Of a stretch of DNA of 64,000 nucleotides, positions 1-64,000 are shown in pieces. The position numbers were made by a program, and so were the translations under genes. How positions within the stretch are numbered: the stretch's first letter is position 1; each line of letters opens with the position of its first letter. The notes under the pieces were generated by a model, which searched no databases, was not told the DNA's origin, and saw only the letters and a program-made list of their open reading frames with translations. The stretch is from Thermoflexibacter ruber. GTDB lineage: Bacteria; Bacteroidota; Bacteroidia; Cytophagales; Thermoflexibacteraceae. Location: the NCBI RefSeq assembly GCF_900113045.1, contig NZ_FONY01000004.1, positions 62,001 to 126,000 on the forward strand. The letters run 5' to 3'.

Positions 1-36
1 TTTACGTTAATCAGTCCATGCTTATCCGCTGAGAGC

Positions 37-66
37 ATAAATGTAAAAGAACGTCGTTACATTTAT
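37..66. repeat. Perfect 10-bp inverted repeat
   Basis: ATAAATGTAA (37-46) and TTACATTTAT (57-66) form a perfect inverted repeat around a 10-nt loop, about 130 bp upstream of the sulfatase gene. No T-tract follows on either strand, so it does not look like an intrinsic terminator. It could be an operator or part of a 3' end of a gene lying outside the window. Confidence 0.45.
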
Positions 67-199
67 TATATAGCTTAACAGGCAAGATGCTACTGCATAT
101 TTTTCTTATTTTTGTATTTAATAAAAAATATACCAATTTAATTTACAATTTAGTAAATTCTTTTAGAGAAACCTAAACTGCACATAAAAACTGAAAGTG

Positions 200-1639
200 A
201 TGAAAACATTATGCTTATACTTCTTACTATTAGCGATGCTCACAGGCTTGCATTTTAAACCTCAAAATGCAAATCCTATCATCAAACAACCCAATATTTT
301 ATTTTGCATCGCAGATGATTGGTCAGGCGACCATGCAAGCATTTACGGAGATAAGACCGTTAGCACCCCCACTTTTGACCGCATGGCAAAAGAGGGAGTT
401 TTGTTCAGACGTGCTTTCTGTGCCTCTCCTTCATGCAGTCCCTCGCGTGCTTCTATACTCACGGGGCAGTATCCGCACCGCTTAGAAGAAGGGGGAAACT
501 TGTGGGGAAGTCTGTCTGTTCGCTACCCTAACTATACTCAACTGTTAGAAAAACAGGGTTATTTAGTAGGTATTTCTCGCAAAGGCTGGGGACCCGGCAA
601 CGATACCATAGGAGGTTATAAGCATAATCCTGCGGGACAGAGGTATAGCAATTTCGAAGAATTTTATGCCCAAAAATCTCCCGACCAACCCTTTTGCTAT
701 TGGTTTGGAAGCACAGACCCGCATAGACCTTATGAAAAAGGAGCAGGAGAAAAGATAGGTTTAAAAATAGAGTCGGTGCAGGTACCTGCTTGCTTCCCCG
801 ATGTTCCAGAAGTACGCCGAGATATATTAGACTATTACTTTGAAGTGCAACGCTTTGACAAAGAAGTAGGAGAAATCATACAGTTTTTAGAACAGAAAGG
901 AGAGTTGGAAAATACCATTGTTGTTATTACTTCTGATAACGGTATGCCTTTCCCAAGAGCCAAAGCCAATTTGTACGACTTAGGAACAAAAATGCCTTTA
1001 GTTATTGCTTGGAAAGCAAGAATCAAAGGAGGGAAAGTCATCAATGAAATGGTCAATCTTATAGACCTTGCGCCTACTTTTCTGGAAGCCTCAGGATTAA
1101 AAGTACCTAAGGAAATGTCAGGAAAAAGTCTTTTATCTCTTTTAGAAGGAAAAAGGAAAGAAAATTTGGAAAAAGTACAGTTCCTCGAAAGAGAACGCCA
1201 CGCCTATGTCAGACCCAATAACTTGGGCTATCCTTCCAGAGCCGTCAGGACTAATCAATTTTTGTATATCGCTAATTTCCAAGCTGGCCGCTATCCTGCG
1301 GGCAACCCAGAGTTTATATATGTAGTAGGGGAATATGGTGATTGCGACAACTCTCCTACCAAGTCTTATATGATAGAAAACAAACATAAACCCGAAGTAG
1401 CTAATCTATATACACTTGCCTTTGAGAAAAGACCAGAGGAAGAACTATATGATTTGGAGAAAGACCCTTCACAACTGAATAATGTGATAGGAAATCCAAC
1501 TTATGCCAAAGAATTAGATAAATTGAGAGCAATGCTTAGAAAATGGCAAAAACAAACTCAAGACCCAAGATATATAAATCCACACGATACTCGCTGGGAT
1601 AGTTTCCCTTACTATGGAGGAAGTGGAAAAATTGATTAG
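200..1639 (+). CDS. Exported sulfatase (formylglycine-dependent, S1 type)
   Basis: Type I sulfatase that hydrolyses sulfate esters, probably on algal or glycosaminoglycan-type polysaccharides, in the periplasm or outside the cell. An N-terminal hydrophobic segment (about residues 3-18) acts as signal peptide. The paired aspartates of the metal site are in ADD at 38-40, and the C-S-P-S-R motif at 79-83 carries the cysteine (C79) that is matured to formylglycine. A second active-site region, TSDNG, lies in the C-terminal half. The length of 479 aa is normal, and the overall look is closest to the heparan N-sulfatase-like branch. A GTG lies directly before the chosen ATG at 200. The gene stands alone: no glycoside hydrolase or SusCD pair is beside it, so its substrate cannot be assigned. 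Confidence 0.88.
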   Translation: MKTLCLYFLLLAMLTGLHFKPQNANPIIKQPNILFCIADDWSGDHASIYGDKTVSTPTFDRMAKEGVLFRRAFCASPSCSPSRASILTGQYPHRLEEGGNLWGSLSVRYPNYTQLLEKQGYLVGISRKGWGPGNDTIGGYKHNPAGQRYSNFEEFYAQKSPDQPFCYWFGSTDPHRPYEKGAGEKIGLKIESVQVPACFPDVPEVRRDILDYYFEVQRFDKEVGEIIQFLEQKGELENTIVVITSDNGMPFPRAKANLYDLGTKMPLVIAWKARIKGGKVINEMVNLIDLAPTFLEASGLKVPKEMSGKSLLSLLEGKRKENLEKVQFLERERHAYVRPNNLGYPSRAVRTNQFLYIANFQAGRYPAGNPEFIYVVGEYGDCDNSPTKSYMIENKHKPEVANLYTLAFEKRPEEELYDLEKDPSQLNNVIGNPTYAKELDKLRAMLRKWQKQTQDPRYINPHDTRWDSFPYYGGSGKID

Positions 1640-1664
1640 ATGAGTTTCAATAGGTAAAACCTAC

Positions 1665-3143
1665 TTATAGCTTTACTCCAATAATGAGTATGTCATCTAT
1701 TTGTCTGTTTTCACCTTGCCACTTGAGGATGGTCTCCTCCAAGAGATATTGCTGTTCTTGTGGAGGTTTGCCGTGAATATCAAAAAGTAGTTTTTTGAAC
1801 CTTTTTGACATGAACTTAGTATTGTTTTCGCCGCCAAACTGGTCTTGGTAGCCGTCAGAACTAAGATAAAAACTTGTAGGCATGCTTATATCAAAAGTAT
1901 GATTATCATAGAGATAGTGTTCTTGCTTTTCTAAGTAGCCTATGGACTTCCGATTGCCTTTGACTTCTATGAATTGGGCTTCTCTGCCTTCTGCTTCTTG
2001 GATTAGATAAAGAGGCATTTTGGCTCCTGAGTACTGCAAAGTTTGTTTCTGATGGTCAATGATACATACCGCTATATCCATACCTGCTTTTACATCTGAG
2101 TTAGTCCGATTGAGTTTAGAGTAGATATTTAAGCTAAGCTGTGATAGGATAAAATCAGGAGAGTCAAAGCCCATGATATTGATGATGATGTTTAGTGCCT
2201 CCAAAGCTATGACAGAAAGAAAGGCACCTGGTACGCCATGCCCTGTGCAATCTCCTGCCACTAAATAAGTAAGATTGCCTTTTTTTGTGAACCAATAAAA
2301 ATCACCGCTAACAATGTCTTTGGGTTGATAATAAATAAAACTTTGTGGGAAGATTTTTTCTAAATCCTCAGGCACAGGCATTAAACCTGCTTGAATACGT
2401 TTGGCGTAGGTAATGCTTGCATTGACATCGGTAAGTAGCTTTGCTGATTTGGTATTTTTTTCTTCTAACTGCTCTTGGGTAGATTTAAGTTCCTCTACAT
2501 TTTGCTTGATTTCTTCTTGTTGGTTTTCTAACTCTCTTTTCTGCTCGTTTAGCAAAAGGTTCTTGTAGTAGAGTTGAATCTGAGATTGGCGAAAAATCAC
2601 CGACCACCAGCCACATATTATTGCCATAAGCACTACCCAAAGGTAGTGAAAAAATAACACTTGAAAATCGACCTCTGTATAGTTAATAAAATAAATCCCT
2701 AAACCCTCTACACCCTGTAATTGGAAGAAAAAGAAAAGGCTATGGTGCAGTACTGTAAGAATCGTATAGGGAATCATTACTCGCCAGTCTTGGTACAAGA
2801 TTAAAATAGCTATGTTTGTAAAAAACACAAAGTGCATCTCTGCCATGCCGTGCATCTGCCCGATAAACTGAAGCATAAAAATCGCAAAAATAGAACTGAT
2901 TATCAGACGAGCAACGAACTTATTGGGAATAAGAAACTTAGCAATCAAATACATCAATACATTCAAACTACCCACTCCAAGGCTAAATACCCAAGTCTGG
3001 TATATAGGAGCTAAGCAAATACCAATAAGGAAAAATAAAACAACAAATAGATTGATTATCTTATCTACCTTTCTATGTACCTCGGCGAGGTAATTGTCTA
3101 TTTTCAATTCATACTTTTCTTTATTAGATGCAATAGAAGTCAT
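1665..3143 (-). CDS. Membrane-anchored SpoIIE/PP2C-type serine phosphatase
   Basis: A signalling phosphatase that probably acts on an anti-sigma-factor antagonist or similar phosphoprotein. The N-terminal third (about residues 25-195) has six or so transmembrane helices, including an EMHF...LYQDWR segment that I recall from sensory membrane domains of some chemoreceptors. A coiled coil follows (about 200-245), then a SpoIIE/PP2C domain (about 260-492). Metal-site motifs are visible: SGDFYWF, AGDCTGHGVPGAFLS and, near the end, SSDGYQDQFGG. It is convergent with the sulfatase gene and 25 bp from it. No partner anti-sigma kinase or STAS protein is encoded nearby, so its target is unknown. The domain call is secure; the pathway is not. 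Confidence 0.85.
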   Translation of the reverse strand: MTSIASNKEKYELKIDNYLAEVHRKVDKIINLFVVLFFLIGICLAPIYQTWVFSLGVGSLNVLMYLIAKFLIPNKFVARLIISSIFAIFMLQFIGQMHGMAEMHFVFFTNIAILILYQDWRVMIPYTILTVLHHSLFFFFQLQGVEGLGIYFINYTEVDFQVLFFHYLWVVLMAIICGWWSVIFRQSQIQLYYKNLLLNEQKRELENQQEEIKQNVEELKSTQEQLEEKNTKSAKLLTDVNASITYAKRIQAGLMPVPEDLEKIFPQSFIYYQPKDIVSGDFYWFTKKGNLTYLVAGDCTGHGVPGAFLSVIALEALNIIINIMGFDSPDFILSQLSLNIYSKLNRTNSDVKAGMDIAVCIIDHQKQTLQYSGAKMPLYLIQEAEGREAQFIEVKGNRKSIGYLEKQEHYLYDNHTFDISMPTSFYLSSDGYQDQFGGENNTKFMSKRFKKLLFDIHGKPPQEQQYLLEETILKWQGENRQIDDILIIGVKL

Positions 3144-3293
3144 TTTAAAACTTTTAAGTATAAAAAATCAATATAGTGGGGCTATTGTATTTTAGGTAAG
3201 TTTATTTATAGGACTTGAGCCATAAAGTTAAGATATTTATTTTTCTTTAAAGTACTTAGCCATTAAAATTTAACATTTTTGATAAATTGCCAT

Positions 3294-4082
3294 TCAAAAG
3301 CCAAAAGTCAAGGAAGCCCAATAGCTTTGCCAGTCTGCCTGTGCTGGATTAGGGTGTGGTATCATTTTTACAATACTCACCATCCACTCTCCTTGCTTTT
3401 CCATTTGGAAAGAAACAAAACCTTTGGCATCTGTTTTCTGCTCTATTTTGCTTACTTTTCCGTCTTTTCTATGCCAAATTTTAACTAAGCTATTGCTCAA
3501 AGGCTTATTCTGAAAGATGATTTTTACTTTCAAACTTTCGTTAGATTTTAGTTTGTATGGATTTTTTTCTGGAATAATCTCTAAGGTCAAACCCGTATTG
3601 GTTGCGAAGGTATTATCTGTTTTTTCTCCTACTTGTACTAAGGCTTTGGCACAGCGTTGGTAAGTTTCTCTACCGTTTTTCTCTGTTTCGTTTCTCTGCT
3701 TGCGCAAAGTAATGACTTCTTCTAAGCCATCTTCTTCTAAATAAGCCAAAAACTTATCTGGCTCTAATTCTATAAACTTGTTTTGGCTATTGAAAGCTAA
3801 CAAATGAGTGCCTTCTTTGGTAAAGGTGAGGCTTGTACCTTCTTCTAGTGTGGTAGGAAAGAGAGAGATAATATCCTTTTTTCCTTCTGAGTTGAATAAA
3901 TAAAAACTTGAGGCTGAGCCTTTCCATATTTCTCCTGTAAAATCTTCACCTACTAAAAAAGAAATTTTGGCTTTTTCACCTACTTTCAGGATAAATTTTT
4001 CCAATGCAAGCCAAAATTCGTGAGCAAAAGAAGTAAGCACAGTAGCAAGTATCAGAAGAAATACGAGAGTAATTTTTTTCAT
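3294..4082 (-). CDS. DUF4198-type exported protein
   Basis: A 262-aa protein with a cleavable signal peptide ending near TSFAHEFWLA. The mature N-terminus beginning with HEFW and the following KVGEKAKISFLVGEDFTGE segment fit the DUF4198 family, whose members include proteins linked to nickel or other metal uptake. The C-terminal part (about 165-262) looks like a beta-sandwich, with KLKSNESLKVKIIFQNKPL and the DAKGFVSFQ turn typical of Ig-like or carboxypeptidase-regulatory folds. No metal transporter is adjacent. It is transcribed in the same direction as the phosphatase gene, 150 bp upstream of that gene's start. The family call is moderate and the function unknown. Confidence 0.65.
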   Translation of the reverse strand: MKKITLVFLLILATVLTSFAHEFWLALEKFILKVGEKAKISFLVGEDFTGEIWKGSASSFYLFNSEGKKDIISLFPTTLEEGTSLTFTKEGTHLLAFNSQNKFIELEPDKFLAYLEEDGLEEVITLRKQRNETEKNGRETYQRCAKALVQVGEKTDNTFATNTGLTLEIIPEKNPYKLKSNESLKVKIIFQNKPLSNSLVKIWHRKDGKVSKIEQKTDAKGFVSFQMEKQGEWMVSIVKMIPHPNPAQADWQSYWASLTFGF

Positions 4083-4123
4083 AGAATATGTAAAAATATT
4101 AGGTTTTGGAATGTAAAAAACAA

Positions 4124-4630
4124 TTAATATCTTTTGAAAGGGACATTCATACTTCCGTTGCGAATCTCTACTTTGTCGTTGCGATTAGCCGCATTGTAGA
4201 GCGTTCCGCTAAAAGAAGCCTTGATAATGTCCCCTTTGATGTCCAATAACTTAAAAGTAATGTCTGAACCCTGACCGTCATAGGTGCGTTGTCCGCCCTG
4301 TAAGGTTGTATAAGTAATCTTTACGTCTTTGACGACGTTGGTAGGGGTTTGGATATTATCTACATCAAAAGTAGCTCTTATGTGCATAGAGCGGCGGTCT
4401 TGGGCAGAGATAGTCCGAAATATAGATAGGAATTTGACATTAGTAAGATAACCCGAGGAAGCCTCAGGAAAAACTCCTCCATCTGTTCTAAATTTTAATA
4501 AAACTCCATTCACGGTTGCCCAAATTTCGTTTAATGGTATTTGTACATCTAAGTCTTCAGTGCTATCATTTTTGCAACTATTCGTAAAGAAAAATACCAC
4601 TAAGCAAGAGAGATAAATCAATTTTTTCAT
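4124..4630 (-). CDS. Small lipoprotein, DUF6252-like
   Basis: A predicted lipoprotein of 168 aa: the signal peptide ends at TNSCKND, with Cys as the lipidated residue. The rest is beta-rich, with the pattern IWATVNGVLLKFRTDGG near the start and a DKVEIRNGSMNVPF end that resembles small Bacteroidota lipoproteins of the DUF6252 type. I chose the ATG at 4630; a GTG four codons upstream would also be in frame but gives a less typical signal peptide. It lies 41 bp upstream of the DUF4198 gene on the same strand, so the two may be co-transcribed. The function is unknown. Confidence 0.6.
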   Translation of the reverse strand: MKKLIYLSCLVVFFFTNSCKNDSTEDLDVQIPLNEIWATVNGVLLKFRTDGGVFPEASSGYLTNVKFLSIFRTISAQDRRSMHIRATFDVDNIQTPTNVVKDVKITYTTLQGGQRTYDGQGSDITFKLLDIKGDIIKASFSGTLYNAANRNDKVEIRNGSMNVPFKRY

Positions 4631-4707
4631 ATTTGCACCCACTTTTGAAAATAAAATTACACCAAAATTATTAATTTTGTTTCTTTATTCATGTAATTTT
4701 TTACATT

Positions 4708-5619
4708 ATGTCCAATAAAATCAAAATACTACTTGGGATAATTTTGGTAGAAATTATGGCGATTGCTTTTTCTATCAGCATTCAAAGTAAGCAAACTTCT
4801 CTGAATGATAATAGTTTGCAACAATTTGCAATTTTAGATTCCACAGGAGTTCATCGCTTTATTTTTGGAAAAAATACCTTAGAAAGAAATGAAGTAGGGA
4901 CTTGGATTGTGAATCAAAAATATACCGCCGATGCTCCATTGATACGACAACTTTTTCAAGTATTAGCAAAAATAGAAATCAAAAAGCCAGTTTCCGATAA
5001 TATGAAAAAAGAAATTGCCGAGCAGTTCAAAACCCAAGGCATAGACATACAGATTTTGAAAGAAGGCAAAACAGTACAGTCTTTTAAAATGTTGGACATA
5101 GAAAGAGAATGTATCGTACAAAAGCCTGATGGAGAGGCTTTTGTAATCTATGTACCAGGATATAATATTTCACTGAGCGAAGTTTTTAAACTTAGTGAAG
5201 GAGACTGGAGAGCCAAAACAGTAATTTCTTCCAGTTTTTTTGGTGTTAAAAAAATAGCTTTGACCTATACAGAGAAACCACAAGAAAGTTTTGTCATAGA
5301 ACGAGATTCTACTTTCTTCAAAGTACAAGGAATCAGTAAATTAGACTCAAATATGGTCGGCAATTACGTAGATGCGTATAAGAATATCAGAGTTTTCAGT
5401 TTCTTAGATAAACCCGCTATGAAAGATTCTCTGCTCAAAACTCAGCCTTATTGCATCATAGAGGTTGAGGATATAGACAAAAGTAAAAATAATAGTATCA
5501 AAGTTTTTACAGATAAGAAACAACTCTTTGGCATACTTGGGAAAACAGAGGAATTGGTAGAATTGGAACCAAGATACTTTACGCGATTTTTTGTGAGGAA
5601 AAAGGATTTTGCTAAGTAG
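4708..5619 (+). CDS. DUF4340 domain protein
   Basis: A 303-aa protein with one N-terminal membrane anchor (about residues 7-25) and a long periplasmic part. The segment ERNEVGTWIVNQKYTADAP, followed by a helix that ends in EIKKPVS, is typical of DUF4340. That family often sits beside ABC transporters linked to gliding (GldG-type) but also occurs alone, as it does here. The gene is divergent from the lipoprotein gene at 4630 with 77 bp between them, and convergent with the TonB receptor gene downstream (19 bp). No ABC transporter genes are in the window, so a transport role is not supported by context. Confidence 0.6.
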   Translation: MSNKIKILLGIILVEIMAIAFSISIQSKQTSLNDNSLQQFAILDSTGVHRFIFGKNTLERNEVGTWIVNQKYTADAPLIRQLFQVLAKIEIKKPVSDNMKKEIAEQFKTQGIDIQILKEGKTVQSFKMLDIERECIVQKPDGEAFVIYVPGYNISLSEVFKLSEGDWRAKTVISSSFFGVKKIALTYTEKPQESFVIERDSTFFKVQGISKLDSNMVGNYVDAYKNIRVFSFLDKPAMKDSLLKTQPYCIIEVEDIDKSKNNSIKVFTDKKQLFGILGKTEELVELEPRYFTRFFVRKKDFAK

Positions 5620-5638
5620 AACGAGTTTGCACTTTTAC

Positions 5639-8023
5639 TTAAAAGTTCATTTTTACTCTCAACAAAATATTCCTGCCTATTTCATCAGAAAAGTAGCGGA
5701 AGCGGTTCATGTAATCTCTATACACCGTGTTGAGTAGGTTATTGGCTTGTAAGCCTATTTGCATTTGCTTATTTTTTCTCATTGGAACAGAGGTGCTTAT
5801 ATCCAAGTTGAGCAAACCATATCCTGCGGGAGGCTCGGCGTAGTCGCTATTGGCAGGAACTCTATGTTGCCTAAAAACATAGGTATAATTGATTGAAAAA
5901 AGGTTGTTGGTAAAAGTTTTTGTGTCAGCCAACTGATAAGCCCACTCATTTCCTATGCGATTGGCGGGAATCAGCACTAAAAAATCCTTTGCGTCTTGGT
6001 TGTAAGCCCAAAGAAAAGAACTTTTGCTTGTCCATTTTATTTTTTCTGTGAGCGTGAGAATCGTTTTTAAATCTATGCCTCTAAAAACAGCATTGGTTTG
6101 TGTATATTGGAAAGAAGGGAAAGCCCCACGAATAGTCAGCACCTCTGGGAATTGAGGTTTGAGATAAATAAAGTTGCGTATATAATTGTTATACAGGACT
6201 ATATCAAAAGCAAAACGATTTCCTGAGTAGTTCAAAGTAGTATTTAGATTATAAGCCGTTTCAGAAGTCAGGTTCTCATCACCTTGCTCATAAGAAGCAG
6301 AACCATGATGTACGCCATTGCTAAAAAGTTCATTGATATTCGGCGGGCGCCAAGCGGTAGCAAAATTAGCTTTCCATTCTAAATTCTTGGACAGGCGATA
6401 TACCGCCCCCAAAGTTCCTGAAAAGTTATTGAAAATAAGTTCCATACTGCCTACTTCTCCTGTGCGTAATCTTTCAAAAGTCTTCATCCATTTGTAGTCA
6501 TAGCGTATGCCCATTTCCAACTCGTATCGAGGTTTTACCCAACGTTCTATCCAAAAAACACCTCCATTATAGCTTCTGAAATTTGGCACTAAGGGACGCC
6601 CTTGATACACGTTGGCTTGCCGCATACCACTTAGCCCAAGGCTACCCGTCAGAAAAGAAAAAAGAGGCTGATGCTCAAAAACAACATCTAAGGTTTGGGT
6701 AGTCAGTTCAAAATCCAGTTCAGGACGATTTCTTGCCAAAGAGTCGGTGCGGGGTCTGTGGGCATCGTATTCCTTGCGGTTATTAATTTGCAAGGCATAA
6801 GTAGTAGTGATTTTTCCTACCTTATCAAACTTTACAAAGTTGTTGATTTTTAGCAAATTATGATTTATGTCTTGGAAAGGTCTATCTATTTTGTAAGAAA
6901 AACCACTTTTGATAAAAGGCTCTCGGCTCTCTATGACTCTTTTCAAATCGGTTAGATTGCCAATATGCGCCCCTGAAAAAATCCCCAACTGAGTGCTAAA
7001 CCTACTAAAAAACACATCAAAACCCCAATGGTACTTCTCGTACCCCAAAGCAGCGGAAAAATTGATTTCCCGTACTCCTGTATTGGCGAGATAATAGTGA
7101 GGAGTTTGAATATTTCCACTTCTTTTGAGCGTTCCTTGCACTCGCCAAGATAAGCCGTTGCTCTGTTCGTTTTTTTTCAAGTTTCCCTCTAAAATTCCTG
7201 AAAAAGTGCCTTGTAGCCCGTTGCTTGCCCCTATTGCGTTGAACTCGCCTTTGATGCCTTTCTCCGAAGGAAGCCTTTTAGGAGATAGAATAATCACCCC
7301 TGCAATGGCATCAGCTCCATAGCGTACCCCTGATGCTCCCTTCACTACGGCAATATTTTGTGCGATAAAAGGGTCTATCTCAGGAGCGTGTTCCGAACCC
7401 CACTGTTGTCCTTCTTGGCGTATGCCATTATTAAGAATCAGCACTCTATTGCTGTGCAAGCCATGAATAACAGGCTTTGAAATAGAGCTGCCCGTTTGCA
7501 AGGAATTTACCCCTGTAACTGTTTTCAAGGCTTCTCCTAAGTTTTTTCCTCTTGCTTTATTTAATTCTATTTCATTGAGTTGTGTAATATTTTGTCCTGC
7601 TTGTATGGGAAGCAGTTTTTCTGCTTGTATGGTAGTTGATTCTAAAAAAATACTGCTTTCTTCTAAGCGAATTTTTAAAAATAGGGAAGTATCTATTTGA
7701 ACCTGAAGCCTTTGAGTTTCGTACCCTAAAAAACTGACTTCGAGATGATACCTACCCTTACAAAGTTTATCACAGTAAAAGTGTCCATGACCGTCCGTAA
7801 GAATTGTCTTTTTGAGTTCTTCTATCAAGATGTGGGCAGAGGGCATTCCTTCTTGATTATCAACACTATATACCTGACCACTTAGTTGGTGAAAACAGTT
7901 TTGAGCAAAAATAGGATAAGATAAAAGCACGAAAAACATCATAGCAGATAAGTGATATTTGCTATAAAGCAGGGAATTTTTGACTGAAAGAATAATTTTA
8001 GAAAAGCCTAATAATGCAATCAT
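5639..8023 (-). CDS. TonB-dependent outer membrane receptor
   Basis: An outer membrane active transporter for an unknown ligand (siderophore, metal, vitamin or glycan). Order: hydrophobic signal region, carboxypeptidase-regulatory-like domain (about 45-130, with SGQVYSVDNQEGMPSAHILI), plug (about 140-250, with GLHSNRVLILNNGIRQEGQQ and VKGASGVRYGADAIAGVI), then a 22-strand barrel ending in LLRVKMNF. The start is uncertain. The ATG at 8023 is only 4 nt from a promoter-like -7 element at 8028-8035, so translation may instead begin at the double methionine at 7942/7939. That start would leave a short signal peptide (MMFFVLLSYPIFA). The plug motif and lack of a SusD neighbour suggest a metal or cofactor receptor rather than a SusC, but this is inference. 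Confidence 0.87.
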   Translation of the reverse strand: MIALLGFSKIILSVKNSLLYSKYHLSAMMFFVLLSYPIFAQNCFHQLSGQVYSVDNQEGMPSAHILIEELKKTILTDGHGHFYCDKLCKGRYHLEVSFLGYETQRLQVQIDTSLFLKIRLEESSIFLESTTIQAEKLLPIQAGQNITQLNEIELNKARGKNLGEALKTVTGVNSLQTGSSISKPVIHGLHSNRVLILNNGIRQEGQQWGSEHAPEIDPFIAQNIAVVKGASGVRYGADAIAGVIILSPKRLPSEKGIKGEFNAIGASNGLQGTFSGILEGNLKKNEQSNGLSWRVQGTLKRSGNIQTPHYYLANTGVREINFSAALGYEKYHWGFDVFFSRFSTQLGIFSGAHIGNLTDLKRVIESREPFIKSGFSYKIDRPFQDINHNLLKINNFVKFDKVGKITTTYALQINNRKEYDAHRPRTDSLARNRPELDFELTTQTLDVVFEHQPLFSFLTGSLGLSGMRQANVYQGRPLVPNFRSYNGGVFWIERWVKPRYELEMGIRYDYKWMKTFERLRTGEVGSMELIFNNFSGTLGAVYRLSKNLEWKANFATAWRPPNINELFSNGVHHGSASYEQGDENLTSETAYNLNTTLNYSGNRFAFDIVLYNNYIRNFIYLKPQFPEVLTIRGAFPSFQYTQTNAVFRGIDLKTILTLTEKIKWTSKSSFLWAYNQDAKDFLVLIPANRIGNEWAYQLADTKTFTNNLFSINYTYVFRQHRVPANSDYAEPPAGYGLLNLDISTSVPMRKNKQMQIGLQANNLLNTVYRDYMNRFRYFSDEIGRNILLRVKMNF

Positions 8024-8027
8024 GTTG

Positions 8028-8059
8028 CAAAAATAAGAGAGAAAAATAAGAAAAGCAAA
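8028..8059 (-). promoter_or_regulatory. Bacteroidota-type promoter for the TonB receptor
   Basis: On the minus strand TTTG (complement of 8056-8059), 20 nt, then TATTTTTG (complement of 8028-8035) match the TTTG-N19/20-TAnnTTTG consensus. It sits so close to the ATG at 8023 that transcription would begin at or inside that codon. This argues that the true start codon of the receptor lies further downstream. Confidence 0.5.
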
Positions 8060-8196
8060 GAAATGAAAGATATGCTTTGATTTTACATCTTCCTAAAAAC
8101 ATAAACTAATCATTCGTGCCAAAACTAAAATTCTTATTTTACTTTGCAACAACGCAATAAAATCAAACCATTTCTCTTGTTTTTTCAGTACCTCCA

Positions 8197-9201
8197 CTAA
8201 AACCTAAATCTTGGCGTTCTGATGATATTTCTCTCATATCGCTTAGGAGCTGGAAGCCTGTACCCAAGTCTTACTTCATGCGAAGTGGGTGCTTTGGCAG
8301 TAGAGCCGTTCATCACCAAATCAAAAGCATAACCAAGACTCAGTGAGTTGTCTTTCAATAAGTTGTTTACTCCTAATAAGAAAATCAAATCAGTAGTAGG
8401 GGCTACATCGCGAAAGCCGACTCCTAAATAGATGTTATTTCTTGCCTTAGTTTCGTAATTCCCAATGAGGGTAGTTTCATAGGAAAATGTTTCTATAAAA
8501 TTGGAAGGTAAAAACTTGACAAGGGCAGAAGGCATCAAAGTAATATTTTCATTCAGCACCCAATTATAACCGCCCACTACATTCATACTTTGCTTCAAAG
8601 AGGCAAAGGTAAAGGAGGTAGCATAGTTAATATCTGCCTGAGCAAGGTGATTCATGCTTGCACCTATGTAATAATTTGGTTTGGATAGATATACGCCCAA
8701 AGCAAAGTCTGGCACAAATTGATTGATTCTACCTGTATTAGAGAGTAAGGGGTCATCTCTGTCCACTGGACGAAACTTGCTAAAATCAGTAGATTGGTTA
8801 TACATTCCCGCTCTCAATCCCAAAGAGAAGCGACCATTTTTGATAGGGATATGATAGGCATAAGAAAGTTGAATTTCAGTATTAGTAACAGGACCAATTA
8901 CATCATAAACCAAGTGCAAGCCAATGCCACTTTTTGCTCTTTTGATAGGGGCGTTAATGGTAAGCACCGTAGAAGCAGGTGCACCTCCGTCATCAAAAGT
9001 GGCTCTATACCCAAGCCACTGCTGCCTGAAAATCAAGCCTGTATGTATAAAATTAGTATCTAAACCCACTACAGCAGGGTTCAGGTACTGCTGATTGAAC
9101 ATATATTGGCTAAACTGTGCGTCTTGCTGTGCCTGTACTACAGACAAACTTGCAAAAAATACTGACGCAAGAAGTAAAATTTGAAAGAAAAATTTTTTCA
9201 T
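8197..9201 (-). CDS. PorP/SprF family T9SS outer membrane protein
   Basis: A 334-aa outer membrane beta-barrel of the PorP/SprF family, which anchors or helps export T9SS cargo, especially proteins with type B C-terminal domains. The signal peptide ends at VQAQQDAQ. The conserved early motif QYMFNQQYLNPAVVG and the RQQWLGY segment are both present, and the remainder has alternating amphipathic strands. The ATG lies 7 nt after the stop codon of the Rpn-type gene, so read-through from that gene is possible. A promoter inside the upstream gene cannot be excluded. No cognate large secreted protein is adjacent; the nearest is at 54.7 kb, where a second SprF-like gene exists. Confidence 0.88.
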   Translation of the reverse strand: MKKFFFQILLLASVFFASLSVVQAQQDAQFSQYMFNQQYLNPAVVGLDTNFIHTGLIFRQQWLGYRATFDDGGAPASTVLTINAPIKRAKSGIGLHLVYDVIGPVTNTEIQLSYAYHIPIKNGRFSLGLRAGMYNQSTDFSKFRPVDRDDPLLSNTGRINQFVPDFALGVYLSKPNYYIGASMNHLAQADINYATSFTFASLKQSMNVVGGYNWVLNENITLMPSALVKFLPSNFIETFSYETTLIGNYETKARNNIYLGVGFRDVAPTTDLIFLLGVNNLLKDNSLSLGYAFDLVMNGSTAKAPTSHEVRLGYRLPAPKRYERNIIRTPRFRF

Positions 9202-9208
9202 AAATGAA

Positions 9209-10153
9209 TTACTTGCTTTGCAATTTTATTTTGAGTTCTTTGATTTCTTCTATGCTTAAACCTGTAATTTGGGCAATGGCTTGTTCGTCAAATCCTGCTT
9301 TGAGCGAGTTCAAGACCACTAACTCGATACCTTCTTTGATACCTTCTTTGATACCTTCTTGCCTCCCTTCTTCTATGCCAAGTCTTCTTCCCTCTTCCAA
9401 GCCATCTTTCCTTCCTTCCATCAGTCCTACTACAAAGGTCGACTGAAACATACTTGCTTGATAGCTCAAATCTTCTAAGTACCTATTATATGCTTTTTGT
9501 TCATTTTCAGGAAGTTTCATAATGTCTAATTCTTGCTTTGCTTTCTGAAGCCCTTTTGCCCTAAAATTAGGTTTAATCTCCTCAGTTTTGAAAAAATAAA
9601 TCCACTCATCAAGCGTATCTTTGGCAACTTCATCAAAATTATTGACCTTGATGAGGTAATATTCGGGGAAAATTTGATACACTTCTTTTTGCCCATATAA
9701 GGCTACCTGAGTCTGACTCAACTGCAAAACATCATTAAAGTGTATGCCTACAAAGTTAGTAGTTCCACGATACACATAATCATTTCCCTGCCCCAAATCA
9801 AAATAGACAATGCTCACAGAAATTATTTTTTTGATTTCTCCATAAGCCATGCCTTTGTACATATTTTCAGTAATTGCTTTTGATGTGCCGTACAAGATAC
9901 GCTGCATATAATCGTATTCTCTGTCGTTTTGGACTTCAATAATCACTAACTCTCCCTTACTGTTCTCCACCAACAAATCTACTCGATTACTTTTATCTAA
10001 CTCATTCTCTCGATTGCTTTCGCTATCCAAGATTTTCTGAATCTTGATGTCTTCCTTGAGCAACTCGCTAAGGAAACCTTCGAGAATATCGAAGTTTGCC
10101 TTATTGCGAAGCAATTTTTTCATTGCCCAATCAAAACGAATTAGCTTTGCCAT
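9209..10153 (-). CDS. Rpn-type PD-(D/E)XK nuclease/putative transposase
   Basis: A 314-aa protein of the Rpn (recombination-promoting nuclease, formerly YhgA-like) family. The catalytic core is seen as RVDLLVENSKGELVIIEVQ, with the Asp and the E-x-Q in place of the usual E-x-K, as is common in this family. The C-terminal 80 residues carry a run of short EGxxxGx repeats (about 245-275: GLMEGRKDGLEEG, GIEEGRQEGIKEG). In the DNA this is a 12-bp tandem repeat that could change in length. Members are DNA endonucleases reported to promote RecA-independent recombination, and they are multicopy in many genomes. There are no inverted repeats around it that would mark it as part of an active IS. Confidence 0.85.
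   Translation of the reverse strand: MAKLIRFDWAMKKLLRNKANFDILEGFLSELLKEDIKIQKILDSESNRENELDKSNRVDLLVENSKGELVIIEVQNDREYDYMQRILYGTSKAITENMYKGMAYGEIKKIISVSIVYFDLGQGNDYVYRGTTNFVGIHFNDVLQLSQTQVALYGQKEVYQIFPEYYLIKVNNFDEVAKDTLDEWIYFFKTEEIKPNFRAKGLQKAKQELDIMKLPENEQKAYNRYLEDLSYQASMFQSTFVVGLMEGRKDGLEEGRRLGIEEGRQEGIKEGIKEGIELVVLNSLKAGFDEQAIAQITGLSIEEIKELKIKLQSK
9328..9360. repeat. 12-bp tandem repeat in the Rpn gene
   Basis: GATACCTTCTTT occurs about 2.75 times in direct tandem and encodes the KEGIKEGI-type repeats of the Rpn protein on the minus strand. The period is a multiple of three, so gain or loss keeps the frame and changes only the length of the C-terminal repeat tract. Confidence 0.7.
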
Positions 10154-10165
10154 ATTCTTTATTAC

Positions 10166-10300
10166 TTATGAAATCCTTACCAACTCCTCAAACTTTCTAA
10201 TATTTTCATGGATTTTATACAGTTGTACCAGATGTTTCACAAGGGCTATCCCATACAACACAGGAACAATAAACTTTGCATAATTTCCTTCCTCTCTCAA
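10166..10300 (-). pseudogene. Possible short ORF or gene remnant
   Basis: A 44-codon open stretch on the minus strand, ending 12 nt upstream of the Rpn start. It reads GNYAKFIVPVLYGIALVKHL and then a charged helix ending EELVRIS. It has no ATG; TTG at 10300 is the only plausible start. The composition looks protein-like, and it could be the tail of a decayed gene or a small peptide co-transcribed with the nuclease gene. I do not recognise it. Confidence 0.25.
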
Positions 10301-10637
10301 ATCTACTTAGCAAAACTTACATTCCCTACATTTTAAGCATTTTTAAGTTTTAGGACTTTCGCTTTTTACATGGTATAGCATGAAAAATTGATTTTGGAGT
10401 ACTAAACCAAAGAAAAGTCCTAAGTTTTACACAAATAAACATAAAAAGAAGATAAAAAAGCAAAATCATACACTCATTACGATACAAATATTCTTTGCGT
10501 TGCAAGAAATAAAAGTGTTGCAGGTAGGTTGATACCTCCAATTTAATGAATGTTAAACCTTTGGCTTTTCCGTGTTTGTTTACGAATTTTACGTGATTTT
10601 GTGTTTTTTATGAAACATAGTAATTAAACTTTTTAGT
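10301..10637. other. Intergenic region upstream of batD
   Basis: No convincing gene. It holds a 10-bp inverted repeat, TTAGGACTTT (10350-10359) and AAAGTCCTAA (10414-10423), separated by 54 bp. AAGTTTT-like sequences flank both arms. A 63-codon minus-strand open frame covers it but has poor, Phe/Tyr/Leu-rich composition and no recognisable feature. Confidence 0.5.
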
Positions 10638-12092
10638 ATGAGAAAAAATATTACTTTGTATCTCTTTGGCTTAGTGGTGTGTATGCTATTGAGTTTTCCT
10701 GTGCTGTCCCAAGAAATCAGCGTAGAAATAGGGAAAACAGAAATAGCCTTGAATGAGGCACTACAAATCACGGCAACGGTTACCAATGGACAACTGACTG
10801 GGGCTGGGGGCTTCCCTGAAATCAAAGGCTTTACTAAAATAGGGACAAGTTCCTCATCTTATACAAATATAGTAAATGGTCGCATTACGCAGTCCCAGAG
10901 TATTATCCAAAACTACAAACCCACCAAAGAGGGAACTTTTCAGATTCCACCTTTTACCATGAGCGTAAACGGGAAATCGGTGAGCTTTGGTGGAGCAACG
11001 GTCAAAGTAAGTGCGGCAGTGCAGCAGCGCGACCCTTGGGACGCTTTTTTTGGCTTTGGAAATAGCGATGAGGGGGATAACATAGACTATGTGAATGTAA
11101 AAGAAGATGCCTTTTTTGCTATTTCTTCTAACAAGGACGAAGTATTTGTGGGAGAGGGCTTTAACTTGTCTATTGCTATGTACATTGCTGACCAAAACCA
11201 AGCTACTATGGAATGGTATGAAACAGGGCAGCAACTGACTGATATTTTGAAAAAAATCAAACCCTCTAACTGCTGGGAAGAAAATTTTAGCATAGAAGAG
11301 ATTATTCCTGAGCGAGTTACCATTGGGGGAAAAGGATACAGGCAGTACAAAATTTACCAGGCTACGTACTATCCGTTGAATAACAAGCCTATCGTTTTTC
11401 CCTCAGTAGAGTTTAAAATGATTAAGTTCAAAGTAGCCAATAAGCCAAGTTTTTTTGGAAGTGCTTACCAGAAAGATTTTACTACCTTCCGCTCTAAACC
11501 CAAGACTATCAGAGTAAAAGACTTGCCCGAGCATCCTTTGAAAAATCAAGTGACTGTGGGGAATTTTAAATTAGAAGAAACGATTAGCAACCAAAATTTG
11601 GAAACAGGGCAGAGCTTTGAGTATAAGTTCAAAGTAGTAGGCGAGGGCAATATCTCAGCTATCAGAGAAGTAACCCCGCCTAAGGTCAATGATTTTGATT
11701 TTTATGCACCCAACGTAAAGCAACAAATCAATCGCGGTGGCGGAACAGTATATGGAAGCAAACTTTTTACCTATATGGCTATTCCCAAAGAGCCAGGGCA
11801 GCACGACTTGGGTAAGTATTTCCAATGGATATATTTTAATCCTACCACTCAAAAATACGACACTCTCAAATCCAGCCTTATTCTCAATGTAACAGGAGAA
11901 AGTAAAATCAATGTTTCTATCGAATCCAACGACAGAGGTGGTTTCTATGACCTCATAGACGAGCAGGAAAACACGCTAATAAGCATAAATCGCGATGAGG
12001 CTATCAAGGGTTTTACCAATATTGGGATATTTAGTCTATTGATTTTGACTGCTTTTTTTGCCTTGAAAAAGAACAAGTTAGATAAAAAGTGA
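10638..12092 (+). CDS. batD: BatD family protein
   Basis: A 484-aa exported membrane protein of the BatD (oxygen tolerance) family. The signal peptide ends at SFPVLSQEIS, several Ig-like beta-sandwich domains follow (about 25-440), and a single transmembrane helix lies near the C-terminus (about 460-480) before a lysine-rich tail. Segments such as IIQNYKPTKEGTFQIPPFTM and FEYKFKVVGEGNISAI are characteristic. BatD normally works with von Willebrand A-domain proteins BatA/BatB and the MoxR ATPase, but none of these is adjacent, so this is a stand-alone copy. Its molecular function in Bacteroidota is not well established. Confidence 0.82.
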   Translation: MRKNITLYLFGLVVCMLLSFPVLSQEISVEIGKTEIALNEALQITATVTNGQLTGAGGFPEIKGFTKIGTSSSSYTNIVNGRITQSQSIIQNYKPTKEGTFQIPPFTMSVNGKSVSFGGATVKVSAAVQQRDPWDAFFGFGNSDEGDNIDYVNVKEDAFFAISSNKDEVFVGEGFNLSIAMYIADQNQATMEWYETGQQLTDILKKIKPSNCWEENFSIEEIIPERVTIGGKGYRQYKIYQATYYPLNNKPIVFPSVEFKMIKFKVANKPSFFGSAYQKDFTTFRSKPKTIRVKDLPEHPLKNQVTVGNFKLEETISNQNLETGQSFEYKFKVVGEGNISAIREVTPPKVNDFDFYAPNVKQQINRGGGTVYGSKLFTYMAIPKEPGQHDLGKYFQWIYFNPTTQKYDTLKSSLILNVTGESKINVSIESNDRGGFYDLIDEQENTLISINRDEAIKGFTNIGIFSLLILTAFFALKKNKLDKK

Positions 12093-12190
12093 TACTTATT
12101 TGGCATATTGTGCTAAAATATTTCTAATTTTAGACGCTCGTTCAGAAATTAAACTTGTAGTCATTTTTGCAAACCCAATAGTTAGTTAAT

Positions 12191-13594
12191 ATGAAAGCAA
12201 AAACATTATTCGATAAAATTTGGGATAGCCATGTAGTTTATTCACAAGAGGGCTATCCTGACGTATTATACATAGATACACACTTCATTCACGAAGTAAC
12301 CTCCCCACAGGCTTTTGCAGGATTGAGAAAAAGAGGACTTCCCGTTTTTCGTACCCAAAGGACGAGGGCTACTGCTGACCACAACGTCCCCACTAAAAAC
12401 CAGCACTTGCCCATATCAGATGCGCTCTCCCGTCTTCAAGTAGAAACCTTAGAAAAAAACTGTAAGGAATTTGGAGTAGAATTGTACGGATTGGGGCATC
12501 CCTATCAGGGCATAGTACACGTCATAGGACCCGAATTGGGCATCACTCAGCCTAATATGACGATAGTGTGTGGAGATAGTCATACCTCTACACATGGAGC
12601 ATTCGGGACAATCGCTTTTGGTATAGGCACAAGCGAGGTAGAGCAAGTACTTGCTACTCAGTGCATTTTACAGTACAAGCCCAAACGCATGAAAATTGAG
12701 ATTAATGGAAAATTGGGGAAAGGAGTCGTTTCCAAAGACATCATTTTATATATCATTTCCAAAATCTCCGCAAGTGGTGGAGTAGGCTATGCCGTAGAGT
12801 ATGCAGGCTCGGCGATTCGCAGTTTGTCTATGGAAGCGCGCATGACGATTTGTAACATGAGCATAGAAATGGGAGCGCGATGTGGCTTGATAGCACCTGA
12901 TGAGGTTACTTTTGAGTACATCAAAGGGAGAGAGTTTGCCCCAAAAGGAGAGGCATGGGACAGGGCAGTGGCACATTGGAAAACCTTAGCAAGTGATGAG
13001 GGGGCAGAGTACGACAAGGTATTAGTATTTGATGCAGAGGATATTACTCCTATGATTACTTACGGAACAAATCCCGGCATGGGCATGAAAATTACAGACA
13101 GAATCCCAACTTCCGAAGAACTCAAAGACGTTTCTGAGGTAACTTCGTTCAAGAAATCCTTGCAGTACATGGGCTTAGACGAAGGTACTCAGATGATTGG
13201 GAAAAAAATAGACTATGTTTTCATAGGGAGTTGTACTAATTCTCGCATCGAGGACTTGCGGATGGTAGCTGATTTTATCAAAGGAAAGAAAAAAGCAGAA
13301 GGTGTAGAGGTACTAATTATACCCGGTTCTAAACAAGTAGAACTGCAAGCAAAGAAAGAAGGTTTAGACCAAATTTTCAAAGAAGCAGGTTTTGACCTGA
13401 GAGAACCCGGGTGTTCGGCTTGCTTAGGCATGAACGAGGACAAAGTTCCCGCAGGAAAGTATTGTGTTTCAACCTCTAACCGCAATTTTGAAGGCAGACA
13501 GGGACCAGGCGCGCGTACCTTTTTGGCAAGCCCTTTGACTGCGGCAATAGCAGCAGTAACAGGCTACATACAAGATGTAAGGGCGTATTTGTAA
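12191..13594 (+). CDS. leuC: 3-isopropylmalate dehydratase large subunit
   Basis: LeuC, the iron-sulfur subunit that with LeuD isomerises 2-isopropylmalate to 3-isopropylmalate in leucine synthesis. The 467-aa length is normal. The aconitase-type active-site segment [14 protein letters not shown] is present. The three cysteines that bind the [4Fe-4S] cluster are C348 (in GSCTNS), C408 and C411 (in EPGCSACLG), and the protein ends with the usual [11 protein letters not shown] region. The odd point is its context: neither leuD nor leuA/leuB follows. The next gene is an ECF sigma factor, so the small subunit must be encoded elsewhere. Confidence 0.96.
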
Positions 13595-13666
13595 ATTTTT
13601 TTGTATTTATTTCACCATTTTTATTTAACTTGGGCGTTTACTTACCCTTCATATCGCAATTAACTT

Positions 13667-14260
13667 ATGGCGAAACATATATTCATGACCAATGACCAAG
13701 TTTTGGTGGATAGAATAAGAGCAGGAGATAGTAATGCACTCCAATATCTTTACAATAAGCATTTTCCTGTAATTAAGCGATTTATTACTCTCAATAGTGG
13801 TGATATAGAAGATGCAGAAGATATTTATCAGGAAACTATTACTGATGCTTATGAAAAAATCATGAAGCCAGATTTTAAGCTGAGTAGCAGTATGAAAACT
13901 TTTTTATACTCTATCAGTCGCAACAAATGGCTATATAAACTCAGACAGAGAGGAACAGGAGGGGTAAGTTTTGAAGACGTAGAAAACTACATAGAGGATT
14001 TAGACCTTGCTGACGACAATTTCCAAAACTTTGATAATGAATTTCTTGATTATGATGTTTTGTTAAAAGAAGCCTTAGACAAAATGGACGAAACCTGTCG
14101 GAAGCTATTACAACACTTTTATTATGATAGGTTTTCTCTTGATGTTATTGCTCAGAAATTGGGCTACAACAATGCCAATACCGCTAAAGCCAAAAAAAAT
14201 AAGTGCATGAATAGGGCAAAAGAAATTGGAAAAAAATTGTTGGAAAAGTTTGAAGTGTAA
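13667..14260 (+). CDS. ECF-type RNA polymerase sigma factor
   Basis: A 197-aa sigma-70 family factor of the ECF group. Region 2 (about residues 10-85) contains the helix DAEDIYQETITDAYEKIM, equivalent to the core-binding/-10 region. Region 4 (about 135-190) contains an RKLLQHFYYDRFSLDVIAQ helix-turn-helix that reads the -35 element. The next gene, 20 bp downstream, encodes a single-pass membrane protein with an N-terminal anti-sigma-like helix region, so the pair probably forms a sigma/anti-sigma unit. I see no clear autoregulatory ECF promoter in the 72 bp upstream. Confidence 0.86.
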   Translation: MAKHIFMTNDQVLVDRIRAGDSNALQYLYNKHFPVIKRFITLNSGDIEDAEDIYQETITDAYEKIMKPDFKLSSSMKTFLYSISRNKWLYKLRQRGTGGVSFEDVENYIEDLDLADDNFQNFDNEFLDYDVLLKEALDKMDETCRKLLQHFYYDRFSLDVIAQKLGYNNANTAKAKKNKCMNRAKEIGKKLLEKFEV

Positions 14261-14280
14261 ACTGTAATCAATGACGTACT

Positions 14281-15003
14281 ATGTTAATCAATGACGAAAA
14301 TAAAACAGACATTATAGATGCTTATTTGGACGGAAGATTAAGCGGGGCAGATGTCCAAGAGTTGGAAAATAAACTAAAAATAGACAGCGATTTGCGTGCA
14401 GAAGTCCAAACACAAAAAGCTGTCCGCAAATACCTCATACAAAAAGGCAGAGCAGAGCTAAAAGCCAAGCTAAAAATGTTCCACAAAGAAATGCTGGCAA
14501 CTCAGCAAGAAACTACTGAAGCCAAAGAAGTATTTTTGACTTTTCCAAATAAAGAAGAAGTGGCAAAAAATAAACCTGTTATTTTTTCTACCAACAGAAA
14601 AGTTAATTTTGCCATAGCGGCGGCAGTCATAGTGCTTATAATCAGTATTTTTCCTATTTTACCACCAAGCGGGCAGAAAAGCGAAACTTTGGTAGCAGAA
14701 GGAAAAACCTATCAGATAGAACTCAGAGAATTAGGACAAAAAAGTGAGGGCTTTGCAGGGCAGGAAATCTCTGTTGCTGATTCCATTACTTTGCTCATCA
14801 AAGAAAGTAATAAATATACTTTTCATTACCAATTTACTGAAACATTGACTATCTATGCCAAATACTTAGACCCCAATGTTTCTAAAATCTTAGTAGAACA
14901 TGATGCGGAAAAAAATACTTATACTCTGGTCGTAGATGACAAGCGTTATCCTTTGGAAAGAGGTTTCATTGACATCAATCCTTTAAAAGAAGAGGGAAAA
15001 TAG
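14281..15003 (+). CDS. Single-pass membrane protein, probable anti-sigma factor
   Basis: A 240-aa protein with a cytoplasmic helical N-terminus (about 1-100), one transmembrane helix (about 113-130, INFAIAAAVIVLIISIFPIL-like) and a periplasmic beta-rich C-terminus. The early segment IIDAYLDGRLSGADVQELEN is typical of anti-sigma factors in Bacteroidota ECF pairs (zinc-less ASD-like N-termini). With the sigma gene 20 bp upstream, I infer that it holds that sigma factor at the membrane. A short direct repeat, TAATCAATGACG, occurs twice across the gene junction, the second copy overlapping the start of this gene. No enzymatic domain is seen. Confidence 0.65.
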   Translation: MLINDENKTDIIDAYLDGRLSGADVQELENKLKIDSDLRAEVQTQKAVRKYLIQKGRAELKAKLKMFHKEMLATQQETTEAKEVFLTFPNKEEVAKNKPVIFSTNRKVNFAIAAAVIVLIISIFPILPPSGQKSETLVAEGKTYQIELRELGQKSEGFAGQEISVADSITLLIKESNKYTFHYQFTETLTIYAKYLDPNVSKILVEHDAEKNTYTLVVDDKRYPLERGFIDINPLKEEGK

Positions 15004-15008
15004 AGAAA

Positions 15009-15363
15009 TATACTCAAAATAAAATGATTTTTCAATTCCTTTCTCTTGCTGAGAAAGGGACTTTGCTTTTTTGACGCTTTTGTGGAGTTAGCCAATGAAC
15101 AATACTACATGTAACTTTAAGCCCATAGGGCTGTCATCTTTATAGAAAAGAGTAAGCCCAAGCCACCTACAACAACGCCGTAGGCGTGAAATATGCCACC
15201 GCTACGCAGTTTTATGTCGGTATATTCATTATTTTCTACAAAAATAGCACACCTACGGTGTTAGTCTAAAAGTCCATTACTTACATAAGTTTTACACGGA
15301 AAGTGTCAGAGAACAGGGACTTTGGAGTAAAGAAAATTTCAAAACCACTTTTGATTGAGTATA
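15009..15363. mobile_element. MITE-like element with terminal inverted repeats
   Basis: A 355-bp non-coding block bounded by a perfect 9-bp inverted repeat (TATACTCAA at 15009-15017, TTGAGTATA at 15355-15363) whose similarity continues imperfectly inward for about 35 bp. Inside are three small hairpins of one design, five-base arms around a three-base loop: AGCCC-ATA-GGGCT (15120-15132), ACGCC-GTA-GGCGT (15175-15187) and ACACC-TAC-GGTGT (15249-15261). It sits between the stop codon of the anti-sigma-like gene and the hairpin that looks like the operon terminator. That position is what an insertion would give. No clear target duplication or transposase is present. Confidence 0.5.
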
Positions 15364-15382
15364 AATTTTGAAAAGTTTTTAG

Positions 15383-15417
15383 CAGTTGCTTTACTTGGAA
15401 AAGGCAACTGTTTTTTT
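15383..15417 (+). terminator. Intrinsic terminator of the ECF sigma/anti-sigma unit
   Basis: CAGTTGC (15383-15389) pairs with GCAACTG (15404-15410) and is followed by seven Ts. It lies 380 bp beyond the stop codon of the anti-sigma-like gene because the MITE-like block is in between. Confidence 0.6.
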
Positions 15418-15427
15418 ATTACTTTTG
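15395..15427 (+). promoter_or_regulatory. Candidate promoter for the glycosyltransferase gene
   Basis: TACTTTTG at 15420-15427 matches the TAnnTTTG -7 element. A TTG at 15395-15397 is the only -33 candidate, at 22 nt spacing and inside the terminator loop. The -7 part is good, the -33 part weak. Confidence 0.4.
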
Positions 15428-15479
15428 TACCGATAGAATCAGTATTCTCTAATCCTTCTTATTAGAGCCTTCAATATTC

Positions 15480-16700
15480 ATGAAAAAACACGTTTTAGTT
15501 ACTACATTTTGGTCTTTCAAAGATGCTTTGGTGCAGACCTATACCTTGCCTTACCTGAGAATCATGCACCAACACCTGCCCAAAGGAAGCACGATTTACT
15601 TGCTGACTATTGAGCAAGAACGCTATCAGATACAAGCAGAAGAATTGGCTAAGATAGAGGCAGACTTAAAAAAATACAATATTGTTTCTTTACGTTTTAA
15701 TTATTACAGCTATGGGTTTCGCTCGTTGCTCAATTGGGTGTGGATAGTTTTCCGTTTGTTTTTCTTGATATGGTCTAAAAATATACGCTATATTCATTCG
15801 TTTTGTACTACTTCAGGAATGTCAGGCTATTTGCTTTCTATACTTACAGGACGCACCTATTTAATAGATAGTTATGAGCCTCATGCAGAGGCATCGGTAG
15901 AAAATGGAGATTGGAAGCGAAGCAGCTTTCGTTTTAGATTGCTATTTTTTTTAGAAAAATTAGAATCAAAGCGAGCCAAATACATTATTTCGGCAACTGA
16001 GGGCATGAGAAAATATGCCTTAGAAAAGTACAATGCTACTTTTAAAAATTTTTACGTAAAACCGGCATGTGTAGATTTAGCATTGTTTTCTTTCAAAAAT
16101 CGGAAAAATCCAAGTTTAATTAAGGAGTTTGGCTATGAAGGCAAGATAGTGTGTGTGTATGCGGGCAAGTTTGGAGGAATTTATTTGGACAAAGAAATTT
16201 TTGAGTTTTTCAAGGTTGCTGATACCTTTTGGGGAGAAAAATTTAGGCTTTTGGTACTCACCAGCCACCAACCCAAAGAAATAGAAATGCGATGCAAAGC
16301 AGTAGACATAGATTTTTCCAAAGTGCATGTCCGTTTTGTCAATCACTCCCAAATCCCTGATTACATGGGTTTAGCAGACTTTGGAGTTACCCCTGTGAAG
16401 CCTATCCCTACTAAACGCTACTGTACTCCCGTCAAAGACGGGGAATACTGGGCGTTAGGTTTGCCAATAGTGATTACCAGAGATATTTCTGACGACTCAG
16501 AAATTGTGGAAAAGTATAAAATAGGCTCAGTAATGTACGAGTTTACAGCAAGCGAATACCTGAGAAATGTTCAGGAAATAGATGTCCTTTTGCAAAATCA
16601 TACCACTGAAGAACTTTACTATAAAGTTCGCCAAGTTGCCGAGCAGTACCGCAGTTTTGAGATAGCAGAAAAGATTTATAAGGAGATTTATGGAAATTAA
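15480..16700 (+). CDS. GT-B fold glycosyltransferase (GT4-like)
   Basis: A 406-aa cytoplasmic enzyme that probably transfers a sugar from a nucleotide sugar to a surface glycan or glycolipid. It has two Rossmann-like halves: the first contains a hydrophobic stretch (about 80-110, WIVFRLFFLIW) that could touch the membrane. The second begins near VCVYAGKFGG (about 220). A C-terminal region, TPVKDGEYWALGLPIVITRD, corresponds to the donor-binding part of GT-B enzymes. No other polysaccharide genes are beside it, so acceptor and product are unknown. The downstream neighbour is convergent, 21 bp away. Confidence 0.75.
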   Translation: MKKHVLVTTFWSFKDALVQTYTLPYLRIMHQHLPKGSTIYLLTIEQERYQIQAEELAKIEADLKKYNIVSLRFNYYSYGFRSLLNWVWIVFRLFFLIWSKNIRYIHSFCTTSGMSGYLLSILTGRTYLIDSYEPHAEASVENGDWKRSSFRFRLLFFLEKLESKRAKYIISATEGMRKYALEKYNATFKNFYVKPACVDLALFSFKNRKNPSLIKEFGYEGKIVCVYAGKFGGIYLDKEIFEFFKVADTFWGEKFRLLVLTSHQPKEIEMRCKAVDIDFSKVHVRFVNHSQIPDYMGLADFGVTPVKPIPTKRYCTPVKDGEYWALGLPIVITRDISDDSEIVEKYKIGSVMYEFTASEYLRNVQEIDVLLQNHTTEELYYKVRQVAEQYRSFEIAEKIYKEIYGN

Positions 16701-16721
16701 CCTGCTTATTTTATCTATGTT

Positions 16722-17822
16722 TCAATACTTTATCATCACTTTTGCCCCGTTATTGGCAATGGATTGATAAATTGCCTCTATAATCTTCATATCTTTTAAG
16801 CCCTCCTCGCCGTCACAGTTAGGGTGAGGGGTATTGTTCAGAATACAATCTGCCATACCTGTCATCTGCACAGTTTGGTGAGTTACCACAGGCTGATTCA
16901 CTTCTCCTTTACCTGTCTTGGCTTTCAAAGGTCCATACCCAAAAGCAGGATACAGTTCATAATAGTCTTTGTTTCCTGCTACGTACAATCTATCAAAATT
17001 GTTGAAATTATAGGTAGTAGCACAGTTAGCCACTACTCCACTTGGGAATCCCATCTGCCAAGTAATTGTTTCATCAACTTCTTTAAATTTCTCAAAATCA
17101 GTCTTTAACTCCTGCGCTGCTACCCAGATAGGTTCTTCACCTGTGGCATATCTCGCTCCATTAATCGCATAAATGCCCACATCCATCATTGCTCCTCCGC
17201 CTGCATGTTCTTTTTTCAAACGCCACTGATTGGGGTCGCCAATTTTAAAGCCCATAGTTGCATTGACAAAAGAAATCTGCCCTAATTCGCCTGATGCTCG
17301 CATACGTATTAGTTCTCTCGTAAATGGCTCAAAATGTAAGCGATAGCCTATTAATAATTTGACATTGGCGGCTTTACAAGCAGCTATCATTTCTTCTGCT
17401 TCTTTGACGGTAACGGACATAGGTTTCTCACAAATCACGTGTTTGCCCGCTTTGGCGGCTTTGAGCGTATGCGGGTGGTGCAAGGCATTAGTAGAGGTTA
17501 CGTAAACTGCATCAATATTGGGGTTGTTTTTTATATTGTCAAAGGTATCGTAAGAATAACAGTTTTCTTTAGAGAAATTATATTTTTTAGCCCATTCTTC
17601 CAATTTGGAGGGAGTTCCAGAAATAGCTCCTGCTACTATACAGTTGGGGGAGTCTTTCATGGCATCAGCTACCCTGCGAGCATAGCTGCCTAAGCCACAG
17701 AAAGCTACTCTCAATTTGCGGTCTGCTTGTTTCTGAGCGCAAGATTCTTCTAAAGTGCTAATCAGTGGCAACACTACAGAAGTAGCGGTTACTTTTTTTA
17801 AAAAATTACGGCGTGTTGTCAT
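16722..17822 (-). CDS. Secreted Gfo/Idh/MocA family oxidoreductase (Tat substrate)
   Basis: A 366-aa NAD(P)-dependent oxidoreductase acting on a sugar or cyclitol. The N-terminus TTRRNFLKK, followed by a hydrophobic stretch, is a twin-arginine signal, so the folded, cofactor-loaded enzyme is exported. The Rossmann domain has the glycine-rich VAFCGLGSYARRV, and the family signature CEKPMSVT lies at about residue 133. The C-terminal domain includes GGGAMMDVGIYAINGARY, as in glucose-fructose oxidoreductase-like enzymes. It is divergent from a second Tat-exported member of the same superfamily at 18067 with a 244-bp shared upstream region, which suggests joint regulation. Confidence 0.88.
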   Translation of the reverse strand: MTTRRNFLKKVTATSVVLPLISTLEESCAQKQADRKLRVAFCGLGSYARRVADAMKDSPNCIVAGAISGTPSKLEEWAKKYNFSKENCYSYDTFDNIKNNPNIDAVYVTSTNALHHPHTLKAAKAGKHVICEKPMSVTVKEAEEMIAACKAANVKLLIGYRLHFEPFTRELIRMRASGELGQISFVNATMGFKIGDPNQWRLKKEHAGGGAMMDVGIYAINGARYATGEEPIWVAAQELKTDFEKFKEVDETITWQMGFPSGVVANCATTYNFNNFDRLYVAGNKDYYELYPAFGYGPLKAKTGKGEVNQPVVTHQTVQMTGMADCILNNTPHPNCDGEEGLKDMKIIEAIYQSIANNGAKVMIKY

Positions 17823-18066
17823 AGTTTGAGTAAGTTTTTATTGAATTTTACCTTTGTCTTATTTTTGGGTATTTTTATAGATAAAGCAAAGATATGCTTT
17901 TTTAATAATTTGTTTTGAATTTTTTTGTATCATTGTAAGCAAAGTTTTGTTAGGAAAAGTTTTATCATTGAAGCACAGAGTTTTTTATTTTAACTTATTG
18001 ACAAACAAATAATTATAAACATTACAATTCCTATAACATAAGTATTATTTCAAAATTAAAGCTATT

Positions 18067-19509
18067 ATGGTAAATAAGGACAAAAAAAATGAGAAGGGCA
18101 TGTCCCGCCGTCAGTTTGTTACAGGATTAGGGGCATCTGTAGCACTGTTTAGTATTGTGCCTCGCCATGTCTTAGGCAAGGGTTACATTCCTCCAAGTGA
18201 TAAACTCAATGTGGCAGGAGTAGGCGTAGGTGGCAGAGGAAGGTCTGTTTTACAAGGAATTTATAACGGAGGCACTGAAAATATTGTCGCTCTTTGCGAT
18301 GTGGACGATGCAAGGGCAGAGGCAACCTACAAAGACTACCCCAATGCCAAACGTTATAAGGATTTCCGCAAAATGTTGGAGGCAGAGAAAAATAACATAG
18401 ATGCCGTCATGGTAGCTACCCCAGACCATACTCACGCCGTAATCGCTATGGCAGCTATGCAATTAGGTAAGCATGTTTACGTAGAAAAGCCTTTGACGCA
18501 CAATATCTATGAGGCACGTATGCTTACAGAAATGGCTCGTAAAAACAAAATTGTTACCCAAATGGGTAATCAAGGCAGTTCAGGTGAGGGGGTAAGGCAG
18601 ATGACAGAGTGGATTCAGGCTGGGGTCATAGGTGATGTTACCAACGTACACGCTTGGACAAACCGACCTATCTGGCCTCAAGGTTTGCCTACCCCAACTG
18701 AAAAAGTCCCTGTCCCTAAAACTTTAGATTGGGAACTATGGTTAGGTCCTGCTAATTTTAGAGATTACAACCCAATTTATGTGCCTTTTGGCTGGAGAGG
18801 CTGGTGGGATTTTGGCACAGGTGCCTTAGGCGACATGGCTTGCCACATCATAGACCCCGTTTTTAGAGCCTTGAAATTAGGTTACCCAATTAGTGTAGAG
18901 GCTTCTGTAACAGGAGTTTGGACTAATGGATTCAAACCAGCTAATGTTACAGATAGTTGTCCTTCTTCCTCCAATATTCACTTAGAGTTCCCTGCCCGAG
19001 AGGGAATGCCTGCTGTAAAGTTGCATTGGTACGACGGGGGTATCAAACCACCAAGACCAGAGGAACTCAAAGACGATGAGCCAATGGGGGACTGGAACGG
19101 GGGAGTAATTTTTGAAGGGAAAAGGGGAAAAATCATGTGTGGTTGCTATGGCGCGAATCCTACCCTCCTGCCAACTTCAGAAATGGCTTACTTCAACGCT
19201 GAAAAACTCAAATCCTTGCCAAGAGTAGAAGGTAATGATAGAGGACACCAAACAAGCTGGGTCGCCGCTTGCAAAGGTGGTGCGCCTGCAAGCTCTAACT
19301 TTGATTACTCAGGACCTCTTACAGAAACCGTACTTATGGGCAACTTGGCTTTGCGTAGCTTGGCTTTGACTTGGGAAAAAGATGGCAAAAAAATCTCTGG
19401 AGATAAAAAACTTCTATGGGACGGTCAAAATATGAGAATTACTAACTTTGAGCCTGCTAATCAGTTTGTTAAGCGCGAATACAGGAATGGTTGGAGTTTA
19501 GGCGTATAA
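18067..19509 (+). CDS. Secreted Gfo/Idh/MocA family oxidoreductase (Tat substrate)
   Basis: A 480-aa oxidoreductase of the same superfamily as its divergent neighbour but from the longer subfamily common in Bacteroidota and Planctomycetes. The Tat motif SRRQFVTG begins at about residue 13; the start could be the annotated methionine or M12. The nucleotide-binding segment [13 protein letters not shown] and the signature VEKPLTHN are clear, and [15 protein letters not shown] belongs to the substrate domain. Some relatives of this subfamily act in periplasmic glycan degradation, but the substrate is not indicated here. A strong terminator lies 87 bp after the stop codon. Confidence 0.88.
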
Positions 19510-19595
19510 GTACTATTAGCCGTACAAAGACTTAGTAAAAACACATGATTAAAAGCAATTATTTTTTATAAATACTTGATTATCTTGTAATAAGA

Positions 19596-19629
19596 CCCTA
19601 AAGATTTTCAAAATCCTTAGGGTTTTTCT
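19596..19629 (+). terminator. Intrinsic terminator
   Basis: CCCTAA-a-GATTTT pairs with AAAATC-c-TTAGGG around a one-base loop (19596-19622), followed by five Ts. It ends the oxidoreductase transcript between convergent genes. Confidence 0.75.
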
Positions 19630-19699
19630 TGTGGGTTTATTTTCAATTTTTCAAGGTGCCTTAGCAATCTGTAATTGCAAAATAACTTAACTCAACCTT

Positions 19700-20902
19700 T
19701 TATCTACTTGTGAATCCAAAGACAGCCATCATTTTGTGGAAAATATCTGTATTTTCATAAATTCCTGAGAACTTATCTGCTTGACATCCATAAGCATACA
19801 CAGGAACTATGACGCTTGTATGCCCCCCAGTGGAAAATGCACCTTCTACTTTTCCTTCTTTGATATTCCCACCTACTAAGGTAAGCCCGCCTGTTTCATG
19901 GTCAGCAGTAATGATTACCAGCGTTTCTCCGTCTTTTGCCGCAAATTCCAACACTTCTCCTATAACTTTATCAAAATCTATGGTTTCTTGGACTACGTAG
20001 CTAAGATTGTTGTCATGCCCTCCCCAGTCTATCTGTGAGCCTTCTACCATCAGGAAAAATCCCTTCTTATTTTGGCTAAGAATATTCAATGCAGTTTTCG
20101 TAGATTGCAGTAACATTTCGCCTCTACCTTCAGACATTTTAGGGTTTTGTTCTTGGGCTGTAAAACCTGCGAGTTTGCCTTGCTTTACCTTGGCGATTTC
20201 GTTCATATTATCAAGCACTTGATAGCCTTTTGCTGCAAGTTCAGGGAGTAGATTGCGTCCATTGGCACTGCGTTCAAAAAATTTTTTCCCACCCCCTATA
20301 AATACGTCAATATCTGTGTTGAGAAAATCAGCCGCAATTTCCTCTTCCATTCTTCTGCTTTTTTGGTGAGCGATAAAACAAGCAGGAGTAGCATGAGTAA
20401 TCGAACTGGTGGCTACCATACCTGTTGCAAGACCATTTTCCTCTGCTATTTCCAAAATAGTTTTGAGAGATTTTCCTTCTGCATCTACACCAATAGCCCC
20501 ATTATACGTCTTTTCACCGCAAGCAAAGGCAGTAGCCCCTGCGGCAGAGTCTGTGATATAGGCATTAGAGGCATAGGTTTTTATTAGTCCAATATGACTG
20601 CAATTTTCTATGTTCAGTTTTCCTCTGTTAGCAGTCATTGCCGCATATATTTGTGTCAGCCCCATGCCATCGCCGATAAGTAAAATAATATTTTTAGGCT
20701 TTCCATTTGGATTTTTGGCAAGAGGAATATTTTTTATTTGGTAGCTTTCTATAGGCTCTGCCCATTGCCTTTTTAAGGGATTCTGCTCCGCCAAAGTAGG
20801 AGTGAAAGGGGTATTAGGAAGACTTTTTGCTTTTTTTTCAGTAGGGCTACATGCTGTCAAGCAAAAAATACTTAACGAGAAAAGTATAATTGTCTTTTTC
20901 AT
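19700..20902 (-). CDS. Alkaline phosphatase, lipoprotein
   Basis: A 400-aa periplasmic or outer-membrane-anchored alkaline phosphatase that releases phosphate from monoesters. The lipobox LTAC puts the lipid on C18. Metal and catalytic motifs are present: IGDGMG (D78), TDSAAGATAFACG with the nucleophile S119, and ADHETGGL near residue 340. All are as in the PhoA family. It is convergent with the oxidoreductase gene at 18067. A -7-like TACATTTG element lies 24 bp upstream of its start codon. Whether it responds to phosphate limitation cannot be seen; I find no Pho-box-like direct repeats. Confidence 0.93.
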   Translation of the reverse strand: MKKTIILFSLSIFCLTACSPTEKKAKSLPNTPFTPTLAEQNPLKRQWAEPIESYQIKNIPLAKNPNGKPKNIILLIGDGMGLTQIYAAMTANRGKLNIENCSHIGLIKTYASNAYITDSAAGATAFACGEKTYNGAIGVDAEGKSLKTILEIAEENGLATGMVATSSITHATPACFIAHQKSRRMEEEIAADFLNTDIDVFIGGGKKFFERSANGRNLLPELAAKGYQVLDNMNEIAKVKQGKLAGFTAQEQNPKMSEGRGEMLLQSTKTALNILSQNKKGFFLMVEGSQIDWGGHDNNLSYVVQETIDFDKVIGEVLEFAAKDGETLVIITADHETGGLTLVGGNIKEGKVEGAFSTGGHTSVIVPVYAYGCQADKFSGIYENTDIFHKMMAVFGFTSR

Positions 20903-20925
20903 GGATAAATATAATATTGTTTTTA

Positions 20926-20933
20926 CAAATGTA
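20926..20933 (-). promoter_or_regulatory. Candidate -7 element for alkaline phosphatase
   Basis: TACATTTG on the minus strand matches TAnnTTTG and is 24 bp upstream of the ATG at 20902. No convincing -33 TTTG is present at the right distance, so the call is weak. Confidence 0.35.
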
Positions 20934-21084
20934 ATAAGTGTTTTAGAACCATGTGTTAAAATAGAGTGAATTTTCGTTAGGCTTCTTGAGAAAGTGAGGA
21001 TTACCCTTTGAGAGGTAAAAGAAAAGGAGAAGCTCTTTTCCTCAAAGAAGATATAGACTTTATCGTTAAGGAATTGGACGGAAA

Positions 21085-21115
21085 TTTGATGAAGGAATTA
21101 GAGTATATATTTTTG
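21085..21115 (+). promoter_or_regulatory. Bacteroidota-type promoter
   Basis: TTTG (21085-21088), exactly 19 nt, then TATTTTTG (21108-21115) match the consensus fully. It predicts a leader of roughly 30 nt before the ATG at 21149. Confidence 0.6.
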
Positions 21116-21148
21116 TAAACCATTGTAAGCATTATCTCCCTATATTTT

Positions 21149-22303
21149 ATGAAATTAGCATTATCATATTTGTTTGCTCTAATCCTTTGTGTTTTCTTTT
21201 CCCTTAACACCAATGCTCAAAACAAAAAACTGAAAAACAGTGATTTACCCGAAGTTTTTTATAAAAGAATGGTGGGTACTATGGGCAAAGATGAACCTAT
21301 AGAGATGAATATTAGCAAAATTGGCGGTACGGTCAAAGGCAGTTATTTTCATAAATTGACAGGACAAGTTCGCAATCTGGAAGGTGAAATTACAGAAGAC
21401 GGGGACATCAGTTTGCAAGAAGTAGATAATCCTAAAAATAGATTGACCGAACCTCAGCCCGTTGATGCGATTTTAAACTTATATTTTATCAATTCCCAAG
21501 AAATTAGAGGAAGTTGGGAAAAGTTTGAGGGAGTTGATTTGGAAACAGAGATTCCTTTTGAAGCCTCAGAAATGTATCCTGTGGGGAGCGTAGAATTTGA
21601 ATTAGTAAAAAAGCATGAAAAATATGGAGATTGTGGATACAGCCCTTGTGCAGAGTTTTTGCTGATTTATCCAATTATGAAAAATGATGTGCAAAAAGAT
21701 AAGATAAACAAAAAAATAAATGCTACGCTGATTGCTCAATATGCCAAAGAAGAAAAACGAAAGTTTGACAATGTAGAGCAAGCGATAGAAGATTTTTTTA
21801 AAAAATACAAAGTAGAAGAAAGTAAAGCCAAAGCAGATGCCAAACCAATGTGGGGTAGCCATCACGAAATAGAAATTATATGCAACGCCTTCTATATCTT
21901 GACTTTAGAGTTCTTTTCTACGGCTTACGAAGGAAGTGGGCAACCTACTTATGAAATTACTTACCTCTCTTTTGACTTGCAAACAGGTAATCCTTTGACT
22001 CTCAAAGATGTACTCATAAGCGGCTACGAAAAAGAACTTAATCAGATTGCCAAGCAACTTTTCAAAGATAACTACGGTTTTAGCGACATCGAAGACCTTA
22101 GAAAAGAGGGATTCACTTTCAAAGATGGCAAGTTTGCTTTAAATAATAACTATGGATTTAGCAAGCGAGGCATTGTCTTCCAATATAATCCATTAGAGAT
22201 AGGGGCAAATGCCATAGGGGCACCTCAGTTGCTTATCCCCTACCAACAAATCAAGCATCTTATCAAGAAAGACGGCTTGTTGGCAGTCTTTGTAAAAGAA
22301 TAA
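21149..22303 (+). CDS. Exported DUF3298/RsiV-like protein
   Basis: A 384-aa protein with a signal peptide ending at NTNAQNKK. The N-terminal half (about 30-150) resembles small beta-rich domains that bind or modify ligands. The C-terminal half (about 170-380) matches DUF4163/DUF3298, with ITYLSFDLQTGNPLTLKDV and a conserved end FQYNPLEIGANAIGAPQL. The latter fold is known from the lysozyme-sensing anti-sigma factor RsiV, but there is no sigma-binding domain or membrane anchor here, so it is not an anti-sigma factor. It is probably a periplasmic or outer-membrane-associated protein of unknown role. It stands alone with its own promoter. Confidence 0.72.
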   Translation: MKLALSYLFALILCVFFSLNTNAQNKKLKNSDLPEVFYKRMVGTMGKDEPIEMNISKIGGTVKGSYFHKLTGQVRNLEGEITEDGDISLQEVDNPKNRLTEPQPVDAILNLYFINSQEIRGSWEKFEGVDLETEIPFEASEMYPVGSVEFELVKKHEKYGDCGYSPCAEFLLIYPIMKNDVQKDKINKKINATLIAQYAKEEKRKFDNVEQAIEDFFKKYKVEESKAKADAKPMWGSHHEIEIICNAFYILTLEFFSTAYEGSGQPTYEITYLSFDLQTGNPLTLKDVLISGYEKELNQIAKQLFKDNYGFSDIEDLRKEGFTFKDGKFALNNNYGFSKRGIVFQYNPLEIGANAIGAPQLLIPYQQIKHLIKKDGLLAVFVKE

Positions 22304-22350
22304 AGGCTGATTTTATGCTTATAATATTGATTTTCAATTAGATATATATT

Positions 22351-22980
22351 TTAAGGGATATTCATGTACTTGTGCGTTTGTAAGGAAACCTGCCATTGTG
22401 GATTAGCTTTGACATACTCTACTATCAAAGGCATCATCTTGTCTTGCCTACTCCATTCAGGCTGGAGCAGGAGTTTGCAATTTTTTTTCATCGAATTTAT
22501 AAAAGATTCCGCAAAGCTAAAATCACTTGGATTATAGACGATAGCTTTTAACTCATCAGCCTTGAAGTAAATGCTTTCGTGTGGCTTTTTGAACTTTTTG
22601 GGAGAGAAGCATACCCAGTCCCATTGCCCTGTGAGCGGATAGACTCCAGAAGTTTCAATATGTGTACGGAAACCAGCTCTTTTCAATTCCTCAGTCAAAT
22701 AGGTCAAATCATACATCAATGGCTCTCCACCTGTGATTACTGCTATTTTGCACGGGTACTGCCTTGCCTCTTGTACGATTGCCTCTACAGAAACTACAGG
22801 GTGTGCCTTTGCGTCCCAAGATTCTTTGACATCGCACCATACACAGCCCACATCGCACCCTGCCAAACGGATAAAATAAGCGGCGTGTCCCTGCCATGCT
22901 CCCTCGCCTTGGATAGTATAAAAGGCTTCCATGAGGGGTAAGGCACTTGTTTTTGTAGGTATATTTTCTGATATTTCCAT
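22351..22980 (-). CDS. queE: 7-carboxy-7-deazaguanine synthase
   Basis: A radical SAM enzyme that contracts 6-carboxytetrahydropterin to 7-carboxy-7-deazaguanine, on the path to preQ0 and queuosine. From the chosen ATG at 22980 the cluster cysteines are C42, C46 and C49 in GCDVGCVWCD (C-x3-C-x2-C, as in radical SAM enzymes). FYTIQGEG and ITGGEPLMYD are further signatures. An in-frame ATG at 23013 would add eleven residues not seen in the family, so I prefer the internal start. No other queuosine gene is beside it. Confidence 0.93.
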   Translation of the reverse strand: MEISENIPTKTSALPLMEAFYTIQGEGAWQGHAAYFIRLAGCDVGCVWCDVKESWDAKAHPVVSVEAIVQEARQYPCKIAVITGGEPLMYDLTYLTEELKRAGFRTHIETSGVYPLTGQWDWVCFSPKKFKKPHESIYFKADELKAIVYNPSDFSFAESFINSMKKNCKLLLQPEWSRQDKMMPLIVEYVKANPQWQVSLQTHKYMNIP

Positions 22981-23038
22981 ATCCAAAATCTTAAGTAAAT
23001 ATAAAACTAACATGTTTTGTTATTATTCAGGCAAAATA

Positions 23039-23773
23039 TTAAAACAAATCATATCTATCTATCATTTTCAAAAAGTTTTCTCTAAAACTTTTGCTAATGA
23101 CTATCTCTGCATTCCCTAATTTAATTGTGTTGCCTTGTATCTGCTTGATTTTGCCGATATTGACGATGTAAGAGCGATGCACTCGTGCAAAGAGAGAGGA
23201 AGGCAAGATTTCTGTAAATCTTTGTAGGGAAATTAGTGTCATAATTTTTTGATTTTCAGTATAAACGCAGGTATATTCTCTCATGCCTTCTATATACAAA
23301 ATTGTATCAAATTCTACTTTGAGAATGTCATAGCCTGATTTGATGAAAATATAATCGACTTTTGTACCTTGTTGGTTATCATTTAATAATTGCTCATTGT
23401 TAACTGTGAGTTGTTGTTGATTTGTCCAAATCTCTAAGGCTTTGGCACTTGCCTTGAAAAATCTTTCAAAAGAAATCGGTTTAAGCAAATAGTCAATGAT
23501 GTCAAGTTCGTAGCCTTGCAAGGCATATTCTGAGTAAGCAGTAGTCAAAATAGTCAAAGGTTTGTTTCTCAATAATTTAATTAACTCAATTCCTGTCAAG
23601 TCCGGCATTTGAATATCCAAGAAAAGCAAGTCAATGTTTTCTTTTTGCATCAGGCTCATGGCTTCTATGGCACTGCTACAAGCCTTGACAAATGTCAGTT
23701 CAGGAATTTTCCGAATATAAGTTTCCAGAAGTATTTGGGCAGGAGTTTCATCATCTATGACTAAGCATTTCAT
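23039..23773 (-). CDS. LytTR-family response regulator
   Basis: A 244-aa DNA-binding response regulator: receiver domain (1-120) with phosphoacceptor D53 in FLDIQMPD, acidic pair at 7-8 and the conserved lysine in YLLKPIS. A LytTR DNA-binding domain follows (about 140-240), with ARVHRSYIVNIGKIK. Its start overlaps the end of the histidine kinase gene by 4 bp (ATGA type), so the two are translationally coupled. It should bind short direct repeats about two helical turns apart, but I find none of that form in the adjoining intergenic region. Confidence 0.93.
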   Translation of the reverse strand: MKCLVIDDETPAQILLETYIRKIPELTFVKACSSAIEAMSLMQKENIDLLFLDIQMPDLTGIELIKLLRNKPLTILTTAYSEYALQGYELDIIDYLLKPISFERFFKASAKALEIWTNQQQLTVNNEQLLNDNQQGTKVDYIFIKSGYDILKVEFDTILYIEGMREYTCVYTENQKIMTLISLQRFTEILPSSLFARVHRSYIVNIGKIKQIQGNTIKLGNAEIVISKSFRENFLKMIDRYDLF

Positions 23774-24885
23774 TTGGTAGTAGGTGAGTTTATCTGCAAA
23801 AATAGTTTAACTTTAAAAATATCTTCTCTATCTTCTATGATTAGTTCGTGGCGATTTGGATAAAGCAATTCCAATCGCTTCTTCACATTTTCTAAGCCAA
23901 TTCCACTGCTTTCTTGTTGGTTGCTTTTGTAGGGTCGCTTGGTGTTTCCCATTTCAAAGTAAAGTTGTTGATTGTCTTGCACTTCCAATTTTGTTAGAAT
24001 ATAACCTTTAGGATTTATGTCCAAATCGCTGTGTTTAAAGCTATTTTCAAAAAAAGGCAAAAGAAGCAAAGGAGCAGTGGGGAAAGTCAATGTATTCCCT
24101 TGAATGTGGAAATCAATCGCTTGATTTTTATTGCTTTTCATTTTTTGCAAATCAATAAAATTCTTCAAAAACTGGATTTCTTTTTCCAAACTTACCGTAG
24201 CCTCATTGGAATCGTAAAGCATATAACGCAGCATTTCTGATAGTTTCATCAGCATAGGTGCGGCTCTGTCATCTTTGATATAGGTATAAGAGTAAATATT
24301 ATTCAAGGTATTAAAAAGAAAATGCGGGTGAAGCTGGCTTTTCAAAAATTTGAGTTCCGTTTCTAAGGCTTCTCTCTGCCTCTCCGCCACTATACGCTGA
24401 TTTTCAAACCATTCTTTCACAAAATAAAAGCTAAACCCCACCAACCAAATCATCAGATTTGTAAAAAACACCGCAGGGAAGAAAATAGGGCGACGGGGCA
24501 TTCCTCTAAACATATCACGAGGAGGTGGCATCTTGAACTCTGAGACATCACGAGGAAATAGCTTGCTACCCAACTCTCTATTAAAATCGGTGAATCGTTC
24601 GGGGGTAAATAGTAGATACTTATTTTCCAAATAAGCCCGCACCCAAGAAAGGCTAAAAAGCAAGACAATGACAAGCAAAATATAAATAAAGTATTTTCTT
24701 TTTTTCAAGAACTTAGGAATGAGCTGGTAGTTGTTTAGGTAAATGATAAGCAAATGAAAAAAGCCTCCAAATGCCATGAGTATCAAAGCATGGTGGAGTT
24801 GGTAAATAATATTTAGTACAGAAGTAAAAAAAATAATATAAATAAAAACCCCCGCTCCGGTAAAATGTATTTGCTTGATTTTCAT
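23770..24885 (-). CDS. LytS-like sensor histidine kinase
   Basis: A 371-aa membrane histidine kinase of the LytS/YehU group. It has four transmembrane helices (about 10-30, 35-50, 65-82, 135-157), a helical linker, and the His_kinase domain with LKSQLHPHFLFNTLNNI (phosphorylated H188). A divergent ATPase end follows, with LLLPFFENSFKHSD (N box) and GIGLENVKKRL (G box). There is no extracytoplasmic ligand domain except a 50-residue proline/arginine-rich loop around 95-135. It forms an overlapping pair with the LytTR regulator gene. A 7-bp tandem repeat lies immediately upstream of its start codon. Confidence 0.92.
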   Translation of the reverse strand: MKIKQIHFTGAGVFIYIIFFTSVLNIIYQLHHALILMAFGGFFHLLIIYLNNYQLIPKFLKKRKYFIYILLVIVLLFSLSWVRAYLENKYLLFTPERFTDFNRELGSKLFPRDVSEFKMPPPRDMFRGMPRRPIFFPAVFFTNLMIWLVGFSFYFVKEWFENQRIVAERQREALETELKFLKSQLHPHFLFNTLNNIYSYTYIKDDRAAPMLMKLSEMLRYMLYDSNEATVSLEKEIQFLKNFIDLQKMKSNKNQAIDFHIQGNTLTFPTAPLLLLPFFENSFKHSDLDINPKGYILTKLEVQDNQQLYFEMGNTKRPYKSNQQESSGIGLENVKKRLELLYPNRHELIIEDREDIFKVKLFLQINSPTTK

Positions 24886-24893
24886 TTCCTTTC

Positions 24894-24921
24894 CTATTTA
24901 CTATTTACTATTCCCTATACC
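24894..24921. repeat. Heptamer tandem repeat in kinase leader
   Basis: Four consecutive 7-bp units, CTATTTA, CTATTTA, CTATTCC and CTATACC, end 8 nt upstream of the kinase start codon (minus-strand gene). A change in unit number would alter the leader just before the start. Confidence 0.6.
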
Positions 24922-24945
24922 TAACAGATTTTGTAAACCTGTCAG
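24921..24945. repeat. Degenerate palindromic repeat
   Basis: CTAACAGATTT-TGT-AAACCTGTCAG has 11-base arms that match at 9 positions. It has the form of the dispersed palindromes common in Bacteroidota intergenic DNA. Confidence 0.5.
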
Positions 24946-24988
24946 ATGTAAATTATTTCCAAAGCTAATTTTTTTCATCTAAAAACAA

Positions 24989-25019
24989 AAAACCTTACAC
25001 GCAAGGCACATAAGGTTTT
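24989..25019. repeat. 9-bp inverted repeat between divergent genes
   Basis: AAAACCTTA (24989-24997) and TAAGGTTTT (25011-25019) form a perfect hairpin with a 13-nt loop. Both flanking genes start away from it, so it is not their terminator. It may be an operator or a remnant. The rest of the interval 24946-25175 shows nothing I can name. Confidence 0.45.
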
Positions 25020-25175
25020 CAAAAAACTAAAATTTTGTTTTAAAGCCATTTTACCGGCTTAACTACTAATGCTACCTCAAAATTAGAGAAGTCCAAACAT
25101 TCCCACTAATCCGATTTGCCAACAGTCGTTTTCGTCTTTCTAAATGACGCTTTTTCCCTTCCAAGTTTTCTGTTT

Positions 25176-25210
25176 TTTGTTCTACCAAAAAGTGAAAATG
25201 CGTATCTTTG
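25176..25210 (+). promoter_or_regulatory. Candidate promoter for the AAA-ATPase-like gene
   Basis: TATCTTTG at 25203-25210 matches the -7 element. TTTG at 25176-25179 is 23 nt upstream, slightly longer than the usual spacing. Confidence 0.35.
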
Positions 25211-25226
25211 TAAAAAATGAATTTTG

Positions 25227-26762
25227 ATGCAAAAGCTACCCATAGGCATACAAGACTTTCGCAAACTACGTACAGAAAATGCACTTTATGTAGATAAAAC
25301 CGAACTTATCTTCCAAATGGTGCAAGGCGGGGGGGACTATTACTTTCTTTCTCGCCCTCGTCGCTTTGGAAAGTCGCTGTTGATAAGCACCTTAAAAGAG
25401 ATTTTTTTGGGAAACAAAGACCTATTTTCAGGGCTTTGGATTGAAGAAAAAATAACTTGGGAAAAGCATCCTATTTTGCATTTTGACTTTGCAAGTGCAA
25501 GTTTTAAAGAAATAGGCTTAGAAAAAGTCTTGCACAAACGCTTAAATGAAATTGCTACGCAATACCAAATTGGATTACAAGAAAGTAATTTGATAAGCAG
25601 ATTTGAGGAGTTGATTCGTAAATTGGCAGAGAAAGAGAACAAAGTGGTTATCCTCATAGACGAGTATGACCGCCCTATGACTGAATACCTAAACAATATC
25701 CCACAAGCAGAGGCAAATAGGGAAACCATCAAGGATTTTTTTTCCATCATCAAGCCCAATGATGCTTTTATTCGCTTTTTTTTCATGACAGGCGTAAGCA
25801 AGTTTAGCAAGGTGTCTATGTTTTCAGGCTTTAATAACCTCAATGATATTACATTTAATCCCTTCTATGCCAATTTAGCAGGCTATACGCAAATAGAATT
25901 AGAACATTATTTTGAGGAATACTTACAAGCCGCAGAAATAGCGCAGAATATGAACCGCGAGGAGTTATTAACCCAGATTCGCACTTGGTACAATGGGTAC
26001 AATTGGGGAGGGGAAACAGGGGTGTATAATCCTTTTTCTATCTTGTGCTTTTTCAGCAATAAAGGTAAATTTGCCAACTATTGGTTTGAAACAGGTACGC
26101 CTACTTTTTTGGTCAAATTGATTAGTGAAAAGTTTTTATACGACTTTGAGGAAATCTTGGCTGATGAAAGCATATTTAGCAATTTTAGGTTAGATGACTT
26201 AGATGCGGTAAGTTTGCTCTTGCAAACAGGCTACTTGACAGTGAAACGCAGAAAGGGACAACGCCTGTACTTGGGCTACCCCAACCACGAAGTAAGGCAA
26301 TCGCTTATTCAGCACCTCTTAGCGGGCTACATGAAGGAAACTACGCCTTCGGTAAGTCCTTTGGTTTGGCAGATAGCCGATGCTTTTGCAGAAAAAGGCT
26401 TGGAGAAAGTGGTCAAGTTTTTCAACATTGTTTTTGCCAATATTCCCTACCAAATTTTTGAGGAAAAATCAGAACGCTATTACCATGCCATTATCTTCTT
26501 GGTTTTCTTGCTGATAGGTTACGAAATGCAGTCAGAAGTCAGCACTTCGGAAGGGCGAGTAGATGCAGTTTTGCAAACAGAAAAGGAAATCTATGTGATA
26601 GAGTTCAAAGTAGAAGACTCGGCAGAGGTTGCCTTAGCCCAAATCAAAGAAAAAAAATACTACGAAAAATATCTTCACTTAGGCAAAACCGTACTCTTGC
26701 TTGGTTTTTCTTGCAAAAACAAAGGCATCAAAGAGTGTAAATTAGAAACCCTTGAAAGATAA
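25227..26762 (+). CDS. AAA-ATPase-like/PD-(D/E)XK nuclease superfamily protein
   Basis: A 511-aa protein of the AAA_ATPase-like plus PDDEXK_9 (DUF1703) family, which is expanded in Bacteroidota and often present in many copies. The N-terminus LPIGIQDFRKLR and YVDKTELI are signatures. The P-loop is SRPRRFGKSLL (about 43-53), and the Walker B-like segment is VVILIDEYDRPM. The C-terminal nuclease-like domain has GRVDAVLQTEKEIYVIEFK, with the D, E and K of the motif. Its biological role is unsettled; roles in defence or mobile-element regulation have been proposed. The ATG at 25227 is preferred over an in-frame TTG directly before it. Confidence 0.85.
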   Translation: MQKLPIGIQDFRKLRTENALYVDKTELIFQMVQGGGDYYFLSRPRRFGKSLLISTLKEIFLGNKDLFSGLWIEEKITWEKHPILHFDFASASFKEIGLEKVLHKRLNEIATQYQIGLQESNLISRFEELIRKLAEKENKVVILIDEYDRPMTEYLNNIPQAEANRETIKDFFSIIKPNDAFIRFFFMTGVSKFSKVSMFSGFNNLNDITFNPFYANLAGYTQIELEHYFEEYLQAAEIAQNMNREELLTQIRTWYNGYNWGGETGVYNPFSILCFFSNKGKFANYWFETGTPTFLVKLISEKFLYDFEEILADESIFSNFRLDDLDAVSLLLQTGYLTVKRRKGQRLYLGYPNHEVRQSLIQHLLAGYMKETTPSVSPLVWQIADAFAEKGLEKVVKFFNIVFANIPYQIFEEKSERYYHAIIFLVFLLIGYEMQSEVSTSEGRVDAVLQTEKEIYVIEFKVEDSAEVALAQIKEKKYYEKYLHLGKTVLLLGFSCKNKGIKECKLETLER

Positions 26763-26840
26763 TTCCTACCGTTTGCAAGGAGATTTTTAGCATTGATAAA
26801 TTAGTTTTCTTCACTTCCTTTTCTTTTGAGAAATTTGGAC

Positions 26841-26935
26841 TTAGTAGTTTTTCATGTGATAACACATGAAAAAGTGCCTTGTTACTATAAATTCATGTGT
26901 TGTTACCCACAGTGGAACTGATGAATAACTACTAA
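26841..26935. promoter_or_regulatory. Nested inverted repeats upstream of the TonB receptor operon
   Basis: An outer pair, TTAGTAGTT (26841-26849) and AACTACTAA (26927-26935), encloses a perfect 11-bp hairpin, TTTTTCATGTG-ATAA-CACATGAAAAA (26848-26873). A third copy of the half-site, TTCATGTG, is at 26892-26899. It ends 26 bp before the receptor start codon and so could be an operator or a leader structure. Confidence 0.5.
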
Positions 26936-26961
26936 AACCAAAAACTTAAATTATCAACAGA

Positions 26962-29754
26962 ATGAAAAAGGTGATTTTCAAAGGATTAGTACTTGCTTTT
27001 TTCTGCTTTCAATCCTATATTTTTGCCCAAACTCCTGCCAAAGATTCTCCGATTATTGTGAATCGTGATTTTATGGGCATGACTTTGGAACTGATTTTAA
27101 AGGAGTTAGCGGGGCTTTACGAGTTAGAATTGGACTATGACCCCCGCCAACTGCCCAAGGGACTTACCTCCATCAAAATATACCGCAATACGCCACTCAA
27201 CAAGGTTTTGGAAGACTTGCTGGCAGAAACCAATGTACAGTTTTTTTTGAATAGTAAAAAAATTACCATCAGACCCAGAGTCGTTACGGTCAGTAGAGTC
27301 GGGAAAAATAATGAAGAAAAAAAGGGAAATGGTACAGATAATATTCAGAATGAACTGATTGAAGTAGTCAATTCTTACATAGAACTTAAACCTACTCGCT
27401 TTAATATTACCATCAACGGAGTAGTAAAAGATCGCAAGAGTGGTGAAACTTTGCCCAACGTAAGTGTGCAGGTGTACGGAACTAACAAAGGCACAGTTAC
27501 CAACATAGACGGAAATTTTACACTTTTTAATGTGCCTTCGGATACTACTACGCTTCTTATCAGGTACTTAGGCTACCAGACAACTGCCTACAAAATTACG
27601 CCCGAAGATGCCAAAGGGAAGCTATTAGTGGAAATAGAAGAAATGAGCATGGAATTGGGGGAGGTAGTAGTTACGGCAGAAAAAGAATCTAACATGATGA
27701 AAATGAGTGAGAATCTGAGCCAAGTGTCCATTTCCCCTGCTCAGGTTTCTACTCTTCCAAGCATTGGGGAAAAGGATATTTTCAGGGCTTTGCAAATGCT
27801 ACCAGGGGTAAGCGGAAGCAATGAGGCTTCTTCGGGTTTGTATGTGCGTGGGGGAACACCAGACCAAAATTTAGTACTATTAGACGGATTTACAGTCTAT
27901 TATGTCGACCACTTTTTTGGATTTTTCAGTGCTTTTAATGCCAATGCGATTAAAGACGTACAGCTTTACAAAGGTGGATTTGAGGCAAAATATGGAGGGA
28001 GAATTTCCAGCGTGGTGGACTTGACTGGCAAAAATGGGAATACGAAAAAATATGACATTGGCGTAGGGCTGAGTGCACTCAGTGCCAATGCTTTGGTAGA
28101 GATTCCTATGGGAAAACGAGCCTCTTTTTTGCTTGCGGCAAGGCGTTCTTATACCGACATTATTCAAAGTGGCTTGTATGACAAACTTTTTAGCTTGTAT
28201 GGAAGCAGTAACAACAACAATCCGAATCCCAATGCGCCACCTAACCGACTTTTTCAAACACAACCTGTATTTTACTTTTATGACATCAATGCCAAACTCA
28301 CTTATAACCTGAGCAATAAGGACATTCTTTCAGTCAGTCTTTACAACGGGCAGGACAATTTGGACAATGCTCGCCAACAAAATAGAGGTGGCTTTGGTGG
28401 TGGTTTTGGCGGTGGTGGAAATATCAATATTCAAAATAAAACCAAAGATTTGACCTATTGGGGAAACAATGGGGCAAGCGTAAAATGGGGCAGAACTTGG
28501 TCGCCAAAATGGTATAGCAATGCGGTGTTGGCTTATTCCAACTATTTTAGCAACCGCAACCGCACTTCCAAAGTTGAAATTACCAATGCAGATGGCACGA
28601 CAAGGAATTTTAGTACAGGGCTTTATGAGGACAACAACGTGCAAGACCTCAGCTTGCGTTTGGATAATGAGTTCAAAATCAATCAGAAAAACCAATTAGA
28701 GTTTGGAACGCAACTTACCCACAATGCAATTCGCTACCTCTATACAACCAACGATACCACTACGGTTTTTGCCAATGATAATCAAGGAACACTCGCCTCT
28801 GCGTATGTGCAGAACAGGTGGAGTCCTACGGAAAAGCTAAGTGTAAAATATGGATTGAGAGGAACTTACTATGGACTAACGAAAAAAACATACATAGAGC
28901 CAAGAGTTTCTGCCAGCTACCAACTCACGGACAAAATCAGCCTGAAAGCGGCTTGGGGACAGTATTACCAATTTATCAATCGAATTGTAAGAGAAGATGT
29001 TACCGCAGGTTCTCGTGATTTTTGGCTTTTGGCGAATGACCAAGACGTACTTATTAGCTCTGCCACGCACTACATTGGCGGAATTTCTTATGAAAACGAC
29101 AATTATCTGTTCAGCGTAGAAACCTATCGCAAGGACATGACAGGGCTTTCAGAGTTCACTTTGCGCTTCAATAGGGCAAGCCTCATTGGAGATAATAATA
29201 CGAACAATCAAAACTTTTTCAAAGGCACAGGTTACTCACAAGGCGTAGAGTTTTTGGCGCAACGCAAAGTCGGCAACTTTACAGGTTGGGCGAGCTATAC
29301 CCTTAGCGAAGTGATTTATAACTTCCCCGAAATCAGTGAAAAACCTTTCCATGCCTTGCAAGACCAAACCCACGAGTTTAAGTTAGTTGGGAGTTATAAC
29401 ATCGGGAAATGGACGCTGTCAGGCACTTGGGTCTATGCTACGGGCAAGCCCTATACTGCCCCAATTGGAGGCTATCAGATTACACTTTTAGACGGAAACA
29501 CACAATCTTACGTAAGCGTAGGCGATAAAAACGCTTTCCGCTTGCCCAATTACCACCGTTTGGATTTGGCTTTTACCTATCATTTCAAAATAGACAAGGC
29601 AAAAGCAGATGCAGGAATTACCTTTTTCAATGTATATAATCGGGTAAATGTTCGCTACAAAGAATTTGAAGTAATTGATAATCAAGTATATGAAACTAAT
29701 GTAAACTTATTGGGCTTTACACCTAATTTCTTTTTGAATTTTAAATTGAGGTAA
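26962..29754 (+). CDS. TonB-dependent receptor with STN and regulatory domains
   Basis: A 930-aa outer membrane transporter. After a signal peptide (ending IFAQTPAKD) comes an STN/secretin-like domain (about 35-105, MTLELILKELAGLYELELDY). Next are a carboxypeptidase-regulatory-like domain (about 133-225), a plug (about 235-355 with YVRGGTPDQNLVLLDGFTVY) and the barrel. The barrel contains a Gly-rich loop at about 474-490. The STN domain often marks receptors that signal to an anti-sigma factor, but no FecI/FecR-type pair is adjacent. The stop is 4 bp from a DUF4249 gene, a common partner arrangement in Bacteroidota. The ligand is unknown. Confidence 0.92.
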   Translation: MKKVIFKGLVLAFFCFQSYIFAQTPAKDSPIIVNRDFMGMTLELILKELAGLYELELDYDPRQLPKGLTSIKIYRNTPLNKVLEDLLAETNVQFFLNSKKITIRPRVVTVSRVGKNNEEKKGNGTDNIQNELIEVVNSYIELKPTRFNITINGVVKDRKSGETLPNVSVQVYGTNKGTVTNIDGNFTLFNVPSDTTTLLIRYLGYQTTAYKITPEDAKGKLLVEIEEMSMELGEVVVTAEKESNMMKMSENLSQVSISPAQVSTLPSIGEKDIFRALQMLPGVSGSNEASSGLYVRGGTPDQNLVLLDGFTVYYVDHFFGFFSAFNANAIKDVQLYKGGFEAKYGGRISSVVDLTGKNGNTKKYDIGVGLSALSANALVEIPMGKRASFLLAARRSYTDIIQSGLYDKLFSLYGSSNNNNPNPNAPPNRLFQTQPVFYFYDINAKLTYNLSNKDILSVSLYNGQDNLDNARQQNRGGFGGGFGGGGNINIQNKTKDLTYWGNNGASVKWGRTWSPKWYSNAVLAYSNYFSNRNRTSKVEITNADGTTRNFSTGLYEDNNVQDLSLRLDNEFKINQKNQLEFGTQLTHNAIRYLYTTNDTTTVFANDNQGTLASAYVQNRWSPTEKLSVKYGLRGTYYGLTKKTYIEPRVSASYQLTDKISLKAAWGQYYQFINRIVREDVTAGSRDFWLLANDQDVLISSATHYIGGISYENDNYLFSVETYRKDMTGLSEFTLRFNRASLIGDNNTNNQNFFKGTGYSQGVEFLAQRKVGNFTGWASYTLSEVIYNFPEISEKPFHALQDQTHEFKLVGSYNIGKWTLSGTWVYATGKPYTAPIGGYQITLLDGNTQSYVSVGDKNAFRLPNYHRLDLAFTYHFKIDKAKADAGITFFNVYNRVNVRYKEFEVIDNQVYETNVNLLGFTPNFFLNFKLR

Positions 29755-29758
29755 AATC

Positions 29759-30601
29759 ATGAAAAAATACAATCTTATAATCCTTACGACTTTACTTTCT
29801 ACTGTGTTACTTTCTTGGGCTTGCACGAAAATAGAACTTAGTCCAAATAAGAATGACAAGGCAGTTTTGCAAGGCTACTTATATGCTTACCAGCCTGTTA
29901 CAGAAATACAAATTACCCGTATTGTGCCAAAAGAAAGCGAAGACAGTGTTTCATTGCCTATCACAGATGCAGAGGTTTTTATCATAGCAGATGATAAAAA
30001 ATACAAACTTACGCACAATGCTCAAAGGCAAGGATTTTATAGGTACGAAGGCACTGACTTGCAAATCATTCCTAATAAAAAGTATAAAATCGAGTTTGAT
30101 TATTTTGGAAGAACTACCAGCGCAGAAACCATAGTGCCTTCTGCCCCTCAAAATATAAGTATTTCTCCCACAGTGGTTTATGCGTATAGAGTAAGTAGCA
30201 TTACTGATTTGTTCAACAACACTTCTTCTTTGGAAGAAATCAAAATTACATGGAGCAATCCAAGTCAAGAATACTTCTATATCGTCATTGACAACTTAGA
30301 AGACAATCCTCAAAAAATTGTGGCAGATGGCGTACTGCCAGATTTTGGTAATCGCAATTTTAATTTTATTTCCCAACCCACTCGCAACAATGAATACCTC
30401 ATTCGCCCTATTCAGTTAGAGCAGTTTGGTAGGTACAGGGTCAAACTTTACAAGGTCAATAAGGAATACGCCGACCTCTACAACACTCAGCAACAGGACT
30501 CTCGCAACCTCAATGAACCACTGACCAATGTGCACAATGGTTTGGGAATTTTTACCTCTTTCAATATGGATAGTGTGTTTTTTGAGGTAAGGCGAAGATG
30601 A
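29759..30601 (+). CDS. DUF4249 lipoprotein, partner of the TonB receptor
   Basis: A 280-aa lipoprotein: signal peptide with LSWAC, lipidated Cys, then KIELSPN. The body is beta-rich and matches DUF4249 in outline (QGYLYAYQPVTEIQITRI near the start, Ig-like segments, and GLGIFTSFN at the end). DUF4249 genes regularly follow STN-containing TonB receptors, and the 4-bp gap makes an operon nearly certain. By analogy with SusD or other surface lipoproteins it may help ligand capture or cap the receptor, but that is inference. The gene ends at a shared bidirectional terminator 126 bp downstream. Confidence 0.85.
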   Translation: MKKYNLIILTTLLSTVLLSWACTKIELSPNKNDKAVLQGYLYAYQPVTEIQITRIVPKESEDSVSLPITDAEVFIIADDKKYKLTHNAQRQGFYRYEGTDLQIIPNKKYKIEFDYFGRTTSAETIVPSAPQNISISPTVVYAYRVSSITDLFNNTSSLEEIKITWSNPSQEYFYIVIDNLEDNPQKIVADGVLPDFGNRNFNFISQPTRNNEYLIRPIQLEQFGRYRVKLYKVNKEYADLYNTQQQDSRNLNEPLTNVHNGLGIFTSFNMDSVFFEVRRR

Positions 30602-30726
30602 GAAACAAATAGCATATAGCGTATGGTATTTGCATGTATTATGTGCTTTTATTTCCTCACAATCCTTTGAGGTAATACATTTTTACTTATCTTTAAGACT
30701 AATCGTGTACGATACTTTATAAAAAT

Positions 30727-30770
30727 AAACAATCGTAATCAATTAATTAACTGCTTACGATTGTTTTTAT
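30727..30770. terminator. Bidirectional intrinsic terminator
   Basis: AAACAATCGTAA (30727-30738) pairs perfectly with TTACGATTGTTT (30755-30766) around a 16-nt loop. T-rich tracts follow on both strands. It serves the TonB receptor/DUF4249 unit from the left and the tRNA-Pro from the right. Confidence 0.75.
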
Positions 30771-30774
30771 TGTG

Positions 30775-30848
30775 TCGGAGTGACAGGATTTGAACCTGCG
30801 ACCCCTAGCACCCCATGCTAGTACGCTACCGGGCTACGCTACACTCCG
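30775..30848 (-). tRNA. tRNA-Pro (anticodon GGG)
   Basis: Read on the minus strand, a 74-nt cloverleaf: acceptor CGGAGTG pairing with CACTCCG, discriminator A, anticodon stem CTAGC/GCTAG with the 7-base loop ATGGGGT, and T-loop GGTTCAAATCC. The anticodon at loop positions 3-5 is GGG, which reads proline codons CCC/CCU. CCA is not encoded. A Bacteroidota promoter lies 14 bp upstream and a terminator just downstream, so it is a single-gene unit. Confidence 0.95.
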
Positions 30849-30861
30849 ATTTTTTGCGATG

Positions 30862-30892
30862 CAAAGATAGTTAATAGAAAATTAAAATCCAA
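30862..30892 (-). promoter_or_regulatory. Promoter of tRNA-Pro
   Basis: On the minus strand TTG (complement of 30890-30892), 20 nt, then TATCTTTG (complement of 30862-30869). The -7 element ends 13 bp before the tRNA 5' end. Confidence 0.6.
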
Positions 30893-30916
30893 CAAGACAA
30901 ATATTTTTCTAAATCA

Positions 30917-30948
30917 TTTTGTAAAAAGAATTGAATTACATAATTTTG
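30917..30948 (+). promoter_or_regulatory. Promoter of the str operon
   Basis: TTTTG (30917-30921), 19 nt, TAATTTTG (30941-30948): a textbook Bacteroidota sigma-A-type promoter. It predicts a leader of about 60 nt ahead of rpsL, which is AT-rich and carries no obvious structure. Confidence 0.75.
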
Positions 30949-31012
30949 CACTCCAAAAAATCAAAACAGTAAAAAGTTTTTATTTAAATCGTTTATTATA
31001 AGTTTTTTATAA

Positions 31013-31432
31013 ATGCCTACTATACAGCAATTAGTAAGAAAAGGTCGTGAGAATAAGAGCTATAAGTCTAAATCTCCTGCTTTGGATTCTTGCCCTCAAC
31101 GTAGAGGAGTTTGCACCAAAGTATATACGACCACTCCAAAGAAGCCCAACTCTGCGATGAGGAAAGTGGCTAAGGTTCGCCTTACGAATAGCAAGGAAAT
31201 TCTTGCTTATATCCCCGGCGAAGGACACAATCTCCAAGAACACTCTATCGTCTTGGTGAGAGGTGGAAGGGTAAAAGACCTTCCTGGTGTGCGTTATCAC
31301 ATCGTTAGAGGTGCATTAGACACTGCGGGTGTGAATGGAAGAAAGCAAAGCCGCTCTTTGTACGGCGCAAAAAGACCTAAACCCGGTGCAGCAGCAGCGC
31401 CAGCCGCAAAAGGTAAAGGTGGAAAAAAATAA
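31013..31432 (+). CDS. rpsL: 30S ribosomal protein S12
   Basis: Ribosomal protein S12 of the decoding centre, 139 aa. The N-terminus [11 protein letters not shown], the [21 protein letters not shown] loop that carries the residue classically linked to streptomycin response, and [19 protein letters not shown] are all canonical. The C-terminus has an extra Ala/Lys/Gly-rich tail ([10 protein letters not shown]), as in many Bacteroidota. It is first in the operon, with its own strong promoter upstream; rpsG follows after 58 bp. Confidence 0.98.
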
Positions 31433-31490
31433 TTTTAATTAATCTGTAAAATAATCAAAAAGTAAAAAGGAGTTACAACCTTGAAGTAAG

Positions 31491-31973
31491 ATGAGAAAAG
31501 CAAAACCAAAGAAGCGTTATCTTTTGCCTGACCCTAAGTTTAATGACGTGTTGGTTACAAGATTTGTGAACAACTTAATGGAGAGAGGCAAAAAATCAAC
31601 AGCCTATACAATCTTCTACGAAGCAGTGGAGTTAGTAGAAAATAGGTTGAGTAAAGGTGGAGAGAAAATAAGTGGTCTTGAAACTTGGAAAAAAGCCCTA
31701 AACAATGTCATGCCTTCTGTCGAGGTTCGTTCGCGCAGAGTAGGCGGCGCAAACTTTCAAGTACCGACAGAAGTTCGCCCTGACAGGAAAATATCTTTAG
31801 GCATAAAGTGGCTTATCAAGTATGCAAGAGGCAGAGGAGAAAAGACCATGACGGAAAGATTGGCAGGTGAAATCATAGCGGCATCAAAAGGTGAAGGTGC
31901 GGCTGTGAAGAAAAAAGACGATACACATAGAATGGCAGAAGCTAATAAAGCATTTTCACACTTTAAGTTTTAA
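31491..31973 (+). CDS. rpsG: 30S ribosomal protein S7
   Basis: Ribosomal protein S7, primary binder of the 16S 3' domain, 160 aa. Recognised by the start [16 protein letters not shown], the [18 protein letters not shown] helix, [18 protein letters not shown] and the [14 protein letters not shown] region. Second gene of the str operon; its stop is 5 bp from the start of fusA. Confidence 0.98.
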
Positions 31974-31978
31974 AAACA

Positions 31979-34105
31979 GTGGCACGAGATTTAAACTATT
32001 TGAGAAATATTGGCATCATGGCTCACATCGATGCTGGTAAAACAACAACAACTGAGCGTATCCTTTACTATACAGGGATTACGCACAAAATAGGTGAGGT
32101 TCACGACGGTGCGGCTACTACCGACTGGATGGAGCAAGAGCAAGAAAGAGGTATTACTATCACTGCAGCGGCAATTACTACTAACTGGAACTATCCTACC
32201 GTACAGGGCGATGCAACCCCTGATACTAAGAGTTATCAAATCAACATTATTGATACTCCTGGTCACGTGGATTTTACCGTAGAAGTAGAGCGTTCTTTGC
32301 GTGTATTGGACGGTGCAGTAGCTTTGTTCTGTGCAGTGTCTGGGGTAGAGCCTCAGTCCGAAACAGTTTGGAGACAAGCTGACAAGTACAAAGTGCCTCG
32401 TATATGCTTTGTTAATAAAATGGACAGAGCAGGTGCCGACTTTTATAAAGCTGTAAAAGAAATTAAAGAAAAATTAGGGGCTAAACCTGTGCCTCTACAA
32501 ATTCCTATTGGTGCGGAAGAAAACTTTAAGGGGGTAGTAGATTTAGTAACTAATGAAGCCATTATTTGGAACGAAGAGGACAAAGGTAAAACCTATAAAA
32601 TCATTCCCGTACCTGCTGACTTGCAAGATGATGTGAACGAGTGGAGACAAAACTTGATAGAGTCTGTAGCTGAGTACGATGATGCTTTGTTAGAAAAGTT
32701 CTTTGACAATCCAGATTCTATTACAAAGGAAGAGGTAATGGCAGCAGTTCGCAAGGCGGTAATCGATATGTCTTTTTCGCCTGTACTTTGTGGTTCTGCC
32801 TTCAAAAATAAAGGTGTACAAGCGTTACTCGATGCAGTAGTAGCCTACTTGCCATCACCACTTGACCTGCCTCCAGTAGAAGGAACTAATCCTGATACCG
32901 AGCAGAAAGAAATTAGAAGACCTACTAACGATGACCCATTTGCAGCATTGGCATTCAAGATTATGACTGACCCATTTGTTGGTCGTTTGTGCTTTATGCG
33001 TGTGTACTCTGGTAAGTTAGAAAAAGGTTCTTATGTGTATAACACACGTACTCAAAACAAAGAGCGTATTTCAAGATTGGTACAAATGCACGCTAATAAG
33101 CAAAATCCGATTGATTTTGTAGAGGCAGGAGATATTTGTGCAGGGGTTGGTTTCAAAGACATCAAAACAGGAGATACCTTAGTAGATGAAAACCACAAGA
33201 TAGTGTTGGAGTCTATGAGCTTCCCTGAGCCTGTAATTGGTTATGCGATAGAGCCTAAAAAGCAAGCAGACCAAGACAAGTTGGGTATGGCTTTGGCTAA
33301 ATTGTTAGAGGAAGACCCTACTTTGAGAGCCTTCACAGACCAAGAAACAGGTCAGACTATCATCAGAGGTATGGGAGAACTTCACTTGGAAATTATCTTA
33401 GACCGCATGAAGCGCGAGTTCAAAGTAGAAGTAAACCAAGGACCTCCACAAGTGGCTTATAAAGAACACTTTACTGCAAAAGTTGAGCATAGAGAAGTTT
33501 ACAAAAAGCAAACAGGTGGACGTGGTAAATTTGCTGATATCGTATTTGAGTTAGGACCGAGAGAAGATGACAAAGAGGGCTTAGAGTTTGTAAATGAAAT
33601 TGTGGGTGGTGTTATTCCAAAAGAATTTATCCCTGCAATTCAAAAAGGCTTTGAGAATGCCATGAAAAATGGGGTATTAGCTGGCTTCCCTGTTACAGGT
33701 TTCAAAGTTCGCCTATTCCATGGTTCTTACCACGATGTGGACTCTGACTCACTATCATTTGAATTGGCGGCAACTATTGGTTTCAAAGAAGCAGGTGCAA
33801 AGGCAAAACCAAAATTATTAGAGCCAATCATGTCAGTAGAGGTAGTAACTCCAGATGAGTTTACAGGTCCTGTTACAGGTGATTTGAATAGAAGAAGAGG
33901 TATCATGAAAGGCATGGATAGTAGAGGCGGGGCGCAGGTAGTAAAAGCTGACGTGCCATTGTCTGAGCTTTTCGGTTACGTTACTGATTTGCGTACTATC
34001 TCCTCAGGTAGAGCATCAGCAAGTTTGACCTTCTCTCACTATGCAGAAGTTCCTAACAACATTGCTGAGGCAGTAGTAGCACAGGTAAAAGGAAGTAAAG
34101 GATAA
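31979..34105 (+). CDS. fusA: Elongation factor G
   Basis: Translocation GTPase EF-G, 708 aa, full length. G motifs are seen in order: [12 protein letters not shown] (G1, about 16-27), [15 protein letters not shown] (G3), [10 protein letters not shown] (G4) and [10 protein letters not shown] (G5). Domain IV has [15 protein letters not shown], and the C-terminal region has [21 protein letters not shown]. Translation starts at GTG (31979), 5 bp after the rpsG stop, which suggests coupling. The ATG alternatives lie inside the G1 region and would truncate it. Confidence 0.98.
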
Positions 34106-34125
34106 CAAATAAAATTTGAAAGGAC

Positions 34126-34431
34126 ATGACACAAAAAATAAGAATAAAGTTGAAGAGTTATGACCACAACTTAGTGGACAAGTCTTCTGAGAAAATTGTG
34201 AAAGCGGTAAAAGCGACAGGTGCAGTGGTAAGTGGTCCTATTCCTTTACCTACTGAAAAAGAAAAGTTCACTGTGTTGCGTTCCCCACACGTAAACAAAA
34301 AGTCAAGAGAACAGTTCCAACTTTGCACCTATAAAAGGCTTATCGACATTTACTCAACCTCTACAAAAACAGTAGATGCTTTGATGAAATTAGAACTGCC
34401 AAGTGGTGTAGATGTAGAAATTAAAGTGTGA
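34126..34431 (+). CDS. rpsJ: 30S ribosomal protein S10
   Basis: Ribosomal protein S10 (also NusE), 101 aa, with [35 protein letters not shown] and [19 protein letters not shown]. It follows fusA by 20 bp. In most Bacteroidota rpsJ is directly followed by rplC and the rest of the S10 operon. Here a perfect terminator lies 22 bp after the stop and the next gene is an unrelated, oppositely oriented methyltransferase. Confidence 0.98.
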
Positions 34432-34453
34432 TTTTGGCTCAAAGGATATAAAG

Positions 34454-34490
34454 AGGCTGTTCATAAAAAGTATGAACAGCCTTTTGTTTT
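34454..34490 (+). terminator. Strong intrinsic terminator of the str operon
   Basis: AGGCTGTTCATA (34454-34465) pairs perfectly with TATGAACAGCCT (34471-34482) around a 5-nt loop, followed by TTTTGTTTT-like sequence. Confidence 0.88.
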
Positions 34491-34598
34491 ATACCCCAAC
34501 AAAATGAGCAGGTGAATTTATTCGGATGAAATAGTTACCAATCCTTTACAAATAGGTTGCATAAACTTGTTAGGGGTGAGTAAAGTATGCAGTGCTTC

Positions 34599-36833
34599 TC
34601 AAAACAACCCTCCTTGCGGCATCAGTCGCCAACCATTGCCCACAGGCGTGGCTATGTTTTTTAATACACTCAGAATTGTCTGATTTTCTGGCGTTATACC
34701 ATTTTTGAGTAAAGGCATGATATTCAGCACAATATCGTCAAAAGTCGGAATTTTGTTTTCTAATTCCACTCTTCGCAAGTAGGAAAGCAAGTAATAGCGA
34801 ATGCGAAGGTTTAAGTCTATGTGCGTTTGGAATTTCCTATTTTTGCGGATATGAAACTTTTGCGTTTTCTCGTCATAGTCAAACATATCCATCAGTACAG
34901 GCGTAAGGTCAGTATATTTTTTTGCCAACAATTCCAAAAAGCCTAATTCTAAACCCTTGATAATCAACTCATCATTGATTTGCTCTAAGGTAGCCCCATT
35001 GTACTTGGCTATGATTCCTTCCGCAGTTTGCATGAAAATCTCTGAAATATCCATGCCCAGATTTGCTTTGAGAATGTAGCGGGGTTTGCGAACTTTTTTG
35101 AAATTGATGATAAGTTGCCCTGAAAGCACGGTAAAAGGGTTTTGACGCTTTTTGAAGCTCGTTTGTCCGTTGCTTTGCTTGACCGCACCTGCGTACTCAA
35201 AACCGCACCTCTCGGCAGTATCTATAATCAAATGCCAAAATTCGGGGTCTTTGTGGGCAAAAACAAAGGACATCCAACGGTCAAATTTCAGCACTCGGTA
35301 CATCTCTTTAATGCTTTGGGCGATGAGTTCATTGTACTTGTCCTTGCTTTTTTGGTGTTCGCCGCCTTCTATCGCTTCCATTTCGTAGTCCTCCTCCGTT
35401 ACAGGCAGGTCGAGCCAAGCGTTCCACATGATAGACAAGTCCAAATAGGGAATCTTCTTGCCATAAGGCGGGTCGGTATAGATGTAGTCCACGCTTTCGT
35501 TTTTAATGAAACTCAAATCTGTCGCTGTCCCTTTCACGATTTGCCCATTTTTTATCGTTTTTTCATCTATTTTTGTCCCTACGTCTTTTTTTGCTGAAAG
35601 AATTTTCTTGAATTTGGTTTCAAAAGTATTCATCAAATCTAAATCAACTGTTTCTTTTGCAACACGATAGCGATAATATCTAAAAGCAGCACTATCCCCT
35701 GCATTTTCATTTCTTGCGCCAGAATTGTGATAAGTCAAATTTGTTTTTGTAATGCTACTTGAAAAAGCCAAAAGTAGGGAGTTTTTGATATTTTCATTTT
35801 TTTCTTTCAGAATCAAGTGTTTCAGAAAAGCCAGCTGTGCCAATTGTTTTTCAGTAAAAAGTTGCTCAATGGTCTGTACGTCAGAGCCTTTGGGGAGGCG
35901 AAAGCCTTGTGGGTAGGAGATTCCTTCCAAATCCCTCAGGTCTTCGAGACCTGAGGGATTTTTAGCGGTAAAAGCAGTTTTTACCCTTTCAAAAGCAAGC
36001 ATTAACTCATTGATTTTCACAGGGGCAAGCAAGGCATTGACGATAAACACCGACATAGGGTTGAGGTCTATGTGAATCGTCCTCCTATCGGACATGAGTG
36101 CCTCTATTGCCGTTACTCCACTGCCACCAAAGGGGTCAAGCACGAGGTCGCCCACATTGGAAAAATGCTCGATGTACGCCCTGACTACGTTCCAAGACTG
36201 CTTGGTAAAATAGCCATGCACGCCAAAATGTCGTTTGGAGGCTTGTTTTTGGACAGGCATTTCGTCAAGCAAAGGGCGATTGATGTAGTCGCTTTCATCT
36301 TTTACGCCCGATTTTACAGTTTTTACGGTGGCGTAGGAAAAATCTTTGCCATTTTGGAAGGCGGAGGGCGCAAGGTAGCTTTTTAGCTCGTCCCAATAGC
36401 TATCTATCTGGTTCAGAGAAAAATAAAGCAAGGGTTTTTCTTCGTCTTGGCGAAAAAGAATAAACTCCTTCCCATTGCAAAGGGCAAAAAACTTGGTTTT
36501 GACTTCGGGGTGAATGGCATAGCTATATACTTGTGCTACATTTTCGCCTTCGGTGATGTTTTCATTAGGGGCTTTGGCATCTAAGACCCACGCATAACTA
36601 AGCGATTCTGCTTCTGTTTTCAGCAAATAATCAGGCACTTGCTTAATTTGTCGCTTTTGCGAGCCTACTTTCAGAAAGGGATTTGCCAATGCTTTGCTCC
36701 TCACGATTTGCTTTCCCGCATAGCCCAAACCCTGCAAGAGTGGCAGTATCAGTTCCTCTCTTACACTATCTTCCTTGAAATCAGGGGAATACAATTGGCT
36801 AAAATCAAAATTGCTAAAAAGTGGGGTGTGCAT
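34599..36833 (-). CDS. HsdR_N nuclease-like domain fused to a DNA methyltransferase
   Basis: A 744-aa protein. The N-terminal 150 residues look like the HsdR N-terminal PD-(D/E)XK nuclease domain: VPDYL (P67-D68) and LDAKAP (D85-A86-K87) give the motif. The methyltransferase part has the SAM-binding motif I LVLDPFGGSGVTAIEAL (about 230-246) and catalytic motif IV YTDPPYGKKIPYLD (D454-Y457), about 200 residues apart, with an N6-adenine or N4-cytosine type active site. The C-terminal 200 residues may be target recognition. No separate restriction subunit is nearby. An in-frame 14-bp palindromic repeat encodes residues 291-302. It may be a single-chain restriction-modification enzyme or a solitary methylase. 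Confidence 0.78.
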   Translation of the reverse strand: MHTPLFSNFDFSQLYSPDFKEDSVREELILPLLQGLGYAGKQIVRSKALANPFLKVGSQKRQIKQVPDYLLKTEAESLSYAWVLDAKAPNENITEGENVAQVYSYAIHPEVKTKFFALCNGKEFILFRQDEEKPLLYFSLNQIDSYWDELKSYLAPSAFQNGKDFSYATVKTVKSGVKDESDYINRPLLDEMPVQKQASKRHFGVHGYFTKQSWNVVRAYIEHFSNVGDLVLDPFGGSGVTAIEALMSDRRTIHIDLNPMSVFIVNALLAPVKINELMLAFERVKTAFTAKNPSGLEDLRDLEGISYPQGFRLPKGSDVQTIEQLFTEKQLAQLAFLKHLILKEKNENIKNSLLLAFSSSITKTNLTYHNSGARNENAGDSAAFRYYRYRVAKETVDLDLMNTFETKFKKILSAKKDVGTKIDEKTIKNGQIVKGTATDLSFIKNESVDYIYTDPPYGKKIPYLDLSIMWNAWLDLPVTEEDYEMEAIEGGEHQKSKDKYNELIAQSIKEMYRVLKFDRWMSFVFAHKDPEFWHLIIDTAERCGFEYAGAVKQSNGQTSFKKRQNPFTVLSGQLIINFKKVRKPRYILKANLGMDISEIFMQTAEGIIAKYNGATLEQINDELIIKGLELGFLELLAKKYTDLTPVLMDMFDYDEKTQKFHIRKNRKFQTHIDLNLRIRYYLLSYLRRVELENKIPTFDDIVLNIMPLLKNGITPENQTILSVLKNIATPVGNGWRLMPQGGLF
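35929..35961. repeat. Palindromic repeat inserted within the methyltransferase gene
   Basis: AAATCCCTCAGGTC (35929-35942) and GACCTGAGGGATTT (35948-35961) form a perfect 14-bp inverted repeat around TTCGA. It lies inside the methyltransferase coding frame and encodes NPSGLEDLRDLEG without a stop or frameshift. Confidence 0.85.
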
Positions 36834-36973
36834 ACCGCTATGGTTTTAGAAAAATTAATTTTCAAAGATAGAAAAAAGATTGGAAGGGAAAAATACTAAG
36901 CGAAACAGCCCTATAGCAAGCGTTGCTTAACATTTGTCCCCACCTGCCCATCCGCTAATAAGTTGTTGTAAGT

Positions 36974-37795
36974 CTATGGGAACTTGGGGAATTTAGAAAA
37001 ATCAGGCTTGCGTTTTTCCATAAAAGCATTTTTACCTTCTTTTGCCTCGTCGGAGAGATAATAAAGCAAAGTAGCATTGCCCGCTAATTCTTGAATCCCT
37101 GCTTGCCCGTCAAGTTCGGCATTGAAGGCACTCTTGAGCATACGCAAGGCGATAGGAGATTTTTCCAAGATTTTTTTACACCACTCTACTGTGGTTTCTT
37201 CCAACTTTTCCGTAGGAACAACTTTGTTTACCAAACCCATTTGAAGTGCCTCATTGGCATCATAGACATCGCACAGATACCATATTTCTCTTGCCTTTTT
37301 CTGCCCTACGATGCGTGCTAAGTAAGAAGCCCCAAACCCTCCGTCAAAGCTACCTACTTTGGGACCTGTTTGCCCAAACTTTGCATTTTCTGCGGCTATG
37401 GTCAAGTCGCAAACTACGTGCAAGACATGCCCGCCCCCTATTGCCCAGCCAGCTACCATAGCAATCACGGGTTTGGGAATAGAGCGAATCAACTTTTGTA
37501 AGTCTAATACATTGAGGCGTGGCACTCCATCATTGCCTACGTACCCTCCATGTCCTCTTACGCTTTGGTCGCCACCACTACAAAAAGCCTCTGTACCTTC
37601 TCCCGTCAGTACCACCACCCCTATTTTGTCATCATAGCGACAGTGTGTCATGGCTTCTATCATTTCTTGCACTGTCAGAGGGGTGAAAGCATTGCGTTTA
37701 TGAGGTCGATTAATGGTAATTTTTCCTATTCCTTCGTAGTATTCAAAACGGATTTCGTTAAACTCTTTGATTGTTTCCCAATTGATGTTATTCAT
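36974..37795 (-). CDS. menB: 1,4-dihydroxy-2-naphthoyl-CoA synthase
   Basis: MenB, the crotonase-fold Dieckmann cyclase that converts O-succinylbenzoyl-CoA to 1,4-dihydroxy-2-naphthoyl-CoA in menaquinone synthesis. It has 273 aa, the normal length. Diagnostic segments: [37 protein letters not shown] with the oxyanion-hole glycines, [20 protein letters not shown], and the C-terminal [18 protein letters not shown]. No other men gene is nearby. The presence of MenB indicates menaquinone as respiratory quinone, as expected in Bacteroidota. Confidence 0.97.
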
Positions 37796-38022
37796 TCTGA
37801 TTAGATGTTAGATGGTGGTTATTAGTTTGTTATTTTGTGTATGTATGTAAAAATTGACTTAGCCCGCTCTAAATTGGTCTGGTCAGTTGCTATCAATCCT
37901 ATCTCATTATCCCGAGTATTCTTCATACATTTTCATTTTTTGAACTTGCCCCAAACCTTAACTTTTTCCCTTGTTGATTTGTTTTTATTGTCAGATTTTT
38001 AAGTTTTTCAAAGGTAAAGATT

Positions 38023-38739
38023 TTATACATCTACCCTATGCTCAATCAGTGCTACTCCTCTAAAAAGATTCCACAAGTCCTCCTCAGGCAATTCGGCAAC
38101 AAAACGCATCTCTTCCTTCTGAACAGGATGGACAAAGCGAATGGCACGAGCGTGCAGATGTATCCTTGCATCGGGATTGGGGTGATGGTAGCCGTATTTC
38201 ACATCTCCTACAATTATACTGCCCTGCGTCATGAGTTGTACTCTAATCTGATGAGGTCGCCCTGTAATAGGATTGACTTCTATGAGGTAATAGCCCTCTT
38301 TTTCTCCAATGACTCTGTAATATAGTTCTGCCTTCAACCCTCCCTCTATCTCTTTGTCATACGGGGTAACTCTATTTTTTTCTTTATCTTTGACTAACCA
38401 GTGTATCAGATGCCCCTGTGGCTTAGCTGGAGGACGTTGAGTAACAGCCCAGTAAGTTTTATATACTTCACGATACTTAAACAAATCATTCATTCGCTCT
38501 AAGGCTTTAGAAGTTTTGGCTAATACTATTACCCCACTTACAGGACGGTCAAGACGATGTACTATTCCACAAAAAACATTGCCTTCTTTCTGGTATTTCT
38601 CTTTCAAATACGCTCTTACCATTTCTACCAAAGGCATATCCCCCGACTCATCTTCTTGCACCAATACTCCGCTTTCTTTATTTACAATGATAAGATGGTT
38701 ATCTTCATAAATCACTTTAAAAGGATAATCATGCTCCAT
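38023..38739 (-). CDS. RluA-family pseudouridine synthase
   Basis: A 238-aa RNA pseudouridine synthase. The catalytic motif VHRLDRPVSGV contains the essential D64. The fold continues with EVYKTYWAVTQRPP and ITGRPHQIRVQLM (the conserved RxHQIRVH-like strand). No S4 domain is present, so it is of the short RluA/RluC-like type. The exact target position on rRNA or tRNA cannot be told from sequence alone. Single gene, divergent from the M3 peptidase with 215 bp between. Confidence 0.9.
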   Translation of the reverse strand: MEHDYPFKVIYEDNHLIIVNKESGVLVQEDESGDMPLVEMVRAYLKEKYQKEGNVFCGIVHRLDRPVSGVIVLAKTSKALERMNDLFKYREVYKTYWAVTQRPPAKPQGHLIHWLVKDKEKNRVTPYDKEIEGGLKAELYYRVIGEKEGYYLIEVNPITGRPHQIRVQLMTQGSIIVGDVKYGYHHPNPDARIHLHARAIRFVHPVQKEEMRFVAELPEEDLWNLFRGVALIEHRVDV

Positions 38740-38954
38740 AGATTTTTTTAAAAGTTACTGATATTGAATAAAAAAGATAAGCCTACAAACTAAACAGCAA
38801 AATTAACAAGTAAAATTAAAAAGTAAGGTGCAAAAATTTTAGTTCTCATATAAATTTTGTAACTATCCAAATACAAAATGCTTTTTGTTTTATTGATAAA
38901 ACATTCAAAATAATACTAAATTTACCAATCATTTCCATTTTATCTATTTGAAGC

Positions 38955-40949
38955 ATGAAAAATCCGCTAATCTATACACACAACCAACTCATTGACTTTA
39001 AAAATATTACAGTAGAAAATGTGCAAGAAGCAGTTACTACCACTACTGCACTGCTCACTGAAAAGCTATCTGAACTATACGCTATCGCTGAGGAGGCTCG
39101 TACTTTTGAGAATACGATGAGAAAGTATGATGCCCTGATGAGCCAATTAAGCATTACAAACGCCTTGTTATTTTTGCTTTCGAGTACCGTAGTTGATGAC
39201 GAACTAAGAAATAAAAGCAGGCAAGCAGTAGAAGAATTGGAAAAGTTTGGCAATCAGTTAGCCTTGGACGAGAACCTTTACCAAGCTATCAAGCAATATG
39301 CTCAAACCTCAGAAGCCCAACAGCTCACAGGCTACCAAGAAAAATTTGTTAAGGAAACGGTGAGGAGTTTCGAGAAGAATGGCTTTGCCCTTCCCAAAGA
39401 AAAACGCGATGCACTTAAAGACCTCCAAGACCAACTCAGCGAACAAGTCAATTTGTTTTATAAAAATATTGCTGAATATCAGGATTTTATTATTGTTTCT
39501 GAGGAAGAGATGGCAGGTCTGCCTGAAGACTTCAAAAATCAGCACAAGCAAGAGGACGGTACTTACAAAATTGGCTTGGAGTATCCCTCTTACACACCCT
39601 TTATGCAATACGCACACTCTGAAGAAGCTCGTAAAAAGCTGTATATCAAGTACCTCAATCGTGCTTCAGATAAAAACCTTAGCGTACTTAAAAATGTGCT
39701 TCGCCTACGCAAGCAGATAGTAGCATTGCTTGGTTATCAGACCTACGCCGCTTATCGCCAAGAAGATTTGATGAGTAAAAAGCCTGAAATAGTATGGAAT
39801 TTTGAAAATAAATTGAAAGAGAAAGTAAGACCCAAAGCACAAGCAGACTACCAAGAACTCTTGGAAGTAAAAAAGCAAAAAACAGGAAACTCAAAGGCTC
39901 AAATAGTGAACCCTTGGGAATCAGGCTATTATAGGACTATTCTGCTCAAAGAAAAGTACAGTGTCGACCCAGAGCAAGTCAGAACGTATTTTCCTTTGGA
40001 CAACGTATTGCATGGACTTTTTCATATTTCCGAACAATTATTTGATATTCAATTTGTTGAGCAAAAAGATGTCCCTGTTTGGCACGAGGAGGTACGATAT
40101 TTTGAGGTAAGAAATGCCAGCGATAAAGCATTGGTTGGCAGGCTTTACTTAGACCTTTTCCCAAGACCCAACAAGTACAATCATGCCGCTTGCTTCCCTT
40201 TGGTGCAAGGCAGAGAAACCGAGCATGGCTACCAAATTCCTGTTTTGGCTTTGGTATGCAATTTTTCCAAACCTACTCCTGAGAAGCCCTCTTTGCTCAG
40301 ACACGCTGAGGTAGAAACCATGTTCCATGAGTTTGGTCATGCCTTGCACGTACTGCTTACCCAATCTCCTGTGGCGGCTTTTGCAGGCACAAATACAGCG
40401 AACGACTTTGTAGAAGTTCCTTCCCAACTCTTGGAAAATTGGGCTTGGAACTACGAATCTCTTGCACTTTTTGCCAAACACTACCAAACAGGCGAAGTTT
40501 TGCCCAAAGAGTTATTTGATAAAATGCTCTCCGCTAAAAACTTAGGCGTAGGAATATTTACCCAACAGCAGATATTTTATGGCACTTATGACATGACTCT
40601 GCACGACAAATATAACCCTGAAAGTGAGGAAAGTACTACAGACATCATCAGAAAGTTGCAAAATGAAATAACTCTTTTCCCTTACTTAGAAGGTACGCAC
40701 TTCGAAGCGGCATTTGGGCATCTGATGGGCTATGCGGCAAGCTATTATGGCTATTTGTGGTCTTTGGTCTATGCAGATGATATTTTTTCTGTTTTTGAGC
40801 AAAAAGGTATTCTCAACAAGGAAGTGGGGGTGAGATACCGAAATACCATTCTTTCCAAAGGCGGTTCGGAGGACGAGATGCAACAACTGATTAATTTTTT
40901 AGGGAGAGAACCCAGCGAGGAGGCTTTTTTGAAAAGTTTGGGGGTGTAG
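38955..40949 (+). CDS. M3-family zinc metallopeptidase (oligopeptidase A/Dcp-like)
   Basis: A 664-aa cytoplasmic oligopeptidase of the thimet family. The zinc site is FHEFGHALH (H458, E459, H462), with a second glutamate expected in VPSQLLENWAW. The helical N-terminal domain (about 1-250) and C-terminal FGHLMGYAASYYGYLWS are characteristic. There is no signal peptide, so it probably recycles peptides in the cytoplasm. It converges with the LytTR regulator gene at 40998, and a palindromic element fills the 48-bp gap. Confidence 0.92.
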   Translation: MKNPLIYTHNQLIDFKNITVENVQEAVTTTTALLTEKLSELYAIAEEARTFENTMRKYDALMSQLSITNALLFLLSSTVVDDELRNKSRQAVEELEKFGNQLALDENLYQAIKQYAQTSEAQQLTGYQEKFVKETVRSFEKNGFALPKEKRDALKDLQDQLSEQVNLFYKNIAEYQDFIIVSEEEMAGLPEDFKNQHKQEDGTYKIGLEYPSYTPFMQYAHSEEARKKLYIKYLNRASDKNLSVLKNVLRLRKQIVALLGYQTYAAYRQEDLMSKKPEIVWNFENKLKEKVRPKAQADYQELLEVKKQKTGNSKAQIVNPWESGYYRTILLKEKYSVDPEQVRTYFPLDNVLHGLFHISEQLFDIQFVEQKDVPVWHEEVRYFEVRNASDKALVGRLYLDLFPRPNKYNHAACFPLVQGRETEHGYQIPVLALVCNFSKPTPEKPSLLRHAEVETMFHEFGHALHVLLTQSPVAAFAGTNTANDFVEVPSQLLENWAWNYESLALFAKHYQTGEVLPKELFDKMLSAKNLGVGIFTQQQIFYGTYDMTLHDKYNPESEESTTDIIRKLQNEITLFPYLEGTHFEAAFGHLMGYAASYYGYLWSLVYADDIFSVFEQKGILNKEVGVRYRNTILSKGGSEDEMQQLINFLGREPSEEAFLKSLGV

Positions 40950-40952
40950 GGA

Positions 40953-40984
40953 AGTAGCATCTGACTTGGAAAATCAGACCTACT
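40953..40984. repeat. Dispersed palindromic element, copy 1
   Basis: AGTAGcaTCTGActt at 40953-40967 and AATCAGAcCTACT at 40972-40984 form an imperfect palindrome in the gap between convergent genes. Its reverse complement is clearly related to the element at 54351-54377. Confidence 0.55.
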
Positions 40985-40997
40985 CTCATTCATATTT

Positions 40998-41783
40998 TCA
41001 CGCACCTTCTATCCATTTTTTGAATAGTGCAGCTTTTTCTCGACTTACCAGAACCTCTTGCGCAGGAGTAGGCATGAGTTCTAATTTTAATTTTCCATTA
41101 AAGTAATTGTGGATTTTACGAATAGAAGACAGATGTGCGAGAAATTGGCGATTGATGCGGAAAAAATGAGCAGGGTCAAGGCATAGCCCTAACTCCTCCA
41201 GCGTATAGTCGAGTAAAAATTGCTTATTGTCCTTTTGCACCAAGCAAAGCATTTCGTTAGAAGTAAAGAAATAGGCTATCTGTTCGGTAGGAATAGGCAA
41301 GAGTTGGTCGCCCTGAGTTACTAAAAAACGGGATTTGTACCTTTTTTCCACAGGGCGTAACGTATCCAAAAGCGATTCCATTTTTAGCGTGTAAAGGTTT
41401 TCCAAATGTTGCTGCTCTGAAAACTCACTTTTTAGGTTTTTAAACTTCTCTATTGCATTTTGCAATTCCTGTTGTTTAATAGGCTTCAACAAATAGTCTA
41501 TACTCTTTACCTTAAATGCCTTTATAGCATATTCATCATAAGAGGTTGTGAAAATAATAGGACTTTTGATAGTTACCTCTTCAAAAATTTGAAAACTTAG
41601 CCCGTCAGAGAGTTGAATATCAGAAAATATCAAATCTGGAGCAGGATTTTTTGCAAACCATGCCTTTGCATCTTCTATGCTTTCTAAAATATCTAAAATT
41701 TGTATGCTTGCATCTGCTTTCTTAATTAGCTTTTCCAAGCGTTCTGATGCGGGATATTCGTCTTCTATGAGAATAGTAGTCAT
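40998..41783 (-). CDS. LytTR-family response regulator
   Basis: A 261-aa regulator with a receiver domain (phosphoacceptor D55 in FSDIQLSD, conserved lysine in YLLKPIK) and a C-terminal LytTR DNA-binding domain (about 150-258, HFFRINRQFLAHLSSIRKI). It lies 7 bp downstream of its kinase gene, so the two form an operon. The interval between this operon and the divergent TonB receptor contains two pairs of 9-bp repeats with 21-bp spacing, which are good candidates for its binding sites. Confidence 0.93.
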   Translation of the reverse strand: MTTILIEDEYPASERLEKLIKKADASIQILDILESIEDAKAWFAKNPAPDLIFSDIQLSDGLSFQIFEEVTIKSPIIFTTSYDEYAIKAFKVKSIDYLLKPIKQQELQNAIEKFKNLKSEFSEQQHLENLYTLKMESLLDTLRPVEKRYKSRFLVTQGDQLLPIPTEQIAYFFTSNEMLCLVQKDNKQFLLDYTLEELGLCLDPAHFFRINRQFLAHLSSIRKIHNYFNGKLKLELMPTPAQEVLVSREKAALFKKWIEGA

Positions 41784-41790
41784 ATTTTTC

Positions 41791-42813
41791 TTACTGAAGT
41801 AGTGGAATTTTTACTTTGAAAAAATCATTGTTTTTAACAATCTCTACCTGCCTATCTGATAGGAGCTGATAGCGATTGACGATATTTTGTAAACCTACTT
41901 TGGTGGATTTCTCAAAAGTTTTTTTCTCTTGGATATTGTTTTCCACTTGTAGATACCCTTCTCCATCTTCTGAAATTTTGATTTTCAATGGTTTATCTTT
42001 TGAAATAATATTGTGTTTGATAGCATTTTCTATGAGCATTTGCAAGCTGAGAGGAGCTACCTGTTGGTGGTAGGTCTGCCTCGAGACTTGTTTTTCTATC
42101 TGCAAATTTTCCCTAAAACGTACTTTATTAAGGTAAATATAAGCGTCCAAAAATTGCATTTCTTCTTCTACTGTTACAGTATTTTTATCTTTGCTGATAA
42201 GTACGTATCTATAAACATCTGACAATCTATCCAAATATTCTTGAGCAGGTTTATTTTCGTCATCTATCAAAGAAGCAAGTGTATTCAAACTGTTAAATAA
42301 AAAGTGTGGGTCAAGTTGATTTTTGAGGGTATCTAACTGCGACTGCACATTCTCTCTTGCCAATATTTCGCTTTTCTTTACGTCTGCCGCCCAAGACTCA
42401 AAAAAGAACACGCTTTCGTAAATCAAAGTAACGATAGTAGTGGGGATTAAGCCTATTTTAAACCCTTTGAAAAGTACAGGTAAGTCCTTGCCTAAAAGCA
42501 GATAACAATAACCATAATCTATGATAGAGGTAATAATAAATATATAAACGATAATGACTACTGCCTCATAAAACAGTCGTTTCTTGGTTTGACTATAATT
42601 AGGGTACAAAACCCTACTACGTATAAAAATATAACGACAGCCTTCCCATACAAAAAAAGTATTCAAAAAAGAGGTACTTAGCCAGTGCCAAGCCTCGAAC
42701 CAATCAACGGTAGGAAAGAAAGCCTCTGGGTGAATATACAATGCAAGCCCAATAGTAATAAGAGGCGTTCCTATCCATCTTGCTTTTTGGTCGTTTAGTG
42801 TTACTTTTTCCAT
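41791..42813 (-). CDS. LytS-like sensor histidine kinase
   Basis: A 340-aa membrane histidine kinase: four transmembrane helices (about 15-30, 45-60, 82-104, 118-140), then the His_kinase domain with LKNQLDPHFLFNSLNTLASL (H170). An N box (LQMLIENAIKHNI) and a G box (GLQNIVNRYQLL) follow. The sensor region has almost no periplasmic part, so the signal is probably read within the membrane or through a partner protein. It is divergent from the TonB receptor gene at 43143, with 329 bp between them. Confidence 0.92.
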   Translation of the reverse strand: MEKVTLNDQKARWIGTPLITIGLALYIHPEAFFPTVDWFEAWHWLSTSFLNTFFVWEGCRYIFIRSRVLYPNYSQTKKRLFYEAVVIIVYIFIITSIIDYGYCYLLLGKDLPVLFKGFKIGLIPTTIVTLIYESVFFFESWAADVKKSEILARENVQSQLDTLKNQLDPHFLFNSLNTLASLIDDENKPAQEYLDRLSDVYRYVLISKDKNTVTVEEEMQFLDAYIYLNKVRFRENLQIEKQVSRQTYHQQVAPLSLQMLIENAIKHNIISKDKPLKIKISEDGEGYLQVENNIQEKKTFEKSTKVGLQNIVNRYQLLSDRQVEIVKNNDFFKVKIPLLQ

Positions 42814-42882
42814 TTATCAGATGGGTTTAAAACTAAGAAGGACAAATATAAACAGATAAATGAAAAGAATGATGATAAAACT

Positions 42883-42963
42883 GGGGTGAAGTGTGGAAAA
42901 TAAAGGGTGAAGTGAAAGCATATTTTACCTCTCCGCTTCACCCCTACATTTTTACGCTTCACC
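42883..42963. promoter_or_regulatory. Candidate LytTR operator: two inverted pairs of 21-bp-spaced repeats
   Basis: GGTGAAGTG occurs at 42885-42893 and 42906-42914 in direct orientation, exactly 21 bp apart. Its reverse complement form CGCTTCACC occurs at 42934-42942 and 42955-42963, again exactly 21 bp apart. LytTR proteins are known to bind two 9-bp direct repeats separated by 12-13 bp. The four sites lie between the kinase/LytTR operon and the TonB receptor gene. The remainder of 42814-43142 shows no gene and no clear TTTG/TAnnTTTG promoter. Confidence 0.65.
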
Positions 42964-43142
42964 TACTTTCCGATTCTTTTTTTATGATTTTCAGGTCAAT
43001 TTTGAAGCCATAAATCAAAGCCCCTTCTAAATCTCTACCTCATAAGAAGGCTCCGAAAGCAAAGCTATCTATGCAATAGGGAATGAATATAAAAGTTTAG
43101 AATGGACAATAAGCTAAAAAACTTCAAAATCTCATTAAAACT

Positions 43143-45542
43143 ATGAAAAACTTAATTTTATCTGTTATTCTACTAATCCAATTATTGCCTGTGTTTGTAT
43201 GCCCTCAAACAAGTATGGCACAGACGCAAAACATTCGAGGCAAAGTTACCGATGTAGCTTCCAAATCACCCATTATTGGAGCAAATGTTTTGGTTTTAGG
43301 TAGCAATCCGCTCATAGGTTCTTCTACTGACGAAAATGGTAGCTTCCGCTTGCTTAACGTGCCTGTTGGTCGTGTAAATTTGAAAATTGCCTTCATTGGT
43401 TACGAGGACGTTTTCATGAAAGATATTATCGTAAATGCTGGGAAAGAAGTAATTTTAGAAGTAGGCATGACCGAGAGTATCACCAGTCTGAACGAAGTAG
43501 TGGTTACTTTCCAAAGAAGCGAAGACGCAAAAATCACTAATAATGAAATGGCAACGGTGAGTTCGCGTCCATTTAACCCCAGCGAAACGCTTAAATATGC
43601 AGGTAGCTTGGGCGACCCCTCGCGTATGGCGGCAAACTTCGCTGGCGTGAGCGGTGCAAATGATGCAAGGAACGACATCATAGTACGTGGCAACTCTCCT
43701 GCTTCTCTACTATGGCGTTTGGAAGGCGTAAATATCCCCAATCCCAATCACTTTGGAGCTTTGGGAACTTCAGGAGGTCCTGTAAGTATGCTTAATGCCA
43801 ATCTTTTAGCAAAATCCGATTTTATGACAGGTGCTTTCCCTGCCGAGTATGCTAATGCTTTGGGTTCTGTTTTTGACCTGAGATTGAGAAAAGGTAATGA
43901 TGAAAAACACGAATTTCTTACCCAAGTAGGTTTTAACGGTGTAGAAGTAGGGTTGGAAGGTCCTTTTTCCAAGAAGAAAACTGCTTCTGGTCGTCAAGCC
44001 TCTTACTTGCTTAACTATCGTTATTCTCTTTTTGGACTGATGTCTGCGATTGGTTTCCAAATTGCTGGCACACCTTATTATCAGGATTTGACCTTTAAGG
44101 CAGATATTCCTGTGGGTAAGAAAGGTACTTTTTCTGCATGGGTGTTGGGTGGAAGGAGTAACATCACTTTCTTGGGCAAAGACGTAAGCACAGACGGGGA
44201 CGCTTATGGTGATGAAAACAATAATACTTTCGTGAACTTTGGAGCAGGAGTTGGCGCAGTAAGCTACGAACACCGCTTTACAGACCGAACTTATGGCAAA
44301 ATCACGCTTTCTGCTTCGCAAAGTTTTCAAAACTTTGATGGCGATACTGTCATTTACAAAGGTGATACCAAAGATATAGAAAGAGAAATCCGCAATGAGA
44401 GTGCAAGATTTTCTAATGATAAACTCTCTATCAATGCCGTTATCAATCATAAAATCAATGCAAAAAATAAACTCACAGGTGGTTTTATTTTAGATTTTTC
44501 ACAGTTCAATTTGAAAAATACAAGACTGCTCCCCGTCCCCAATGATTTGAGAAATACTACAGGTGAAACTATGCTTGGACAGGGTTACTTACAATGGAAA
44601 CATCGCTTCAATGAAAAACTTACCCTCAACTCTGGGCTGAGCTTTATGAGCTACGAACTTAACAGAAAATCAGTTGTAGAGCCGAGAATAGGGCTGAACT
44701 ACGTACTGAATGAGAAAAGTACAATTAATGTTGCTTACGGTCTGCACAGCAACTTACAGCCTATTTTGCTTTCTTTCTATCAAAATCGCAATGCTGACGG
44801 CACTTATAGCCTCACTAACAAAGACTTAGGATTTACCCAAAGCCATCACTTTGTAGTAGGTTTGGAGCAGAGCTTGACTGAAAACCTACGCCTAAAAGTA
44901 GAAACTTATTACCAATCTCTCTTTAATGTCCCTGTGGAAACTCGCCCAAGTTATTACTCTGTACTTACTGAGGGAGTGGACTTTGCCCCTACTGACATTG
45001 GCAACTTGGTAAATAAAGGCACAGGTACAAATTATGGTGTGGAACTTACCTTAGAAAAATATTTTTCAAACAGCTATTATTTCTTACTTACCACCTCCAT
45101 TTTTGACTCCAAGTACAAGGGTAGTGATGGTATAGAGCGCAATACACCATTCAACGGCAGATATGTAGTAAATTTTTTAGCAGGTAAGGAGTTTAAAATT
45201 GGTAGCAAAGACAATATTTTAAGCATCAATTGGAGAATTACAAGTGCAGGGGGTAGATTCCTCCGCCCTGTGGACTTAGTACAGTCTGCACAGACAGGGA
45301 TTACTATTTACGATGATGACAATGCCTTTACTGCACAACAACCCGCCTACTTTCGCACTGATTTGAAGTTTTCCTATAAAATCAATCGCAAGCGACTTAC
45401 GCATGAGATAGCTATTGATTTACAGAATATTACAAATCATCAGAACGTATTGCAGCAAGCATACAACCCTCGCACACAACGTGTAGGAACGGCATACCAA
45501 CAAGGATTTTTACCGATTCCATTTTACAGATTGACTTTTTAA
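43143..45542 (+). CDS. TonB-dependent receptor with carboxypeptidase-regulatory domain
   Basis: A 799-aa outer membrane receptor. The signal peptide ends near PQTSMAQTQNIRG. A carboxypeptidase-regulatory-like domain (about 30-115) with SPIIGANVLVLGSNPLIGSS follows, then a plug (about 120-250) with DIIVRGNSPASLLWRLEGVN and LLAKSDFMTGAFPAEYANAL, and the barrel ending PIPFYRLTF. There is no SusD or lipoprotein partner. It is divergent from a LytTR two-component operon, so it may be the main target of that system. The ligand is unknown. A clear terminator follows 34 bp after the stop. Confidence 0.92.
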   Translation: MKNLILSVILLIQLLPVFVCPQTSMAQTQNIRGKVTDVASKSPIIGANVLVLGSNPLIGSSTDENGSFRLLNVPVGRVNLKIAFIGYEDVFMKDIIVNAGKEVILEVGMTESITSLNEVVVTFQRSEDAKITNNEMATVSSRPFNPSETLKYAGSLGDPSRMAANFAGVSGANDARNDIIVRGNSPASLLWRLEGVNIPNPNHFGALGTSGGPVSMLNANLLAKSDFMTGAFPAEYANALGSVFDLRLRKGNDEKHEFLTQVGFNGVEVGLEGPFSKKKTASGRQASYLLNYRYSLFGLMSAIGFQIAGTPYYQDLTFKADIPVGKKGTFSAWVLGGRSNITFLGKDVSTDGDAYGDENNNTFVNFGAGVGAVSYEHRFTDRTYGKITLSASQSFQNFDGDTVIYKGDTKDIEREIRNESARFSNDKLSINAVINHKINAKNKLTGGFILDFSQFNLKNTRLLPVPNDLRNTTGETMLGQGYLQWKHRFNEKLTLNSGLSFMSYELNRKSVVEPRIGLNYVLNEKSTINVAYGLHSNLQPILLSFYQNRNADGTYSLTNKDLGFTQSHHFVVGLEQSLTENLRLKVETYYQSLFNVPVETRPSYYSVLTEGVDFAPTDIGNLVNKGTGTNYGVELTLEKYFSNSYYFLLTTSIFDSKYKGSDGIERNTPFNGRYVVNFLAGKEFKIGSKDNILSINWRITSAGGRFLRPVDLVQSAQTGITIYDDDNAFTAQQPAYFRTDLKFSYKINRKRLTHEIAIDLQNITNHQNVLQQAYNPRTQRVGTAYQQGFLPIPFYRLTF

Positions 45543-45575
45543 CCGAAATAGTATTTGATTTATATAAAAACTCAA

Positions 45576-45612
45576 AGAAGCAAACTATAAAAAAGTTTGC
45601 TTCTCTTTTTTT
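45576..45612 (+). terminator. Intrinsic terminator of the TonB receptor gene
   Basis: AGAAGCAAACT (45576-45586) pairs perfectly with AGTTTGCTTCT (45594-45604), 7-nt loop, followed by seven Ts. Confidence 0.85.
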
Positions 45613-45927
45613 CGTCAGTTTTACTGCTTTTTCTAACATGTCAAGTCCACGATAATTATGGAAAAAAATTGCATTTATTTCAAAAAGCTACTTCTTTCTG
45701 CGCTTACCAAAAACGTTGCCTGAGTGAGTTAGTGCTTACTTAAAACTACCCGAAGCGTTCAATGTGGCGTAACATAAATGCTGTCCACCTGCCTTGGCAG
45801 TATTAGAAGAAAGGAGTTTGGCAGAAGATACTTACTTTAAGATTGGCTTAAATCAATTTTAAATATACTCCTGTACCAATCAAATTACAAAAAGTAAAAT
45901 GTAGCCGTAGATTTTACAAAACAGCAA
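45613..45927. other. Intergenic DNA without recognisable features
   Basis: This 315-bp stretch has stops in all frames and no gene I can support. The only structure is a small CTGCC-TT-GGCAG hairpin. It may contain decayed sequence. Confidence 0.5.
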
Positions 45928-46533
45928 CTACCTTTTCCATGTCAAAGATAGCTTGTATTTGACTGCCACAAAGCGAATGATGATAATGATAAAGATAGTC
46001 AATAAGGTATTTAGGCGAGTATATGGACTGATTTTTTCTAAAAATAAATAAATTCCTGCTCCCACTAAGCAAGCCGTTGCATAAATTTCCTTCCTAAAAA
46101 TAAGAGGAACTTGGTTGCAGAACACATCTCTCAATACTCCGCCAAAAGTAGCAGATACCATACCCATGATTACTCCTATAAGAGGCGAAACCTGAGCCAC
46201 CAGTAAGGCTTTTTTCAAACCCAAAATAGTAAAAAAGCCAATCCCTATTGTATCAAACAAAAAAAATGTCTTGCGCAAAGGGAGTATATATTGCTTAAAA
46301 GCTATTGCTACCGCCACCGCCACAAAGATAGTCAGCAGGTAATTGGTATCTGCTATCCAAACCAAAGGATGGATACCTAAAAGCACATCGCGGGTAGTCC
46401 CACCCCCCAAGGCGGTAATAAAGGCGATAAAAGTTATTCCAAAAGCATCTAATTCATGCTCCTCAGCGGCCAATGCCCCACTAATAGCAAAAACAAAAGT
46501 CCCTATCAGTTCTAATGCGTAAGTCAATGTCAT
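45928..46533 (-). CDS. UPF0126/TRIC-type membrane channel protein
   Basis: A 201-aa integral membrane protein with about seven hydrophobic helices, made of two repeated UPF0126 units. Each has a glycine-rich core: FAISGALAAEEHELDAFG with GGGTTRDVLLG in the first, and GLKKALLVAQ with GGVLRDVFCNQVPL in the second. The family includes trimeric intracellular cation channels in bacteria, so a monovalent cation channel is the likely role. I use the ATG at 46533; a TTG three codons upstream is also in frame. It is separated from the upstream regulator gene by that gene's terminator. Confidence 0.85.
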   Translation of the reverse strand: MTLTYALELIGTFVFAISGALAAEEHELDAFGITFIAFITALGGGTTRDVLLGIHPLVWIADTNYLLTIFVAVAVAIAFKQYILPLRKTFFLFDTIGIGFFTILGLKKALLVAQVSPLIGVIMGMVSATFGGVLRDVFCNQVPLIFRKEIYATACLVGAGIYLFLEKISPYTRLNTLLTIFIIIIIRFVAVKYKLSLTWKR

Positions 46534-46546
46534 AAAAAACAAATAT

Positions 46547-46577
46547 AAAAAAAAGGCGATTTTTTAAACCGCCTTTT
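46547..46577 (-). terminator. Intrinsic terminator of the OmpR-type regulator gene
   Basis: On the minus strand AAAAGGCG (complement of 46570-46577) pairs with CGCCTTTT (complement of 46551-46558), and an eight-T run follows. Confidence 0.75.
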
Positions 46578-46585
46578 CTGATTTT

Positions 46586-47293
46586 TTAATCTTGCTGCTC
46601 AGAAGTTTCTATAAGTTTGAACCCTGTACCGTGAATATTCAAGATTTGTAGTTTGTCGTCCGATTTCAGGTATTTTCGCAGTTTGGTGATATACACGTCC
46701 ATACTGCGAGAATTGAAGTAGTTATCATCATGCCATATCTGCTTCAATGCCTTTGAGCGTTCTAAGACCTGATTTTTGTTCTGAGCGAGCATCTTGAGCA
46801 ACTCTGCTTCCTTAGAGGTCAGTTTGATTTCATCAATAGGCGATTTAAGCATTTGAGTATCATACTCAAAGGTAAAATGCCCTATCTTAAACTTATTCCC
46901 TGGAGGCATATTCGTTTCCCCACGGCCTGAGCGGCGAAGTATTGCTTTGATTCTCAGCAGAAGTTCCTCAGTAGTAAAAGGTTTGGTGATATAGTCATCA
47001 GCTCCTATCTTCAGCCCTTTAATCTTGTCTTCATTCATTGACTTTGCTGTCAAGAAAACAATAGGGATTTCCTTATCTGTTTTGCGAACTTCCTCTGCCA
47101 AAGAAAAACCGTCCATGATAGGCAACATCACGTCAAAGATACACAACTGGTATAAATCTGTCTTAAAAGCATGCAAACCTGCTTTACCATCTCTGCAAAG
47201 GTTAGTTTTAAAACCTTTAATGTCTAAGTATTCCTTGAGAATTTGACCTAAATTTTGGTCATCTTCTACTAATAAAATTTTTGGTTCGTCCAT
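46586..47293 (-). CDS. OmpR-family response regulator, orphan
   Basis: A 235-aa two-domain regulator. The receiver (1-125) has the acidic pair at 10-12, phosphoacceptor D54 in CIFDVMLP and lysine in YITKPFT. The winged-helix domain (about 135-230) has LTSKEAELLKMLAQNKN and SMDVYITKLRKYLK. It resembles RprY-type regulators of Bacteroidota. No histidine kinase is adjacent, so the partner must be encoded elsewhere. Two terminator-like boundaries suggest it is transcribed alone. Confidence 0.92.
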   Translation of the reverse strand: MDEPKILLVEDDQNLGQILKEYLDIKGFKTNLCRDGKAGLHAFKTDLYQLCIFDVMLPIMDGFSLAEEVRKTDKEIPIVFLTAKSMNEDKIKGLKIGADDYITKPFTTEELLLRIKAILRRSGRGETNMPPGNKFKIGHFTFEYDTQMLKSPIDEIKLTSKEAELLKMLAQNKNQVLERSKALKQIWHDDNYFNSRSMDVYITKLRKYLKSDDKLQILNIHGTGFKLIETSEQQD

Positions 47294-47436
47294 CTCAAGT
47301 TCAAGATATAATAAATTTACTTGCTAACTTTATACAAGTATTGTACGTAGAATTTTAACAAAAATATGCGAAAAGGCATCTATTTTGTTTCATTTAACAA
47401 AGCTTAACAGGCTATTTAGCAAAAACTAACAGCCCT

Positions 47437-47988
47437 ATGAAGATTCTTACAAAGCAATATTTTATCGCTATTGTCGCCCCAGAACCTATCCTTTCTGAGG
47501 TGCGAGCCTTCAAACAATACATGGCAGAAAACTACCAGAGTGTAGCATCGACAAAATCTCCTGCACATGTTACGTTGTATATGCCTTTTTGGTGGCAAGA
47601 AGACCAAGAAATTTTTTTAAAAAATTTGTTAAAATCTTTTTCTGCACAAGAGCAAGCGTTTGATATATTTTTCAATGGTTTTGATTGCTTTGCACCAAGG
47701 GTAATTTTCATTCGTGTAGCACATAATCCTGCCTTGCAAGTGCTTCAAAAAAAACTACTTAAAAATTTGAAAGAAACACTTGGCTTGTACCATGCCAAGT
47801 ACTTCCAGCAAAAATTTCACCCTCACATGACCATAGCAAGCAGAGATTTGACTGAGGAAAAGTTTGATGAAGCGTGGCAAGAATTTAAAAACAAAGAATA
47901 CAAAGCACATTTTAAAGTGGACAAAATCACTTTGCTTAAACACAATGGAAAAATTTGGGAAGTTAATGAGTATTTTCCTTTTAGCTAA
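47437..47988 (+). CDS. 2H phosphoesterase / 2'-5' RNA ligase-like protein
   Basis: A 183-aa member of the 2H (LigT-like) superfamily, defined by two HxT motifs: H44-V-T46 in PAHVTLYMPF and H130-M-T132 in FHPHMTIAS. Such enzymes hydrolyse 2',3'-cyclic phosphodiesters in RNA ends or nucleotides. There is no signal peptide, so it acts in the cytoplasm. It is divergent from the response regulator and stands alone; no RNA repair partner is seen. Confidence 0.85.
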   Translation: MKILTKQYFIAIVAPEPILSEVRAFKQYMAENYQSVASTKSPAHVTLYMPFWWQEDQEIFLKNLLKSFSAQEQAFDIFFNGFDCFAPRVIFIRVAHNPALQVLQKKLLKNLKETLGLYHAKYFQQKFHPHMTIASRDLTEEKFDEAWQEFKNKEYKAHFKVDKITLLKHNGKIWEVNEYFPFS

Positions 47989-48156
47989 GTTGATATTAAT
48001 TTAGTGGTAACATTTTTTTTTCTGATTAAAAAACAAGTAATTTGAGGAAAAAAACAAAGCAAACACTTATTAATTAATTCAAGTAATTGTTTATTAATGA
48101 TATACTAAGGTTTTACTACAAGTTCAAAAACTTCAATCACTCTTGCTAAAACTAAA

Positions 48157-49521
48157 ATGTTGGAAGAAAATAAATACTTAACCCCTAAGCAAATAGTAGA
48201 AGAATTAGACAAATACATCATCGGACAAAAAGAGGCAAAGCGAAATGTAGCTATTGCACTGAGAAATCGTTGGCGAAGGCTAAGTGCGAAACCTGAGATA
48301 CAAAAGGAAATCATGCCCAATAATATTCTGATGATTGGCTCTACAGGCGTAGGAAAAACAGAAATAGCACGTCGTTTAGCAAAAATAGCTGACGCTCCTT
48401 TCATCAAAGTAGAGGCTTCTAAGTTTACCGAAGTAGGGTATGTAGGGCGTGATGTAGAAAGTATGGTGCGCGACTTAGTAGAGCAGGCAGTGAATATGGT
48501 CAAAGCACAAAAGAAAGAAGAAGTAAAGGTCAAAGCCTCTGCTATCGTAGAAGATATGATTTTAGATGCCCTGATTCCTCCGCTCAAAAGTAGAGATTAC
48601 GAGTCCAGCAATGCAGACTTAGAACTCAACGAAAAAACCAGAGAGCGATTTAGGGAAAAACTTAGAAATGGTGAATTAGAGGATAGAAAAATAGAAATAG
48701 AAATAGAAAATGGCACTTCTTCCTCAAATATAGGTGTGGTTGGCGGGGCAATAGATGAGATTTCTATGATGAACATTCAAGAAATGATTAATGGTATGCT
48801 TCCTAAACGCACTAAGAAACGTAAGTTACCCATTGCTGAAGCCCGAAAGATATTACTTGACGAAGAGACCTCTAAGATGATTGACATGGACGAGGTCAAG
48901 GCATTGGCAATACAAAAAGCCGAGAATGCAGGGATTATTTTCATAGATGAGATAGACAAAATTGCTTCCAGTTCCAAAGCCTCTGGTGGTCCGGACGTGA
49001 GTAGAGAAGGGGTACAAAGGGACTTGTTGCCTATAGTAGAGGGGAGTGCAGTCAATACCAAGTATGGCGTAACCAATACAGACCACATTCTCTTTGTTGC
49101 GGCAGGAGCTTTTCACGTTTCTAAACCTTCTGATTTGATACCAGAGTTGCAGGGTCGCTTCCCTATTCGTGTAGAATTAGAAAGCCTAAGTAAAGAAGAT
49201 TTCTACAAAATCTTGAAAATGCCTAAAAATGCACTTACTAAGCAATATCAAGCTCTTTTTGAGGCAGAGGGAGTAGAACTTTCTTTCTCCGATGATGCCT
49301 TAGAGGAAATAGCTGATATTGCCTTTCAAATTAACGCCGAAGTAGAAAATATTGGAGCGCGCCGCTTGCATACAGTGATGAGCCACCTGCTCAACGAGTT
49401 TCTCTTTGATGTACCTGATGTCATCGTGCCAAACTCAAAACTTATTGTCAATAAGGAGTTGGTCAAAGAAAAACTTTCTACTTTGGTAAAAAATAAAGAC
49501 TTGAGTCAATACATCTTGTAA
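48157..49521 (+). CDS. hslU: ATP-dependent protease ATPase subunit HslU
   Basis: HslU (ClpY), the AAA+ unfoldase of the HslUV protease, 454 aa. Walker A is GSTGVGKTE (61-69). The intermediate domain (about 110-240) is present, Walker B is IIFIDEIDKIA, and sensor/arginine-finger regions lie in ELQGRFPIRVELESL and GARRLHTVMSHLL. The C-terminus LSQYIL is the short tail that docks in HslV and is intact. hslV is not adjacent, unlike in many proteobacteria, so it must lie elsewhere. The stop codon abuts the bioA start with no gap. Confidence 0.97.
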   Translation: MLEENKYLTPKQIVEELDKYIIGQKEAKRNVAIALRNRWRRLSAKPEIQKEIMPNNILMIGSTGVGKTEIARRLAKIADAPFIKVEASKFTEVGYVGRDVESMVRDLVEQAVNMVKAQKKEEVKVKASAIVEDMILDALIPPLKSRDYESSNADLELNEKTRERFREKLRNGELEDRKIEIEIENGTSSSNIGVVGGAIDEISMMNIQEMINGMLPKRTKKRKLPIAEARKILLDEETSKMIDMDEVKALAIQKAENAGIIFIDEIDKIASSSKASGGPDVSREGVQRDLLPIVEGSAVNTKYGVTNTDHILFVAAGAFHVSKPSDLIPELQGRFPIRVELESLSKEDFYKILKMPKNALTKQYQALFEAEGVELSFSDDALEEIADIAFQINAEVENIGARRLHTVMSHLLNEFLFDVPDVIVPNSKLIVNKELVKEKLSTLVKNKDLSQYIL

Positions 49522-50775
49522 ATGAACGACAGTGCGATTTGGCATCCTTTTACCCCGCTCGTAGGGCATCGAGAGCCATTGTTAGTTACTTCGGCACATG
49601 GTTGTTATTTGCATACTTCTGATGGAAGGAGAATCTTAGACGCTATTTCCTCTTGGTGGGTAAACTTGCACGGGCATGCTCACCCCTACATCGCTCAGGC
49701 AATCGCATCACAAGCCAACCAGTTAGAACACGTTATCTTTGCAGGGTTTACTCACGAGCCAGCAATTAGATTGGCAAACAGGCTCTTGCAAATTCTTCCT
49801 TCTAACCAATCAAAAGTTTTTTTCTCTGACAATGGAAGTACTGCTACCGAAGTAGCAATGAAAATGGCTTTCCAATATTTCTACAACCAAAAAATCCATA
49901 AACCTAAAATCATTGCCTTTGAGGGGGCATACCATGGGGATACTTTTGGGGCAATGTCAGTAGGCGATAGAAGCCCTTTTAATGCTCCTTTCCAACCTTA
50001 TCTTTTTGAGGTAGAGTTTGTTCCCCTGCCTAATGAGGAAAATGAAGAAAGCGTTTTCGCTTTATTTAAAACACTAATTAGCTCAGGAGAAATCGGGGCT
50101 TTCATTTTTGAGCCTCTCGTCCAAGGAGCAAGTGGAATGAGAATGTACTCTGCCTCCTGGTTAGACCAAGCTATTGCCTTTGCCCAAGCAAATGAAGTGA
50201 TTTGCATAGCAGATGAAGTGTTTACGGGCTTTGGGAGGACGGGAAAGCTATTTGCTTCTGATTATCTCTCTTACAAACCTGACATTATTTGCTTGTCTAA
50301 GGGAATTACAGGTGGTTTCATGCCTTTGGGTGTAACAACCTGTACCGCTCAAATCCAGTCAGCCTATTATTCAGAGGATATTCTAAAAACTTTTTTTCAT
50401 GGACATTCTTATACGGCAAATCCTTTGGCATGTGCGGCTGCTAATGCAAGTTTAGAGTTGCTGCTCAGCGAGCAATGCCAATCTAATATTAGGCATATAA
50501 CACTTTGTCATGAGCAGTTTATCCAAGAAAACCGTCATCTTCCTTTGGTGCGAGGTATGCGCCAATTAGGCACTATCTTAGCTATTGAGATAAATCAAAC
50601 TGGAGCTACTTCCTATTTTCACGAGGCTCGTAACTCTTTGTATTATTATTTTTTAGATAGAAACATTCTGCTCAGACCTTTGGGCAATGTACTTTATATA
50701 GTACCGCCCTACATCATCACAGATGGGGAGTTAGCATGGATTTACCAAGAATTAATCAAACTTTTGAAAAACTAA
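49522..50775 (+). CDS. bioA: Adenosylmethionine-8-amino-7-oxononanoate aminotransferase
   Basis: BioA, the PLP enzyme that makes 7,8-diaminopelargonate in biotin synthesis, 417 aa. Signatures: WHPFTPLVGHREPL, LDAISSWWVNLHGHAHP, FFSDNGSTATEVAMKMA, and the PLP lysine K260 in CLSKGITGGFMPLGVT. The WHPFT start and SSWW segment distinguish BioA from other class III transaminases. Translation begins on the nucleotide after the hslU stop, so the two are co-transcribed, though no functional link is known. No other bio gene is in the window. Confidence 0.95.
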   Translation: MNDSAIWHPFTPLVGHREPLLVTSAHGCYLHTSDGRRILDAISSWWVNLHGHAHPYIAQAIASQANQLEHVIFAGFTHEPAIRLANRLLQILPSNQSKVFFSDNGSTATEVAMKMAFQYFYNQKIHKPKIIAFEGAYHGDTFGAMSVGDRSPFNAPFQPYLFEVEFVPLPNEENEESVFALFKTLISSGEIGAFIFEPLVQGASGMRMYSASWLDQAIAFAQANEVICIADEVFTGFGRTGKLFASDYLSYKPDIICLSKGITGGFMPLGVTTCTAQIQSAYYSEDILKTFFHGHSYTANPLACAAANASLELLLSEQCQSNIRHITLCHEQFIQENRHLPLVRGMRQLGTILAIEINQTGATSYFHEARNSLYYYFLDRNILLRPLGNVLYIVPPYIITDGELAWIYQELIKLLKN

Positions 50776-50806
50776 GTGTCTTTTGTAAGTATCTTTTAAT
50801 GCAGTG

Positions 50807-50905
50807 TTAGTCCACTACATTCATATTTTGCATCAATTTGACTACTACTACTGCGATGATGCTACCAAGCAAAGTCAATAATAAGAATGGAAAAAGAGTT
50901 GCCAT
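50807..50905 (-). CDS. Possible 32-aa single-pass membrane protein
   Basis: A short open frame of 32 residues, mostly one transmembrane helix (LFPFLLLTLLGSIIAVVVV), ending KLMQNMNVVD. It starts with ATG 73 bp downstream of the ECF sigma gene on the same strand, and no terminator separates them, so it may be translated from the sigma transcript. Length and composition fit small membrane proteins, but the evidence is only the frame and its hydrophobicity. I do not recognise a family. Confidence 0.4.
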   Translation of the reverse strand: MATLFPFLLLTLLGSIIAVVVVKLMQNMNVVD

Positions 50906-50978
50906 AGGAATAACTTTTAGTGTGTTTGTTTTGATGATTTGATTGATTTTTACTTTTCTTTGCCAGTTTTGGTCTGGT

Positions 50979-51578
50979 TTAGCTTGCCATACGCATCTGT
51001 TCCGCAGTATATTCGCTTTCATTAATGCGTTTGCGAAGGCTAATCAGTGCATATCTCATTCTCCCTAAGGCAGTATTGATACTTACTCCAGTGGTATCAG
51101 CAATTTCTTGGAAACTCATGTGCATAAAATGACGCATCATCAATACTTGCTTTTGCGATTGAGGAAGGTCGTAAATCATAGATTTAAGTTGGGAGTGCGT
51201 TTCTTTTCTAATCTTAGAAGATTCTGCTGAGTCCTCAGAGAAAGTCATCGTATTGGAAATTTTCGTTTTCTCATCTACTCTTACTTTCACAAATCTCTTT
51301 TGTTTTCTAAAATGGTCTATGGCTAAATTATGAGCGATTCGAGTAAGCCAAGGGAGGAATTTGCCTTCTTCGTTGTACTTCCCTGCTTTGATTGTATCTA
51401 CGGCTTTGATGAGTGCTTCTTGCAGGAGGTCTTCGGCTTCTTCTCTGTCTTTTACAATGTTTTGAATAGAAACCAGCAAGCGAGTTTTGTAGCGTTGTAC
51501 TAATGTAGCAAATGCTCCCTCGTTCCCGTTTTTGTAGAGATTAATCAGTTCAGTGTCGTTAAATTCTAACTTTCTCAT
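50979..51578 (-). CDS. ECF-type RNA polymerase sigma factor with multi-promoter leader
   Basis: A 199-aa ECF sigma factor. Region 2 (about 20-90) has DREEAEDLLQEALIKAVDTI and GKFLPWLTRIAHNLAIDHFRK. A 35-residue linker follows, then region 4 (about 130-185) with LPQSQKQVLMMRHFMHMSF and the helix ISINTALGRMRYAL-like. No anti-sigma gene follows; only a 32-aa membrane frame is downstream. Upstream are three near-identical GTGACTT-N13-CGTCTAAAT elements that look like ECF promoters facing this gene, so autoregulation is likely. Confidence 0.9.
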   Translation of the reverse strand: MRKLEFNDTELINLYKNGNEGAFATLVQRYKTRLLVSIQNIVKDREEAEDLLQEALIKAVDTIKAGKYNEEGKFLPWLTRIAHNLAIDHFRKQKRFVKVRVDEKTKISNTMTFSEDSAESSKIRKETHSQLKSMIYDLPQSQKQVLMMRHFMHMSFQEIADTTGVSINTALGRMRYALISLRKRINESEYTAEQMRMAS

Positions 51579-51717
51579 TGCTTTAAAATTTTAGGTCTTG
51601 AAACATTTTTGAAATTAGGCATCATCAAGGATAGCTAAATTTCGGTTAAGTCATTAAATCAGTTCTACTTGCAAAGGGGTAAGTTAGCCAATTAGTTCTA
51701 TTTTGCTTTCTTTTGAC

Positions 51718-51746
51718 ATTTAGACGAGAGTATTTCAAAAAGTCAC
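51718..51746 (-). promoter_or_regulatory. ECF-type promoter 1 of the sigma gene
   Basis: Read on the minus strand: GTGACTT (complement of 51740-51746), 13 nt, CGTCTAAAT (complement of 51718-51726). An ECF -35/-10 pair is the simplest reading. It predicts a leader of about 130 nt. Confidence 0.65.
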
Positions 51747-51807
51747 TTAATTTTTCTCATTTTTTTAGTGTATCTTTAAAACACTCTCGTTTTTTTCACT
51801 TTTCAAC

Positions 51808-51836
51808 ATTTAGACGTAAAGTCAGAAGGAAGTCAC
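51808..51836 (-). promoter_or_regulatory. ECF-type promoter 2 of the sigma gene
   Basis: A second copy with the same two blocks: GTGACTT (complement of 51830-51836), 13 nt, CGTCTAAAT (complement of 51808-51816), 90 bp upstream of copy 1. The spacer sequence is unlike copy 1, so conservation is limited to the two boxes. Confidence 0.65.
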
Positions 51837-51915
51837 ATCTTTTTGCTAAAAATTTTTAATATGCTTTAAGGTTGATTGCTTTAACTGCTTTTGTATCACT
51901 TTTAAACTTTCTAAT

Positions 51916-51944
51916 ATTTAGACGTAGCTCTAAGAAAAAGTCAC
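51916..51944 (-). promoter_or_regulatory. ECF-type promoter 3 of the sigma gene
   Basis: A third copy: GTGACTT (complement of 51938-51944), 13 nt, CGTCTAAAT (complement of 51916-51924), 108 bp upstream of copy 2. The rest of 51579-52040 is non-coding and T-rich. Confidence 0.62.
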
Positions 51945-51980
51945 AGATTTTTTTTGATTTTTTTATTATTCTGCAAAACA

Positions 51981-52015
51981 GTAAAAAGCCTGTACTTATA
52001 AAAAGTACAGGCTTT
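51981..52015 (-). terminator. Intrinsic terminator of the GldK-like gene
   Basis: AAAGCCTGTACTT (51985-51997) pairs perfectly with AAGTACAGGCTTT (52003-52015) around ATAAA; on the minus strand five Ts follow. It separates the GldK-like transcript from the sigma promoters. Confidence 0.85.
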
Positions 52016-52040
52016 AAATATGTTATAATTGTTAAAGTCT

Positions 52041-53165
52041 TTAAAACTCAAATCCAGAAGAACGTCCTAAATAAGTCATTGCACAACGGAAACCGATATA
52101 AGAAGTAGCAGAATCTTGATGCTCGAAAGTCCTTGTGCCTGTTTCTATCAAGAAAGCTACATCTTTCCAAGAACCACCTCTTATCAGCTTCAACGGTTGA
52201 TTTCCGTCATAATAAGTAGGGTTCAAATCCCACACCAAAGGAACGCTTGCGGGATTAAAAGCATCTTCACACCACTCAGCCACGTTACCTGCCATATCGT
52301 ATAAACCGTAATCATTCGCATAATAAGAGGCTACAGGAGCGGTATAGGAGAAACCGTCGTCATAGTAATTTCCTCTGCCCGGCTTGAAGTTAGCTAAGGC
52401 ACAACCTTTTGCATTTCTTACATAAGGGCTACCCCAAGGGTATTTTGCCATGTCACGACCGCCTCTTGCGGCGTATTCCCACTCAGCTTCAGAAGGTAAG
52501 CGGAAGTTGGGCATGGGGAATTTACCATCATCTGTTCTTACTTGATTCATGTACTTAGTTCTCCATTCGCAGAAAAGCATTGCTGCTTTCCAAGTAACCC
52601 CTACCACAGGATAATCGTCATAGGCAGGGTGCGAATAGTAGTACTGAGCCATAGGGTCTCCCATGTGGTGAGTAAAGTCGTTAATCCACACTAAGGTATC
52701 AGGGTATAATTCGTCTGTAATACCTTGCTGGTCAACTATTTCAGGAAGGGCGGTGTTTTTATTGTATCTAATAGCAAAGATAGAGCTATCACCACCAATA
52801 GGCAAGAAATTGCTTACACCGTCAGAAGCACCGTCATTGCCTTGAATAAATTGTCTATACTCATTATTAGTAATCTCAGTGTCGTCCATGTAGAAACCAC
52901 TAATAGTAATTTGCTTGTTCATAGCAATTTTAGAGGACGCTACATCTTGGTCTGCTTGTCCCATGTGAAATGTGCCGGGTGGGATAGAAACCATACCATA
53001 AGGTAGTTCTTGCTTCCAGCCTTCGCGATTCAAGACCCCAATCAGTTCTCCATCTCCTTTTTTATTCTTTCCCCCAAAAATACAGGCTTGTGAGAGTAGT
53101 GCTAATGTAAGAATCTGTAACAAAAAACTCGCTTTTCGCAGATTCCATAATTTCATTTGAATCAT
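52041..53165 (-). CDS. gldK: GldK-like SUMF1-domain lipoprotein
   Basis: A 374-aa predicted lipoprotein (signal peptide with LLSQAC) carrying a formylglycine-generating-enzyme-like (SUMF1) domain that in the GldK/PorK and GldJ proteins has a structural rather than catalytic role. Strong GldK features are LPYGMVSIPPGTFHMG, FYMDDTEITNNEYRQFI, LPSEAEWEYAARGG, YDMAGNVAEWCEDAF and the GFRCAMTYLG end. GldK with GldN forms periplasmic rings of the T9SS under the outer membrane. Unusually, gldL, gldM and gldN do not follow; the gene is alone and closed by a terminator. It may be a paralogue of the main gldK. The start could also be M4. Confidence 0.68.
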   Translation of the reverse strand: MIQMKLWNLRKASFLLQILTLALLSQACIFGGKNKKGDGELIGVLNREGWKQELPYGMVSIPPGTFHMGQADQDVASSKIAMNKQITISGFYMDDTEITNNEYRQFIQGNDGASDGVSNFLPIGGDSSIFAIRYNKNTALPEIVDQQGITDELYPDTLVWINDFTHHMGDPMAQYYYSHPAYDDYPVVGVTWKAAMLFCEWRTKYMNQVRTDDGKFPMPNFRLPSEAEWEYAARGGRDMAKYPWGSPYVRNAKGCALANFKPGRGNYYDDGFSYTAPVASYYANDYGLYDMAGNVAEWCEDAFNPASVPLVWDLNPTYYDGNQPLKLIRGGSWKDVAFLIETGTRTFEHQDSATSYIGFRCAMTYLGRSSGFEF

Positions 53166-53458
53166 AGTGATGATGTTGTATGATTTCTTTTTGGATTTAA
53201 GTATTCTTATTAAATAAGTTTTGTATGCTATATCGCTTATTCGTTGATTGCAAAATTGGTCAAAGGTAAACTAAGGTTTGTAAATTTATTTGCAAAAAAA
53301 TAAAGTTTTTTTCAGTTTTCCTAATTCCTTGCAATTTGTATGCTATAAAAGTTTCAATGATGTAACATTTGAATTATTTTTTCATCTTACAAAAATAAAA
53401 CCAAAAATAAGGCTTAGCACCAAACTTGCAGAATTTTTTGTTTTATTGAGGTATGTTT

Positions 53459-54289
53459 TCATAGTTCGCTTAGCATAAAAGTATCTTTATGCCTTATGCC
53501 GGAAGCAGTTTGCTGAAGCGTACAACACTCATAGATAGGGTCATGCTCAAAAAAAAGTATCCAATCTTCTGCCAATGCTTTTTTCAAAATATCTTCTTTT
53601 TCTTGCAGGGTTTGAAGCGGTCTTATATCATAAGCCATGACATAAGGCAAAGGAATATGTCCAAGCGAAGGAAACAAGTCGGCACAGTAAAGGATTTTAC
53701 GCCCTCTGTAGGAAATGAGGGGTAGCATCATTTGCTCTGTATGCCCGTTTACAAAAATAATCTCTATGTTTTCAGTAAATTTAGCTTCTTTGACCCAAGA
53801 AAGCTGGTGGTGTTCTTTCATAGGAAGTAGGTTTTCTTTCAAAAAACTTGCTTTTTCTCTGGCATTAGGATAGACAGCCCACTGCCAATGTGCTTCGTTT
53901 GTCCAATAATTGGCTTTGGGAAATGTAGTAACTAACTTTTCCCCTTCATACCGTACCCCGCCGCCACAATGGTCAAAATGCAAATGCGTCAAAAAAGCAT
54001 CTGTAATATCTTGATAATCTACTCCTATGGCTTTTAAAGATTTTTCTAAGGAATCCTCGCCATGCAAGTAGTAATAGCTAAAAAATTTTTCACTTTGTTT
54101 GTTTCCTATGCCATTATCTATGAGTATGAGGCGATTTTCGTCTTGTATCAAAAGACAACGCATTGCCCAAGTACACATATTGTTTTGGTCAGCAGGATTG
54201 AGTTTGTACCACATAGATTTGGGGACTACGCCAAACATAGCCCCACCGTCTAATTTAAAATAGCCTGTATTAATGACTTTTAGCTGCAT
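53459..54289 (-). CDS. Metallo-beta-lactamase-fold hydrolase
   Basis: A 276-aa MBL-fold protein with the zinc motif THLHFDHCGG (H102, H104, D106, H107) and a later FVNGHTEQMMLPLI histidine and ADLFPSLGHIPL aspartate. No signal peptide, so it acts in the cytoplasm. The overall pattern is like AHL-lactonase/YqjP-type hydrolases, but substrates in this superfamily range from thioesters to lactones and RNA, and nothing in the context decides. It stands alone, upstream of a 457-bp intergenic region. Confidence 0.85.
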   Translation of the reverse strand: MQLKVINTGYFKLDGGAMFGVVPKSMWYKLNPADQNNMCTWAMRCLLIQDENRLILIDNGIGNKQSEKFFSYYYLHGEDSLEKSLKAIGVDYQDITDAFLTHLHFDHCGGGVRYEGEKLVTTFPKANYWTNEAHWQWAVYPNAREKASFLKENLLPMKEHHQLSWVKEAKFTENIEIIFVNGHTEQMMLPLISYRGRKILYCADLFPSLGHIPLPYVMAYDIRPLQTLQEKEDILKKALAEDWILFFEHDPIYECCTLQQTASGIRHKDTFMLSEL

Positions 54290-54746
54290 TTGATGGAGTG
54301 TAGGTTAAGTTTTCTTACCTCTTTTCTTTATTGATTAAGTTTTATTCCTTGTAGGTTTGATTTCCCAAATCAGAAACCGTCCGATTTGAAAAAATTGGAA
54401 CTACATAGCTAAATTAGTAAAAATACCATATCCTTAAAAGTTTATATGAAAAAACAATTATAAATTGCGAAACGAAGTAATAAATTAAACTTTTTTTGCT
54501 TTTTTTGTTTAGAAAAATCAATCATGGTACAATTTTTATCAGATATAAAACAAGACTATATACTACATGTTAAAAAGTTGGCATAATCAGAAAAGATTTA
54601 ATAATTTTATCTAATCATTAAGCATACTTACTAATAAATTATCCATATCCTATTGAGAAAAAGATACTTATATAAATTCTTTTTTCATCTCAAAGATGCG
54701 TAAATAATAAATACCATAAATTGTTCAATAAAATTATTGGAATACA
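54290..54746. other. Intergenic region upstream of the T9SS repeat protein
   Basis: A 457-bp AT-rich region between divergent genes. It holds one palindromic element at 54351-54377. I see no gene and no convincing consensus promoter, although a long leader for the large protein is possible. Confidence 0.5.
54351..54377. repeat. Dispersed palindromic element, copy 2
   Basis: GTAGGTTTGATTT-CCC-AAATCAGAAAC contains the perfect core TGATTT-CCC-AAATCA (54358-54372). It matches the reverse complement of the element at 40953-40984 over most of its length, so the two are copies of one family. Confidence 0.55.
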
Positions 54747-57700
54747 GTGAAAAAGTATAGCATTATTTTATTTATCCTACTATCTATATGTGCATTTGTG
54801 CAAGAAGCTACCGCACAAGCCTGTACTACGCCACGCTGTCAAGATTCTTTGGCATTAGTGAATTTATATAATAGAACCAGAGGTGCTACTTGGATGGGCT
54901 TAGCCAATGTTCCTTGGAATCTTTCTCAACCTATGACACAGTGGGGTGGTGTAACGCTTACAGCAGGTAGAGTTACCAGCCTCAATTTATCAGGACTCCG
55001 GTTGAATGGCACTTTGTCAGATTCTATTGGCAACTTAACAGAACTCACTGTTTTAAATCTATCCAATAATTCTCTGCGAGGTGCAGTCCCCAATGGGATA
55101 ACCAGACTAACCAAGTTAGTTACGCTAAATATTAGTAAAAATCAGTTTACCTCTCTTCCAGACTTGTCAGGTTTGACTTCCTTAGGCTCTCTCATCGTCA
55201 ATAACAATCAATTAGGTTTTGGAAGTTTAGAGCCTAATATAGGGAAGTTTTCTACTTTTACATATCTGCCTGATGGCATGGAAAGAGATACCTTAGGAAC
55301 ATCGGTGCGGATAGGGAATAGCACCACTAAGGATAGCGTAATTACTATAGATGAGGGAGATGCTTTTTCTTATACAATAGTCGTAAGTGGCTCTAACAAC
55401 TTATATCAATGGTTTAGAAATGGCACAGCACTGAGTTCTCCTTCGCCAGAAAGTAGGCTGGAACTTCCTGATGCTACTAAGAATACTCAAGAAGGGCGAT
55501 ATTTATTACAAATTACGAATACAAGAGTTCCCGGACTTACCTTTTATCGGAAACTTACCATTATTATCAACCCTTGTCGGATTGTGGGGAGTAGGATAGA
55601 CCGCGACCAAAGCATTTGTGAGGGCGAACCTTTCCCTGTTTTGCAAGGAACAGTTCCCACAGGGCAGAAAGGGCGAACACTTACCTATCAGTGGCAAAGA
55701 AGCATAGACCAAAGAAATTGGACAAATATCGGCATTGGACAAAACCTTACTATTGGTTCTCTACCTGATACAGTAACTTATTTTAGAAGGATTGCTCGGG
55801 ACGGCAGGTGTATTCCAGATACAAGTAACATAGTTATCATTAAATACTTTAGAAAATTAGCCAATAATGTGATTGGCTCTGACCAAGTAATATGTTTGGG
55901 AGATACAGCCAGAGAACTGAGAAGTCTAAGACAAGTAACAGGTGGCGATGGGCAGTACAATTATCAGTGGCAGTACTCTACTAACAGACGGGAGTGGACT
56001 GATGCTGACGGTTCGGAAAATTTTAAACCTTTTGACGTTTTTGTTACTACTTATTTCAGAAGAATAGTCAGCGACCAAACTTGTTTTGTCGATACAAGTA
56101 AGATTGTTACCGTCAAAGTGTTACAACCTTTTGGAGATAATATCATCGGTCGCGACCAAACAATTTGTCCTAACGGTAGGATTAATTTCCTTGGCGATAC
56201 AGTAGGCATTACTCAAAAAGATACTATTAACTTCAAGTTTCAGTGGCAGGCATCTTTAGACCGAAGAGCATGGGTCAGAGCAGACACTATTAATAAAGCA
56301 GATACGATGCTGAGGTTCTATCCTGAACGAATTATTACCAGACCTACTTACTTCCGTAGAATTGTTTACAACCAGTGCCAAAGAGATACAAGTAATACAG
56401 TATTGATAGACATTTTCAGACCCATTGCTAACAATAGAATCCAAGTGAACACGCCTGTGTATTGTGATGGGGATACAACCAAGGTGGAACTCACAGGAAA
56501 TGTGCCTATTGGAGGAGGAGGTCAGTACAGATATACTTGGCAGAGTTCTTTGGACAGGAGAAATTGGAACAATCGCGGTGATTCTCTGCGGCTTACTTTA
56601 GAAAGCATTACAGATACTACTTATTTCCGTAGAATAGTCAGAAGTTTATGCTATGCAGATACGAGCAATGTAGTAGTAGTAGCCAGAGCCTTTGACTTTG
56701 GGGAAAATAGAATCACCAGTCCAAGCCAGTTGAACTGTAATAATCTGGCACCAGATTCTCTAACAGCAACCCGCCCACAGGGTAAAGGTTTCTTTGAATA
56801 TATTTGGCAAACTTCTCCTGACTCTATCAACTGGGCAAGGGTAGATACCTTAGGCAATGGCATAGGCTACAGACCTCCTGCTCAAATGCCTTTAGGAAAA
56901 ATTTATATTCGTAGAGTCATAGACAATGGTTGTAAGCTAAGCGTAAGTAATGTCATTAGTATCACAACCGTAGAAGCTATTGATAACAACCTCATTAGAG
57001 GAAACCAATCCGTATGCGAAGGACAAGAGATTAGAGAAATAACAGGTACGATTCCTTTGGGCGGTGGAGGTGGCTATCGATATCGCTGGCAAGTATCTAC
57101 AGACTCTATTAATTGGGCTTTAGCTGATACTTCGCAAAATTTTAAACCTCAGGGAATTGTCAGAACTTCTTATTACAGAAGAATAGTTACTGCAAGACAG
57201 TGTGGGATAGACACAAGCAACGTAGTAACGGTACGTTTTGTAAGTAAAGTAAGAAATAACATCATCAGAGATAACCAAGAGATTTGCTTAGGAGCCAGAG
57301 CAGATAGCTTGTCGGGGTCGTTGCCTACTGGCGGGGACAGTACTTATACCTATATTTGGCAACAAAGTCTAACCGATAGTACTTGGAAAACAGTAGCTAA
57401 TACCAGAAATTATACCCCTGACTTGCTAAGAAGTACTAAATTTAGGCGCATAGTACAGTCGGCTTGTTTCTCTGACACAAGTAATGTAGTACTGATAGCG
57501 GTAAATGAGCGACCTACCAATAATAGAATACTTGGTACAGGGCTGATAGTTTGCCGAGGAGTACAGCCCGATACACTCAAAGGAACTACTCCGGTGGACA
57601 ATGTTGGTGTTTTCCAATACCAATGGCAGGTTTCCAAAGACCGTAGGACTTGGGTCAATATTCCAAGAGCTGTTGGCAAAGACCTTGCTCCGCCTATTCC

Positions 57701-58283
57701 AGACTCGACAAGCTACTATCGCCGCATTGCAAGTAATAAATGTTTTAGTGATACCAGCTTATCCGTACCTATTCGCTTATTAGAACTGCCCAAAGTTGAT
57801 GCAGGCAAAGATACCTCTGTAACTATAGGCTTTGGAGTGCGTCTATTAGCCACAGGTGCAAGTGCTTATATATGGACACCTAAGGAAGGTTTGGACAGAG
57901 ATTCTACCGCCAGTCCTATAGCCAGCCCAAGGGTAACTACAAGGTATATAGTTACAGGCATAGATGCGGCAGGCTGTAGAAATGTAGATACAGTCTTGGT
58001 GAGAGTAATTAACGAAGCTGATATAGATGTGGTAGATGTGATTACGCCCAATGGAGATGGGCTGAATGACGTCTTATATGTCAAAAACATAGAGTTATAT
58101 CCTGAAAATACGATTATCATTTTTAATCGCTGGGGCAAAGAAATTTACCAAAAGAAAAATTATCAAAATGATTGGGATGGGACTATTAATGGAGAACTTC
58201 TCCCAACAGGGGTGTATTTCTATGTCATTAATTTTGGACTGACCAGCCGACCGAAAAAAGGGTCATTCTCTATCATTAATTGA
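54747..58283 (+). CDS. Large T9SS-secreted repeat protein with type B C-terminal domain
   Basis: An 1178-aa cell-surface or secreted protein. Signal peptide (1-24), leucine-rich repeat region (about 55-175: LNLSGLRLNGTLSDSIGNL and following units), then eight repeats of about 90 residues. Most repeats contain an xQxIC start, a QWQxSxDxxxW core and a YFRRIV end with paired cysteines, as in Ig-like domains. A PKD-like segment (about 1020-1085) precedes the gliding-motility C-terminal (CHU_C/type B) sorting domain: DVITPNGDGLNDVLYV, IIFNRWGKEIYQ, GELLPTGVYFYVI. Translation starts at GTG. The SprF-like gene downstream is its likely export partner, as for SprB/SprF. Adhesion is inferred. Confidence 0.9.
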   Translation: MKKYSIILFILLSICAFVQEATAQACTTPRCQDSLALVNLYNRTRGATWMGLANVPWNLSQPMTQWGGVTLTAGRVTSLNLSGLRLNGTLSDSIGNLTELTVLNLSNNSLRGAVPNGITRLTKLVTLNISKNQFTSLPDLSGLTSLGSLIVNNNQLGFGSLEPNIGKFSTFTYLPDGMERDTLGTSVRIGNSTTKDSVITIDEGDAFSYTIVVSGSNNLYQWFRNGTALSSPSPESRLELPDATKNTQEGRYLLQITNTRVPGLTFYRKLTIIINPCRIVGSRIDRDQSICEGEPFPVLQGTVPTGQKGRTLTYQWQRSIDQRNWTNIGIGQNLTIGSLPDTVTYFRRIARDGRCIPDTSNIVIIKYFRKLANNVIGSDQVICLGDTARELRSLRQVTGGDGQYNYQWQYSTNRREWTDADGSENFKPFDVFVTTYFRRIVSDQTCFVDTSKIVTVKVLQPFGDNIIGRDQTICPNGRINFLGDTVGITQKDTINFKFQWQASLDRRAWVRADTINKADTMLRFYPERIITRPTYFRRIVYNQCQRDTSNTVLIDIFRPIANNRIQVNTPVYCDGDTTKVELTGNVPIGGGGQYRYTWQSSLDRRNWNNRGDSLRLTLESITDTTYFRRIVRSLCYADTSNVVVVARAFDFGENRITSPSQLNCNNLAPDSLTATRPQGKGFFEYIWQTSPDSINWARVDTLGNGIGYRPPAQMPLGKIYIRRVIDNGCKLSVSNVISITTVEAIDNNLIRGNQSVCEGQEIREITGTIPLGGGGGYRYRWQVSTDSINWALADTSQNFKPQGIVRTSYYRRIVTARQCGIDTSNVVTVRFVSKVRNNIIRDNQEICLGARADSLSGSLPTGGDSTYTYIWQQSLTDSTWKTVANTRNYTPDLLRSTKFRRIVQSACFSDTSNVVLIAVNERPTNNRILGTGLIVCRGVQPDTLKGTTPVDNVGVFQYQWQVSKDRRTWVNIPRAVGKDLAPPIPDSTSYYRRIASNKCFSDTSLSVPIRLLELPKVDAGKDTSVTIGFGVRLLATGASAYIWTPKEGLDRDSTASPIASPRVTTRYIVTGIDAAGCRNVDTVLVRVINEADIDVVDVITPNGDGLNDVLYVKNIELYPENTIIIFNRWGKEIYQKKNYQNDWDGTINGELLPTGVYFYVINFGLTSRPKKGSFSIIN

Positions 58284-58303
58284 CGACTTTATTTGTGATA
58301 TAC

Positions 58304-58356
58304 GTTTCTTGTTCCTAATGAAAAACAGATAAAATTAAAAAATAGGAACAAGAAAC
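58304..58356. repeat. Perfect 14-bp inverted repeat between adhesin and sprF
   Basis: GTTTCTTGTTCCTA (58304-58317) and TAGGAACAAGAAAC (58343-58356) are perfect complements with a 25-nt loop. Related direct copies follow at 58362-58376 (AATAAGAAACACATA) and 58416-58427 (GGAACACGAAAC). Without a T-tract it is not a classic terminator; it may attenuate read-through or be a repeat insertion. Confidence 0.6.
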
Positions 58357-58440
58357 TTAACAATAAGAAACACATATAACCCTCAAAAGCATACATACGC
58401 ATAGCCAAAGAATAAGGAACACGAAACATATTTTAAGTGA

Positions 58441-59484
58441 ATGAAGAAGATTTTTTTTGTAGGAATACTCCTCTTGATGAGCGGGAAAGTATTTGCTCAG
58501 CAAATACCTCTTTACAGTCAATATTTTGCGAATCCCTTTATTTATAATCCTGCTTGGGCAGGTTTAGACAGATTCGGTTCTGTAAATATTACGCATCGCA
58601 ATCAATGGGACGGCATTGAAGGTGCGCCAGTTACTAACCTTATCACCATTGATTTACCTTTCTATGAATCTCGCAGTGGTATTGGTATCAATGCTTACCA
58701 AGATAATATCGGGATTTTTAGGCAAAACAAAGTGATGTTTAGCTATGCTTACCACATATTTAATCTGTACGAAAACTCCTCTTACTTTTCCTTTGGCTTG
58801 TCTGGAGGGTTCAACCAGACTAGTATAGATTTTAGCAGAGCCTACATTTTGCACCCCAGCGACCCTAAAATAGTCAATAATACAGGGAACTATATGTCTA
58901 TGGAGTTTGCTTTTGGCATGAACTATATTTTCAAAGACAAATTCCAAATAGGTTTTTCTATTCCCCAATTTTTAAACGGTGGGGTAAGAGCTATAGACGA
59001 AGCCGACAATAATTTGAAGTTGCAACCGCACTACTTACTCACAGCCAAATGTACATTGAAAACTTATGACGAAATGCACCGCATAGAACCAATGGTCATG
59101 GCAAGGTACGTGCAAAATACACCTTTACAGTTAGATTTTGGCGTACAATATACTTACAACAACATCATTTGGGGAAATGCCGCTTATCGTTTTGACTATG
59201 GAGCCGTGGTAGGTTTTGGCGTAAGTTTCAACAACTTGCGATTTGGCTATGCCCGAGATTTTGCCACAGGTAACTTGCAGGGAGTAGCAGGGGGAACAAA
59301 CGAACTCATGCTTGGATATAAGTTTGGCTTCTTGAAAACAAAAGTATATGGTGCCCCCAAAGGACGTGCTAATACTAACCTTAAACGAAAAGTAGAACAC
59401 CCCTCATTACCAGGTCCGACTTATAGGAAACCACTTTACAAACGCAATACACCAAAAGTTAAGCCTAAAAAGCGAAGGAATTAG
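58441..59484 (+). CDS. PorP/SprF family T9SS outer membrane protein
   Basis: A 347-aa outer membrane barrel of the PorP/SprF family. The signal peptide ends at KVFAQQIPL. The conserved SQYFANPFIYNPAWAG and HRNQWDGIEGAP motifs are present, and a basic tail (KVKPKKRRN) ends the protein. It lies 157 bp downstream of the large type B cargo gene in the same direction, the usual cargo/SprF layout, so it most likely translocates or retains that protein at the surface. A terminator follows. Confidence 0.9.
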   Translation: MKKIFFVGILLLMSGKVFAQQIPLYSQYFANPFIYNPAWAGLDRFGSVNITHRNQWDGIEGAPVTNLITIDLPFYESRSGIGINAYQDNIGIFRQNKVMFSYAYHIFNLYENSSYFSFGLSGGFNQTSIDFSRAYILHPSDPKIVNNTGNYMSMEFAFGMNYIFKDKFQIGFSIPQFLNGGVRAIDEADNNLKLQPHYLLTAKCTLKTYDEMHRIEPMVMARYVQNTPLQLDFGVQYTYNNIIWGNAAYRFDYGAVVGFGVSFNNLRFGYARDFATGNLQGVAGGTNELMLGYKFGFLKTKVYGAPKGRANTNLKRKVEHPSLPGPTYRKPLYKRNTPKVKPKKRRN

Positions 59485-59703
59485 TAAGCAGTCAAAACTG
59501 TTTATGTCTTGCCTATGATAGGCTACTAATAGGAGTGTTTTATCACGGCAGAGGGCTTTTGAACTCGCATGATGAAAAACGGTATAGATTAAGTTTGGTT
59601 TTAGAAAATGCTGTAAGTTTCATTTCAGTTTAATTTTTTGTATAAATTATGCATGCCTTGTAGGATTACTGATAACAAGCGAACCTTCATAAGGGGCTTT
59701 TGA

Positions 59704-59740
59704 GCTTTGGCTTTGTGTTTAGCAAAGCCAAAGCCTTTTT
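59704..59740 (+). terminator. Intrinsic terminator of the adhesin/SprF unit
   Basis: GCTTTGGCTTTG (59704-59715) pairs perfectly with CAAAGCCAAAGC (59723-59734), 7-nt loop, followed after CC-context by five Ts. Confidence 0.82.
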
Positions 59741-59754
59741 ACACTGTTCTTGTA

Positions 59755-60468
59755 TTATTTTTGATTAATAACGGTTTCGATAATGATAAGTTCTGAATTT
59801 GCTGAAGCCTGAATTTCTATCTGCGCTGTATCCCAAATGCCAATAGCATCTCTCGACACAAGCGTTTGATTAGCAATATGGAAAGAGCCTTCTATGCAAA
59901 AAATAAATACGCATTTATTTGTTTTATTAAAATTGTACTCAAAGTGCGTCGCTTTTTCAAAATAACCTAAGGAAATTTTGGCATTTTGATTTATCCAGCA
60001 ATGCTCAAAGCCTTCTTCTGACGATACAACTGTAGTAAGTTGGTTTACTCTTTCTTGCTTTGGGAATAGGCGTTGCTGGTAGCGAGGTTTTATATTTTGC
60101 AACTTAGGCTGTATCCAGATTTGTAAGAAATTGACCTCAACCTCTCCAACATTGTATTCCTCATGGAAAAGACCTTGCCCGGCACTCATTATTTGTACTC
60201 CTCCTGCCTGTATAGTTGTATTATAACCCATGCTGTCTTTGTGATTCATTTCTCCGTGTAAGAGAATAGAAATAATTTCCATATTTTGATGAGGATGCAC
60301 ACCAAATCCTTTGCCTACTTGTAAAAAATCGTCATTAAAAGCCATGAGAGTACCAAAAGCAGCCAAAGTTGGGTTGTAGTAATTGCTAAAACTAAAGTTA
60401 AAGTTACTTCGTAGCCAACCACTATTCTTTGTCCCTCGTTGATTAGCAGGAAAAAATATCTTGTTCAT
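59755..60468 (-). CDS. Pirin-family cupin protein
   Basis: A 237-aa bicupin of the pirin family (YhhW-like). The metal-binding cupin motif is GVHPHQNMEIISILLHGEMNHKDSM-like, with two histidines close together and a third in SAGQGLFHEE. Such proteins can have quercetin dioxygenase activity, but their role in bacteria is not settled. There is no signal peptide. Single gene, convergent with the SprF gene. Confidence 0.85.
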   Translation of the reverse strand: MNKIFFPANQRGTKNSGWLRSNFNFSFSNYYNPTLAAFGTLMAFNDDFLQVGKGFGVHPHQNMEIISILLHGEMNHKDSMGYNTTIQAGGVQIMSAGQGLFHEEYNVGEVEVNFLQIWIQPKLQNIKPRYQQRLFPKQERVNQLTTVVSSEEGFEHCWINQNAKISLGYFEKATHFEYNFNKTNKCVFIFCIEGSFHIANQTLVSRDAIGIWDTAQIEIQASANSELIIIETVINQK

Positions 60469-60580
60469 TTCTTTACAGTCAAGGTTTTAAAAGTATAAGT
60501 AATAATTTTTTAAAAATAAACCGCAAGCGTTACATATTGATAGAGAATAAACCTTTTAGGCATGAATAAGTTTAAAAAAA

Positions 60581-63286
60581 CTAATCCATGCCTACTCTTA
60601 GCCCAAAAGTAGTGGTAATGCCTACTCTTACGCCCCAATTTTTATAAATCCCATTCTCAAAGTTGGCGATAGCTTCTACTCGGAACAGTCGTAAGATGCC
60701 ATCTAAGGCATAGCCTACTTCTGTATAGTTATTTTTAGGTGTAAGTAAATGATTGACAAATAGATTTTCTTTCCAGCCAAAGGAACGTAAGTAAATAAAC
60801 TGAGTTAGCAGGAACTTGCGAAACTGAATGTAGGCGTGTCCTTCCAAATATTTGTCAGCAGTGCTAAATCGGTAGTAATCTAATAGGCGAAAACTCGAGA
60901 CGGGGTCAGCAAATTGTACAAAAATTTGATTTCCGTTAAAATGCTTGAAATCAGGAAAATAAATAGTATTTTTATTTAAAAACGCTCCTCCTGCAATCAT
61001 GTAGCCTATCTTACCTCTGATGCCTACATTGGTCTGATGCTGAATCCCCAAAGAGAGAAAATCATAGTCCACACCTATCATTCCTTTGCGATATTGAAAC
61101 TTTAAAATAGGAGAGTTTTCATCTATTAAGTATTTCCTTCCATTTTTTATTCCGTATTGTAAAAAAGGTTTGTATTCTATATTGGCTTGGAAGGTTGCTG
61201 CCGTATGAGCGGGGAAAGCAGTTTCCGTAACTTCTACATTCTCAGGATTATTAGAAGTAAAATCTCTTTCCTTCCAATCAAAGACCCTGTAATCTGCTAA
61301 GTTCTGCAAGGGATTTCTGTTGGCGTATTCAAAGGAAGCATTCAGCACCAAGCCTTTTTTTACCTCATCGTTCCAACGCAAGCGTACATAATCCCTTTCA
61401 TAAATCTTCATCCAATTTCTTTCAAAAACCAAAGTGGTTAAAGTATTCAAAATCATTGGTATAGGATATTCTGTACTCATTTGTTGGATATACCTGCCCC
61501 CATCTAACTGAATCCTTCCTTTTCGCCTAAAATTATACATCAGGTCTATTTCTCCTTTACCTGTAAACATTTCTCGGGCTATGGAGTAACGAGTTAAGCC
61601 TGAGATTTTTAAGTAGCCGGCTCGCTTTTTTTCTTTGGAAAGTATCATGCTCCTCAAATAAGTCAGTTTCAAATCGGAAGCAAAACCTTCTACGGTATTG
61701 TAGTTAATGTCTGTAATCCAAGAAGATAGAGTAAGATTAGACTGTTTCCCTGTTTTATATGTTCCTCCAAAAAGTAAATCTCCAATTTGAAATTTTTTGG
61801 CTTGTTTTACTTTTACCTCTGTGCCTGTGGAATCCTTGATTTCGGTGGTTTTTTTGATAGAATCTACTTTTACCAAACTATCTCGTTCCACATAACTTTT
61901 TTCCTCAAAATCAGTCAAGGGAATAGTGCGGTTCTCTTCCCAAAACTTCTCATCTGCCCCTCGCTTGTATGCCAAAGAATCTATGGTCGTAGAGTCATTG
62001 CGAACCAACTCGCTTGGAGGGGTTTCCCCTTTTTTTGTTTGTTTGCGTTCATTCTCAAGCTGTTGTTTCTCTGCTTCTTTGAGCAGTTTTTTCAAGTTTT
62101 TACGGGTGAGTTCTTGTCCATTTTTCAAGGCTTCCTCTAAGTCCTGCTCCCCTTTTTTGAGTTTCTCCTTGTTTTGCTTATTGACAACTGCCGCTTTTTC
62201 TTTCTCTATTTTTTCATCTATTAGCTTTACCTCAGGGATAAAATTGGGATTGACTTTGAGTTTGTAGTTGCTGACCGAAGCCACATAAAACCCCTCTGCC
62301 TCAAAGCCTAAATATTTTCCATATATCCTAATTTGGTGCGTTATTGGCATGAAAACGCCATCTTGCACTGGGGAGTAGTTTTGCTGCACACCAATCTTGA
62401 TGCCCAATTTTTCAGTTTCCAACTGCAAACTGTGGATACACCACTTATTCTCTACAATGTAGATGTAGCCCTCCCAAACTCCATCTCCGCGAGAGCGAGG
62501 CGTAACCTTGATTTTGTTTACCTCAAAACCTTGGTCGCGAAAAACAGACTCAAGCGAAAATTTGTAGTAAGCAAAGGCACTTGGCGAAAGAGGAGAAACG
62601 ATGTCGGCAATGCTTGGGTCGTAAAAACTTGCCTCTACATAGTCCATGGGCGAGGCACTTTTGGGTTCTATATCGCTACTTCTCAGAGAGATTACTTTTT
62701 TTACATACTTATTGGGCTGCTCAAAGTGCAAATCAGTAATATTTTCGGTCAAGTAGGTTTTCCCCTCTACTATACCTTCTTCTTTCAGTTTTTTTTCCAG
62801 CAAAAAAGGAATATTCAAAATCCTTCCTGTTCCTTTCATGTAAATCCTTGCATCATAGGCATCTACCTGCAATTTATGCACCTTGCTCATCGCTATCGCC
62901 TTCCGCATAATGGTATAGGCAGGGTCTTCTGCTCCTGCTTTTACCTCTACCTCTCTTAGCAAGTAAGTTTGTAGTTCCATTCGTATATCCAAATTGATAA
63001 ATTCCTTACCTATGACTACCTCTTTTTCAACGGTTTGATAGGAAAGATATTGGAAAACAATTTGGTACTTACCTTCTGCTAATTTGAGTTCGTAATAAGC
63101 ATCGTTGTTGCTGGCTGTACCGACTTGTGTATTTTTTACATAAATGGAAGCCAAAGGCAGTGGTTCTCCCTTGTCGTTACGTACATAGCCGCGAATCCCA
63201 CCTGTTTGGGCAAAAGATTGGAAACCAAGATGTAAGAATGAAAAAAGTAAAGAAAAGGAAAGGATACAGTTAATTTTGTTCAGCAT
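60581..63286 (-). CDS. DUF5686 / carboxypeptidase-regulatory outer membrane protein
   Basis: A 901-aa exported protein. The signal peptide ends at QSFAQTGG. A carboxypeptidase-regulatory-like domain (about 28-115: GIRGYVRNDKGEPLPLASIY) is followed by a DUF5686 body with strands and a coiled-coil-like Lys/Glu-rich stretch (about 365-440). The C-terminal third forms an outer-membrane barrel ending WGVRVGITTTFGLRVG. This family is common in Bacteroidota, and its function is unknown. Parallels with TonB-receptor architecture suggest an outer membrane channel or biogenesis protein, but no TonB box or plug is evident. It stands alone and is divergent from an S9 peptidase gene. Confidence 0.8.
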   Translation of the reverse strand: MLNKINCILSFSLLFSFLHLGFQSFAQTGGIRGYVRNDKGEPLPLASIYVKNTQVGTASNNDAYYELKLAEGKYQIVFQYLSYQTVEKEVVIGKEFINLDIRMELQTYLLREVEVKAGAEDPAYTIMRKAIAMSKVHKLQVDAYDARIYMKGTGRILNIPFLLEKKLKEEGIVEGKTYLTENITDLHFEQPNKYVKKVISLRSSDIEPKSASPMDYVEASFYDPSIADIVSPLSPSAFAYYKFSLESVFRDQGFEVNKIKVTPRSRGDGVWEGYIYIVENKWCIHSLQLETEKLGIKIGVQQNYSPVQDGVFMPITHQIRIYGKYLGFEAEGFYVASVSNYKLKVNPNFIPEVKLIDEKIEKEKAAVVNKQNKEKLKKGEQDLEEALKNGQELTRKNLKKLLKEAEKQQLENERKQTKKGETPPSELVRNDSTTIDSLAYKRGADEKFWEENRTIPLTDFEEKSYVERDSLVKVDSIKKTTEIKDSTGTEVKVKQAKKFQIGDLLFGGTYKTGKQSNLTLSSWITDINYNTVEGFASDLKLTYLRSMILSKEKKRAGYLKISGLTRYSIAREMFTGKGEIDLMYNFRRKGRIQLDGGRYIQQMSTEYPIPMILNTLTTLVFERNWMKIYERDYVRLRWNDEVKKGLVLNASFEYANRNPLQNLADYRVFDWKERDFTSNNPENVEVTETAFPAHTAATFQANIEYKPFLQYGIKNGRKYLIDENSPILKFQYRKGMIGVDYDFLSLGIQHQTNVGIRGKIGYMIAGGAFLNKNTIYFPDFKHFNGNQIFVQFADPVSSFRLLDYYRFSTADKYLEGHAYIQFRKFLLTQFIYLRSFGWKENLFVNHLLTPKNNYTEVGYALDGILRLFRVEAIANFENGIYKNWGVRVGITTTFGLRVGMD

Positions 63287-63507
63287 TGGAGTTTAAGTTT
63301 TTTTGACGAATTGTTTTGATATAATAAAACGCAAAAACAGAGTTTTTGTTAGCAAGATATGTCTATTCGCTTGCAGGTAAAGATAATTTTTTATTCGGAA
63401 ACTTAGTAATTTCAAGTACTTTGCTCTATCTTTAACATAAGCATCTTGCAAACGCTGTGTTTTATAAATATTGCTTCTTTTTCACACTAACCTATTTGAT
63501 TGAAACT

Positions 63508-64000
63508 ATGAAACAACTTACCTTACTTACTTATTTTCTACTGATAAGTCTTTGTTTGTCAGCACAATCTTTTTCTATAGACCAAGTGCTTAGTTCCCCT
63601 TTTACCACAGAACTCAAAGCCTCTCCCAAAGGGAATAAAATTGCTTTGGTTATGAACAGGCAAGGGGAAAGAAATATTTGGCTGAGTGAAAACTCAGGAA
63701 GTAATTTTAAGCAAATTACGAGCTACCAAGGAGATAATGGGCAGGAAATCAGTAGCTTGGCTTTTACACCAGAAAGCAATGCTTTGATTTTTGTGCGTGG
63801 AGGCGCACCAAATGCTTCGGGCGAAATTCCTAATCCTGCCGAGTTACAAGAAAGTGTGGAAAGGGCAATTTGGAAAATAGATACTGATGGGAAAAACTTA
63901 AAAAAATTGGCTGTAGGCTTCTACCCCAAACTCTCGCCCAAAGGCGATATTTTGGCGTACCTCACGGGAGGGCAGGTTTGGACGATGCGTTTGGACAGCC
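63508..64000 (+). CDS. S9-family peptidase, N-terminal part (cut by window end)
   Basis: An open frame of 164 codons from ATG at 63508 that runs off the window. A signal peptide ends at LCLSAQSF. TolB/beta-propeller repeats follow, visible as LKASPKGNKIALVMNRQGERN, ISSLAFTPESNALIFVRGG and PKLSPKGDILAYLTGG, each a strand with an SP or TP motif. This is the N-terminal propeller of exported prolyl-oligopeptidase or dipeptidyl-peptidase-like S9 enzymes. The catalytic Ser/Asp/His would be in the missing part, so activity cannot be confirmed from this window. Confidence 0.7.
   Translation, partial: MKQLTLLTYFLLISLCLSAQSFSIDQVLSSPFTTELKASPKGNKIALVMNRQGERNIWLSENSGSNFKQITSYQGDNGQEISSLAFTPESNALIFVRGGAPNASGEIPNPAELQESVERAIWKIDTDGKNLKKLAVGFYPKLSPKGDILAYLTGGQVWTMRLDS

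Follow-up and report, generated by a model that had tools for sequence, protein, structure and literature searches.

Bacteroidota carry many ECF sigma factors, and to our knowledge few of their promoter specificities are known. In ECF cascades one ECF controls the gene of another sigma factor, and ECFs with related preferences can overlap. The classical ECF promoter, as the available portion of a review presents it, has a -35 box with AAC and a -10 box with CGT, and autoregulated promoters of this bipartite kind stand before an ECF sigma gene (PMC8103513). In the same portion the enterobacterial rpoE control region places several promoters before one ECF sigma gene, with an RpoS-dependent P4 and an autoregulated P6, which are of different types (PMC8103513). 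Native tandem promoters of E. coli are closely spaced in front of one gene, and the distance between their starts matters for interference; the excerpt available to us does not describe them as copies of one alternative-sigma promoter (PMC8830795). Finally, in Porphyromonas the ECF factor SigP belongs to a PorXY-SigP control of the T9SS, again as far as the available part of the source goes (PMC4800418).

The window analysed here, a stretch of 64,000 nucleotides from Thermoflexibacter ruber, holds three copies of GTGACTT-N13-CGTCTAAAT of equal spacing, at start-to-start intervals of 90 and 108 nt, which face an ECF sigma gene starting at 51578; they had been described in an initial annotation made from the sequence, and an exact search confirms them (Table 1). 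On the minus strand GTGACTT-N13-CGTCTAA occurs exactly at 51720-51746, 51810-51836 and 51918-51944, with AT directly 3' of each copy. Like the autoregulated ECF promoters, the array is bipartite, has CGT in its -10 box (CGTCTAA) and stands just before a sigma gene, with a spacer of N13 and about 20 bp between the box starts. It differs from them in that its -35 box, GTGACTT, has GAC rather than AAC, that three copies stand in series, that there is no anti-sigma gene next door and that the evidence leans towards another ECF as the reader. Compared with the rpoE region the three promoters are copies of one type, and their distances of 90 and 108 exceed the 35-bp occlusion range given in the available excerpt for E. 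coli tandem promoters (PMC8830795). The logic that we propose is that of ECF cascades, in which sigma drives sigma, here inferred from comparative genomics and running through what would be a triplicated private promoter. Like SigP, the window sigma is a Bacteroidota ECF, and its gene adjoins gldK/porK; that adjacency is absent in a congener, and the motif proposed for SigP does not obviously resemble the array boxes in the part of the source available (PMC4800418). Tandem promoters and multi-promoter ECF genes are already known, on the available parts of two sources (PMC8830795, PMC8103513). Among the matches listed we found no description of a single ECF promoter repeated three times and kept for one gene, and the array itself was not recognised among the matches listed in literature on tandem or multiple ECF promoters, on Bacteroidota and Cytophagales ECF motifs and on the box letters. 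As a concrete example of an alternative-sigma promoter present in triplicate and dedicated to a single gene, the locus lends itself to testing.

Table 1. Features of the sigma locus, in window coordinates, and the gene of the candidate upstream sigma factor, by genome and contig
Feature	Position	Strand	Remarks
Distal promoter P1	51916..51944	-	GTGACTT-N13-CGTCTAAAT; predicted start about 51911
Middle promoter P2	51808..51836	-	GTGACTT-N13-CGTCTAAAT; predicted start about 51803
Proximal promoter P3	51718..51746	-	GTGACTT-N13-CGTCTAAAT; predicted start about 51713
A-rich tract directly 5' of P1 -35 box	51945..51964	-	18/20 A or T; possible UP element
A/T-rich tract directly 5' of P2 -35 box	51837..51856	-	17/20 A or T; putative function only
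A-rich tract directly 5' of P3 -35 box	51747..51766	-	18/20 A or T; putative function only
ECF sigma factor gene	50979..51578	-	199 aa; sigma-70 regions 2 and 4; relatives across the order
Hairpin A, RNA stem around P2	51800..51852	-	can form only in RNAs started at P1 or upstream of it
Hairpin B 5' arm, between P2 and P3	51773..51790	-	18 nt
Hairpin B 3' arm	51724..51741	-	18 nt; covers P3 spacer and overlaps boxes at both ends
Terminator-like hairpin after gldK, between gldK and array	51985..52015	-	
gldK/porK (T9SS ring lipoprotein), upstream neighbour	52041..53165	-	adjacency not common to congener G001
ECF-2-like sigma gene of the window's genome	G000:C47:110292-110831		

None of 100 shuffles of the window contained any match to the exact motif, and in the whole 5.5-Mb genome (G000 in what follows, where G and L numbers denote genomes and loci, and G001 and G002 are the congeners) a search with spacers N12-14 returned three exact matches, all in the array, with none for the reversed control. 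The window sigma has Pfam Sigma70_r2 and Sigma70_r4 domains above cut-off and no other domain types, as an ECF (group IV) factor does, and its nearest solved chains are sigma factors, including sigma-H and SigW. That no anti-sigma gene adjoins it was borne out: the neighbours are gldK/porK upstream and a convergent bioA downstream, and the window sigma thus has no co-encoded anti-sigma factor, a classical mark of ECFs that has since been relaxed. The terminator-like hairpin after gldK makes the array look like a separate control region. A scan of the region for sigma-70-type promoters found 8 against 7.5 expected, and the vegetative box TAnnTTTG occurs once in G002 and not in the scanned stretches of G000 and G001. 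By eye, an upstream ORF of 16 codons (ATGATGCCT..., 51575-51625, minus strand) has a stop that overlaps the sigma start codon in G000, and G001 and G002 do not show it in this form. Elsewhere in the window, 54747-58283 on the plus strand encodes a large protein with a T9SS type B sorting domain.

Within the genus the boxes are kept. Three exact copies precede the orthologous sigma gene in G002, at -347, -212 and -100, and a single exact copy precedes it in G001, at -117; the G001 genome is 62% complete, and the stretch upstream of its sigma gene is present, with a gene other than gldK upstream. The proposed check of whether orthologues carry the same boxes thus gives a positive answer in both congeners and a negative one outside the genus, where none of 78 orthologue loci has GTGAC-N15/16-CGTC in the 250 nt before the gene. 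In the alignment of G000 and G002, box positions are identical in 48/48 cases, spacers in 19/39 and other aligned positions in 171/256, the box identity being partly a matter of selection because the G002 copies came from an exact search; the stronger fact is that this search found three of three in G002. By their flanks the distal, middle and proximal copies of the two genomes match one to one. All seven sites of the genus read GTGACTT at -35, as sites found with that pattern must, and all seven have 16-18 A or T in the 20 letters upstream. A link of the array to gldK and the T9SS was considered and rejected, since the adjacency is not conserved: G001 differs, and the G002 contig ends before the neighbour. 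The window sigma does not, in consequence, show the conserved linkage to T9SS genes of a SigP-type regulator.

Do these boxes mark promoters? Across the order (390 genomes) there are 21 exact occurrences of the motif, of which 7 belong to the window's genus and 14 lie elsewhere. The reversed pattern occurs 12 times in the same genomes, so that the raw number outside the genus is near chance and what differs is position. For 9 of the 14 sites an ORF of 100 aa or more starts 14-77 nt downstream on the same strand, against 0 of the 12 controls (Fisher p = 7e-4), which without exception lie inside ORFs. The remaining five sites comprise two inside opposite-strand genes and three without such an ORF within 150 nt. 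On sequence grounds, then, position and the CGT of the -10 box fit an ECF promoter, and the boxes together with the promoter-like placement elsewhere support the earlier description of the array as ECF-type promoters in series before an ECF sigma gene. From their predicted starts the three would together transcribe the window sigma with leaders of about 333, 225 and 135 nt.

Which sigma factor, then, reads the array? The initial annotation took the motif to be the window sigma's own and hence a key to its regulon. A genome scan for further sites was run, and in none of G000, G001 and G002 do they rise above the reversed control. Allowing up to 3 mismatches among 16 fixed letters gives 34 sites in G000 and 73 for the reversed pattern; with up to 2 mismatches in 14 letters G000, G001 and G002 have 17, 9 and 10 sites, exact ones included, against 39, 31 and 56; and relaxing the -10 box to give GTGACTT-N13/14-CGTC adds nothing to the seven known sites, the controls being 3, 1 and 2. 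When 23 mismatched sites were read in context (a set without 6 further two-mismatch sites of G000), two lay within 150 nt before a gene, namely mscL of G000 and one ORF of G001. The G000 mscL gene has a box pair with 1 mismatch 81 nt upstream; it was rejected as a second target because neither G001 nor G002 has such a site before mscL. A one-mismatch form, GTTACTT-N13-CGTCTAA, is also conserved between two species belonging to a different genus within the window's family (G006:C16:41266-41292 and G010:C6:40401-40427), where by eye it points away from the nearest gene starts.

Autoregulation, in which the encoded sigma would read the three promoters of its own gene and so close a positive feedback loop at three points, has several arguments in its favour. 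In the three congeners the exact motif stands only before the window sigma gene, about 55% of ECFs with predicted regulons are autoregulated according to the available part of the review (PMC8103513), and the absence of an adjoining anti-sigma gene makes control through synthesis plausible. Against this, region 4.2 of the window sigma is nearly invariant across 30 aligned orthologues (30 loci, drawn from 57 matching relatives and G000), yet the motif is missing in front of the gene at all 78 loci outside the genus, and where it is found in family f19 it goes with another ECF family. Moreover, since the genus offers no other consensus target above control, a sigma under autoregulation would have only itself as a strong target, and its visible regulon would be itself, which argues for another reader, with the proviso that real targets can carry weaker boxes. 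A sigma with another sigma as its only strong target would make functional sense; one with itself alone would not. We regard autoregulation as the less likely reading, and these comparisons do not support the array motif as the window sigma's own recognition motif.

The other family in question we label ECF-2, a name of our own for an ECF family distinct from the window sigma. Three of the exact sites outside the genus lie between an ECF-2 gene and a divergent gene pair, which at the one locus checked with Pfam (L193) encodes a C39-like peptidase and a RimK-like ATP-grasp protein. A search of the 78 genomes of family f19 at E up to 1e-30 gave 23 ECF-2 loci in 19 genomes, and at 12 of the 23 GTGAC-N15/16-CGTC lies in the 250 nt before ECF-2, compared with 0 of the 78 window-sigma orthologues outside the genus (a control set from which L075 and L076, of the window's genus, were left out), whose whole flanks, 480 kb, hold one such site. 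This looser pattern was chosen after some f19 loci, including that of G371, had been viewed; without the two loci reached via the motif the count is 10/21, and without G371 as well it is 9/20. The sites cluster by closeness to ECF-2, being present at 11 of the 13 loci with E below 1e-36 and at 1 of the 10 weaker matches (E above 1e-35), three more of these ten loci having a site elsewhere in the locus. At L218, L219 and L228 the site faces the ECF-2 gene itself. The motif of the array is the same as that beside the f19 ECF-2 genes, as is expected of a target promoter of the ECF-2 family, and the 12 of 23 loci provide a Cytophagales ECF family with a promoter motif, GTGACTT-N13/14-CGTC. We also observed that ECF-2 genes with this motif in front (L193-L197, L207-L219) often have it facing a divergent C39-peptidase-like gene.

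An ECF-2 relative is present in all three genomes of the genus, with 75-79% mutual identity and 34-42% identity to five f19 proteins. The recognition helix reads ISESAVKMRLKRAKEKV in G000 and differs from this at one or two positions in G001 and G002; it is close to that of two f19 ECF-2 proteins, LSESAVKMRLKRAKEKI or -KL; the helix of the window sigma reads VSINTALGRMRYALISL. The helix does not discriminate, however, because similar ones occur in ECF-2 relatives that have no site (L227, L211 and four f10 proteins). In a tree, computed without L217 and L193-L195 as repeats of L213, L212 and L209, the genus ECF-2 falls inside the wider ECF-2 clade and far from the window sigma; its nearest neighbour is L227, which has no site, and that grouping is weak (81/84). 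A close motif match was not found in front of the genus ECF-2 genes themselves (L198, L199, L204), nor is there a GTGAC-CGTC site beside the four f10 ECF-2 loci, where the best match has 11 of 14 letters (L202); in two of the four f10 genomes, G325 and G354, an exact site precedes a gene elsewhere. Several ECF-2 relatives have mechanosensitive channel genes nearby: a gene with the MS-channel TM-helix domain at L199 and L202 and mscL at L200, by Pfam, and others by look at L198, L204, L201 and L203.

Weighing the f19 association and the helix evidence together with the genus and f10 ECF-2 loci that lack sites, we give a probability of about one half to a cascade in which ECF-2 drives the window sigma through a private triple promoter, and autoregulation comes second. 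The reader in the window's genus would then most likely be not the encoded sigma but the ECF-2-like sigma, and the locus would serve specifically to pass the signal of one ECF sigma on to a second. If the promoters are additive, as we suppose, triplication would raise output and let the locus respond more sensitively when the upstream sigma is scarce. Should the cascade be true, it would be a warning against equating the promoter before a sigma gene with that sigma's own motif. A third ECF sigma, or several with overlapping specificity, could also read the array: the genome has 21-22 ECF-like matches, ECFs with related preferences can overlap and no site lies near the genus ECF-2 gene. No other specific ECF is tied to the motif in our data, however, and we consider this reading quite unlikely.

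Two conserved RNA stems lie within the array. Hairpin A has folding z-scores of -3.5 in G000 and -3.7 in G002, and among its nine outer pairs the two genomes show one double compensatory change and no broken pair. Hairpin B can form in transcripts from P1 and P2. It has 18 pairs in G000 and in G002, with z-scores of -6.4 and -4.6, and 0 of 200 shuffles was as stable; between the two genomes two pairs are changed on both sides and four on one side, none of the 18 is broken, and a simple simulation puts the chance of zero breaks at 3.5e-5. In 60 plain letter shuffles the longest stem of the G000 stretch averaged 11 pairs and reached 18 at least once, and the maximum for G002 was 16. The length of hairpin B is therefore no proof by itself, and the case rests on the z-scores and the conservation. 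The sense strand is the more stable in all four folds, by a small margin in G002, and no comparable stem was found in G001, which has one promoter. The spacers had been called unrelated, which holds for the comparison of one with another; the proximal spacer, however, is one arm of the 18-bp stem, whose partner lies between P2 and P3. That the repeats are transcription-factor binding sites, or mainly a structural RNA leader element, rather than promoters is very improbable: the two covarying hairpins do enclose or overlap the repeats, but the motif is bipartite and asymmetric, with its boxes always 13 nt apart and CGTC at -10, single sites stand 14-77 nt before unrelated genes in other genera, and G001 has one site with no such stem.

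What might the hairpins do under the cascade reading? Transcripts from P1 and P2 would carry them, and they could set mRNA stability or translation according to the promoter of origin, a role that we infer. Given the covarying stems, it becomes worth asking whether the RNA provides a second readout of which promoter was used. In a fuller version, which we think unlikely, a second ECF would fire the three private promoters, upstream-started transcripts would fold the next promoter into a conserved hairpin, and the stability or translation of the sigma mRNA would encode the promoter used, giving a graded or thresholded output, an invention of the genus or part of it. The gene that would carry such a device is, in many genera beyond this family, under the control of a different leader element.

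This other element, approximately AATATGRNATARACCTCTACGTTAACTAAA, lies just before the sigma start, and a loose form of it is matched at 70 of the 105 loci from outside the genus (five genus loci were left out of this count, and some loci are repeats). It is mostly single-copy and found in many genera outside the window's family (many of L007-L033 and L077-L154). A stricter AATATGRNATARACCTCTACGTTAACTAAA pattern with 1 mismatch allowed matches in 138 of 390 genomes, once each in 137, against 7 hits for the reversed control; among 14 pattern-positive genomes with a sigma position, all except G000 and G021 (12) have the match just upstream of the sigma. A k-mer count was made without L004-L006, L016 and L025. 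The element does not precede the sigma gene in any of the three genus genomes, and other genera of the window's family (L009-L011, L021, L024, L025, L028) have neither it nor the triple array. For this reason the array looks like a derived feature of the window's genus, which may have arisen after the element was lost or changed in the family. RNAalifold found no structure (energy 0) in 27 leaders of the AATATGRNATARACCTCTACGTTAACTAAA type, and Rfam at gathering scores recovered only a tRNA in the window and nothing in five orthologue loci. The geometry of the element would also fit an ECF promoter. A putative mini-ORF of the form ATG-NNN-stop occurs in 49 of 51 leaders having ATG and in 0 of 19 that have TATC instead, mostly from one clade.

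A few further observations concern the sigma orthologues. In the last 250 nt before the sigma gene, L009-L011 and L021 show by eye repeated CGAAAA-like boxes, some about 20 nt apart, unlike either the triple array or the AATATGRNATARACCTCTACGTTAACTAAA element. Weak sigma matches only (E 5.6e-9 to 4.3e-17), and so no close orthologue, were found in G004, G005 and G009 of the window's family. Among 59 relatives just two lack any match to the sigma protein, namely G033 and G048 (family f21; genomes of 1.1-1.2 Mb), and G058 has two equally scoring orthologues, at G058:C1:4470417-4470983 and G058:C1:7066427-7066993.
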